Position numbers and translations under genes: made by a program
Source: Siphonodentalium dalli
Lineage: Eukaryota; Mollusca; Scaphopoda; Gadilida; Siphonodentaliidae
Direction: 5' to 3'
NCBI GenBank assembly: GCA_032622095.1
Contig: CP136064.1
Span: 45,216,989 to 45,280,988, forward strand
Length of the DNA stretch: 64,000 nucleotides
Part shown: positions 1 to 64,000 of the stretch, one piece after another
How positions within the stretch are numbered: position 1 is the first letter of the stretch
How the letters are laid out: each line of letters opens with the position of its first letter
The notes under the pieces: model-generated
Told to the model about the DNA's origin: nothing
Seen by the model: the letters and a program-made list of their open reading frames with translations, nothing else
Database searches by the model: none

Positions 1-3000
1 CTATGAAACAACTATCCATCTCATCCATGTACTGTGAAACAACTATCCAACTCATCCTGACACTGTGAAACAACTATCCAACTCATCATGCCACTGTGAA
101 ACAACTATCTATCTCATCCATGTACTGTGAAACAACTATCCAACTCATCCTGCCACTATGAAACAACTATCCAGCTCATCCATGTACTGTGAAACAACTA
201 TCCAACTCATCATGCCACTGTGAAACAACTATCCAGCTCATCCATGCCACTATGAAACAACTATCCAGCTCATCCATGTACTGTGAAACAACTATCCAAC
301 TCATCCTGCCACTATGAAACAACTATCCAGCTCATCCATGTACTGTGAAACAACTATCCAACTCATCCTGCCACTATGAAACAACTATCCAGCTCATCCA
401 TGTACTGTGAAACAACTATCCATCTCATCCTGCCACTGTGAAACAACTATCCATCTCATCCTGCCACTGTGAAACAACTATCCAACTCATCCTGCCACTG
501 TGAAACAACTATCTATCTCATCCATGCCACTGTGAAACAACTATCCAACTCATCCTGCCACTGTGAAACAACTATCCATCTCATCCTGCCACTGTGAAAC
601 AACTATCCAACTCATCCTGCCACTGTGAGATAACTATCCATCTCATCCATGCCACTGTGAAACAACTATCCAACTCATCCATGCCACTGTGAAACAACTA
701 TCCAACTCATCCTGCCACTGTGAAACAACTATCCAACTCATCCTGCCACTGTGAGACAACTATCCAACTCATCCTGCCACTGTGAAACAACTATCCAACT
801 CATCCTGCCACTGTGAAACAACTATCCATCTCATCCTGCCACTGTGAAACAACTATCCAACTCATCCTGCCACTGTGAAACAACTATCCAACTCATCCTG
901 CCACTGTGAAACAACTATCCAACTCATCCTGCCACTGTGAAACAACTATCCAGCTCATCCTGCCACTGTGAAACAACTATCCAACTCATCCTGCCACTGT
1001 GAAACAACTATCCAACTCATCCATGCCACTATGAAACAACTATCCAACTCATCCTGCCACTGTGAAACAACTATCCATCTCATCCTGCCACTGTGAAACA
1101 ACTATCCAACTCATCCTGCCACTGTGAAACAACTATCTATCTCATCCTGCCACTGTGAAACAACTATCCATCTCATCCTGCCACTGTGAAACAACTATCT
1201 ATCTCATCCTGCCACTGTGAAACAACTATCCATCTCATCCTGCCACTGTGAAACAACTATCTATCTCATCCTGCCACTGTGAAACAACTATCCATCTCAT
1301 CCTGCCACTGTGAAACAACTATCCAGTTCATCCATGCTACTGTGAAACAACTATCCAGCCCATCCTGCCACTGTGAAACAACTATACATCTCATCCTGCC
1401 ACTGTGAAACAACTATCCAGTTCATCCATGCCACTGTGAAACAACTATCCAACTCATCCTGCCACTGTGAAACAACTATCCATCTCATCCTGCCACTGTG
1501 AAACAACTATCTATCTCATCCATGCCACTGTGAAACAACTATCCAACTCATCCTGCCACTGTGAAACAACTATCTATCTCATCCTGCCACTGTGAAACAA
1601 CTATCCATCTCATCCTGCCACTGTGAAACAACTATCTATCTCATCCTGCCACTGTGAAACAACTATCCATCTCATCCATGCTACTGTGAAACAACTATCC
1701 AACTCATCCTGCCACTGTGAAACAACTATCCATCTCATCCTGTCACTGTGAAACAACTATCCAACTCATCCTGCCACTATGAAACAACTATCCAGCTCAT
1801 CCTGCCACTATGAAACAACTATCCATCTCATCCAGGCACTGTGAAACAACTATCTATCTCATCCTGCCACTGTGAAACAACTATCTATCTCATCCTGCCA
1901 CTGTGAAACAACTATCCATCTCATCCTGCCACTGTGAAACAACTATCCAACTCATCCTGCCACTGTGAAACAACTATCCAACTCATCCTGCCACTGTGAA
2001 ACAACTATCCAGCCCATCCTGCCACTGTGAAACAACTATCCAACTCATCCTGCCACTGTGAAACAACTATCTATCTCATCCTGCCACTGTGAAACAACTA
2101 TCTATCTCATCCTGCCACTGTGAAACAACTATCCATCTCATCCTGCCACTGTGAAACAACTATCCAACTCATCCTGCCACTGTGAAACAACTATCCAACT
2201 CATCCTGCCACTGTGAAACAACTATCCAACTCATCCTGCCACTGTGAAACAACTATCTATCTCATCCTGCCACTGTGAAACAACTATCTATCTCATCCTG
2301 CCACTGTGAAACAACTATCCAACTCATCCTGCCACTGTGAAACAACTATCCATCTCATCCATGCCACTGTGAAACAACTATCCAACTCATCCTGCCACTG
2401 TGAAACAACTATCTATCTCATCCTGCCACTGTGAAACAACTATCCATCTCATCCTGCCACTGTGAAACAACTATCCAGCCCATCCTGCCACTGTGAAACA
2501 ACTATCCATCTCATCCTGCCACTGTGAAACAACTATCCAGCCCATCCTGCCACTGTGAAACAACTATCCATCTCATCCTGCCACTGTGAAACAACTATCC
2601 AGTTCATCCATGCCACTGTGAAACAACTATCCAACTCATCCTGCCACTGTGAAACAACTATCCATCTCATCCTGCCACTGTGAAACAACTATCCATCTCA
2701 TCCTGCCACTGTGAAACAACTATCCATCTCATCCATGCTACTGTGAAACAACTATCCAGCCCATCCTGCCACTGTGAAACAACTATCCAACTCATCCTGC
2801 CACTGTGAAACAACTATCCATCTCATCCTGCCACTGTGAAACAACTATCCATCTCATCCATGCTACTGTGAAACAACTATCCATCTCATCATGCCACTGT
2901 GAAACAACTATCCATCTCATCCATGCTACTGTGAAACAACTATCCAACTCATCCTGCCACTGTGAAACAACTATCCATCTCATCCTGCCACTGTGAAACA

Positions 3001-5900
3001 ACTATCCAACTCATCCATGCACTGTGAAACAACTATCCATCTCATCCTGCCACTGTGAAACAACTATCCAACTCATCCATGCACTGTGAAACAACTATCC
3101 ATCTCATCCATGCCACTGTGAAACAACTATCCAACTCATCCTGCCACTGTGAAACAACTATCCAGCCCATCCTGCCACTGTGAAACAACTATCCAACTCA
3201 TCCATGCCACTGTGAAACAACTATCCATCTCATCCTGCCACTGTGAAACAACTATCCAACTCATCCTGCCACTGTGAAACAACTATCCAACTCATCCTGC
3301 CACTGTGAAACAACTATCCATCTCATCCTGCCACTGTGAAACAACTATCCATCTCATCCATGCCACTGTGAAACAACTATCCAACTCATCCATGCCACTG
3401 TGAAACAACTATCCAACTCATCCTGCCACTGTGAAACAACTATCCAACTCATCCTGCCACTGTGAAACAACTATCCAGCTCATCCTGCCACTGTGAAACA
3501 ACTATCCAACTCATCCTGCCACTGTGAAACAACTATCCAACTCATCCTGCCACTGTGAAACAACTATCCATCTCATCCTGCCACTGTGAAACAACTATCC
3601 ATCTCATCCTGCCACTGTGAAACAACTATCCAACTCATCCTGCCACTGTGAAACAACTATCCAACTCATCCTGCCACTGTGAAACAACTATCCAACTCAT
3701 CCTGCCACTGTGAAACAACTATCCATCTCATCCTGCCACTGTGAAACAACTATCCAACTCATCCTGCCACTGTGAAACAACTATCCAGCCCATCCTGCCA
3801 CTGTGAAACAACTATCCAGTTCATCCATGCCACTATGAAACAACTATCCATCTCATCCATGCTACTGTGAGACAACTATCCATCTCATCCATGCTACTGT
3901 GAGACAACTATCCATCTCATCCTGCCACTGTGAAACAACTATCCAGCTCATCCATGCTACTGTGAAACAACTATCCATCTCATCCATGCTACTGTGAAAC
4001 AACTATCCAGCTCATCCATGCTACTGTGAAACAACTATCCAGCTCATCCATGCTACTGTGAAACAACTATCCAACTCATCCATGCCACTGTGAATCAACT
4101 ATCCAACTCATCCTGCCACTGTGAAACAACTATCCATCTCATCCTGCCACTGTGAAACAACTATCCAACTCATCCATGCTACTGTGAAACAACTATCCAG
4201 CTCATCCATGCTACTGTGAAACAACTATCCATCTCATCCTGCCACTGTGAAACAACTATCCATCTCATCATGCCACTGTGAAACAACTATCCATCTCATC
4301 CATGCTACTGTGAAACAACTATCCAACTCATCCATGCTACTGTGAAACAACTATCCAACTCATCCATGCTACTGTGAAACAACTATCCATCTCATCCTGC
4401 CACTGTGAAACAACTATCCATCTCATCATGCCACTGTGAAACAACTATCCATCTCATCCATGCTACTGTGAAACAACTATCCATCTCATCCTGCCACTGT
4501 GAAACAACTATCCATCTCATCATGCCACTGTGAAACAACTATCCATCTCATCCTGCCACTGTGAAACAACTATCCATCTCATCATGCCACTGTGAAACAA
4601 CTATCCATCTCATCCATGCCACTGTGAAACAACTATCCATCTCATCATGCCACTGTGAAACAACTATCCATCTCATCATGCCACTATGAAACAACTATCC
4701 ATCTCATCCTGCCACTGTGAAACAACTATCCATCTCATCCTGCCACTGTGAAACAACTATCCATCTCATCCTGCCACTGTGAAACAACTATCCATCTCAT
4801 CCTGCCACTGTGAAACAACTATCCATCTCATCCTGCCACTGTGAAACAACTATCCATCTCATCCTGCCACTGTGAAACAACTATCCAGCTCATCCATGCC
4901 ACTGTGAAACAACTATCCATCTCATCCTGCCACTGTGAAACAACTATCCAACTCATCCATGCACTGTGAAACAACTATCCATCTCATCCATGCACTGTGA
5001 AACAACTATCCATCTCATCCTGCCACTGTGAAACAACTATCCAACTCATCCATGTCACTGTGAAACAACTATCCATCTCATCCTGCCACTGTGAAACAAC
5101 TATCCATCTCATCATGCCACTGTGAAACAACTATCCATCTCATCCTGCCACTGTGAAACAACTATCCAACTCATCCAGGCACTATGAAACAACTATCCAA
5201 CTCATCCTGCCACTGTGAAACAACTATCCATCTCATCATGCCACTGTGAAACAACTATCCATCTCATCCTGCCACTGTGAAACAACTATCCATCTCATCC
5301 TGCCACTGTGAAACAACTATCCATCTCATCATGCCACTGTGAAACAACTATCCATCTCATCCTGCCACTGTGAAACAACTATCCAACTCATCCAGGCACT
5401 ATGAAACAACTATCCAACTCATCCTGCCACTGTGAAACAACTATCCATCTCATCATGCCACTGTGAAACAACTATCCATCTCATCCTGCCACTATGAAAC
5501 AACTATCCAACTCATCCTGCCACTATGAAACAACTATCCAACTCATCCTGCCACTATGAAACAACTATCCATCTCATCCTGCCACTATGAAACAACTATC
5601 CATCTCATCCATGCCACTGTGAAACAACTATCCATCTCATCCTGCCACTGTGAAACAACTATCCATCTCATCCATGCCACTGTGAAACAACTATCCATCT
5701 CATCCTGCCACTGTGAAACAACTATCCATCTCATCCTGCCACTGTGAAACAACTATCTAGCTCATCCATGCCACTGTGAAACAACTATCCATCTCATCCT
5801 GCCACTGTGAAACAACTATCCATCTCATCCATGCCACTGTGAAACAACTATCCAACTCATCCATGTCACTGTGAAACAGCTATCCATCTCATCCATGTCA
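1..5900. repeat. Satellite zone rich in CTGCC-linker units
   Basis: Most units here have the 31-bp CATCCTGCCACTGTG linker, with CATGCTACTGTG units added from about 3840 to 4600. The central variable codon-like position alternates between CAACTC and CATCTC, with many CTATCTATCTC units between about 1100 and 2450. This mixture sets the zone apart from the later zones. The right edge is gradual, so the coordinate is approximate. Confidence 0.7.
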
Positions 5901-8900
5901 CTGTGAAACAACTATCCAACTCATCCATGCACTGTGAAACAACTATCCAGCTCATCCATGCACTGTGAAACAACTATCCATCTCATCCATGCCACTGTGA
6001 AACAACTATCCATCTCATCCATGCTACTGTGAAACAACTATCCAGCTCATCCATGCTACTGTGAAACAACTATCCAGCTCATCCATGCTACTGTGAAACA
6101 ACTATCCATCTCATCCTGCCACTGTGAAACAACTATCTAGCTCATCCATGCACTGTGAAACAACTATCCATCTCATCCTGCCACTGTGAAACAACTATCT
6201 AGCTCATCCATGCCACTGTGAAACAACTATCCATCTCATCCTGCCACTATGAAACAACTATCCATCTCATCCTGCCACTGTGAAACAACTATCCATCTCA
6301 TCCTGCCACTATGAAACAACTATCCATCTCATCCTGCCACTGTGAAACAACTATCCATCTCATCCTGCCACTGTGAAACAACTATCCATCTCATCCTGGC
6401 ACTGTGAAACAACTATCCATCTCATTCATGCCACTGTGAAACAACTATCCAACTCATCCATGCTACTGTGAAACAACTATCCATCTCATCCATGCCACTG
6501 TGAAACAACTATCCATCTCATCCATGCCACTATGAAACAACTATCCATCTCATCCATGCCACTGTGAAACAACTATCCATCTCATCCATGCCACTATGAA
6601 ACAACTATCCATCTCATCCAGGCACTATGAAACAACTATCCATCTCATCCATGGCACTATGAAACAACTATCCATCTCATCCATGCCACTATGAAACAAC
6701 TATCCATCTCATCCAGGCACTATGAAACAACTATCCAGCTCATCCTGCCACTATGAAACAACTATCCATCTCATCCATGGCACTATGAAACAACTATCCA
6801 TCTCATCCTGCCACTGTGAAACAACTATCCATCTCATCCTGCCACTGTGAAACAACTATCCATCTCATCCTGCCACTATGAAACAACTATCCATCTCATC
6901 CTGCCACTGTGAAACAACTATCCATCTCATCCAGGCACTGTGAAACAACTATCCATCTCATCCTGCCACTGTGAAACAACTATCCATCTCATCCTGCCAC
7001 TGTGAAACAACTATCCATCTCATCCTGCCACTGTGAAACAACTATCCATCTCATCCTGCCACTGTGAAACAACTATCCATCTCATCCAGGCACTATGAAA
7101 CAACTATCCAGCTCATCCTGCCACTGTGAAACAACTATCCATCTCATCCTGCCACTGTGAAACAACTATCCATCTCATCCTGCCACTGTGAAACAACTAT
7201 CCATCTCATCCTGCCACTATGAAACAACTATCCATCTCATCCTGCCACTGTGAAACAACTATCCATCTCATCCTGCCACTGTGAAACAACTATCCATCTC
7301 ATCCTGCCACTGTGAAACAACTATCCAACTCATCCATGCCACTGTGAAACAACTATCCATCTCATCCATGCCACTGTGAAACAATTATCCAGCTCATCCA
7401 GGCACTATGAAACAACTATCCATCTCATCCATGCACTGTGAAACAACTATCCAGCTCATCCATGCCACTGTGAAACAACTATCCAGCTCATCCATGCCAC
7501 TGTGAAACAACTATCCATCTCATCCATGCCACTGTGAAACAACTATCCATCTCATCCATTCCACTATGAAACAACTATCCATCTCATCCATGCCACTGTG
7601 AAACAACTATCCAGCTCATCCAGGCACTATGAAACAACTATCCATCTCATCCATGCCACTGTGAAACAACTATCCATCTCATCCATGCCACTATGAAACA
7701 ACTATCCATCTCATCCATGCCACTATGAAACAACTATCCAGCTCATCCATGCCACTGTGAAACAACTATCCATCTCATCCATGCCACTGTGAAACAACTA
7801 TCCATCTCATCCAGGCACTATGAAACAACTATCCAGCTCATCCATGCCACTATGAAACAACTATCCAGCTCATCCATGCCACTGTGAAACAACTATCCAT
7901 CTCATCCAGGCACTATGAAACAACTATCCAGCTCATCCATGCCACTATGAAACAACTATCCATCTCATCCATGCCACTGTGAAACAACTATCCATCTCAT
8001 CCAGGCACTATGAAACAACTATCCATCTCATCCATGCCACTGTGAAGCAACTATCCATCTCATCCATGCCACTATGAAACAACTATCCAGCTCATCCATG
8101 CCACTGTGAAACAACTATCCATCTCATCCATGCACTGTGAATCAACTATCCATCTCATCCATGCACTGTGAAGCAACTATCCATCTCATCCATGCACTGT
8201 GAAACAACTATCCATCTCATCCATGCACTGTGAAGCAACTATCCATCTCATCCATGCACTGTGAATCAACTATCCATCTCATCCATGCCACTGTGAAACA
8301 ACTATCCATCTCATCCATGCACTGTGAAGCAACTATCCATCTCATCCATGCCACTATGAAACAACTATCCAGCTCATCCATGCCACTGTGAAACAACTAT
8401 CCATCTCATCCATGCACTGTGAATCAACTATCCATCTCATCCATGCACTGTGAAGCAACTATCCATCTCATCCATGCACTGTGAAACAACTATCCATCTC
8501 ATCCATGCACTGTGAAGCAACTATCCATCTCATCCATGCACTGTGAATCAACTATCCATCTCATCCATGCCACTGTGAAACAACTATCCATCTCATCCAT
8601 GCACTGTGAAGCAACTATCCATCTCATCCATGCCACTATGAAACAACTATCCAGCTCATCCATGCCACTGTGAAACAACTATCCATCTCATCCATGCACT
8701 GTGAAGCAACTATCCATCTCATCCATGCACTGTGAATCAACTATCCATCTCATCCATGCCACTGTGAAACAACTATCCATCTCATCCATGCACTGTGAAG
8801 CAACTATCCATCTCATCCATGCACTGTGAAACAACTATCCAGCTCATCCATGCCACTGTGAAACAACTATCCAGCTCATCCATGCCACTGTGAAACAACT

Positions 8901-11900
8901 ATCCAGCTCATCCATGCCACTATGAAACAACTATCCATCTCATCCATGCACTGTGAAACAACTATCCATCTCATCCATGCCACTATGAAACAACTATCCA
9001 TCTCATCCATGCCACTGTGAAACAACTATCCATCTCATCCATGCCACTATGAAACAACTATCCATCTCATCCATGCCACTGTGAAACAACTATCCATCTC
9101 ATCCATGCCACTGTGAAACAACTATCCATCTCATCCATGCCACTGTGAAACAACTATCCAACTCATCCATGCCACTGTGAAACAACTATCCATCTCATCC
9201 ATGCCACTGTGAAACAACTATCCATCTCATCCATGCCACTGTGAAACAACTATCCAACTCATCCATGCCACTGTGAAACAACTATCCATCTCATCCATGC
9301 CACTGTGAAACAACTATCCATCTCATCCATGCCACTGTGAAACAACTATCCATCTCATCCATGCCACTATGAAACAACTATCCATCTCATCCATGCACTG
9401 TGAAACAACTATCCATCTCATCCATGCCACTATGAAACAACTATCCATCTCATCCATGCACTGTGAAACAACTATCCAGCTCATCCATGCCACTGTGAAA
9501 CAACTATCCATCTCATCCATGCCACTATGAAACAACTATCCATCTCATCCATGCCACTGTGAAACAACTATCCAGCTCATCCATGCCACTATGAAACAAC
9601 TATCCAGCTCATCCATGCCACTATGAAACAACTATCCAGCTCATCCATGCCACTATGAAACAACTATCCAACTCATCCATGCCACTATGAAACAACTATC
9701 CATCTCATCCATGCCACTATGAAACAACTATCCATCTCATCCATGCCACTGTGAAACAACTATCCAGCTCATCCATGCCACTATGAAACAACTATCCAGC
9801 TCATCCATGCCACTATGAAACAACTATCCATCTCATCCATGCCACTGTGAAACAACTATCCAACTCATCCATGCCACTATGAAACAACTATCCATCTCAT
9901 CCATGCCACTATGAAACAACTATCCATCTCATCCATGCCACTGTGAAACAACTATCCATCTCATCCATGCCACTGTGAAACAACTATCCATCTCATCCAT
10001 GCCACTGTGAAACAACTATCCATCTCATCCATGCCACTATGAAACAACTATCCATCTCATCCATGCACTGTGAAACAACTATCCATCTCATCCATGCCAC
10101 TATGAAACAACTATCCATCTCATCCATGCACTGTGAAACAACTATCCAGCTCATCCATGCCACTGTGAAACAACTATCCAGCTCATCCATGCCACTGTGA
10201 AACAACTATCCATCTCATCCATGCCACTATGAAACAACTATCCAGCTCATCCATGCCACTATGAAACAACTATCCAGCTCATCCATGCCACTATGAAACA
10301 ACTATCCAGCTCATCCATGCCACTATGAAACAACTATCCAACTCATCCATGCCACTGTGAAACAACTATCCATCTCATCCATGCCACTGTGAAACAACTA
10401 TCCAGCTCATCCATGCCACTGTGAAACAACTATCCAACTCATCCATGCACTGTGAAACAACTATCTAGCTCATCCATGCACTGTGAAACAACTATCCAGC
10501 TCATCCATGCCACTGTGAAACAACTATCCAGCTCATCCATGCACTGTGAAACAACTATCCAACTCATCCATGCACTGTGAAACAACTATCTAGCTCATCC
10601 ATGCCACTGTGAAACAACTATCCAACTCATCCATGCCACTGTGAAACAACTATCCATCTCATCCATGCCACTGTGAAACAACTATCCAACTCATCCATGC
10701 CACTGTGAAACAACTATCCAACTCATCCATGCCACTGTGAAACAACTATCCATCTCATCCATGCCACTGTGAAACAACTATCCAGCTCATCCATGCACTA
10801 TGAAACAACTATCCAGCTCATCCATGCCACTGTGAAACAACTATCCAACTCATCCATGCCACTGTGAAACAACTATCCAACTCATCCATGCCACTGTGAA
10901 ACAACTATCCATCTCATCCATGCCACTGTGAAACAACTATCCAACTCATCCATGCCACTGTGAAACAACTATCCAACTCATCCATGCCACTGTGAAACAA
11001 CTATCCATCTCATCCATGCCACTGTGAAACAACTATCCAGCTCATCCATGCACTATGAAACAACTATCCAGCTCATCCATGCCACTATGAAACAACTATC
11101 CATCTCATCCATGCCACTGTGAAGCAACTATCCAGCTCATCCATGCACTGTGAAACAACTATCCATCTCATCCATGCCACTGTGAAGCAACTATCCATCT
11201 CATCCATGCACTGTGAAACAACTATCCAGCTCATCCATGCCACTGTGAAACAACTATCCAACTCATCCATGCCACTGTGAAGCAACTATCCATCTCATCC
11301 ATGCACTGTGAAGCAACTATCCATCTCATCCATGCACTGTGAAACAACTATCCAGCTCATCCATGCCACTGTGAAACAACTATCCAGCTCATCCATGCCA
11401 CTGTGAAACAACTATCCAGCTCATCCATGCCACTATGAAACAACTATCCATCTCATCCATGCACTGTGAAACAACTATCCATCTCATCCATGCCACTGTG
11501 AAACAACTATCCATCTCATCCATGCCACTGTGAAACAACTATCCAGCTCATCCATGCCACTGTGAAACAACTATCCATCTCATCCATGCCACTGTGAAAC
11601 AACTATCCAACTCATCCAGGCCACTGTGAAACAACTATCCAGCTCATCCATGCCACTGTGAAACAACTATCCAGCTCATCCATGCCACTGTGAAACAACT
11701 ATCCAGCTCATCCATGCCACTGTGAAACAACTATCTAGCTCATCCATGCCACTGTGAAACAACTATCTAGCTCATCCATGCCACTGTGAAACAACTATCC
11801 AACTCATCCATGCCACTATGAAACAACTATCCAGCTCATCCATGCACTGTGAAACAACTATCCAGCTCATCCATGCCACTATGAAACAACTATCCAGCTC

Positions 11901-11972
11901 ATCCATGCCACTATGAAACAACTATCCAGCTCATCCATGCCACTATGAAACAACTATCCAGCTCATCCATGC
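5900..11972. repeat. Satellite zone rich in 32-bp CATGCCACT(A/G)TG units
   Basis: The 32-bp unit with CATGCCACT dominates, and many copies carry CACTATG in place of CACTGTG. GAAGC and GAATC variants cluster at about 8040-8820. Local higher-order periods are visible, including one of 282 bp and one of 670 bp: the stretch at 9323-9535 recurs at 9993-10205 with few changes. The left edge is gradual. Confidence 0.7.
8100..8820. repeat. Higher-order repeat of nine units, 282 bp
   Basis: GAATC variants at 8139 and 8263 recur at 8421 and 8545, each 282 bp later, with the GAAGC variants between them in the same order. Because 282 equals six 31-bp plus three 32-bp units, the repeated block is nine units long. 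A partial further copy carries GAATC at 8734. Confidence 0.8.
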
Positions 11973-14900
11973 ACTGTGAAACAACTATCTAGCTCATCCA
12001 TGCCACTATGAAACAACTATCCAGCTCATCCATGCACTGTGAAACAACTATCCAGCTCATCCATGCCACTATGAAACAACTATCCAGCTCATCCATGCCA
12101 CTATGAAACAACTATCCAGCTCATCCATGCCACTATGAAACAACTATCCAGCTCATCCATGCACTGTGAAACAACTATCTAGCTCATCCATGCCACTATG
12201 AAACAACTATCCAGCTCATCCATGCACTGTGAAACAACTATCTAGCTCATCCATGCCACTGTGAAACAACTATCTAGCTCATCCATGCCACTGTGAAACA
12301 ACTATCCAACTCATCCATGCACTGTGAAACAACTATCCAACTCATCCATGCCACTGTGAAACAACTATCCAACTCATCCATGCCACTGTGAAACAACTAT
12401 CCAACTCATCCATGCCACTATGAAACAACTATCCATCTCATCCATGCCACTGTGAAACAACTATCCATCTCATCCATGCACTGTGAAACAACTATCCATC
12501 TCATCCATGCACTGTGAAACAACTATCCATCTCATCCATGCACTGTGAAACAACTGTCCAGCTCATCCATGCACTGTGAAACAACTATCCATCTCATCCT
12601 GCCACTGTGAAACAACTATCCATCTCATCCATGCACTGTGAAACAACTATCCATCTCATCCATGCCACTGTGAAACAACTATCCATCTCATCCTGCCACT
12701 GTGAAACAACTATCCAGCTCATCCATGCACTGTGAAACAACTGTCCAGCTCATCCATGCACTGTGAAACAACTATCCATCTCATCCTGCCACTGTGAAAC
12801 AACTATCCATCTCATCCTGCCACTGTGAAACAACTATCCATCTCATCCTGCCACTGTGAAACAACTATCCATCTCATCCAGGCACTGTGAAACAACTATC
12901 CATCTCATCCTGCCACTGTGAAACAACTATCCATCTCATCCATGCACTGTGAAACAACTATCCATCTCATCCATGCCACTGTGAAACAACTATCCATCTC
13001 ATCCTGCCACTGTGAAACAACTATCCATCTCATCCAGGCACTGTGAAACAACTATCCATCTCATCCATGCCACTGTGAAACAACTATCCATCTCATCCAG
13101 GCACTGTGAAACAACTATCCATCTCATCCATGCCACTGTGAAACAACTATCCATCTCATCCATGCCACTGTGAAACAACTATCCATCTCATCCAGGCACT
13201 GTGAAACAACTATCCATCTCATCCATGCCACTGTGAAACAACTATCCATCTCATCCAGGCACTGTGAAACAACTATCCATCTCATCCAGGCACTGTGAAA
13301 CAACTATCCATCTCATCCATGCCACTGTGAAACAACTATCCATCTCATCCAGGCACTGTGAAACAACTATCCATCTCATCCTGCCACTGAGAAACAACTA
13401 TCCATCTCATCCATGCACTGTGAAACAACTATCCATCTCATCCATGCCACTGTGAAACAACTATCCATCTCATCCTGCCACTGTGAAACAACTATCCATC
13501 TCATCCATGCCACTGTGAAACAACTATCCATCTCATCCATGCCACTGTGAAACAACTATCCATCTCATCCTGCCACTGTGAAACAACTATCCATCTCATC
13601 CTGCCACTGTGAAACAACTATCCATCTCATCCTGCCACTGTGAAACAACTATCCATCTCATCCTGCCACTGTGAAACAACTATCCATCTCATCCTGCCAC
13701 TGTGAAACAACTATCCAGCTCATCCATGCACTGTGAAACAACTATCCATCTCATCCATGCCACTGTGAAACAACTATCCATCTCATCCTGCCACTGTGAA
13801 ACAACTATCCATCTCATCCATGCCACTGTGAAACAACTATCCATCTCATCCATGCCACTGTGAAACAACTATCCATCTCATCCATGCCACTGTGAAACAA
13901 CTATCCATCTCATCCAGGCACTGTGAAACAACTATCCATCTCATCCATGCCACTGTGAAACAACTATCCATCTCATCCATGCCACTGTGAAACAACTATC
14001 CATCTCATCCTGCCACTGTGAAACAACTATCCATCTCATCCATGCCACTGTGAAACAACTATCCATCTCATCCTGCCACTGTGAAACAACTATCCATCTC
14101 ATCCTGCCACTGTGAAACAACTATCCAGCTCATCCTGCCACTGTGAAACAACTATCCATCTCATCCAGGCACTGTGAAACAACTATCCATCTCATCCATG
14201 CCACTGTGAAACAACTATCCATCTCATCCATGCACTGTGAAACAACTATCCATCTCATCCATGCCACTGTGAAACAACTATCCAACTCATCCTGCCACTG
14301 TGAAACAACTATCCATCTCATCCATGCACTGTGAAACAACTATCCATCTCATCCTGCCACTGTGAAACAACTATCCAGCTCATCCTGCCACTGTGAAACA
14401 ACTATCCATCTCATCCATGCCACTGTGAAACAACTATCCATCTCATCCTGCCACTGTGAAACAACTATCCATCTCATCCTGCCACTGTGAAACAACTATC
14501 CAGCTCATCCTGCCACTGTGAAACAACTATCCATCTCATCCATGCCACTGTGAAACAACTATCCATCTCATCCTGCCACTGTGAAACAACTATCCAGCTC
14601 ATCCTGCCACTGTGAAACAACTATCCATCTCATCCATGCCACTGTGAAACAACTATCCATCTCATCCATGCCACTGTGAAACAACTATCCATCTCATCCT
14701 GCCACTGTGAAACAACTATCCATCTCATCCATGCACTGTGAAACAACTATCCAGCTCATCCATGCCACTGTGAAACAACTATCCATCTCATCCTGCCACT
14801 GTGAAACAACTATCCATCTCATCCTGTCACTGTGAAACAACTATCCATCTCATCCATGCCACTGTGAAACAACTATCCATCTCATCCATGCCACTGTGAA

Positions 14901-17900
14901 ACAACTATCCATCTCATCCATGCCACTGTGAAACAACTATCCATCTCATCCTGCCACTGTGAAACAACTATCCATCTCATCCATGCACTGTGAAACAACT
15001 ATCCAGCTCATCCATGCCACTGTGAAACAACTATCCATCTCATCCTGCCACTGTGAGACAACTATCCAGCTCATCCATGCCACTGTGAAACAACTATCCA
15101 TCTCATCCTGCCACTGTGAAACAACTATCCATCTCATCCTGCCACTGTGAGACAACTATCCATCTCATCCATGCCACTGTGAAACAACTATCCATCTCAT
15201 CCTGCCACTGTGAAACAACTATCCATCTCATCCTGCCACTGTGAAACAACTATCCAGCTCATCCTGCCACTGTGAAACAACTATCCAACTCATCCATGCC
15301 ACTGTGAAACAACTATCCAGCTCATCCATGCCACTGTGAAACAACTTTCCATCTCATCCATGCCACTGTGAAACAACTATCCATCTCATCCATGCCACTG
15401 TGAAACAACTATCCAGCTCATCCATGCCACTGTGAAACAACTATCCAACTCATCCATGCCACTGTGAAACAACTATCCATCTCATCCTGTCACTGTGAAA
15501 CAACTATCCATCTCATCCATGCCACTGTGAAACAACTATCCAACTCATCCATGCCACTGTGAAACAACTATCCAACTCATCCATGCCACTGTGAAACAAC
15601 TATCCAACTCATCCATGCCACTGTGAAACAACTATCCAACTCATCCATGCCACTGTGAAACAACTATCCAACTCATCCATGCCACTGTGAAACAACTATC
15701 CAGCTCATCCATGCCACTGTGAAACAACTATCCAACTCATCCATGCCACTGTGAAACAACTATCCATCTCATCCTGTCACTGTGAAACAACTATCCATCT
15801 CATCCATGCCACTGTGAAACAACTATCCAACTCATCCATGCCACTGTGAAACAACTATCCAACTCATCCTGTCACTGTGAAACAACTATCCATCTCATCC
15901 ATGCCACTGTGAAACAACTATCCATCTCATCCATGCCACTGTGAAACAACTATCCAGCTCATCCTGCCACTGTGAAACAACTATCCATCTCATCCTGGTA
16001 CTGTGAAACAACTATCCATCTCATCCTGGTACTGTGAAACAACTATCCAGCTCATCCATGCCACTGTGAAACAACTATCCAGCTCATCCATACACTGTGA
16101 AACAACTATCCAGCTCATCCATGCACTGTGAACCAACTATCCAGCTCATCCATGCCACTGTGAAACAACTATCCATCTCATCCATGCACTGTGAAACAAC
16201 TATCCAGCTCATCCATGCACTGTGAAACAACTATCCAGCTCATCCATGCACTGTGAAACAACTATCCATCTCATCCATGCCACTGTGAAACAACTATCCA
16301 GCTCATCCATGCCACTGTGAAACAACTATCCATCTCATCCTGCCACTGTGAAATAACTATCCATCTCATCCATGCCACTGTGAAACAACCATCCATCTCA
16401 TCCATGCCACTGTGAAACAACTATCCATCTCATCCTGCCACTGTGAAACAACTATCCATCTCATCCTGCCACTGTGAAACAACTATCCAGCTCATCCATG
16501 CCACTGTGAAACAACTATCCATCTCATCCATGCCACTGTGAAACAACTATCCAGCTCATCCATGCCACTGTGAAACAACTATCCATCTCATCCTGCCACT
16601 GTGAAATAACTATCCATCTCATCCATGCCACTGTGAAACAACTATCCAGCTCATCCTGCCACTGTGAAACAACTATCCATCTCATCCTGCCACTGTGAAA
16701 CAACTATCCAGCTCATCCATGCCACTGTGAAACAACTATCCAGCTCATCCATGCCACTGTGAAACAACTATCCAGCTCATCCATGCCACTGTGAAACAAC
16801 TATCCAGCTCATCCATGCCACTGTGAAACAACTATCCATCTCATCCATGCCACTGTGAAACAACTATCCAGCTCATCCATGCCACTGTGAAACAACTATC
16901 CAGCTCATCCATGCCACTGTGAAACAACTATCCATCTCATCCATGCCACTGTGAAACAACTATCCATCTCATCCATGCCACTGTGAAACAACTATCCAGC
17001 TCATCCATGCCACTGTGAAACAACTATACATCTCATCCATGCCACTGTGAAACAACTATCCATCTCATCCATGCCACTGTGAAACAACTATCCAGCTCAT
17101 CCATGCCACTGTGAAACAACTATCCATCTCATCCATGCCACTGTGAAACAACTATCCAGCTCATCCATGCCACTGTGAAACAACTATCCATCTCATCCAT
17201 GCCACTGTGAAACAACTATCCATCTCATCCATGCCACTGTGAAACAACTATCCATCTCATCCATGCCACTGTGAAACAACTATCCATCTCATCCATGCCA
17301 CTGTGAAACAACTATCCATCTCATCCATGCCACTGTGAAACAACTATCCATCTCATCCATGCACTGTGAAACAACTATCCAACTCATCCTGCCACTGTGA
17401 AACAACTATCCATCTCATCCTGCCACTGTGAAACAACTATCCATCTCATCCATGCCACTGTGAGACAACTATCCATCTCATCCATGCCACTGTGAAACAA
17501 CTATCCATCTCATCCATGCCACTGTGAAACAACTATCCAACTCATCCATGCACTGTGAAACAACTATCCAGCTCATCCTGCCACTGTGAAACAACTATCC
17601 AGCTCATCCATGCACTGTGAAACAACTATCCAGCTCATCCATGCACTGTGAAACAACTATCCAGCTCATCCATGCACTGTGAAACAACTATCCAGCTCAT
17701 CCTGCCACTGTGAAACAACTATCCAACTCATCCATGCACTGTGAAACAACTATCCAGCTCATCCATGCACTGTGAAACAACTATCCAGCTCATCCTGCCA
17801 CTGTGAAACAACTATCCATCTCATCCATGCACTGTGAAACAACTATCCATCTCATCCATGCACTGTGAAACAACTATCCATCTCATCCATGTACTGTGAA

Positions 17901-20900
17901 ACAACTATCCAACTCATCCATGCACTGTGAAACAACTATCCAGCTCATCCTGCCACTGTGAAACAACTATCCATCTCATCCATGCACTGTGAAACAACTA
18001 TCCATCTCATCCATGCACTGTGAAACAACTATCCATCTCATCCATGTACTGTGAAACAACTATCCAACTCATCCATGCACTGTGAAACAACTATCCATCT
18101 CATCCTGCCACTGTGAAACAACTATCCAACTCATCCATGCACTGTGAAACAACTATCCAGCTCATCCATGCACTGTGAAACAACTATCCAGCTCATCCTG
18201 CCACTGTGAAACAACTATCCATCTCATCCATGCACTGTGAAACAACTATCCATCTCATCCATGCACTGTGAAACAACTATCCATCTCATCCATGTACTGT
18301 GAAACAACTATCCAACTCATCCATGCACTGTGAAACAACTATCCAGCTCATCCTGCCACTGTGAAACAACTATCCATCTCATCCATGCACTGTGAAACAA
18401 CTATCCATCTCATCCATGCACTGTGAAACAACTATCCATCTCATCATGCCACTGTGAAACAACTATCCAACTCATCCTGCCACTGTGAAACAACTATCCA
18501 TCTCATCCATGTCACTATGAAACAACTATCCATCTCATCCATGCCACTATGAAACAACTATCCATCTCATCATGCCACTGTGAAACAACTATCCATCTCA
18601 TCATGCCACTGTGAAACAACTATCCATCTCATCCTGCCACTGTGAAACAACTATCTATCTCATCCATGCACTGTGAAACAACTATCTATCTCATCCATGC
18701 CACTGTGAAACAACTATCCATCTCATCCATGCACTGTGAAACAACTATCTATCTCATCCATGCCACTGTGAAACAACTATCCAGCTCATCCATGCACTGT
18801 GAAACAACTATCTATCTCATCCTGCCACTGTGAAACAACTATCTATCTCATCCTGCCACTGTGAAACAACTATCCATCTCATCCATGCACTGTGAAACAA
18901 CTATCTATCTCATCCATGCCACTGTGAAACAACTATCCATCTCATCCATGCACTGTGAAACAACTATCTATCTCATCCTGCCACTGTGAAACAACTATCC
19001 ATCTCATCCATGCCACTGTGAAACAACTATCCAGCTCATCCATGCCACTGTGAAACAACTATCCATCTCATCCATGCCACTGTGAAACAACTATCTATCT
19101 CATCCATGCACTGTGAAACAACTATCCATCTCATCCATGCCACTGTGAAACAACTATCCATCTCATCCATGCACTGTGAAACAACTATCTATCTCATCCT
19201 GCCACTGTGAAACAACTATCCAGCTCATCCTGCCACTGTGAAACAACTATCCATCTCATCCATGCCACTGTGAAACAACTATCCTGCTCATCCATGCCAC
19301 TGTGAAACAACTATCCATCTCATCCATGCCACTGTGAAACAATTATCCAGCTCATCCTGCCACTGTGAAACAACTATCCATCTCATCCATGCCACTGTGA
19401 AACAACTATCCTGCTCATCCATGCCACTGTGAAACAAATATCCATCTCACCCATGCACTGTGAAACAACTATCCAGCTCATCCATGCCACTGTGAAACAA
19501 CTATCCAGCTCATCCATGCACTGTGAAACAACTATCCATCTCACCCATGCACTGTGAAACAACTATCCAGCTCATCCATGCCACTGTGAAACAACTATCC
19601 ATCTCACCCATGCACTGTGAAACAACTATCCAGCTCATCCATGCCACTGTGAAACAACTATCCATCTCATCCATGCACTGTGAAACAACTATCCATCTCA
19701 TCCATGCCACTGTGAAACAACTATCCAGCTCATCCAGGCACTGTGAAACAACTATCCATCTCATCCAGCCACTGTGAAACAACTATCCATCTCACCCATG
19801 CCACTGTGAAACAACTATCCAGCTCATCCATGCCACTGTGAAACAATTATCCAGCTCATCCTGCCACTGTGAAACAACTATCCATCTCATCCATGCCACT
19901 GTGAGACAACTATCCATCTCATCCATGCCACTGTGAGACAACTATCCATCTCACCCATGCCACTGTGAAACAACTATCCAGCTCATCCATGCCACTGTGA
20001 AACAACTATCCTGCTCATCCTGCCACTGTGAAACAACTATCCATCTCATCCATGCCACTGTGAGACAACTATCCAGCTCATCCTGCCACTGTGAAACAAC
20101 TATCCATCTCATCCATGCCACTGTGAGACAACTATCCATCTCATCCATGCCACTGTGAAACAACTATCCATCTCATCCTGCCACTGTGAAACAACTATCC
20201 ATCTCATCCATGCCACTGTGAAACAACTATCCAACTCATCCATGCCACTGTGAGACAACTATCCAGCTCATCCTGCCACTGTGAAACAACTATCCATCTC
20301 ATCCATGCCACTGTGAGACAACTATCCAGCTCATCCTGCCACTGTGAAACAACTATCCATCTCATCCATGCCACTGTGAAACAACTATCCAACTCATCCA
20401 TGCCACTGTGAAACAACTATCCATCTCATCCATGCCACTGTGAAACAACTATCCAACTCACCCTGCCACTGTGAAACAACTATCCAACTCATCCATGCCA
20501 CTGTGAAACAATTATCCAACTCATCCATGCCACTGTGAAACAACTATCCATCTCATCCATGCCACTGTGAAACAACTATCCATCTCATCCATGCCACTGT
20601 GAAACAACTATCCATCTCATCCATGCCACTGTGAAACAACTATCCAACTCATCCATGCCACTGTGAAACAACTATCCATCTCATCCATGCCACTGTGAAA
20701 CAACTATCCATCTCATCCATGAACTGTGAAACAACTATCCATCTCATCCATGCCACTGTGAAACAACTATCCAACTCATCCATGCCACTGTGAAACAACT
20801 ATCCATCTCATCCATGCCACTGTGAAACAACTATCCATCTCATCCATGAACTGTGAAACAACTATCCAGCTCATCCATGCCACTGTGAAACAACTATCTA

Positions 20901-21835
20901 GCTCATCCATGCACTGTGAAACAACTATCCAGCTCATCCATGCAATGTGAAACAACTATCCAGCTCATCCATGCACTGTGAAACAACTATCCAGCTCATC
21001 CATGCAGTGTGAAACAACTATCCAGCTCATCCACGCACTGTGAAACAACTATCCATCTCATCCATGCCACTGTGAAACAACTATCCAGCTCATCCATGCA
21101 CTGTGAAACAACTATCCAGCTCATCCATGCACTGTGAAACAACTATCCAGCTCATCCATGCACTGTGAAACAACTATCCAGCTCATCCATGCACTGTGAA
21201 ACAACTATCCAGCTCATCCATGCACTGTGAAACAACTATCCAGCTCATCCATGCAGTGTGAAACAACTATCCAGCTCATCCACGCACTGTGAAACAACTA
21301 TCCATCTCATCCATGCCACTGTGAAACAACTATCCAGCTCATCCATGCACTGTGAAACAACTATCCAGCTCATCCATGCACTGTGAAACAACTATCCAGC
21401 TCATCCATGCACTGTGAAACAACTATCCAGCTCATCCATGCACTGTGAAACAACTATCCAGCTCATCCATGCACTGTGAAACAACTATCCAGCTCATCCA
21501 TGCACTGTGAAACAACTATCCAGCTCATCCATGCACTGTGAAACAACTATCCAGCTCATCCATGCACTGTGAAACAACTATCCATCTCATCCATGCCACT
21601 GTGAAACAACTATCCAGCTCATCCATGCCACTGTGAAACAACTATCCATCTCATCCATGCCACTGTGAAACAACTATCCAGCTCATCCATGCCACTGTGA
21701 AACAACTATCCATCTCATCCATGCCACTGTGAAACAACTATCCATCTCATCCATGCCACTGTGAAACAACTATCCATCTCATCCATGCCACTGTGAAACA
21801 ACTATCCATCTCATCCATGCCACTGTGAAACAACT
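11973..21835. repeat. Segmental duplication within satellite, copy 1 (offset 9945 bp)
   Basis: Rare unit variants here recur exactly 9945 bp downstream. Examples are the CTGTCC unit at 12555 (again at 22500) and the CACTGAGAAAC unit near 13387 (again near 23332). The order of 31- and 32-bp units is also kept over the whole stretch. The left limit is where the preceding unit changes linker. The right limit is where a CTAGCT unit at 21835 meets a CATCT unit in the other copy. Confidence 0.9.
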
Positions 21836-21917
21836 ATCTAGCTCATCCATGCCACTGTGAAACAACTATCCATCTCATCCATGCCACTGTGAAACAACTA
21901 TCCATCTCATCCATGCC

Positions 21918-24900
21918 ACTGTGAAACAACTATCTAGCTCATCCATGCCACTATGAAACAACTATCCAGCTCATCCATGCACTGTGAAACAACTATCCAG
22001 CTCATCCATGCCACTATGAAACAACTATCCAGCTCATCCATGCCACTATGAAACAACTATCCAGCTCATCCATGCCACTATGAAACAACTATCCAGCTCA
22101 TCCATGCACTGTGAAACAACTATCTAGCTCATCCATGCCACTATGAAACAACTATCCAGCTCATCCATGCACTGTGAAACAACTATCTAGCTCATCCATG
22201 CCACTGTGAAACAACTATCTAGCTCATCCATGCCACTGTGAAACAACTATCCAACTCATCCATGCACTGTGAAACAACTATCCAACTCATCCATGCCACT
22301 GTGAAACAACTATCCAACTCATCCATGCCACTGTGAAACAACTATCCAACTCATCCATGCCACTATGAAACAACTATCCATCTCATCCATGCCACTGTGA
22401 AACAACTATCCATCTCATCCATGCACTGTGAAACAACTATCCATCTCATCCATGCACTGTGAAACAACTATCCATCTCATCCATGCACTGTGAAACAACT
22501 GTCCAGCTCATCCATGCACTGTGAAACAACTATCCATCTCATCCTGCCACTGTGAAACAACTATCCATCTCATCCATGCACTGTGAAACAACTATCCATC
22601 TCATCCATGCCACTGTGAAACAACTATCCATCTCATCCTGCCACTGTGAAACAACTATCCAGCTCATCCATGCACTGTGAAACAACTGTCCAGCTCATCC
22701 ATGCACTGTGAAACAACTATCCATCTCATCCTGCCACTGTGAAACAACTATCCATCTCATCCTGCCACTGTGAAACAACTATCCATCTCATCCTGCCACT
22801 GTGAAACAACTATCCATCTCATCCAGGCACTGTGAAACAACTATCCATCTCATCCTGCCACTGTGAAACAACTATCCATCTCATCCATGCACTGTGAAAC
22901 AACTATCCATCTCATCCATGCCACTGTGAAACAACTATCCATCTCATCCTGCCACTGTGAAACAACTATCCATCTCATCCAGGCACTGTGAAACAACTAT
23001 CCATCTCATCCATGCCACTGTGAAACAACTATCCATCTCATCCAGGCACTGTGAAACAACTATCCATCTCATCCATGCCACTGTGAAACAACTATCCATC
23101 TCATCCATGCCACTGTGAAACAACTATCCATCTCATCCAGGCACTGTGAAACAACTATCCATCTCATCCATGCCACTGTGAAACAACTATCCATCTCATC
23201 CAGGCACTGTGAAACAACTATCCATCTCATCCAGGCACTGTGAAACAACTATCCATCTCATCCATGCCACTGTGAAACAACTATCCATCTCATCCAGGCA
23301 CTGTGAAACAACTATCCATCTCATCCTGCCACTGAGAAACAACTATCCATCTCATCCATGCACTGTGAAACAACTATCCATCTCATCCATGCCACTGTGA
23401 AACAACTATCCATCTCATCCTGCCACTGTGAAACAACTATCCATCTCATCCATGCCACTGTGAAACAACTATCCATCTCATCCATGCCACTGTGAAACAA
23501 CTATCCATCTCATCCTGCCACTGTGAAACAACTATCCATCTCATCCTGCCACTGTGAAACAACTATCCATCTCATCCTGCCACTGTGAAACAACTATCCA
23601 TCTCATCCTGCCACTGTGAAACAACTATCCATCTCATCCTGCCACTGTGAAACAACTATCCAGCTCATCCATGCACTGTGAAACAACTATCCATCTCATC
23701 CATGCCACTGTGAAACAACTATCCATCTCATCCTGCCACTGTGAAACAACTATCCATCTCATCCATGCCACTGTGAAACAACTATCCATCTCATCCATGC
23801 CACTGTGAAACAACTATCCATCTCATCCATGCCACTGTGAAACAACTATCCATCTCATCCAGGCACTGTGAAACAACTATCCATCTCATCCATGCCACTG
23901 TGAAACAACTATCCATCTCATCCATGCCACTGTGAAACAACTATCCATCTCATCCTGCCACTGTGAAACAACTATCCATCTCATCCATGCCACTGTGAAA
24001 CAACTATCCATCTCATCCTGCCACTGTGAAACAACTATCCATCTCATCCTGCCACTGTGAAACAACTATCCAGCTCATCCTGCCACTGTGAAACAACTAT
24101 CCATCTCATCCAGGCACTGTGAAACAACTATCCATCTCATCCATGCCACTGTGAAACAACTATCCATCTCATCCATGCACTGTGAAACAACTATCCATCT
24201 CATCCATGCCACTGTGAAACAACTATCCAACTCATCCTGCCACTGTGAAACAACTATCCATCTCATCCATGCACTGTGAAACAACTATCCATCTCATCCT
24301 GCCACTGTGAAACAACTATCCAGCTCATCCTGCCACTGTGAAACAACTATCCATCTCATCCATGCCACTGTGAAACAACTATCCATCTCATCCTGCCACT
24401 GTGAAACAACTATCCATCTCATCCTGCCACTGTGAAACAACTATCCAGCTCATCCTGCCACTGTGAAACAACTATCCATCTCATCCATGCCACTGTGAAA
24501 CAACTATCCATCTCATCCTGCCACTGTGAAACAACTATCCAGCTCATCCTGCCACTGTGAAACAACTATCCATCTCATCCATGCCACTGTGAAACAACTA
24601 TCCATCTCATCCATGCCACTGTGAAACAACTATCCATCTCATCCTGCCACTGTGAAACAACTATCCATCTCATCCATGCACTGTGAAACAACTATCCAGC
24701 TCATCCATGCCACTGTGAAACAACTATCCATCTCATCCTGCCACTGTGAAACAACTATCCATCTCATCCTGTCACTGTGAAACAACTATCCATCTCATCC
24801 ATGCCACTGTGAAACAACTATCCATCTCATCCATGCCACTGTGAAACAACTATCCATCTCATCCATGCCACTGTGAAACAACTATCCATCTCATCCTGCC

Positions 24901-27900
24901 ACTGTGAAACAACTATCCATCTCATCCATGCACTGTGAAACAACTATCCAGCTCATCCATGCCACTGTGAAACAACTATCCATCTCATCCTGCCACTGTG
25001 AGACAACTATCCAGCTCATCCATGCCACTGTGAAACAACTATCCATCTCATCCTGCCACTGTGAAACAACTATCCATCTCATCCTGCCACTGTGAGACAA
25101 CTATCCATCTCATCCATGCCACTGTGAAACAACTATCCATCTCATCCTGCCACTGTGAAACAACTATCCATCTCATCCTGCCACTGTGAAACAACTATCC
25201 AGCTCATCCTGCCACTGTGAAACAACTATCCAACTCATCCATGCCACTGTGAAACAACTATCCAGCTCATCCATGCCACTGTGAAACAACTTTCCATCTC
25301 ATCCATGCCACTGTGAAACAACTATCCATCTCATCCATGCCACTGTGAAACAACTATCCAGCTCATCCATGCCACTGTGAAACAACTATCCAACTCATCC
25401 ATGCCACTGTGAAACAACTATCCATCTCATCCTGTCACTGTGAAACAACTATCCATCTCATCCATGCCACTGTGAAACAACTATCCAACTCATCCATGCC
25501 ACTGTGAAACAACTATCCAACTCATCCATGCCACTGTGAAACAACTATCCAACTCATCCATGCCACTGTGAAACAACTATCCAACTCATCCATGCCACTG
25601 TGAAACAACTATCCAACTCATCCATGCCACTGTGAAACAACTATCCAGCTCATCCATGCCACTGTGAAACAACTATCCAACTCATCCATGCCACTGTGAA
25701 ACAACTATCCATCTCATCCTGTCACTGTGAAACAACTATCCATCTCATCCATGCCACTGTGAAACAACTATCCAACTCATCCATGCCACTGTGAAACAAC
25801 TATCCAACTCATCCTGTCACTGTGAAACAACTATCCATCTCATCCATGCCACTGTGAAACAACTATCCATCTCATCCATGCCACTGTGAAACAACTATCC
25901 AGCTCATCCTGCCACTGTGAAACAACTATCCATCTCATCCTGGTACTGTGAAACAACTATCCATCTCATCCTGGTACTGTGAAACAACTATCCAGCTCAT
26001 CCATGCCACTGTGAAACAACTATCCAGCTCATCCATACACTGTGAAACAACTATCCAGCTCATCCATGCACTGTGAACCAACTATCCAGCTCATCCATGC
26101 CACTGTGAAACAACTATCCATCTCATCCATGCACTGTGAAACAACTATCCAGCTCATCCATGCACTGTGAAACAACTATCCAGCTCATCCATGCACTGTG
26201 AAACAACTATCCATCTCATCCATGCCACTGTGAACCAACTATCCAGCTCATCCATGCCACTGTGAAACAACTATCCATCTCATCCTGCCACTGTGAAATA
26301 ACTATCCATCTCATCCATGCCACTGTGAAACAACCATCCATCTCATCCATGCCACTGTGAAACAACTATCCATCTCATCCTGCCACTGTGAAACAACTAT
26401 CCATCTCATCCTGCCACTGTGAAACAACTATCCAGCTCATCCATGCCACTGTGAAACAACTATCCATCTCATCCATGCCACTGTGAAACAACTATCCAGC
26501 TCATCCATGCCACTGTGAAACAACTATCCATCTCATCCTGCCACTGTGAAATAACTATCCATCTCATCCATGCCACTGTGAAACAACTATCCAGCTCATC
26601 CTGCCACTGTGAAACAACTATCCATCTCATCCTGCCACTGTGAAACAACTATCCAGCTCATCCATGCCACTGTGAAACAACTATCCAGCTCATCCATGCC
26701 ACTGTGAAACAACTATCCAGCTCATCCATGCCACTGTGAAACAACTATCCAGCTCATCCATGCCACTGTGAAACAACTATCCATCTCATCCATGCCACTG
26801 TGAAACAACTATCCAGCTCATCCATGCCACTGTGAAACAACTATCCAGCTCATCCATGCCACTGTGAAACAACTATCCATCTCATCCATGCCACTGTGAA
26901 ACAACTATCCATCTCATCCATGCCACTGTGAAACAACTATCCAGCTCATCCATGCCACTGTGAAACAACTATACATCTCATCCATGCCACTGTGAAACAA
27001 CTATCCATCTCATCCATGCCACTGTGAAACAACTATCCAGCTCATCCATGCCACTGTGAAACAACTATCCATCTCATCCATGCCACTGTGAAACAACTAT
27101 CCAGCTCATCCATGCCACTGTGAAACAACTATCCATCTCATCCATGCCACTGTGAAACAACTATCCATCTCATCCATGCCACTGTGAAACAACTATCCAT
27201 CTCATCCATGCCACTGTGAAACAACTATCCATCTCATCCATGCCACTGTGAAACAACTATCCATCTCATCCATGCCACTGTGAAACAACTATCCATCTCA
27301 TCCATGCACTGTGAAACAACTATCCAACTCATCCTGCCACTGTGAAACAACTATCCATCTCATCCTGCCACTGTGAAACAACTATCCATCTCATCCATGC
27401 CACTGTGAGACAACTATCCATCTCATCCATGCCACTGTGAAACAACTATCCATCTCATCCATGCCACTGTGAAACAACTATCCAACTCATCCATGCACTG
27501 TGAAACAACTATCCAGCTCATCCTGCCACTGTGAAACAACTATCCAGCTCATCCATGCACTGTGAAACAACTATCCAGCTCATCCATGCACTGTGAAACA
27601 ACTATCCAGCTCATCCATGCACTGTGAAACAACTATCCAGCTCATCCTGCCACTGTGAAACAACTATCCAACTCATCCATGCACTGTGAAACAACTATCC
27701 AGCTCATCCATGCACTGTGAAACAACTATCCAGCTCATCCTGCCACTGTGAAACAACTATCCATCTCATCCATGCACTGTGAAACAACTATCCATCTCAT
27801 CCATGCACTGTGAAACAACTATCCATCTCATCCATGTACTGTGAAACAACTATCCAACTCATCCATGCACTGTGAAACAACTATCCAGCTCATCCTGCCA

Positions 27901-30900
27901 CTGTGAAACAACTATCCATCTCATCCATGCACTGTGAAACAACTATCCATCTCATCCATGCACTGTGAAACAACTATCCATCTCATCCATGTACTGTGAA
28001 ACAACTATCCAACTCATCCATGCACTGTGAAACAACTATCCATCTCATCCTGCCACTGTGAAACAACTATCCAACTCATCCATGCACTGTGAAACAACTA
28101 TCCAGCTCATCCATGCACTGTGAAACAACTATCCAGCTCATCCTGCCACTGTGAAACAACTATCCATCTCATCCATGCACTGTGAAACAACTATCCATCT
28201 CATCCATGCACTGTGAAACAACTATCCATCTCATCCATGTACTGTGAAACAACTATCCAACTCATCCATGCACTGTGAAACAACTATCCAGCTCATCCTG
28301 CCACTGTGAAACAACTATCCATCTCATCCATGCACTGTGAAACAACTATCCATCTCATCCATGCACTGTGAAACAACTATCCATCTCATCATGCCACTGT
28401 GAAACAACTATCCAACTCATCCTGCCACTGTGAAACAACTATCCATCTCATCCATGTCACTATGAAACAACTATCCATCTCATCCATGCCACTATGAAAC
28501 AACTATCCATCTCATCATGCCACTGTGAAACAACTATCCATCTCATCATGCCACTGTGAAACAACTATCCATCTCATCCTGCCACTGTGAAACAACTATC
28601 TATCTCATCCATGCACTGTGAAACAACTATCTATCTCATCCATGCCACTGTGAAACAACTATCCATCTCATCCATGCACTGTGAAACAACTATCTATCTC
28701 ATCCATGCCACTGTGAAACAACTATCCAGCTCATCCATGCACTGTGAAACAACTATCTATCTCATCCTGCCACTGTGAAACAACTATCTATCTCATCCTG
28801 CCACTGTGAAACAACTATCCATCTCATCCATGCACTGTGAAACAACTATCTATCTCATCCATGCCACTGTGAAACAACTATCCATCTCATCCATGCACTG
28901 TGAAACAACTATCTATCTCATCCTGCCACTGTGAAACAACTATCCATCTCATCCATGCCACTGTGAAACAACTATCCAGCTCATCCATGCCACTGTGAAA
29001 CAACTATCCATCTCATCCATGCCACTGTGAAACAACTATCTATCTCATCCATGCACTGTGAAACAACTATCCATCTCATCCATGCCACTGTGAAACAACT
29101 ATCCATCTCATCCATGCACTGTGAAACAACTATCTATCTCATCCTGCCACTGTGAAACAACTATCCAGCTCATCCTGCCACTGTGAAACAACTATCCATC
29201 TCATCCATGCCACTGTGAAACAACTATCCTGCTCATCCATGCCACTGTGAAACAACTATCCATCTCATCCATGCCACTGTGAAACAATTATCCAGCTCAT
29301 CCTGCCACTGTGAAACAACTATCCATCTCATCCATGCCACTGTGAAACAACTATCCTGCTCATCCATGCCACTGTGAAACAAATATCCATCTCACCCATG
29401 CACTGTGAAACAACTATCCAGCTCATCCATGCCACTGTGAAACAACTATCCAGCTCATCCATGCACTGTGAAACAACTATCCATCTCACCCATGCACTGT
29501 GAAACAACTATCCAGCTCATCCATGCCACTGTGAAACAACTATCCATCTCACCCATGCACTGTGAAACAACTATCCAGCTCATCCATGCCACTGTGAAAC
29601 AACTATCCATCTCATCCATGCACTGTGAAACAACTATCCATCTCATCCATGCCACTGTGAAACAACTATCCAGCTCATCCAGGCACTGTGAAACAACTAT
29701 CCATCTCATCCAGCCACTGTGAAACAACTATCCATCTCACCCATGCCACTGTGAAACAACTATCCAGCTCATCCATGCCACTGTGAAACAATTATCCAGC
29801 TCATCCTGCCACTGTGAAACAACTATCCATCTCATCCATGCCACTGTGAGACAACTATCCATCTCATCCATGCCACTGTGAGACAACTATCCATCTCACC
29901 CATGCCACTGTGAAACAACTATCCAGCTCATCCATGCCACTGTGAAACAACTATCCTGCTCATCCTGCCACTGTGAAACAACTATCCATCTCATCCATGC
30001 CACTGTGAGACAACTATCCAGCTCATCCTGCCACTGTGAAACAACTATCCATCTCATCCATGCCACTGTGAGACAACTATCCATCTCATCCATGCCACTG
30101 TGAAACAACTATCCATCTCATCCTGCCACTGTGAAACAACTATCCATCTCATCCATGCCACTGTGAAACAACTATCCAACTCATCCATGCCACTGTGAGA
30201 CAACTATCCAGCTCATCCTGCCACTGTGAAACAACTATCCATCTCATCCATGCCACTGTGAGACAACTATCCAGCTCATCCTGCCACTGTGAAACAACTA
30301 TCCATCTCATCCATGCCACTGTGAAACAACTATCCAACTCATCCATGCCACTGTGAAACAACTATCCATCTCATCCATGCCACTGTGAAACAACTATCCA
30401 ACTCACCCTGCCACTGTGAAACAACTATCCAACTCATCCATGCCACTGTGAAACAATTATCCAACTCATCCATGCCACTGTGAAACAACTATCCATCTCA
30501 TCCATGCCACTGTGAAACAACTATCCATCTCATCCATGCCACTGTGAAACAACTATCCATCTCATCCATGCCACTGTGAAACAACTATCCAACTCATCCA
30601 TGCCACTGTGAAACAACTATCCATCTCATCCATGCCACTGTGAAACAACTATCCATCTCATCCATGAACTGTGAAACAACTATCCATCTCATCCATGCCA
30701 CTGTGAAACAACTATCCAACTCATCCATGCCACTGTGAAACAACTATCCATCTCATCCATGCCACTGTGAAACAACTATCCATCTCATCCATGAACTGTG
30801 AAACAACTATCCAGCTCATCCATGCCACTGTGAAACAACTATCTAGCTCATCCATGCACTGTGAAACAACTATCCAGCTCATCCATGCAATGTGAAACAA

Positions 30901-31780
30901 CTATCCAGCTCATCCATGCACTGTGAAACAACTATCCAGCTCATCCATGCAGTGTGAAACAACTATCCAGCTCATCCACGCACTGTGAAACAACTATCCA
31001 TCTCATCCATGCCACTGTGAAACAACTATCCAGCTCATCCATGCACTGTGAAACAACTATCCAGCTCATCCATGCACTGTGAAACAACTATCCAGCTCAT
31101 CCATGCACTGTGAAACAACTATCCAGCTCATCCATGCACTGTGAAACAACTATCCAGCTCATCCATGCACTGTGAAACAACTATCCAGCTCATCCATGCA
31201 GTGTGAAACAACTATCCAGCTCATCCACGCACTGTGAAACAACTATCCATCTCATCCATGCCACTGTGAAACAACTATCCAGCTCATCCATGCACTGTGA
31301 AACAACTATCCAGCTCATCCATGCACTGTGAAACAACTATCCAGCTCATCCATGCACTGTGAAACAACTATCCAGCTCATCCATGCACTGTGAAACAACT
31401 ATCCAGCTCATCCATGCACTGTGAAACAACTATCCAGCTCATCCATGCACTGTGAAACAACTATCCAGCTCATCCATGCACTGTGAAACAACTATCCAGC
31501 TCATCCATGCACTGTGAAACAACTATCCATCTCATCCATGCCACTGTGAAACAACTATCCAGCTCATCCATGCCACTGTGAAACAACTATCCATCTCATC
31601 CATGCCACTGTGAAACAACTATCCAGCTCATCCATGCCACTGTGAAACAACTATCCATCTCATCCATGCCACTGTGAAACAACTATCCATCTCATCCATG
31701 CCACTGTGAAACAACTATCCATCTCATCCATGCCACTGTGAAACAACTATCCATCTCATCCATGCCACTGTGAAACAACT
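21918..31780. repeat. Segmental duplication within satellite, copy 2 (offset 9945 bp)
   Basis: This is the second copy of the block that starts at 11973, lying directly after it in tandem. It is nearly identical but not a pure copy: position 26235 is C where copy 1 has A at 16290. The near-identity over about 9.9 kb points to a recent duplication or to an assembly or haplotype join. Confidence 0.9.
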
Positions 31781-33199
31781 ATCCATCTCATCCATGCCAC
31801 TGTGAAACAACTATCCAGCTCATCCATGCCACTGTGAAACAACTATCCATCTCATCCATGCCACTGTGAAACAACTATCCAGCTCATCCATGCCACTGTG
31901 AAACAACTATCCAGCTCATCCATGCACTGTGAAACAACTATCTAGCTCATCCATGCACTGTGAAACAACTATCCATCTCATCCATGCACTATGAAACAAC
32001 TATCCAGCTCATCCATGCACTGTGAAACAACTATCTAGCTCATCCATACACTGTGAAGCAACTATCCAGCTCATCCATGCACTGTGAAACAATTATCCAG
32101 CTCATCCATGCACTGTGAAACAACTATCCAGCTCATTCATGCACTGTGAAGCAACTATCCAGCTCATCCATGCACTGTGAAACAACTATCCAGCTCATCC
32201 ATGCACTGTGAAACCACTATCCAGCTCATCCATGCACTGTGAAACAACTATCCAGCTCATCCATGCACTGTGAAACAACTATCCAGCTCATCCATGCACT
32301 GTGAAACAACTATCCATCTCATCCATGCACTGTGAAACAACTATCTAGCTCATCCATGCACTGTGAAACAGCTATCAAGCTCATCCATGCACTGTGAAAC
32401 AACTATCCAGCTCATCCATGCACTGTGAAACAACTATCCAGCTCATCCATGCACTGTGAAACAACTATCCAGCTCATCCATGCACTGTGAAACAACTATC
32501 CATCTCATCCATGCACTGTGAAACAACTATCTAGCTCATCCATGCACTGTGAAACAACTATCTAGCTCATCCATGCACTGTGAAACAACTATCCAGCTCA
32601 TCCATGCACTGTGAAACAACTATCCAGCTCATTCATGCACTGTGAAGCAACTATCCAGCTCATCCATGCACTGTGAAACAACTATCCAGCTCATCCATGC
32701 ACTGTGAAACCACTATCCAGCTCATCCATGCACTGTGAAACAACTATCCAGCTCATCCATGCACTGTGAAACAACTATCCAGCTCATCCATGCACTGTGA
32801 AACAACTATCTAGCTCATCCATGCACTGTGAAACAACTATCCAGCTCATCCATTCACTGTGAAACAACTATCCAGCTCATCCATTCACTGTGAAACAACT
32901 ATCCATCTCATCCATGCACTGTGAAACAACTATCTAGCTCATCCATTCACTGTGAAACAACTATCCAGTTCATCCATGCACTGTGAAACAACTATCCAGC
33001 TCATCCATGCACTGTGAAACAACTATCCAGCTCATCCATGCACTGTGAAACAACTATCCAGCTCATCCATGCACTGTGAAACAACTATCCAGCTCATCCA
33101 TGCACTGTGAAACAACTATCTAGCTCATCCATGCACTGTGAAACAACTATCCAGCTCATCCATGCACTGTGAAACAACTATTCAGCTCATCCATGCACT

Positions 33200-34080
33200 G
33201 TGAAACAACTATCTAGCTCATCCATGCACTGTGAAACAACTATCCAGCTCATCCATGCACTGTGAAACAACTATCCAGCTCATCCATGCACTGTGAAACA
33301 ACTATCCAGCTCATCCATGCACTGTGAAACAACTATCCAGCTCATCCATGCACTGTGAAACAACTATCCAGCTCATCCATGCACTGTGAAACAACTATTC
33401 AGCTCATCCATGCACTGTGAAACAACTATCTAGCTCATCCATGCACTGTGAAACAACTATCAAGCTCATCCATGCACTGTGAAACAACTATCCAGCTCAT
33501 CCATGCACTGTGAAACAACTATCCATCTCATCCATGCACTGTGAAACAACTATCCATCTCATCCATGCACTGTGAAACAACTATCCAGCTCATCCATGCA
33601 CTGTGAAACAACTATCCAGCTCACCAATGCACTGTGAAACAACTATCCAGCTCATCCATGCACTGTGAAACAACTATCCAGCTCATCCATGCACTGTGAA
33701 ACAGCTATCCAGCTCATCCATGCACTGTGAAACAACTATCCATCTCATCCATGCACTGTGAAACAACTATCCAGCTCATCCACGCACTGTGAAGCAACTA
33801 TCCAGCTCATCCATGCACTGTGAAACAACTATCCAGCTCATCCATGCACTGTGAAACAACTATCCAGCTCATCCATGCACTGTGAAACAACTATCCATCT
33901 CATCCATGCACTGTGAAACAACTATCTAGCTCATCCATGCACTATGAAACAACTATCCAGTTCATCCATGCACTGTGAAACAACTATCCAGCTCATCCAT
34001 GCACTGTGAAACAACTATCCAGCTCATCCATGCACTGTGAAACAACTATCCAGCTCATCCATGCACTGTGAAACAACTAT
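33200..34080. repeat. Satellite sub-block duplicated at +2821 bp, copy 1
   Basis: Markers CTATTCAGC at 33398, CTATCAAGC at about 33460, TCACCAATGC at 33621, CACGCACTGTGAAGC at 33781 and CACTATG at 33940 all recur 2821 bp (91 units) downstream. Beyond 34080 the unit variants no longer agree. Confidence 0.85.
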
Positions 34081-35069
34081 CCATCTCATCCATGCACTGT
34101 GAAACAACTATCTAGCTCATCCATGCACTGTGAAACAACTATCCAGCTCATCCATGCACTGTGAAACAACTATCTAGCTCATCCATGCACTGTGAAACAA
34201 CTATCCAGCTCATCCATGCACTGTGAAACAACTATCTAGCTCATCCATGCACTGTGAAACAACTATCCAGCTCATCCATGCACTGTGAAACAACTATCTA
34301 GCTCATCCATGCACTGTGAAACAACCATCCAGCTCATCCATGCACTGTGAAACAACTATCCATCTCATTCATGCACTGTGAAGCAACTATCCAGCTCATC
34401 CATGCACTGTGAAACAACTATCCAGCTCATCCATGCACTGTGAAACAACTATCCAGCTCATCCATGCACTGTGAAACAACTATCCAGCTCATCCATGCAC
34501 TGTGAAACAACTATCCAGCTCATCCTTGCACTGTGAAACAACTATCCATCTCATCCATGCACTGTGAAACAACTATCTAGCTCATCCATGCACTGTGAAA
34601 CAACTATCCAGCTCATCCATGCACTGTGAAACAACTATCCATCTCATTCATGCACTGTGAAGCAACTATCCAGCTCATCCATGCACTGTGAAACAACTAT
34701 CCAGCTCATCCATGCACTGTGAACCCACTATCCAGCTCATCCATGCACTGTGAAACAACTATCTAGCTCATCCATGCACGGTGAAACAACTATCCAGCTC
34801 ATCCATGCACTGTGAAACAACTATCTAGCTCATCCATGCACTGTGAAACAACTATCCAGCTCATCCATGCACTGTGAAACAACTATCCAGCTCATCCATG
34901 CACTGTGAAACAACTATCCATCTCATCCATGCACTGTGAAGCAACTATCCAGCTCATCCATGCATTGTGAAACAACTGTCCAGCTCATCCATGCACTGTG
35001 AAACAACTATCCAGCTCATCCATGCACTGTGAAACAACTATCTAGCTCATCCATGCACTGTGAAACAAC

Positions 35070-35690
35070 TTTCCAGCTCATCCATGCACTATGAAACAAC
35101 TATCCAGCTCATCCATGCACTGTGAAACAACTATCCAGCTCATCCATTCACTGTGAAACAACTATCCAGCTCATCCATGCACTATGAAACAACTATCCAG
35201 CTCATCCATGCACTGTGAAACAACTATCCAGCTCATCCATTCACTGTGAAACAACTATCCAGCTCATCCATGCACTGTGAAACAACTATCCAGCTCATCC
35301 ATGCACTATGAAACAACTATCCAGCTCATCCATGCACTGTGAAACAACTATCCAGCTCATCCATTCACTGTGAAACAACTATCCAGCTCATCCATTCACT
35401 GTGAAACAACTATCCAGCTCATCCATGCACTATGAAACAACTATCCAGCTCATCCATGCACTGTGAAACAACTATCCAGCTCATCCATTCACTGTGAAAC
35501 AACTATCCAGCTCATCCATGCACTGTGAAACAACTATCCAGCTCATCCATGCACTATGAAACAACTATCCAGCTCATCCATGCACTGTGAAACAACTATC
35601 CAGCTCATCCATTCACTGTGAAACAACTATCCAGCTCATCCATGCACTATGAAACAACTATCCAGCTCATCCATGCACTGTGAAACAACT
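35070..35690. repeat. Three/four-unit higher-order repeat in satellite
   Basis: Successive units cycle through CATGCACTATG, CATGCACTGTG and CATTCACTGTG, giving a 93-bp period with occasional extra units (124 bp). The same cycle appears in the duplicated block at about 41800-42420. This is the clearest short higher-order pattern in the pure 31-bp zone. Confidence 0.75.
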
Positions 35691-36020
35691 ATCTAGCTCA
35701 TCCATGCACTGTGAAACAACTATCCAGCTCATCCATGCACTATGAAACAACTATCCAGCTCATCCATGCACTGTGAAACAACTATCCAGTTCATCCATGC
35801 ACTGTGAAACAACTATCCAGCTCATCCATGCACTGTGAAACAACTATCCAGCTCATCCATGCACTGTGAAACAACTATCCAGCTCATCCATGCACTGTGA
35901 AACAACTATCCAGCTCATCCATGCACTGTGAAACAACTATCTAGCTCATCCATGCACTGTGAAACAACTATCCAGCTCATCCATGCACTGTGAAACAACT
36001 ATCCAGCTCATCCACGCACT

Positions 36021-36900
36021 GTGAAACAACTATCTAGCTCATCCATGCACTGTGAAACAACTATCCAGCTCATCCATGCACTGTGAAACAACTATCCATC
36101 TCATCCATGCACTGTGAAACAACTATCCAGCTCATCCATGCACTGTGAAACAACTATCCAGCTCATCCATGCACTGTGAAACAACTATCCAGCTCATCCA
36201 TGCACTGTGAAACAACTATTCAGCTCATCCATGCACTGTGAAACAACTATCTAGCTCATCCATGCACTGTGAAACAACTATCAAGCTCATCCATGCACTG
36301 TGAAACAACTATCCAGCTCATCCATGCACTGTGAAACAACTATCCATCTCATCCATGCACTGTGAAACAACTATCCATCTCATCCATGCACTGTGAAACA
36401 ACTATCCAGCTCATCCATGCACTGTGAAACAACTATCCAGCTCACCAATGCACTGTGAAACAACTATCCAGCTCATCCATGCACTGTGAAACAACTATCC
36501 AGCTCATCCATGCACTGTGAAACAGCTATCCAGCTCATCCATGCACTGTGAAACAACTATCCATCTCATCCATGCACTGTGAAACAACTATCCAGCTCAT
36601 CCACGCACTGTGAAGCAACTATCCAGCTCATCCATGCACTGTGAAACAACTATCCAGCTCATCCATGCACTGTGAAACAACTATCCAGCTCATCCATGCA
36701 CTGTGAAACAACTATCCATCTCATCCATGCACTGTGAAACAACTATCTAGCTCATCCATGCACTATGAAACAACTATCCAGCTCATCCATGCACTGTGAA
36801 ACAACTATCCAGCTCATCCATGCACTGTGAAACAACTATCCAGCTCATCCATGCACTGTGAAACAACTATCCAGCTCATCCATGCACTGTGAAACAACTA
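36021..36900. repeat. Satellite sub-block duplicated at +2821 bp, copy 2
   Basis: This is the second copy of the sub-block at 33200. Part of the same run (the CAAGC and CACCAATG units) is found a third time near 40250-40450, shifted by one unit relative to its neighbours. The block therefore took part in more than one duplication. Confidence 0.85.
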
Positions 36901-38730
36901 TCTAGCTCATCCATGCACTGTGAAACAACTATCCATCTCATCCATGCACTGTGAAGCAACTATCCAGCTCATCCATGCACTGTGAAACAACTATCCAGCT
37001 CATCCATGCACTGTGAAACAACTATCCAGCTCATCCATGCACTGTGAAACAACTATCCAGCTCATCCATGCAATGTGAAACAACTATCCAGCTCATCCAT
37101 GCACTGTGAAACCACTATCCAGCTCATCCATGCACTGTGAAACAACTATCCAGCTCATCCATGCACTGTGAAACAGCTATCAAGCTCATCCATGCACTGT
37201 GAAACAACTATCCAGCTCATCCATGCACTGTGAAACAACTATCCAGCTCATCCATGCACTGTGAAACAACTATCCATCTCATCCATGCACTGTGAAACAA
37301 CTATCCAGCTCATCCATGCATTGTGAAACAACTATCCAGCTCATCCATGCATTGTGAAACAACTATCCAGCTCATCCATGCACTGTGAAACAACTATCCA
37401 GCTCACCCATGCACTGTGAAACAACTATCCAGCTCATCCATGCACTGTGAAACAACTATCCAGCTCATCCATGCACTGTGAAACAACTATCCAGCTCACC
37501 CATGCACTGTGAAACAACTATCCAGCTCATCCATGCACTGTGAAACAACTATCCAGCTCATCCATGCACTGTGAAACAACTATCTAGCTCATCCATGCAC
37601 TGTGAAACAACTATCCATCTCATCCATGCACTGTGAAACAACTGTCCAGCTCATCCATGCACTGTGAAACAGCTATCCAGCTCATCCATGCATTGTGAAA
37701 CAACTATCCAGCTCATCCATGCACTGTGAAACAACTATCCAGCTCATCCATGCACTGTGAAACAACTGTCCAGCTCATCCATGCACTGTGAAACAGCTAT
37801 CCAGCTCACCAATGCACTGTGAAACAACTATCCAGCTCATCCATGCACTGTGAAACAACTATCCAGCTCATCCATGCACTGTGAAACAACTATCCAGCTC
37901 ATCCATGCAATGTGATACAACTATCCAGCTCATCCATGCAATGTGAAACAACTATCCAGCTCATCCATGCACTGTGAAACAATTATCCAGCTCATCCATG
38001 CACTGTGAAACAACTATCCAGCTCATCTATGCACTGTGAAACAACTGTCCAGCTCATCCATGCACTGTGAAACAACTATCCAGCTCATCCATGCACTGTG
38101 AAACAACTATCCAGCTCATCCATGCACTGTGAAACAATTATCCAGCTCATCCATGCACTGTGAAACAACTATCCAGCTCATCCATGCACTGTGAAACAAC
38201 TATCCAGCTCATCCATGCACTGTGAAACAACTGTCCAGCTCATCCATGCACTGTGAAACAGCTATCCAGCTCACCAATGCACTGTGAAACAACTATCCAG
38301 CTCATCCATGCACTGTGAAACAACTATCCAGCTCATCCATGCACTGTGAAACAACTATCCAGCTCATCCATGCACTGTGAAACAACTATCCAGCTCATCC
38401 ATGCACTGTGAAACAACTATCCAGCTCATCCATGCACTGTGAAACAACTATCCAGCTCATCCATGCACTGTGAAACAACTATCCAGCTCATCCATGCACT
38501 GTGAAACAATTATCCAGCTCATCCATGCACTGTGAAACAACTATCCAGCTCATCCATGCACTGTGAAACAACTATCCAGCTCATCCATGCACTGTGAAAC
38601 AACTGTCCAGCTCATCCATGCACTGTGAAACAGCTATCCAGCTCACCAATGCACTGTGAAACAACTATCCAGCTCATCCATGCACTGTGAAACAACTATC
38701 CAGCTCATCCATGCACTGTGAAACAACTAT

Positions 38731-41700
38731 CCAGCTCATCCATGCACTGTGAAACAACTATCCATCTCATCCATGCACTATGAAACAACTATCCAGCTCA
38801 TCCATGCACTGTGAAACAACTATCTAGCTCATCCATACACTGTGAAGCAACTATCCAGCTCATCCATGCACTGTGAAACAATTATCCAGCTCATCCATGC
38901 ACTGTGAAACAACTATCCAGCTCATTCATGCACTGTGAAGCAACTATCCAGCTCATCCATGCACTGTGAAACAACTATCCAGCTCATCCATGCACTGTGA
39001 AACCACTATCCAGCTCATCCATGCACTGTGAAACAACTATCCAGCTCATCCATGCACTGTGAAACAACTATCCAGCTCATCCATGCACTGTGAAACAACT
39101 ATCCATCTCATCCATGCACTGTGAAACAACTATCTAGCTCATCCATGCACTGTGAAACAGCTATCAAGCTCATCCATGCACTGTGAAACAACTATCCAGC
39201 TCATCCATGCACTGTGAAACAACTATCCAGCTCATCCATGCACTGTGAAACAACTATCCAGCTCATCCATGCACTGTGAAACAACTATCCATCTCATCCA
39301 TGCACTGTGAAACAACTATCTAGCTCATCCATGCACTGTGAAACAACTATCTAGCTCATCCATGCACTGTGAAACAACTATCCAGCTCATCCATGCACTG
39401 TGAAACAACTATCCAGCTCATTCATGCACTGTGAAGCAACTATCCAGCTCATCCATGCACTGTGAAACAACTATCCAGCTCATCCATGCACTGTGAAACC
39501 ACTATCCAGCTCATCCATGCACTGTGAAACAACTATCCAGCTCATCCATGCACTGTGAAACAACTATCCAGCTCATCCATGCACTGTGAAACAACTATCT
39601 AGCTCATCCATGCACTGTGAAACAACTATCCAGCTCATCCATTCACTGTGAAACAACTATCCAGCTCATCCATTCACTGTGAAACAACTATCCATCTCAT
39701 CCATGCACTGTGAAACAACTATCTAGCTCATCCATTCACTGTGAAACAACTATCCAGCTCATCCATGCACTGTGAAACAACTATCCAGCTCATCCATGCA
39801 CTGTGAAACAACTATCCAGCTCATCCATGCACTGTGAAACAACTATCCAGCTCATCCATGCACTGTGAAACAACTATCCAGCTCATCCATGCACTGTGAA
39901 ACAACTATCTAGCTCATCCATGCACTGTGAAACAACTATCCAGCTCATCCATGCACTGTGAAACAACTATTCAGCTCATCCATGCACTGTGAAACAACTA
40001 TCTAGCTCATCCATGCACTGTGAAACAACTATCCAGCTCATCCATGCACTGTGAAACAACTATCCAGCTCATCCATGCACTGTGAAACAACTATCCAGCT
40101 CATCCATGCACTGTGAAACAACTATCCAGCTCATCCATGCACTGTGAAACAACTATCCAGCTCATCCATGCACTGTGAAACAACTATTCAGCTCATCCAT
40201 GCACTGTGAAACAACTATCTAGCTCATCCATGCACTGTGAAACAACTATCAAGCTCATCCATGCACTGTGAAACAACTATCCATCTCATCCATGCACTGT
40301 GAAGCAACTATCCAGCTCATCCATGCACTGTGAAACAACTATCCAGCTCATCCATGCACTGTGAAACAACTATCCATCTCATCCATGCACTGTGAAACAA
40401 CTATCCAGCTCATCCATGCACTGTGAAACAACTATCCAGCTCACCAATGCACTGTGAAACAACTATCCAGCTCATCCATGCACTGTGAAACAACTATCCA
40501 GCTCATCCATGCACTGTGAAACAGCTATCCAGCTCATCCATGCACTGTGAAACAACTATCCAGCTCATCCACGCACTGTGAAGCAACTATCCAGTTCATC
40601 CATGCACTGTGAAACAACTATCCAGCTCATCCATGCACTGTGAAACAACTATCCAGCTCATCCATGCACTGTGAAACAACTATCCATCTCATCCATGCAC
40701 TGTGAAACAACTATCTAGCTCATCCATGCACTATGAAACAACTATCCAGTTCATCCATGCACTGTGAAACAACTATCCAGCTCATCCATGCACTGTGAAA
40801 CAACTATCCAGCTCAACCATGCACTGTGAAACAACTATCCAGCTCATCCATGCACTGTGAAACAACTATCCATCTCATCCATGCACTGTGAAACAACTAT
40901 CTAGCTCATCCATGCACTGTGAAACAACTATCCAGCTCATCCATGCACTGTGAAACAACTATCTAGCTCATCCATGCACTGTGAAACAACTATCCAGCTC
41001 ATCCATGCACTGTGAAACAACTATCTAGCTCATCCATGCACTGTGAAACAACTATCCAGCTCATCCATGCACTGTGAAACAACTATCTAGCTCATCCATG
41101 CACTGTGAAACAACCATCCAGCTCATCCATGCACTGTGAAACAACTATCCATCTCATTCATGCACTGTGAAGCAACTATCCAGCTCATCCATGCACTGTG
41201 AAACAACTATCCAGCTCATCCATGCACTGTGAAACAACTATCCAGCTCATCCATGCACTGTGAAACAACTATCCAGCTCATCCATGCACTGTGAAACAAC
41301 TATCCAGCTCATCCTTGCACTATGAAACAACTATCCAGCTCATCCATGCACTGTGAAACAACTATCCATCTCATTCATGCACTGTGAAGCAACTATCCAG
41401 CTCATCCATGCACTGTGAAACAACTATCCAGCTCATCCATGCACTGTGAACCCACTATCCAGCTCATCCATGCACTGTGAAACAACTATCTAGCTCATCC
41501 ATGCACGGTGAAACAACTATCCAGCTCATCCATGCACTGTGAAACAACTATCTAGCTCATCCATGCACTGTGAAACAACTATCCAGCTCATCCATGCACT
41601 GTGAAACAACTATCCAGCTCATCCATGCACTGTGAAACAACTATCCATCTCATCCATGCACTGTGAAGCAACTATCCAGCTCATCCATGCATTGTGAAAC

Positions 41701-42515
41701 AACTGTCCAGCTCATCCATGCACTGTGAAACAACTATCCAGCTCATCCATGCACTGTGAAACAACTATCTAGCTCATCCATGCACTGTGAAACAACTTTC
41801 CAGCTCATCCATGCACTATGAAACAACTATCCAGCTCATCCATGCACTGTGAAACAACTATCCAGCTCATCCATTCACTGTGAAACAACTATCCAGCTCA
41901 TCCATGCACTATGAAACAACTATCCAGCTCATCCATGCACTGTGAAACAACTATCCAGCTCATCCATTCACTGTGAAACAACTATCCAGCTCATCCATGC
42001 ACTGTGAAACAACTATCCAGCTCATCCATGCACTATGAAACAACTATCCAGCTCATCCATGCACTGTGAAACAACTATCCAGCTCATCCATTCACTGTGA
42101 AACAACTATCCAGCTCATCCATTCACTGTGAAACAACTATCCAGCTCATCCATGCACTATGAAACAACTATCCAGCTCATCCATGCACTGTGAAACAACT
42201 ATCCAGCTCATCCATTCACTGTGAAACAACTATCCAGCTCATCCATGCACTGTGAAACAACTATCCAGCTCATCCATGCACTATGAAACAACTATCCAGC
42301 TCATCCATGCACTGTGAAACAACTATCCAGCTCATCCATTCACTGTGAAACAACTATCCAGCTCATCCATGCACTATGAAACAACTATCCAGCTCATCCA
42401 TGCACTGTGAAACAACTATCTAGCTCATCCATGCACTGTGAAACAACTATCCAGCTCATCCATGCACTATGAAACAACTATCCAGCTCATCCATGCACTG
42501 TGAAACAACTATCCA
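38731..42515. repeat. Satellite block duplicated at about +6.7-6.8 kb, copy 2
   Basis: This copy follows the order of rare unit variants seen from 31942, with small unit-sized gains and losses that change the offset from 6789 to 6727 bp. It ends where copy 1 has a CAGTTC unit and this copy has CAGCTC followed by TTCACTG units. Confidence 0.85.
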
Positions 42516-44329
42516 GCTCATCCATTCACTGTGAAACAACTATCTAGCTCATCCATTCACTGTGAAACAACTATCCAGCTCATCCATGCACTGTGAAACA
42601 ACTGTCCAGCTCATCCATGCACTGTGAAACAACTATCCAGCTCATCCATGCACTGTGAAACAACTATCTAGCTCATCCATGCACTGTGAAACAACTATCG
42701 AGCTCATCCATGCACTGTGAAACAACTATCCAGCTCATCCATGCACTATGAAACAACTATCCAGCTCATCCATGCACTGTGAAACAACTATCCAGCTCAT
42801 CCATGCACTGTGAAACAACTATCCAGCTCATCCATGCACTGTGAAACAACTATCCAGCTCATCCATGCACTATGAAACAACTATCCAGCTCATCCATGCA
42901 CTGTGAAACAACTATCCAGCTCATCCATGCACTGTGAAACAACTATCGAGCTCATCCATGCACTGTGAAACAACTATCCAGCTCATCCATGCACTATGAA
43001 ACAACTATCCAGCTCATCCATGCACTGTGAAACAACTATCCAGCTCATCCATGCACTGTGAAACAACTATCCAGCTCATCCATGCACTGTGAAACAACTA
43101 TCCAGCTCATCCATGCACTGTGAAACAACTATCTAGCTCATCCATGCACTGTGAAACAACTATCCAGCTCATCCATGCACTGTGAAACAACTATCTAGCT
43201 CATCCATGCACTGTGAAACAACTATCTAGCTCATCCATTCACTGTGAAACAACTATCCAGCTCATCCATGCACTGTGAAACAACTGTCCAGCTCATCCAT
43301 GCACTGTGAAACAACTATCCAGCTCATCCATACACTGTGAAACAACTATCTAGCTCATCCATTCACTGTGAAACAGCTATCCAGCTCATCCATGCACTGT
43401 GAAACAACTGTCCAGCTCATCCATGCACTGTGAAACAACTATCCATCTCATCCATGCACTGTGAAACAACTATCCAGCTCATCCATGCACTGTGAAACAA
43501 CTATCCATCTCATCCATGCACTGTGAAACAACTATCCAGCTCATCCATGCACTGTGAAACAACTATCCAGCTCATCCATGCACTGTGAAACAACTATCCA
43601 GCTCATCCATGCACTGTGAAACAACTATCCAGCTCATCCATGCACTGTGAAACAACTATCCAGCTCATCCATGCACTGTGAAACAACTATCCAGCTCATC
43701 CATGCACTGTGAAACAACTATCCAGCTCATCCATGCACTGTGAAACAACTATCCAGCTCATCCATGCACTGTGAAACAACTGTCCAGCTCATCCATGCAC
43801 TGTGAAACAACTATCCAGCTCATCCATGCACTGTGAAACAACTATCCAGCTCATCCATGCACTGTGAAACAACTATCCAGCTCATCCATGCACTGTGAAA
43901 CAACTATCCAGCTCATCCATGCACTGTGAAACAACTATCCAGCTCATCCATGCACTGTGAAACAACTGTCCAGCTCATCCATGCAATGTGAAACAACTAT
44001 CCAGCTCATCCATGCACTGTGAAACAACTATCCAGCTCATCCATTCACTGTGAAACAACTATCCAGCTCATCCATGCACTGTGAAACAACTATCCAGCTC
44101 ATCCATGCACTGTGAAACAACTATCCAGCTCATCCATGCACTGTGAAACAACTATCCAGCTCATCCATGCACTGTGAAACAACTATCCAGCTCATCCATA
44201 CACTGTGAAACAACTATCCAGCTCATCCATGCAATGTGAAACAACTATCCAGCTCATCCATGCAATGTGAAACAACTATCCAGCTCATCCATGCACTGTG
44301 AAACAACTGTCCAGCTCATCCATGCACTG

Positions 44330-46468
44330 CATGAATTCCAGATAGCGACGGTTTAGAGATTACATCAGTGGCGTAGGTTACTAGCATTGAGTGTGTATGT
44401 TCTCGTTTTGGTTTTGTTTGAATTCAGCGCACTTTCATTCGCTAGGCCGTAGTTGTGTTATGACATATCCCAAATGTATCCAGTATGTACAACATTATGA
44501 CACATATTTGTGGTGGCAGGCGTAAACAATCGACTACGAAATGTATTCTTAAGAACACGAGAGTGTGTATCTTTTTAGTCTTATCTTAGCAGAGCAACCT
44601 TTTCTGGACCTCCCTCCTGCCAGTCTGGTCAACAAACACAAACATATATTGGAGCTTCGTATACTCACATGCTAACACAGTTGTTTCCCCACATGCGCTG
44701 GTCAGACCAGCTTAACGAGTGGAAATAACTCTGCAGTATAAGGAGAGAGCCAAGGGACGTAGGGAGGCCCGTGGCTGCTTTCAGCTTCAATTTGACCTAG
44801 TAATCACCCAATGTATCCCACTTCCGGGGAATGGGCAACCTGGAAATTGAGCCGACACGTGGTCGATAATATTTATAACACGTGTAAGAAAACAGACATT
44901 TTGTGGCTTTTATCGTTGCACTGCAATCTAATGTTCTATGCCTAGTTATTGTAGTTAATATATGATAGGATAATATTTTATTTCACAATACATTATATAT
45001 TAATACATTATACTATAAGTGAATTCGTATATGTATTGTGTGGAGTGCCGTGGCCTATGATGGCCGTCTACCCGGCACCCCTGCCTGACAGAATACAATC
45101 AATAATGGCTATATAAAGAATTTAAATATTTCACTATAATTATCAGATTAGATTAATATTTAAATTGGATTTAGATATAGATATGGATTCCAGCGAATAC
45201 AAAATATGTTTTAGTTGTGTGGATAGAAATAGATATGAATGAATATGCAATGGTCAATGTTCTCAATAACAAGTTTTGGAGTATGTTTTGGCTGCATTTA
45301 CTAAGGGGAATTAATAAAACTTTGCTCACACACTATATGAAGTCTGTTCAACAGTAGTTTAGAACAATAATCATCTGTTCTTTAAAAATCGCCAGTGTGT
45401 GAACAAACCACAGCGCGCTAACTTATGAATAATTCAATTAAATGTATTATTTGTTTATAACTGTCACAGTTGGTATTTTCAGCCAGGCATTGGACGAGAT
45501 TTTGCAGGATATAAGTCTTAGTACTGAAGCATACATTCGACGGCATTAGTTCTTCAAATAACCATGTGTTTTCTTGGTAAACAGTTCGTCCAAATTCACA
45601 GATAATTTTGACTCAGCGAAGCCCCGGCTCTGACATACGCACATATACGAGCTAATTAACCCGTAATCAACTTGATGTTGGTCCCGTCCCCAAACGGACA
45701 GCTTGATGCAATTCCATGAATTGACTATGAAGTGGTTGCGGAAATATTTGCACCTCAACCACCCTACCCCTTGAATGATATGCTGACTTTGAAACCGGAG
45801 TAAACATTTGTTTATGCTGCAACACATAGGAGCACATTGATCCCCGTCACTGGAAACGTTACACGGTTCGGTATAAGTCAAACAATAGAAAGTTAACCAT
45901 TCGTTTACAGAACTCAGTCTTTGTCAGTGATCTTTTCAAATCGATAATAGATCTCTCTGGTCATTATAGTTGAAAAATATGCGTTGAAGCTGATTGAAGT
46001 GCAGTTATTCAATGCAAGTAATCTGATAACTCAATTTTAAAATATATTTCGATGCAGTCTGGGACTAGAAATGCAATAAACTTGGCTGCCAAAAAAATAT
46101 CTATAAGTCTGCGCACCTTTCGGCCTCTGTTATGTGTCATCACCCTGCTATTTGGATGTGATTACCTCGACATGCCGAGATATTTCAAACAGTTATTCTC
46201 GAGCATGGTGACACGAATAATTTTGTTTACAAACTCAATTTCCTGGTATAGCCACATTCTCCTGGAAGCGGGATCTATATGGTGGTATTTATCACTTGTG
46301 TTTTTCACGAAATATCGATGAGTTCAGTGGGAATTATTTCGCTTTCAGGCATGATTTGATATCCCTTATCCCAAAAACTACGCATACGTAGCTTAATTTG
46401 GAGATTCAACGGCTCGGTCGTGTACGTGTAATATAGTTGGTAGTAACAACGGCACTTTTTCGTAACAG
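44330..46468. other. Single-copy-looking DNA, no gene recognised
   Basis: The stretch after the satellite is AT-rich and not visibly repetitive. Two open frames, 45546-45881 on the minus strand (111 codons) and 46052-46321 on the plus strand (89 codons), show no motif or composition that I can tie to a protein family. I do not call either a gene. The AT-rich part at 44940-45250 contains only short irregular repeats. Confidence 0.6.
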
Positions 46469-46507
46469 TTAAAGGCCCACTTAATTTTCGATCACATATA
46501 TAAAATA

Positions 46508-47102
46508 CTAGCAGGTGAACCGACTTCGTCCGGGCTTTGACCTTGAATTGACCATTTTGAAGGTCAAGGTAAGGTCGGAGTCACGATTTGACCCGTCCAA
46601 AACACCCCCTGTCGTCGAAAACCGTCCACCAGTTTTCCCGGCCATAGCTAACAGACAAACAAACAGACAGAAGTCCCAAAATATATATTAGATCATTTGT
46701 GGGTACCCGTTTCAAGGTGAAGGTCACCTCGGGCGGAAATACTGACCCGATGAAAATCTCCCCCATTCCCAGGAACCCCTAAGTACGAACACAGAATCAC
46801 ACAACACGCTCATGTCTGTACACAGACACAACACGCTCATGTCTGGACACACACACGCTCTTTATCAACGACACTGCGGATACGAACGCTCTTTAACTAT
46901 CACGCGATTAACCCATGGACTACCCATTGCTGTGGCGGGGGATTGGAGAATGAGTGATCTGACGTTCCCAGAAGCGGTGCGATGACATTCCATCTGGTAT
47001 TTTACCCTTAGATAGGAAGTTTGGGCTCAATCCGTCCGACAGTTTTCCCGGCCATAGCTAATAGACAAACAAACAAACAGAAGTCCTAAAATATATATTA
47101 GA
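46508..47102 (-). mobile_element. Helitron-like element, hairpin type 2, with doubled 5' end
   Basis: On the minus strand the element ends in a GC-rich hairpin (complement of the CCGACTTCGTCCGGG part), seven bases, then CTAG followed by T. This is the canonical Helitron 3' arrangement. A TC-starting 5' end with TATATATTTT lies at 47102, and a second almost identical 5' end lies at 46692. Both are preceded by the same GGCCATAGCTAA and ACAAACAAACAGAAG stretch. The doubled 5' end suggests two partial insertions or an internal duplication. No Rep/helicase frame is present, so it is non-autonomous. Confidence 0.65.
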
Positions 47103-47772
47103 CTAGCAGTTTAGCCCGCCACCGGCGGCTTGTCCGAAACATGACATTTTTTTTATATTTATTTTATAATTTTTAGCTCCACGCGTTTCAATAAGAAAAA
47201 TTTGTACCCGGTAGCTCCACCCGTTTCCGAGATCTGGACTGCGCAAGTGCGCATGCGCGAAGCTGGCGTCGCACGTGCTCGGCGACCCGATAAAATTGTA
47301 ACCCGGCGCAAGATACATTGACATAGCAAATTTCAAGTCGATAGCTCCACCCGTTTCCGAGATCTCGTCTGCGCATGCGCTGCACGGGCGTCGCACGGGC
47401 TCGGCGACCCGATCAAATTTGTACCCGGCGCAAGTTACATTCACATAGCAAATTTCAAGTCGATAGCTCCACCCGTTTCCGAGATCTCGTCTGCGCATGT
47501 GCTGCACGGGCGTCGCACGGGCTCGGCGACCCGATCAAATTTGTACCCGTCGCAAGATACATTCACATAGCAAATTTCAAGTCGATAGCTCCACCCGTTT
47601 CCGAGATCTCGTCTGCGCATGCGCTGCACGGGCGTCGCACGGGCTCGCCAATACGACAACGACCACCGCCTGGTCAAACTACACACACGTACCAAGTTTC
47701 GTCCCGATCGGTCGAGAATCGTAGATTTGTATGAAGTACAACACACACACAAACATAAATATATAAGAGAGA
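47103..47772 (-). mobile_element. Helitron-like element, hairpin type 1, with 122-bp internal repeats
   Basis: The 3' end on the minus strand is the complement of CTAGCAGTTTAGCCCGCC-ACC-GGCGGC, a perfect short hairpin followed by CTAG. Inside are about four tandem copies of a 122-bp repeat (starts of the matching motif at 47253, 47375, 47497, 47619) carrying GTTTCCGAGATCT and GCGCATGCGC. Next to them are the CCCGATCGGTCGAGAA segment and a CA-rich tract. The 5' end is at 47772 (TC on the minus strand). Long frames here are by-products of the 122-bp period. Confidence 0.7.
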
Positions 47773-47960
47773 TATGTAAATTAGATAGATTGTATCAAAA
47801 TATATAGGAGATATATGTAAATGATCTACACACCATTACTGGTGTTTGTCAAAGTTTAGTGGGGTATATCAATACTCATTCACGATTATATCATTGAGGT
47901 CCGGAGGGTGTGGGCTATCTCTCGAATACACGGAGTTCTCAAAATATATAGAAGAGAAGA
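47773..47960. mobile_element. Helitron remnant between full elements
   Basis: This 188-bp interval separates two full elements. It contains two further sequences resembling the 5' end, ATATATAGGAGA at 47800-47811 and AAATATATAGAAGAGAAGA ending at 47960. No hairpin-plus-CTAG end lies between them. It is probably the debris of one or more truncated copies. Confidence 0.45.
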
Positions 47961-48344
47961 CTAGCCGATGAGCCCGACGTTGTCCGGGCTATTCAAAACC
48001 CAAATTTCAAGTCGATAGCTCCACCCGTTTCCGAGATCTGGTCTGCGCATGCGCGAAGCTGGCGTCGCACGGGCTCGGCGACCCGATACAATTTGTACCC
48101 GGCGCAAGATACATTCACATAGCAAATTTCAAGTCGATAGCTCCACCCGTTTCCGAGATCTTGTCTGCGCATGCGCTGCACGGGCGTCGCACGGGCTCGC
48201 CAATACGACAACGACCACCGCCTGGTCAAACTACACACACGTACCAAGTTTCGTCCCGATCGGTCGAGAAACGTAGATTTGTATAAAGGACAGACAGACA
48301 GCCAGACAAACAGACAGACAGATTATTTCAAAATATATAAGAGA
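47961..48344 (-). mobile_element. Helitron-like element, hairpin type 3
   Basis: The minus-strand 3' end is a strong hairpin (AGCCCGAC-GTT-GTCCGGGCT on the plus strand, one bulged base) six bases from CTAG. Two 122-bp internal repeats, the CCCGATCGGTCGAGAA segment and a GACA-rich microsatellite precede the 5' end at 48344 (TCTCTTATATATTTTG on the minus strand). It abuts the next element directly. Confidence 0.75.
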
Positions 48345-48947
48345 CTAGAAGGTGACCCGACTTCGTCCGGGCTTTGACCATGAATTGTCCATTTTGAAGG
48401 TCAAGGTCAGGTGGGGGTCACAATTTGAACCGTCCAAAACACTGCCCGAACAAAAGTACCCGACAAAGTACCCGTCGAAATCCATCCGGTTTTACCCGAT
48501 TTGACCTCGAATTGATCATTTTGATGCTCAAGATGAGGTCGGGGTCACGATTTGACCCTTCCAAAACACTCAGTAGACAAAAGTAACCCCATGTATAAAA
48601 TTTCGTCAAAATCCCATTAAAATTCGCGATTTGACCTTGAATTGACCAGATTTCAAGGTCAACGTCACGTCGCACGGGCAAATGAATATGCTTATGAGAC
48701 TCCCCATACGAAAGTATCCCCACATACTAAGTTTCATCGAAAACCCGTGATATTCAGGCGTTTGACCTTGAAATGACCCGATTTCAATGTCAAGGTCATG
48801 TCGCACGGGCAAATTAATAGGCCTATGTCACTCCCCGGCCGAAAATACCCCCACATACCAAGTTTCATCGAAATCGACTCGGCCGTTTTCAAGTCCATCG
48901 ATTACAGACACACACACACACACAGATCTTCCAAAATATATAATAGA
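48345..48947 (-). mobile_element. Helitron-like element, hairpin type 2, rich in TGACCTTGA motifs
   Basis: The terminus begins CTAGAAGGTGACCCGACTTC on the plus strand, whose complement makes a hairpin seven bases from CTAG. The interior is four degenerate repeats of about 120 bp containing TTTGACCTTGAATTGACC and TCAAGGTCA, plus CCCCACATACCAAGTTTCAT. A CA microsatellite precedes the 5' end at 48947. There is no coding capacity. Confidence 0.75.
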
Positions 48948-50109
48948 CTAGCAGGTTAGCCCGCCACCGGCGGCTTGTCCGAAACATGACATTTTTTTAA
49001 TATTTGTTTTTAATTTTTAGCTCCACGCGTTTCAATAAGAAAAATTTGTACCCGGTAGCTCCACCCGTTTCCGAGATCTGGTCTGCGCATGCGCGAAGCT
49101 GGCGTCGCACGGACTCGGCGACCCGATAAAATTTGTACCCGGCGCAAGATACATTCACATAGCAAATTTCAAGTCGATAGCTCCACCCGTTTCCGAGATC
49201 TCGTCTGCGCATGCGCTGCACGGGCGTCGCATGGACTCGGCGACCCGATAAAATTTGTACCCGGTGCAAGATACATTCACATAGCAAATTTCAGGTCGAT
49301 AGCTCCACCCGTTTCCGAGATCTGCCTTTCTGCATAATATTTCGAGCGATAACATTGCATTGAAATGTCAGACTCCCATCGTGAACCTCAACACGAAGTA
49401 AACACGTGTTTCGAGCGATAACATTGCATTGAAATGACTCCCATCGTGAACCTCAAGACGACGTAAAACACGTGTTGCGTTCTAGGAAATGCACTCAATG
49501 CAGATGCTAATAACGTTGACTTCGTATATATATATATAATGACGTTATTAACCTCGGCCGTGCCGTTTGAGCTGATTTTTATGACTGGGAGTGGAGTACG
49601 GGTGCTCGGAGCTTCTGGAAAACGCGTGGACGACATCGTACGTGGTATTTTACCTTTAGATAGGAAGTTTGAGCTCAATCTGTCCAGCCGTTCCCGTCCT
49701 AATGTACTATTTCGAGCGATAACAATTGTCAGACTCCCATCGTGAACCTCAACACGAAGTAAACACGTGTTTCGAGCGATAACATTGCATTGAAGTCAGA
49801 CTCCCATCGTGGACCCCCAAGACGACGTAAACACGTGTTTGTTCCGGTATAACTTTGGAGACTCTGACTTCATATATATATATAATGACGTTATTAACCC
49901 CGGCCGTGCCGTTTGAGCTGATTTCGATGACTGGGAGTGGATAAAGGGTGCTCAGAGCTTCTCGAAAACACATCTACTGCGGTGTCGGTGGGATTTTACA
50001 CTTACATACGAAATTTGATCTCAATCTGTACACGCGTTTTGGATTCTATGAAGTACACACACACATATATACACACATATATACGAAGTCTCAAAATATA
50101 TAGTATAGA
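48948..50109 (-). mobile_element. Helitron-like element, hairpin type 1, with internal duplication of about 350 bp
   Basis: The CTAG end at 48948 is followed by the GCCCGCCACCGGCGGC hairpin. The left part has 122-bp repeats as in neighbouring elements. From about 49340 to 50045 a second module occurs twice. Its markers are CGTGTTTCGAGCGATAACAT (49405 and 49766), a TATA run, and GACGTTATTAACC (49541 and 49887). The 5' end is at 50109 after ACATATATACA microsatellite DNA. Confidence 0.7.
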
Positions 50110-50968
50110 CTAGAAGGTGACCCGACTTCGTCCGGGCTTTGACCTTGAATTGACCATTTTGAAAGTCAAGGTCAGGTGGGGTCAAACACCAACACCCCAA
50201 AAATGGTGGAAATCGGCCCAGCGGATACCGGGAAATCGGCCCAGCGGATACCGAGATACCCTATGCATCAAATTTCGTCCGTAAAAATCCGCCAGTTTAA
50301 CTCGATTTGATTTCCACTCAAGTATATACACGCGCCTCATATACACACGCTCATTAATTATCAAGTTTCAACGTAAAGATAAATTACCATCGGTGCCCGA
50401 GATATCGCCAAGACGTCTGAAACAGTCAAATGCATCGGCCGGTTAAGCGTTAACGTGATCTAACGTTATGACCTCTAACGACGTCATAGAAGATATGCAT
50501 TGTTTTTATCCTGATGGAAGATAGTACCACTTCTTCTTGATAATTGAGGCAGATAACTAAAACGCATTATATATCGTTGGAAAGAAGAAACACGAAAGAT
50601 TCTCACAGTGTCATTATTATGACTGGCATTTTATTATTCGCGCTGTTTCGAATCGATTTGTAAGCACCGAACTCAAATGAAAGTCCCGTAACACAGCGTA
50701 AAAACAGATTTGACCTCGGCACGTGAAAAGTTGACCTCGGATCTGAAAATCAATAGGCGTATGTCACCCCCGGCCGAAAATACCCCCACATACCAAGTTT
50801 CATCGAAATCGGGAAGGCCGTTTTCGAGTTTATCGATTACACACACACACATTCCCTCATACACACACACCCTCACACACACACACACACCCTCTCTCAT
50901 ACACACACCCACCCTCCCACACACACACACACACACACACAAACAGATCTTCCAAAATATATAATAGA
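50110..50968 (-). mobile_element. Helitron-like element, hairpin type 2, with CA microsatellite
   Basis: CTAGAAGGTGACCCGACTTC opens the plus-strand copy at 50110. TGACCTTGA lies at 50140 and TCAAGGTCA at 50166. The middle (50350-50700) is not shared with the other copies I compared. An interrupted CA microsatellite runs at 50839-50945 and the 5' end is at 50968. The reading frame seen across the CA tract is low-complexity and not a gene. Confidence 0.7.
50839..50945. repeat. Interrupted CA microsatellite
   Basis: CA dinucleotides dominate, broken by CCCTC and CTCAT interruptions. The tract sits at the usual microsatellite position of the Helitron-like element, close to its 5' end on the minus strand. 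Confidence 0.9.
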
Positions 50969-51477
50969 CTAGCAGGTTAGCCCGCCACTGGCGGCATTCG
51001 TCCCATGGCTTTGTTCGAAAAAGCAATTGCAACAGGTTCCGAGACACTTGTGCTGCATTTGCAGCAAATTTCGGCAATTTTTAATTGAATTTTTGGTTTT
51101 TAAATTTTACCCAATTTTTTTTTGGTTTTTCAAGGAGTTAATTGTGCCATTTTAATTATGTTTTTAAATTTTACCCGATTTTTTTTTTGTTTTTCAATGA
51201 ACCCGTCCATGACACTTCCCGTATTTAGCAAGTTTGAGCTCAATCGGTTCGAGTCTATAAAGGACACACTCATATATATGACACTTCCCGTAGGTAGCAA
51301 GTTTGAGCTCAATCGGCATTCCCTGGAATTTCCCAGCCACCAACGCGGCGTAATTTTGGTACATATATAGAGACCAATTGTCCATCGGCTGTCATGTGTA
51401 GTAAAGATGTCTCATATAAGCCGACATTGCCGTGGGGATGCCCGTTCCTACACGCGTTTTCGATTCTATGAAGTACC

Positions 51478-51528
<51 letters not shown>

Positions 51529-51548
51529 GGGAGTCTCAAATTATATAG
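50969..51548 (-). mobile_element. Helitron-like element, hairpin type 1, broken at its right end
   Basis: A CTAG end at 50969 with a GCCCGCCACTGGCGGC hairpin is followed by T-rich DNA. Two copies of TGACACTTCCCGTA with CAAGTTTGAGCTCAATCGG and a pure TA microsatellite (about 51478-51527) follow. The usual junction with the next element is missing: TATATAGTC runs straight into the body of the following copy, so a deletion removed one element's hairpin end. Confidence 0.6.
51478..51527. repeat. TA microsatellite
   Basis: An uninterrupted run of alternating A and T of about 50 bp lies within the type 1 Helitron-like element. Confidence 0.9.
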
Positions 51549-51912
51549 TCAAAAACCAAATTTCAAGTCGATAGCTCCACCCGTTTCCGAGATCTGGTCC
51601 GCGCATGCGCGAAGCTGGCGTCGCACGGGCTCGGCGACCCGATAAAATTCGTATTCGGGGCAAGATACATTCACATACCAAATTTCAAGTCGATAGCTCC
51701 ACCCGTTTCCGAGATCTCGTCTGCGCATGCACTGCACGGGCGTCGCACGGGCTCGCCAATACGACAACGTCCACCGCCTGGTCAAACTACACACACGTAC
51801 CAAGTTTCGTCCCGATCGGTCGAGAATCGTAGATTTGTATTAATGACAAACATACAAACATACAGACAAACATACAAACAAACAGACAGAGGTCTTCAAA
51901 ATATATATGAGA
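51549..51912 (-). mobile_element. Helitron-like element, type 3, 3' end truncated
   Basis: The body matches the type 3 elements (two 122-bp repeats, CCCGATCGGTCGAGAA, then CATACAAACA microsatellite) and the 5' end is intact at 51912. The hairpin and CTAG end expected near 51548 are absent. Confidence 0.65.
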
Positions 51913-52452
51913 CTAGCCGATGAGCCCGACGTTGTCCGGGCTATTCAAAAACCAAATTTCAAGTCGATAGCTCTACCCAGCGCTATTCAAAAACCAAATT
52001 TCAAGTCGATAGCTCTACCCGTTTCCGAGATCTGGTCTGCGCATGCGCGAAGCTGGCGTCGCACGGGCTCGGCGACCCAATAAAATTTGTATCCGGGGCA
52101 AGTTACATTCACATACTAAATTTCAAGTCGATAGCTCCACCCGTTTCCGAGATCTCGTCTGCGCATGCGCGAAGCTGGCGTCGCACGGGCTCGGCGACCC
52201 GATAAAATTCGTATCCGGGGCAAGATACATTCACATAGCAAATTTCAAGTCGATAGCTCTACCCGTTTCCGAGATCTCGTCTGCGCATGCGCGAAGCGGG
52301 CGCCGCACGGGCTCGCCAATACGACAACGTCCACCGCCTGGTCAAACTACACACACGTACAAAGTTTCGTCCCGATCGTTCGAGAATCGTAGATTTGTAT
52401 AAATGACAGACAGACAGACATACAGACAGAGGTCTTCAAAATATATATGAGA
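51913..52452 (-). mobile_element. Helitron-like element, type 3, three 122-bp repeats
   Basis: CTAGCCGATGAGCCCGACGT starts the copy. A short segment next to the hairpin (ATTCAAAAACCAAATTTCAAG) is duplicated. Three 122-bp repeats follow (motif starts at 52043, 52165 and a variant near 52287), then a GACA microsatellite and the 5' end at 52452. The element abuts its neighbours on both sides. Confidence 0.75.
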
Positions 52453-53080
52453 CTAGCCGATGAGCCCGACGTTGTCCGGGCTATTCAAAAACCAAATTTC
52501 AAGTCGATAGCTCTACCCATTTCCTAGATCTGGTCTGCGCATGCGCGAAGCTGGCGTCGCACGGGCTCGGCGACCCGATAAAATTCGTATCCGGGGCAAG
52601 ATACATTCACATACCAAATTTCAAGTCGATAGCTCCACCCGTTTCCGAGATCTCGTCTGCGCATGCGCGAAGCTGGCGTCGCACGGGCTCGGTGACCCGA
52701 TAAAATTCGTATCCAGGGCAAGATACATTCACATAGCTAATTTCAAGTTGATAGCTCCACCCGTTTCCGAGATCTCGTCTGCGCATGCGCGAAGCTGGCG
52801 TCGCACGGGCTCAGCGACCCGATAAAATTCGTATCCGGGGCAAGATACATTCACATAGCAAATTTCAAGTCGATAGCTCCAGCCGTTTCCGAGATCTCGT
52901 CTGCGCATGCGCGAATCGGGTGCCACACGGGCTCGCCAATACGACAACGACGACCGCCTTGTCAAACTACACATACGTACCAAGTTTCGTCCCGATCGGT
53001 CGAGAATCGTAGATTTGTATAAATGACAGACAGACAGACAGACAGACATACAGACAGAGGTCTTCAAAATATATATGAGA
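52453..53080 (-). mobile_element. Helitron-like element, type 3, four 122-bp repeats
   Basis: This is the last member of the array. It has the type 3 hairpin end at 52453 and 122-bp repeats starting at 52541, 52663 and 52785 with a divergent fourth. A (GACA)n tract precedes the 5' end at 53080, which is followed by T. Together with the A at 46507, this makes the outer junctions of the array A and T, as expected for Helitron insertion between A and T. Confidence 0.75.
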
Positions 53081-53443
53081 TATGCCATATTCTATACCAT
53101 TTGAAAGAGGAAGCTCCAAAACATTGTATTATCAACTTACCCGGTGTCATAAACTGTGAACATTTTGTTTTTTTGCTGAGTTTCCAACGTGTTATTGTCG
53201 TCTAGATTGTAGTAAAAAGTGTGTTATTTCAATGAAGGGGGGATAACTCTTAAATATGCAAATTTTTCTGTAATTTTCGGCTGTTTCTATTTCTCTATGG
53301 GCATCTTCTGAGACACAGATGTTTCAAATGGTGATGAATTATAGTATTTTAATCATATTTTATGGTATAAATTGTTATTAAAATCGTATATCTAGTCACT
53401 ATAAAAAAATAATCGGTGACACGAAAATTAAGTGGGCCTTTAA

Positions 53444-54270
53444 TAACAACTCAGAGTTTAGTTTAAACATATGCATTATACGCTTACCAACGGATTGTAG
53501 ACTACGTTGCAGTTAAAAAAATATAGTTATCCCGCAAAGGCGATATCGAACTCTTAACTTTCATACTATCCCATGCACGAACGACCGATTCACGTATACG
53601 TATATCAATGCGCGACAGAAATCCTCGCCAGTTAATCCTCGAGTTAACCTTACTTTCATAGTTTTATCACATAATTAACCCCCAAAACGGGCCTCATATT
53701 TTTAGTAAGACACACGTGTATTATCGACGCGCAGATTGACGTAAGAGCACAGCGCAATTATATAGATCAATGTTATTTTGTGTTATTAGAATAAAATTAT
53801 GATATTAAATTTGTGTCGGGTTATTTAGTGTTGACTGTGACATAAACATGGGTAATAATTGTGGTTGAACCATTTTGTCAACATGCAAAGACACATTTAA
53901 AATCCAAATTCTATACGAAATTTATTAATCTCGTCTACTGAATTTCGTACAGATTTGCGACTCATTAGATATCCTCTATATATCACGATTTTATTTTTGT
54001 GTGCTGAAATTCGACACACTCTGGGGGGAATCAATGGAATGATATGGGAACTATAATTTTCTATAGTGGGCAGTGAATTAAGATTGAGTAAGCGGAGAGA
54101 GATCAGATATTGTTTTTGGTGACTCGATTGAAGATGATTACGAGAACATTTATAGTTGTAAATGGTGAATACGTATAAATACGTATAATAAAATAGAATA
54201 AAACTCTGTAGCTCAACTTGGGAAGAAGTAAATTTTTTGCTGCGCAATGAATAGAATGATAATGAAGAAG
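53444..54270. other. Non-coding stretch, no feature recognised
   Basis: AT-rich DNA to the right of the TTAA-flanked element. The overlapping minus-strand frames at 53897-54247 and 54103-54354 lack any recognisable domain and run into the neighbouring tandem element. I do not call them genes. Confidence 0.6.
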
Positions 54271-54280
54271 GAAAGTAAAC

Positions 54281-55196
54281 AAGAGGTCACCCCGAAGATC
54301 CATATGAAGTTTGGTGATGATCGGATGAGGGATGTGGTCTGTAGGGTGCGCCAAAGGATTTAGTCATACAAAGAGCAATTCCAAGATGGCTGCTGGCGGC
54401 CATGTTTTTTAACGAATTTCGGTCAAAATATGCTCCCATCTAGAGGTCATTCCGAAGATCCATATGAAGTTTGGTGATGATCGGTTTAGGGATGTGGTAT
54501 GTAGGGTGCGCCAAAGGATTTAGTCATACACAGAATACAATTCCAATATGGCCGCTGTCGGCCATGTTATTGAACTAAGTGCGGCCAAAATAGGAGGCTC
54601 CCATCTAGAGGTCACCCCGTAAGTCTGTATGAAGTTTGCTGATCATCAAATGAGGGATATGGTCTGTAGGGTGTGCCAAACGATTTATTCATGCAAAGAG
54701 TAAAATCCAAGATGACTGCCGGTGGCCATGTTTTTCATCGAAAACTGTTCAACTTTGATAGCTCCCATTTAGAGGTAATTCTAAACATGTCTGTAGATTT
54801 TCAAATCAATTATCCAATAAATGCGGGCTGCGGGGTGTGTCGATAGATTCAAATTTGAAATCAATGATGGCCGCTGGCGGCCATGTTTTTGAACGAATTT
54901 CGGCCAAAATAGGAGGCACCCATTTAAGATCACCCCAAAGATCCATATGAAGTTCGGTGATCAAAAATGGGCGATGTGGTCTATGGGGTATGCCAAAGAA
55001 TTTAGTCATGCAGAGAGTAAAATACAAGATGCCTGCTGAAGTTACATTTGAAGTTTGGTGACGATCTGATGAGGGATACAGCCTGTAGGACGTGCCGAAA
55101 TAAAATGTTGACGCTTATACGTACGCACACACAGACGACGGACGCCAACCCATGGCAATTGCTCAAACTTCACCACGTTGCCTAGTTGAGCTAAAA
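54281..55196. mobile_element. Tandem element, five degenerate copies of about 160 bp, with hairpin end
   Basis: Copies begin near 54282, 54442, 54607, 54770 and 54925. Each carries forms of AGAGGTCACCCCGAAGATCC, GAAGTTTGGTGATGATCGG, GTCTGTAGGGTGCGCCAAA and GGCGGCCATGTTTTT. The right end has ACGCACACACAGACGACGGA and then GCTCAA...TTGAGC, a small hairpin followed by TAAAAA. Similar tandem modules with a GACG-rich tract and a hairpin ending in AGCTAAAAA are, to my knowledge, common in mollusc and other marine invertebrate genomes as non-autonomous transposons. The exact class is not determined here. Confidence 0.65.
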
Positions 55197-56164
55197 ACTA
55201 TTGCTTTTGAGTGGATACCAAACATATACACAAAATGAAAAACATCAACATGACATTAAACGATCTATGAAATGTGGTATTGTATGACGCATGCGTATAT
55301 AGTTTTATCTGTTTGTTCCGGGGGGGGGAGGGTAGAACTGTTTTTCCCGACACGTATCCTGGGGGTGGTGGGTGTCAAAATAAGCCCAAAGCAATTTTTT
55401 CCGTGACAAAATAAAAAAATTTCCTTCACACCTTTTATTGGATTTTTACTAGTTTGTACTGGTTTGTAACACTAATAAATCAATAATAAGGAACTGCAGC
55501 AACACTAAACGCGCTAGGGCCATTGTATGTTGGTTTGTGCCTCTTTAGGACAAGGGAAAGTATTATTAATGCAGCTGAATCGCCCATGCAGTATTCTATG
55601 TAATTAACATCAAATAAGGATAACTTTAAAGAAAGAAATTTAATGCCAAATCTGGTCAAACATGGACATTAAACACTGATTTATACACTGATGTATAAAG
55701 AAAAAAACATGTAACATACCTAGACTTGTGAGTGGATAACACAATTATCTCATATGTGACAAAAGAGATAGAAAATGGTAATAATTCACAATCTCATGTA
55801 GTCATGAATGAGTTAATACAGGTTTCTACTAAAAGTGTAGGTTTGTTTTTTATTATATATGCTTTACTCTCACATGCTAAACTTGAACAGTCCAATAGAA
55901 ATAATGCCTTTTCTGAACTCATACAAGATTCCTGAATTTATACAAGATAAACTGTGAACGTTATAAAATTCCTAACCGATCCTGACCAATCCTGACCAAT
56001 CTGAATCAATTGGAATCAATCGTAACATTAACTTTCTTTGATTTCCCATTGGTGCTCCTGGGTGCTCTAGTGTATTGCTATATGTGCGATAAATATGTTT
56101 TAGTAATGTCTAATGAGTCTGGGTGGCACGTAGCATATAATAATTTAACATATCTGATATAATA
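55197..56164. other. Non-coding stretch with G-run
   Basis: AT-rich DNA with a run of G at about 55320 and short direct repeats of CCTGACCAATC near 55980-56000. The plus-strand frame at 55732-55935 shows no recognised protein feature. No gene is supported. Confidence 0.55.
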
Positions 56165-56258
56165 CAATCACCTATCTGGTGTAAAACAATATCACCTATC
56201 TGGTGTAAAACAAAATCACCTATCTGGTGTAGAGCAATATCACCTACCTGGTGTATAG
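56165..56258. repeat. 24-bp tandem repeat, four copies
   Basis: Four units of CAATATCACCTATCTGGTGT plus four bases, the first shortened to 22 bp and the last with CTACC. Each unit holds a CACC...GGTG dyad that could form a small hairpin. Flanks show no gene. Confidence 0.9.
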
Positions 56259-56588
56259 ACATAATATCTTTATAAATTTCCATAACAAAGTAACAAAACA
56301 CAAAAACTAAAAAGGTCTCTAAAAAGGACTACCACACACATTTTGGCACTAAGACAGTGACTATTAATTATGATTAACCGTGCGCGCTGTGTCAGTGACC
56401 GGTTACCCACTCAGGCATAGCTGATATTCTCAATAGCAATAAAGCTGCTCAATAGGTTGTGTGACGAGAAGGAAATTGAATGCAACCTGGACACAATACA
56501 ATGACTTCAGTGTAGCAATACAATGTTCGATGGTATATAAATATTAGAACGTCAGTTTGTCTATAAATGTTCGATATAATATAATGAT
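56259..56588. other. Non-coding stretch, nothing recognised
   Basis: No repeat, RNA gene or exon is visible between the 24-bp tandem repeat and the foldback element. Confidence 0.5.
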
Positions 56589-56723
56589 TAGAGCATATCT
56601 TGTCGTTGACTACGCGAATGTAGTGGCCAGTGTGAATGGTGTAGTTCACTCGCCTTCGGCCCATGAACTACGCCCATCCCACTGGCCACTACAGTCGCGT
56701 AGTCAACTCCAAGCCATGCTCTA
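56589..56723. mobile_element. Foldback element (135-bp hairpin)
   Basis: The two halves are inverted copies. AGAGCAT at 56590 pairs with ATGCTCT at 56716. A 28-bp arm starting GTTGACTACGCGA near 56605 pairs with its reverse complement near 56681-56708 with one mismatch, and GTAGTTCA pairs with TGAACTAC near the loop CTCGCCTTCGGCC. A possible 3-bp target duplication ATT flanks it (56587-56589 and 56723-56725). This fits a small MITE or foldback transposon. The reading frame across it is a by-product. Confidence 0.75.
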
Positions 56724-56748
56724 TTCATATACTAAGCTTTAAAATAAA

Positions 56749-56812
56749 TTGACTGCAGAGCTGTGGAAATATGATATTTAACAAAAACGATAAAAACTCC
56801 ACTGCAGTCAAG
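56749..56812. repeat. Short inverted repeat TTGACTGCAG
   Basis: TTGACTGCAG and its reverse complement CTGCAGTCAA face each other across about 44 bp. It is too short to classify. Confidence 0.5.
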
Positions 56813-57258
56813 AATATACTGCTAGAGACCAGTCCTGCTGTTCATTACTAGATTCACTGAATCTCAATGTAGTAGGTTTGGTCGTGTATGTTTTCTCTGT
56901 ATGTTTGTGTTTTGCGTTCCACAAGGGGTGGGTGTCAAAACATGGCTGGAAAAAACTCTATGAAATGGCGTCGGAGGTGGGTGGGTCAAAAAAGTGGTCA
57001 TCGGCAAAAACGTAGCATACGTGTCTGGAATTTTTTTCCGACCCCCCCCCCCTGTTTGTTCCTGTTCTTAGTCTCGCCCAACATAATCGTATTATGTGGA
57101 TCGAAAGCATATAATTACGCTAGGATGCTTACGTTTTGTGTCCAACAGCACATATTTAGATGGCAGGACTCGTGCATTGATGTCACAGTCGCAGAATAAT
57201 AACAGCTAAACTTGACTATATTTCACGTAGCTCAATAACATAGACGTCTTTGTTACAG
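56813..57258. other. Sequence upstream of first visible CAP exon
   Basis: The stretch ends in a splice acceptor (TTTGTTACAG) and so is intron, at least on its right side. I found no exon coding for the CAP N-terminal helix or a signal peptide. A C-run lies at about 57043-57052. Confidence 0.5.
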
Positions 57259-57343
57259 GCATATGATGAAAAATTGGCCGCTGTTGCGCAAAAATGGGCA
57301 TTGCAATGTGTTATGGGACACGATGCCGTGAAAAGCGTACCAG
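57259..57343 (+). CDS. CAP gene exon a (cavity His region)
   Basis: 85 bp coding for 28 residues plus one base, from AYDEKLAAVAQKW to GHDAVKSVP. It is bounded by TTACAG and GTAAGC. The sequence matches the second helix of CAP domains, where a Cys and the GHD/GHS histidine are conserved. The exon starts in phase 0, so an earlier exon must supply the N-terminal helix. Confidence 0.9.
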
Positions 57344-60300
57344 GTAAGCATTGTGTAGCTATCGTGGACGATTCACTTATAGATAAGCCTATTTCGAATT
57401 GACATCCATGATATTGTCAGTTCTCCACAAGCACCAGTTCTTGTTGCACCTCGTTGGAGTACTACTTTATTACATGCTCATCATTGGAGCATTCCACACA
57501 TATTGAACAGTGGGAGACGCTTATACGTTGTTAGGAGACATGGCGTCTGCAGAAATAGTTTAATTAGTTTAACATCTCTAATGATATAATACACCGGAGA
57601 ACATTCTTTTCTCCTTTATTTGTGAAAATTATGACAAGTGTCACGTAAAATAAAAACACTTATTGATGAATTTCCAATATCATGGCTAAAATAGAAAGGT
57701 CAGCAATTTATGATTTGACAAAAAAAAAGTTGTTTGAATATATAGGCATTTTAACACTCGAAGTATGCGCTGATATCAACATCAGGGTGAACACAGAATT
57801 TTCATTGCAGAAAGCGACCGGCTCTGTCGCTAATTGGTAGAAAATATCTGCTAATAATTATTTGATTGACAGCTGTGGAAAGGTATATTCCACACTTCTT
57901 TGAACGTGGAACATGAGGCCCAATCACATATATTGGCACAGAAGCTCAAAAATACATATAGGACGTCGTCTGACCAATATGTCCACGTGGTTGCCTTGAA
58001 GCGCTTAACGCGTGGTGCTTCTCGTTACAATACATAACTAGAAATAAGATATCTCGTCGCTTTAATTATCATAATTAATATGGTCATACGTAAAACACAA
58101 TTAAAGCACCTTTACAGCTAGTGTATGCCCGTCGCTGTTTCTGTTCAAAGATTTCTCATAAAGAATCAAGTGTAATCAAACTGCCGCTATCGTGACATTG
58201 CTTGCTACCTTGGAAAATGACAGCTAATGTCTGCTAAATCTAGATCATGTGACTGCACACGCTTGCGCCACCCCTCCGAGACTTGGACCAATGACCAATG
58301 TTAGAGACAGTATTGCTTCACTTATACATGCTATCAAAAGCTTGTTATTCGATAATAAATTGGAGTGAATTAAATTAACTGAATGTTCCGTGGTACAGTA
58401 GTCGAAGTATGTCTGTTTCTTATGAAGTGATACGCAGTTGTCTGGAGACGACATATAATGTTGTCTGAATTTTGGCCCGCGAACACCGAAGGAAATTTTT
58501 ACGTCACATGATGTCACCGAGTCTTAACTGTTGCAGTTAGAATGTGCTCATAAATTGGTGACGTAGTGTCCTAACTGTCATTGTAAGTGATAATAGGTCA
58601 ATACCTACACGAAATGTTGGTAAACATGCTTCATATAGGCTGAAAATACTTAATTTCCAAAAGTCAAAGCAATTTTGCAACACTTTGCTATTTTTCGCAC
58701 AGAAGTGAGACAAACGACCTTTGTTTTTATCATATATACCAGGAAACAACTAACACGAAACGCTCTTTATACTCAACCAGGAGATGGCTGTATAAGCTCA
58801 TGGAGCCTGATGTCAAATCATCTTCTCTCTCAGACTTCCCATACTTAAGTACATGTACATCATATTGTAAATTATTGTAAATGTTAGATTTAATTAAGAA
58901 AATACACATACCGGCAGCGTTCAGACATAGCGTAGCGAGGGGACTGAACTCTGTTTTGCAGCATGAGGCTGAAAAATATTCAAAACTTCATCTTCATCTT
59001 ATCTCGCCAAAAACACCTCGTGGATCCTATCTTATTACACGTTTACTATAGAACACGTACGTATTTTATAGTTTTATGTTGTCAGGCAGGGTACATGTAT
59101 CTTTAAAGGGTGAACACGTTGTCTTTTGTGTAGGTTACGGTCTCTTTGTCGGGCAGAACGTCGCTGGTGGTCAGTCGTCTTGGCGGACTGTCGTAGAAGC
59201 GTGGTATAACGAGGTGTCACTCTACAGATACGGCAGAAAGCCGGAATCTTATCTCGGTCGCGGTGGCTTCGGAAATATAGGACACTACACACAGGTGAAT
59301 TATGTTATCCCATTGCATTCTATATAAACCCTTTCTTTACTATATGGATTCTCCCACTAAGTTATAAAATAATACATTGGAATATTGTATCAATCATTTT
59401 GAGGGATGTATAGAAAAAAATAGCGGACGAAAAATAATACAGTGCGAAGTATTCATGTTCATTGGTAGGAAATGTTCAGATAACGTTTGTTGAACTTATT
59501 ATCTCATGGTCTATCTCTTATATAGTTTTAGATAGTTTCCTGGGGGTAATTTAAATAAATATTAAAGACAAATTATGGACTTGTTCGGGTGTGTGAAATT
59601 GATAAGTTAGTACCCATGAGCTATGCTAACCTGGAGAATGTAGCATTCTACTAACATCGCCGAAATTTTTTACTTCTCGATTCGGGACGCAACTATCGTC
59701 GATAAACCAACACAAATGATTTCGCCATTCAGAGTCATTGTATTTAATTATTATATAAGAATGACGGTCTGTGCTGTCAATTTGGATTAATATTGGTAAC
59801 AAATAACTACTTTGAGCAAGATTATTCTCAATGTCTTGTTTGATCACCCTACCGGAGTGTTTCACATCACTTTAATCGAAGACCCCCGTCCCGAAACGCT
59901 TCTATCGATTAATATTGATTTCATTTCGAATTTTCTGGTGTAAAAGTAATACATACAAAACTTTTAGGACATTTTACGGCTCGGGGAAACGTTCGGAGCC
60001 TAGCAAGCGTGAGAACTCTATCTCTATCTGACATGGCCTGAGGGTTTTAAGGCGGTATATTCTAAAAATAGCAACAACAAAATTTCCCAATTTATTATCG
60101 CATTATATAAGTAAAACAATATTAATTGACAGAAGCGTTGGAAATCTACACTAACTGTGGGTATTAGCACAGGTCCCCAGAACAAACATTGACTCCACCC
60201 CATATAAACTATATGGGTTAAGTACTATTGGGGTGAGGTCAATTTTTGTTCTGGGAACCTGTGGGTAATTATAGTGGCAAATTACTCCAATAACTCATGT

Positions 60301-62869
60301 GTTGTCTCCTGGGTGGAACGTTTTGGCTAAATATTATCTAGTGTTTGAAAGAAGTGGCCAGAAAATAAGTTACGGTTATACTCGTCGGGGAAATTCTTTA
60401 AATTATGCAAATGGCGCCCCATAAGGTCATCAGTTTATTGTGCTGGAGTTTAGGCTATCAAAATATGCGTTGAATATTCAACAATATATGTAAGATGAAA
60501 ATAGGGAACGTCGGAAATATAAATTGGGTATGGGTAACACAAATATAATGGCGTTACTTGATGTAGGTTCAGGGACATTGCGACAGAGTGGAGTTTATAC
60601 CACCCAAATTTGCTCAAATATAAATTTAAAATTTCATGCCTGACACATCAGTTTAAAATTTCAGTATGCTGAAAGTGTCCAACCAGTATTTAGCTAGATC
60701 ATGCCATGAAGCGCTACTCTGGTTAACGCCCGGGTGTTAGCCAGAGTAGAGATTCATGGTATGATTTAGTATTTAGTGTGAATTTTGTGCTCAGACCAAA
60801 CGTCGACTATTTCAAATTTAATAGTTATGTGTATATGATCACGTTATTCGTAACATGTGATATTTATGGACGTCAGTATACCATAATCAATTCTTACAGA
60901 TCGTTTGCAATCAAACAGCAAGAATTGGCTGCGGTGCTGCCTATTGTGAGAAAAGCGCATACAAGCGGTTCTATGTCTGCAACTACTTAACTGGGTATGT
61001 ACAGTTCACATCGTATATTTTTTGAACGCCACCATGACGTGGAGATCGCGTAGCGCTGCGTTTCAAGCCAGCAATTGTGCTCGCTTTTGTTACATCCTGC
61101 TCCGGTCCACGGGTTCTAAATCGGGTAATTCTTTAAAGGTATTCAATCCTAAATTACTGTTTCTTTGTCTTCGGGGGTAAAAAATATTTAATTCGAGTTG
61201 AGGAACCCACCCATCAAAGCTCAGAGTGATCAGATATCGATGTTTGAAGTTTGTTATTTCTCCAGATGAATAATAGTATGTGGCCCAGAAACACGTGGTC
61301 AAACTGAGGGTCTCGGACAAATTTGCGGATGAAGATGGATAACTCAAAAATCAAGTGGTGATACAGTCAAATTTCGTGATACTTTATAGTGATAATACGG
61401 CCATATTTTGTTGAACAAAATGGTGATAAATAACAAGTTTTGGGAAAGCATTATTTTGTTGCAATAAATCGATTCTGATAACAAACGCGTATTTTGAAGA
61501 AATGTTGTTGTTGTTGTTGTTGTTGTACCTTGATGGTATGGGGAGCGTCTGATCGGATTGAGTACCTTTAAATGTGTTATACCAGTCTCCATCATGAAAC
61601 AATATAGAGCGTTCATGTTTAGTCTTTGTCTTTGTCTAAGGTAAATATAAAGAGCGTTTTCATCACTTCTGTGCTAAAATGTTGAACTGGGAAATTGTCA
61701 TGAATAACACGTTTTATAAGAGTATGTGAAGCATGTAGGCCGATTGTTTGCGTGTTAACCGACCTATGTTATCCCTCCTTTCAAAGTACGTAGTCCCAAT
61801 TCGGAGGTGTAACCATTTCTATACTAAATAATCATTGACGAGTAGTTTTCCTTTATTGAAGTTATTATCTTAACATTTCCCACCAATGAATAGGATTCAT
61901 TTTCCACTTTCTGCTGTATGTCGTGTGCTCGGATTTCCAGATGAATAATATATCATTTCAATGTATACATTTATAAGTGAATAGGAGAATCAATTCGGTG
62001 GTTAAATGGTTAAATGAGACATGTTCGTTTATATTAACCCTTTACCCAACAGAAGGGCCCTGTGCCAATGCATTCTCTTATATATGCGAGTCGACCATAG
62101 GTCGCCTCGCATATATAAGACAATGCATTGGCTTAACACATTAAAAATTATAAAATTGTTAAAGAATGTAAGAAAAAATGGTAAAAAGTGTTAAAAAAAG
62201 ATTTTGTTTAGGCCAATGCATTCTCTTATATATGCGAGGCGATCTATGGTCGACTCGCATATATAAGAGAATGCATTGGCACAGGGCATAACTGTAACTA
62301 TCACAATGTGGTCAAGGAGCCGGTTCCAATGATATCCATATTTGTATGGTTCTATTGAGACAGACCGAAGATATTTTAGGCTGTTGAAGCTTTATTTGAC
62401 CGGTTTTGGCCGTTTTGTTGGGTAAAGGGTTAACGTCTGTAAAGTGCTACTCAAGCTCCATATAGAGTTCATATCAGCCCCTACGCAGGACTTACCACTG
62501 CCCACACCGACACGTAATGTGAAGAAATGTCACATCTATTTATTTATTTGTAGGTTACTATTCATTCTGCATTATTCTGAGAAACTGAACTGTCCATATT
62601 CATTTGAAAAGTGTCTAGATCAAGCCAGAATGAGTTGTACGTGTAACTGACAAAACACTTCAATAAAAAATGTTATATTTAATTAAGAAAATACACATGC
62701 CGGCAGCGGTCAGACATAGCGTAGCGAGGGGACTGAACTATTGAGTGGTAGTTTGTGTAATATTGCATCATTCTCGCGTTCGATTTCAGGCAAAGTAACC
62801 CTGCTCATCCGTATACTGCGGGGCCCACGTGCTCTTTGTGTCCCAACTCATGCAAAGAGGGAGTCTGTG
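57259..62869 (+). CDS. CAP-superfamily (antigen 5/CRISP-like) secreted protein, partial, four exons
   Basis: Exons 57259-57343, 59134-59294, 60900-60994 and 62790-62869 join in phase (introns of phase 1, 0 and 2) to about 140 residues of a CAP (SCP/TAPS) domain plus the start of a Cys-rich hinge. Motifs in order are WALQCVMGHD (first cavity His), VGQNVAGG, VVEAWYNEV (Glu), IGHYTQIV (second His), RIGCG, FYVCNYL and CSLCPNSCKEGVC. All splice sites are GT-AG. CAP proteins are usually secreted and disulfide-bonded, with varied roles from immune defence to lipid binding. Nothing here says which. The GEN glutamate of many relatives is Gln (GQN), as in insect antigen 5. The conserved Trp after GHYTQ-V is Cys, leaving an extra cysteine. 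The signal peptide, first helix and the C-terminus after the hinge are not seen, so the gene extends beyond these exons. Confidence 0.9.
58879..58950 (+). repeat. 72-bp dispersed repeat, copy 1 (intron)
   Basis: It runs from AAATGTTAGATTTAATTAAG to GTAGCGAGGGGACTGAACT and matches 62668-62739 in the same orientation with three differences. It lies in the intron between exons a and b. Confidence 0.9.
59134..59294 (+). CDS. CAP gene exon b (GQN to GHYTQ)
   Basis: 161 bp that complete a Gly codon and add 53 residues. They include VGQNVAGG, SSWRTVVEAWYNEV and GNIGHYTQ. Acceptor GTGTAG and donor GTGAAT bound it. It holds the acidic residue of AWYNE and the second cavity histidine. It ends exactly at Gln of GHYTQ, in phase 0. 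Confidence 0.95.
60169..60262. mobile_element. Foldback repeat with ACAGGT ends (intron)
   Basis: ACAGGTCCCCAGAACAAA at the left pairs with TTTGTTCTGGGAACCTGT at the right with one mismatch, and TTGACTCCACCCC pairs with GGGGTGAGGTCAA inside. The whole can fold into one hairpin of about 94 bp. This is probably a small MITE. Confidence 0.75.
60698..60765. mobile_element. Foldback repeat (intron)
   Basis: ATCATGCCATGAA pairs with TTCATGGTATGAT (one mismatch), and CTACTCTGG pairs with CCAGAGTAG around a GCCCGGGTGTTAG centre. This gives a 68-bp imperfect palindrome just upstream of exon c. Confidence 0.75.
60900..60994 (+). CDS. CAP gene exon c (RIGCG and CNY region)
   Basis: 95 bp coding for 31 residues plus two bases: IVCNQTARIGCGAAYC, then KRFYVCNYLT. 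Acceptor TTACAG and donor GTATGT bound it. RIGCG and VCNY are CAP hallmarks. Position three is Cys where family members nearly always have Trp. Confidence 0.92.
61503..61526. repeat. TTG trinucleotide microsatellite
   Basis: Eight consecutive TTG/TGT triplets lie in the intron between exons c and d. Confidence 0.9.
62038..62429. mobile_element. piggyBac-like MITE with paired palindromes (intron)
   Basis: CCCTTTACCCAAC at 62038-62050 is mirrored exactly by GTTGGGTAAAGGG at 62417-62429. TTAA lies directly outside both (62034-62037, 62430-62433). TTAA duplication with a CCC start is typical of piggyBac. Inside are two 69-bp palindromes (62064-62132 and 62212-62280) with arms GCCAATGCATTCTCTTATAT and beyond. 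They are also inverted copies of each other together with GCCCTGT/ACAGGGC. No transposase frame is present. Confidence 0.85.
62668..62739 (+). repeat. 72-bp dispersed repeat, copy 2 (intron)
   Basis: Same orientation as the copy at 58879. The three differences are T for G in the TTATATTT stretch, G for A in ACATGCC, and G for T in GCGGTC. It lies 50 bp upstream of exon d. Confidence 0.9.
62790..62869 (+). CDS. CAP gene exon d (Cys-rich hinge)
   Basis: 80 bp completing a Gly codon and adding 26 residues: QSNPAHPYTAGPTCSLCP, then NSCKEGVC. The spacing C-x2-C-x3-C-x4-C is that of the hinge after a CAP domain. Acceptor ATTTCAG and donor GTAAGC bound it. The donor shows that at least one more exon follows, but I could not identify it before 64000. 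Confidence 0.9.
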
Positions 62870-63335
62870 GTAAGCATATACAGTAATTCACCCCTGGTTG
62901 AGTGGTCCTGCTAATATACTATGATGTCGGTGGTCCTGCTCAACTGATATGATGCTGGTTGGACAAACTGGTGCTGTTAAGAAAAAGTACCGTTATTCTA
63001 TCTAAAATTGTCATTCTCGAGTGGTGATATGCTAATCTGAACGAATCGAGTAAAAGCCATTGTGTGTCTAAAACATTCAGAAACATATATGTTATATACT
63101 ATTTAATAATGGGTGTGTTGGTTGTTAGAAACCGACTATAATCAAGATGGTTGTTTCTGTCGTTTGAAAGCACCAGCGCAGCCATTTTGAAATATTTAAA
63201 AGTATATCGGCGCTTAAATGTTTGAATGAATTAATGCTTTAATGAACTCAATCGTGAGTTAACACGCGTTAGAGTTGACAAACATATTTATACTATTTAC
63301 ATATAATAATGCTGTATGGTCACCAGCGTATATAT
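62870..63335. other. Probable intron of the CAP gene, no exon recognised
   Basis: It begins with the exon d donor. A Cys-rich reading after a TTAG at about 63130 was considered as an exon but has no donor in range. Otherwise nothing is seen. Confidence 0.5.
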
Positions 63336-63674
63336 AATCATTGTCGTTAACATCATCATTATCCTCATCATCGTAATCATCATCATCATCGTCGTCATCG
63401 TTATCGTTATCTTCCTCATCAACATCGCAATAATCATCATCTTCATCATCATAATAATCATCAGCGTGGTCATCCTCATCTTCATCATCGTCAACATCAT
63501 CATCATCAACACCATCATCGTCGTCTCGCCACTACCGTCATCATCATCACCAGTATGATGATCGTCATCATCAACATCGTCATCTCACCATCATCAGCAG
63601 TAGCATCATCATCACCATCATCATCACCATTATCATCATCATCGTCATCGTCATCATCATCATCATCATCATCA
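63336..63674. repeat. Long compound CAT/CGT trinucleotide microsatellite
   Basis: About 340 bp of CAT, CGT, AAT and CAC triplets on the plus strand. The Ile/Val-rich and Met-rich frames on the two strands are direct products of the triplet repeat and not genes. Confidence 0.95.
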
Positions 63675-64000
63675 ATTTACTATTAAGAACTATATTATAG
63701 ACTTTTTCTTCAAACCTATCGTCACCAAAACAAAAATAGGAGATAATAAAGAGCGTCGGTGATTCCGTTTCCAAAATGTGGTAGATAATAAAGAGTGTTC
63801 CCCATTCTGAGCTTAGGTGACGTATTACTTCTGGATACTTTTTTGGATTTTCGTAATGTCTACATGTGCCACATGTATAATGCTGCGTGGATGCAAGTAT
63901 TTTCTCACTTTTTGCTTTGCCTGAAATTAAGCTTTTTTATTATGTTTGGTGTCAAATCGGGACCCTGGAACTCTTATGTGATAAAATATGTATATCGTGA
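63675..64000. other. Window end, no feature recognised
   Basis: A short motif GATAATAAAGAG occurs twice (about 63741 and 63785). No exon, RNA gene or transposon end is evident. Confidence 0.5.

What the first reader, a model, noticed from the sequence alone, without database searches (positions are those of the whole stretch)
46508..53080. Head-to-tail array of about ten Helitron-like elements
Repeated junctions read, on the minus strand, hairpin, six or seven bases, CTAG, then directly TC with TATATATTTT. So the 3' end of one element touches the 5' start of the next. Outer flanks are A and T. Three different hairpin types share one kind of 5' end. Tandem Helitrons are known from other genomes, but a mixed-family chain of this length is unusual and may record repeated insertion at the same T or rolling-circle read-through.
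Basis: partly seen in the sequence, partly recalled or inferred. Interest (0 to 1): 0.7.

Follow-up and report, generated by a model that had tools for sequence, protein, structure and literature searches.

The report
Nine Helitrons stacked head to tail
A chain of nine or ten small jumping genes from three families sits end to end in one spot of an animal-like genome, probably because each newcomer landed exactly at the edge of one already there; this is a known behaviour of Helitrons, seen here in an unusually long and mixed chain.

Summary
On the minus strand, 53080 to 46508 contains nine 3' ends (CTAG; 8 of 9 with a detectable GC stem) and eight exact CTAG|TC junctions. Seven fit one pattern that 100 shuffles of the window never gave. 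There are nine transposition units, or ten if the damaged E3/E4 boundary was once a junction. Outer flanks are A and T, inside what looks like a 402-bp TTAA element with perfect 22-bp inverted ends. One correction: the three hairpin types do not share one 5' end beyond the TC...TATATATTTT core. 5' and 3' ends co-vary (Mantel p 0.00045), so these are three end-defined families with mosaic bodies. The ends fit canonical non-autonomous Helitrons, not Helentrons. Serial independent insertion explains the chain best, most likely at A|TC (host A plus the existing element's first T). A concatemer of one unit does not fit. The same junction between two unlike Helitrons is published for maize (PMC2267711), and a triple for Metarhizium (PMC5148889). 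Length and mixture are unusual; the principle is known. No genome was held, so empty sites, solo copies, growth direction and the Rep/Hel partner could not be tested.

The parts
46469..46507 (.). Short end of a putative TTAA-type MITE that hosts the array (22-bp terminal inverted repeat 46469-46490)
   Evidence: Perfect 22-bp inverted match to 53422-53443, E 1.1e-5; 39 + 363 = 402 bp
53081..53443 (.). Long part of the same putative MITE, inverted repeat 53422-53443
52453..53080 (-). E1, family A (hairpin H1), 122-bp tandem-repeat core, 628 bp
51913..52452 (-). E2, family A (H1), 122-bp repeat core, 540 bp
   Evidence: exact CTAG|TC junction with E1
51549..51912 (-). E3, family A 5' part; its last part with hairpin and CTAG is missing
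   Evidence: exact junction with E2; 3' end absent
50969..51548 (-). E4, family B (H3), 5' end damaged (TC not intact)
   Evidence: 5' and 3' matches to E6; start context
50110..50968 (-). E5, family C (H2), 859 bp
   Evidence: exact junction with E4
48948..50109 (-). E6, family B ends (H3) with a family-A repeat block inside, 1162 bp
   Evidence: exact junction with E5; last ~380 bp 93.5% identical to E9
48345..48947 (-). E7, family C (H2), 603 bp
   Evidence: exact junction with E6
47961..48344 (-). E8, family A (H1), 384 bp
   Evidence: exact junction with E7
47103..47960 (-). E9, family B outer ends (H3) around a family-A body with extra 5' ends at 47811 and 47772, each preceded by A (probably one short local duplication); 858 bp
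   Evidence: CTAG|TC junction with E8; body match to E1 and E8
46693..47102 (-). E10, family C 5' part without its own 3' end
   Evidence: exact junction with E9; first 74 bp 92% identical to E11
46508..46692 (-). E11, family C (H2, stem base changed), 185 bp; preceded by A, followed by the host T

Best explanation
The stretch is a chain of non-autonomous canonical Helitrons of three end-defined families (A, B, C), built by repeated independent insertion at one target. The first element landed between A and T inside a TTAA-type MITE. Its 5' TC then formed a new A|T target with the host A. Each later element inserted at that A|T, in front of the previous one, so every inner junction reads CTAG|TC with no spare base and the outer flanks stay A and T. 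Some units were already mosaics before arrival: one Helitron had inserted into another and the composite moved with one outer 5' end and one 3' end (E9, E10+E11, perhaps E3+E4). Shown: ends, junctions, flanks, family structure, mosaicism. Inferred: order and side of insertion, movement of composites, and rolling-circle transposition by a Rep/Hel protein supplied in trans.
For: Eight exact CTAG|TC junctions; seven tested by shuffles, 0 expected. Stems at 8 of 9 ends, 0 of 48 and 0 of 30 controls. 5' and 3' ends co-vary across nine units, Mantel r 0.60, p 0.00045 (E9 by its outermost 5' end, E10 5' paired with E11 3', E4 with its damaged 5' end, E3 left out). Neighbours are unlike, and no two of the three B|C pairs match on both sides of the junction within 400 bp. 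All four intact 5' ends that do not abut a CTAG abut A (E1, E9b, E9c, E11); E9b and E9c look like one local duplication, so three independent cases, and damaged E4 also follows an A. No spare base at eight junctions argues against a target-site duplication. A perfect 22-bp TTAA inverted repeat brackets the array. The A|TC route to CTAG|TC pairs is stated for maize in PMC2267711 (passages); the self-insertion model for several 5' ends with one 3' end in PMC5148889 (passages).
Against: Growth direction is not shown. In the maize pair three lines carry only the left-hand element and none in the passage seen carries only the right-hand one, which fits growth at G|T on the 3' side more simply; the authors need a clean excision to keep the A|T route. 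The same passage reports Pritham and Feschotte's argument that independent insertions should leave the host A between CTAG and TC, which holds unless the newcomer uses the existing element's own T. E1, which should be youngest, has the most private differences in a 128-column alignment (6, against 3, 2, 2 and 1 for E2, E3, E8, E9c), although these can predate insertion. Outer flanks read TA...TA, so a TA duplication at this one site is not formally excluded. Each B 3' end is followed by a C unit (3 of 3, p 0.008, tested after seeing it), which random serial insertion does not predict. Ends were recognised by TC and CTAG, so their uniformity is partly by construction.
Confidence: 0.62

Rival explanations
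1. Serial insertion, but growing at the 3' side: later elements inserted at the G|T formed by CTAG and the host T.
For: Gives the same junctions and flanks. The maize pair fits it more simply, since some lines carry only the left-hand element (PMC2267711 passages). E1, the 5'-most unit, has the most private differences here.
Against: G|T is not the canonical target; the free intact 5' ends here follow A (4 of 4, three independent). The 3'-most stem (E11) is the one that is decayed.
Confidence: 0.2
2. Preformed multi-unit composites: pairs such as B-C assembled elsewhere, then moved as one by terminator bypass, so the array holds fewer insertion events than units.
For: B is followed by C in 3 of 3 cases (permutation p 0.008, after the fact). 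E6 and E9 share about 380 bp upstream of their B|C junctions at 93.5%. End bypass is described as confirmed in PMC5148889 (passage).
Against: No two B|C pairs match on both sides: E6|E7 and E9|E10 share the B side but only 63 bp at 73% on the C side; E4|E5 and E6|E7 share the C side but only the last 27 bp on the B side.
Confidence: 0.11
3. Rolling-circle concatemer: one element was copied several times and inserted as a multimer, as proposed for tandem Helitrons in bat and plants.
For: Perfect CTAG|TC junctions are what a circle or concatemer gives. E1, E2 and E3 are one subfamily in a row; E1 and E2 share an identical last 67 bp and, in a shifted register, 333 bp at 96.1%.
Against: A concatemer repeats one unit. 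Three families alternate, units run from 384 to 1162 bp, and E1 and E2 are 93.1% identical in register over 476 bp with different repeat numbers. A local origin of E1-E3 stays possible if old.
Confidence: 0.06
4. Chance: an AT-rich, repeat-rich stretch with coincidental CTAG and TATATATTTT.
For: Single CTAG|TC..TATATATTTTG matches occur in large collections (4 in IMG/VR, 26 in GTDB).
Against: 0 of those 30 has a stem by the same test, and shuffles of the window gave none where seven are found.
Confidence: 0.01

Closest known systems
Two adjacent head-to-tail maize Helitrons at r1 (PMC2267711; passages seen)
   Same: CTAG of one directly followed by TC of the next, a novel G/T junction, different contents, explained by consecutive insertion next to an existing Helitron
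   Different: Two elements there; nine or ten here, of three families
Tandem and multi-5'-end Helitrons of Fusarium and Metarhizium (PMC5148889; passages seen)
   Same: Three copies in tandem in Metarhizium acridum, for which the authors leave open insertion into a 5' end twice or rolling-circle replication; several 5' termini with one 3' terminus in Fusarium, explained by self-insertion
   Different: The Fusarium elements are Helitron2-type with asymmetric terminal inverted repeats; here TC...CTAG ends without subterminal inverted repeats
Tandem Helitrons of plant centromeres (seen as cited in PMC5148889; authorship Xiong et al. 2016 and details recalled) and of the bat Myotis (Pritham and Feschotte, seen as cited in PMC2267711)
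   Same: Head-to-tail Helitrons with perfect junctions in the bat; tandem arrays in plants
   Different: Plant centromere copies are described as truncated; as recalled they are amplified copies with many 5' ends to one 3' end. Here most units keep both ends and belong to different families
Tandem-repeat-carrying Helentron/HINE elements of oysters (PMC7492417 and PMC11136912; passages seen)
   Same: Short 4-nt microsatellite (GTCY-like) after the 5' end and a central satellite-like tandem repeat, as in family A here (122-bp repeat)
   Different: Those have subterminal inverted repeats and T-rich targets; neither was found here

Membership tests
Canonical Helitron (features as given in PMC4067079, passage) | 5' end TC | tested here: met
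   9 of 9 unit-starting 5' ends (E1, E2, E3, E5-E10) read TC, E4 is damaged; found with the help of that motif, so partly circular
Canonical Helitron (features as given in PMC4067079, passage) | 3' end CTRR | tested here: met
   9 of 9 recognised 3' ends are CTAG; recognised by CTAG, so partly circular
Canonical Helitron (features as given in PMC4067079, passage) | 16-20 nt palindrome about 11 bp from the 3' end | tested here: met
   Perfect stem-loop of 20 (A), 13 (B) or 16 (C) nt, 10-13 nt from the 3' end, at 8 of 9 ends; E11 fails. B is shorter than the definition; energies of B and C ends do not beat shuffles
Canonical Helitron (features as given in PMC4067079, passage) | Insertion between A and T without target-site duplication | tested here: inconclusive
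   Outer flanks A and T; 4 of 4 free intact 5' ends preceded by A; no base at 8 junctions. No empty site available; outer flanks also read TA...TA
Canonical Helitron (features as given in PMC4067079, passage) | Autonomous partner with Rep/Helicase and the same ends | not testable with these tools
   No genome held. 0 of 21 stop-to-stop ORFs of 90+ aa overlapping the array has a Rep or helicase match
Helentron / HINE / DINE (Helitron2) | Subterminal inverted repeats | tested here: not met
   Longest exact inverted match between first 40 and last 90 nt is 4-7 bp in nine units, reached by 69-200 of 200 shuffles
Helentron / HINE / DINE (Helitron2) | T|T insertion in T-rich sequence | tested here: not met
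   Flanks A and T
Rolling-circle concatemer of one Helitron | Repeated near-identical units | tested here: not met
   Three families with unlike bodies; E1-E3 alone are one subfamily
TTAA-type MITE for the host element | Terminal inverted repeats with TTAA at both ends | tested here: met
   22-bp perfect inverted repeats beginning TTAA
TTAA-type MITE for the host element | Other uninterrupted genome copies | not testable with these tools
   No genome held; 0 IMG/VR matches to the 22-mer

The most novel reading that the evidence does not exclude
The shared AT-rich 5' end (TC...TATATATTTT) of several Helitron families, next to a host A, acts as a standing landing site for all of them, so such chains grow only at their 5' edge and are a layer-by-layer record of which families were active in what order. 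The clustering of subfamilies seen by eye (one A type in E1-E3, another in E6, E8 and E9; one C 5' type in E5 and E7, another in E10 and E11) would then be strata.
Probability: 0.25. Interest if true: 0.5.

Novelty: new member of a known kind. Interest (0 to 1): 0.33.

Why it matters
Whether touching Helitrons come from rolling-circle concatemers or from serial insertion has been argued over the bat and maize cases. A long chain of unlike families with exact inner junctions is a clear natural example for serial insertion. If the growth direction were proven, such chains would give relative dates for Helitron bursts. Three families obeying one target rule at one spot also suggests a shared or very similar transposase.

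Tried and rejected
Looking for relatives of the array outside the window gave nothing useful. Exact patterns for hairpin H1, hairpin H2, the 122-bp repeat, the MITE end and a degenerate hairpin-plus-junction had 0 IMG/VR matches. The junction pattern had 4 IMG/VR and 26 GTDB matches; 30 of 30 lack a stem and look like chance. The window has no Rfam match at gathering score and no tRNA found by ARAGORN with the bacterial code. Of 21 stop-to-stop ORFs of 90 aa or more that overlap the array (list), 21 were scanned against Pfam; none has a Rep or helicase match, and one sub-threshold match (E 0.078, GLOD4_N) is treated as noise.

An age order from private differences did not support the expected order: E1 had the most. 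Folding energy as proof of hairpins was rejected, since only H1 beats shuffles clearly. A 'first terminator is used' rule for nested units was considered; it fits E10+E11 and perhaps E3+E4, but not E6 and E9, where the inner A 3' end is gone and a B end closes the unit. E3/E4 is equally well explained by one deletion of about 33 bp across a normal junction.

Literature: on tandem, adjacent or composite Helitrons, and on mollusc Helitrons. I saw titles and starts of abstracts; lists were capped (20 of 26 papers; 15 of 46; 25 of 214). No mixed-family chain of this length was noticed in these or in the passages seen; the library holds only open-licence papers, so this is not proof of absence.
Full report
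Setting. A 31-bp satellite fills 4-44329, the array lies at 46508-53080, and two pieces with weak, sub-threshold matches to the CAP secretory domain lie at 57.3 and 59.1 kb, which together suggest eukaryotic, perhaps animal, DNA. No genome is held and the organism was not identified.

Observation. Read on the minus strand, the array has nine 3' ends with CTAG, and eight of them are followed at once by TC and the TATATATTTT core. Seven of the eight match one pattern that 100 shuffles of the whole window never produced; the eighth has a longer spacer. A simple stem test finds a GC stem 6, 7 or 9 nt before CTAG at eight of the nine ends; the ninth (E11) has a changed base in the stem. The same test is negative at 48 of 48 other CTAG examined in the non-satellite rest of the window and at 30 of 30 CTAG|TC matches from other collections. 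The criteria were set after seeing the ends. By energy as single-stranded DNA two of the three hairpin types do not stand out from shuffles, and with RNA parameters the B ends fold differently.

Units. From 5' to 3': E1 A, E2 A, E3 A (3' end lost), E4 B (5' end damaged), E5 C, E6 B, E7 C, E8 A, E9 B, E10+E11 C. This gives nine 3' ends and eight exact junctions; if E3/E4 was once a normal junction that lost about 33 bp, there were ten units. Three extra 5' ends lie inside units (47811, 47772, 46692); the first two look like one short local duplication.

Families. The statement that three hairpin types share one 5' end holds only for the core. Beyond it, the 5' ends fall into the same three groups as the hairpins: distances between 40-nt 5' segments and 36-nt 3' segments of nine units correlate with r 0.60, permutation p 0.00045 (E9 entered by its outermost 5' end, E10 with E11's 3' end, E4 with its damaged end, E3 left out for want of a 3' end). 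So these are three end-defined families. The bodies are mosaic. Family A carries a 122-bp tandem repeat; 18 places in the array carry its core motif. The same repeat block sits inside the B units E6 and E9, whose last ~380 bp are 93.5% identical. In E9 the A body starts with its own TC end preceded by A, as expected if an A element had inserted into a B element. E10 and E11 share the first 74 bp (92%), with a single 3' end. Fusarium Helitrons with several 5' termini and one 3' terminus have been explained by self-insertion followed by transposition from the outer 5' end to the first 3' end (PMC5148889, passages).

Flanks. The base before E1 is A and the base after E11 is T; E9b, E9c and E11 also follow A. 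The array is bracketed by a perfect 22-bp inverted repeat starting TTAA at both outer ends (46469-46490 and 53422-53443, E 1.1e-5). The natural reading is a 402-bp TTAA MITE split by the array 39 bp from one end. No uninterrupted copy was available. The immediate flanks read TA and TA, so this one site cannot exclude a two-base duplication, but the eight inner junctions have no spare base.

Mechanism. Serial insertion explains this best. A Helitron inserts between A and T. Once the first is in place, the host A and the element's own first T form a new A|T. An insertion there yields CTAG|TC and leaves the host A outside. This route, and growth at the 3' side (G|T), were both proposed for a pair of unlike maize Helitrons (PMC2267711, passages). 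The maize lines favour the 3' side on their face, because some carry only the left-hand element; the A|T route then needs a clean excision. Families alternate here, and no two of the three B|C pairs match on both sides of the junction: E6|E7 and E9|E10 share the B side (93.5% over 385 columns) but on the C side only 63 bp at 73%; E4|E5 and E6|E7 share the C side but only 27 bp of the B side. That argues against a concatemer and against recent copies of one B-C block. Direction of growth is inferred only. For 5'-ward growth: free 5' ends follow A, subfamilies cluster along the array, and the 3'-most stem is decayed. Against it: E1, which should be youngest, has the most private differences in one alignment (6 against 1-3), and the maize lines. 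One feature is unexplained: every B 3' end is followed by a C unit (3 of 3, p 0.008 after the fact).

Odds. The composite rival went from 0.15 to 0.11 and the concatemer rival from 0.08 to 0.06 so that the sum stays at one.

Classification. TC, CTAG, hairpin and A|T agree with canonical Helitrons as described in PMC4067079 (passage). Subterminal inverted repeats, a Helentron feature, were not found. None of 21 ORFs of 90 aa or more has a Rep or helicase match, so the units look non-autonomous. The architecture of family A, a 4-nt microsatellite and a central satellite-like repeat, resembles oyster HINE elements (PMC7492417, passages), but its ends do not.

Novelty. Tandem Helitrons are reported from bat, Drosophila, rice, maize and fungi (PMC5148889 and PMC5876387, passages). 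Six searches listed no title or abstract start that announces a chain of this length made of different families, but lists were capped in two and the library is partial. I call it a new member of a known kind, with moderate interest.

Noticed in passing
4-44329: A 44-kb array of a 31-bp satellite (about 1415 copies, 95% matches) with strong strand asymmetry (GC skew -0.42 to -0.56 in 2-kb steps).
   Followed up: no
57259-62900: Spaced plus-strand pieces that read by eye like exons of a CAP-domain secretory protein; two pieces tested match Pfam CAP only below its cut-off (E 0.032 and 0.0056), two further pieces were not tested.
   Followed up: partly
62057-62287: Long imperfect palindrome (81% over 237 aligned columns) with inner 69-bp palindromes, perhaps a foldback element; further palindromes at 56584-56728, 60168-60263 and 60694-60769.
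   Followed up: no
58879-58950 and 62668-62739: A 72-bp direct repeat, 96% identical, 3.8 kb apart.
   Followed up: no
54282-55100: Degenerate tandem repeat of roughly 160-bp spacing, about 73-81% alike, next to the array.
   Followed up: no
46508-51548: Every B-type 3' end is directly followed by a C-type unit (3 of 3) although no two pairs match on both sides.
   Followed up: partly
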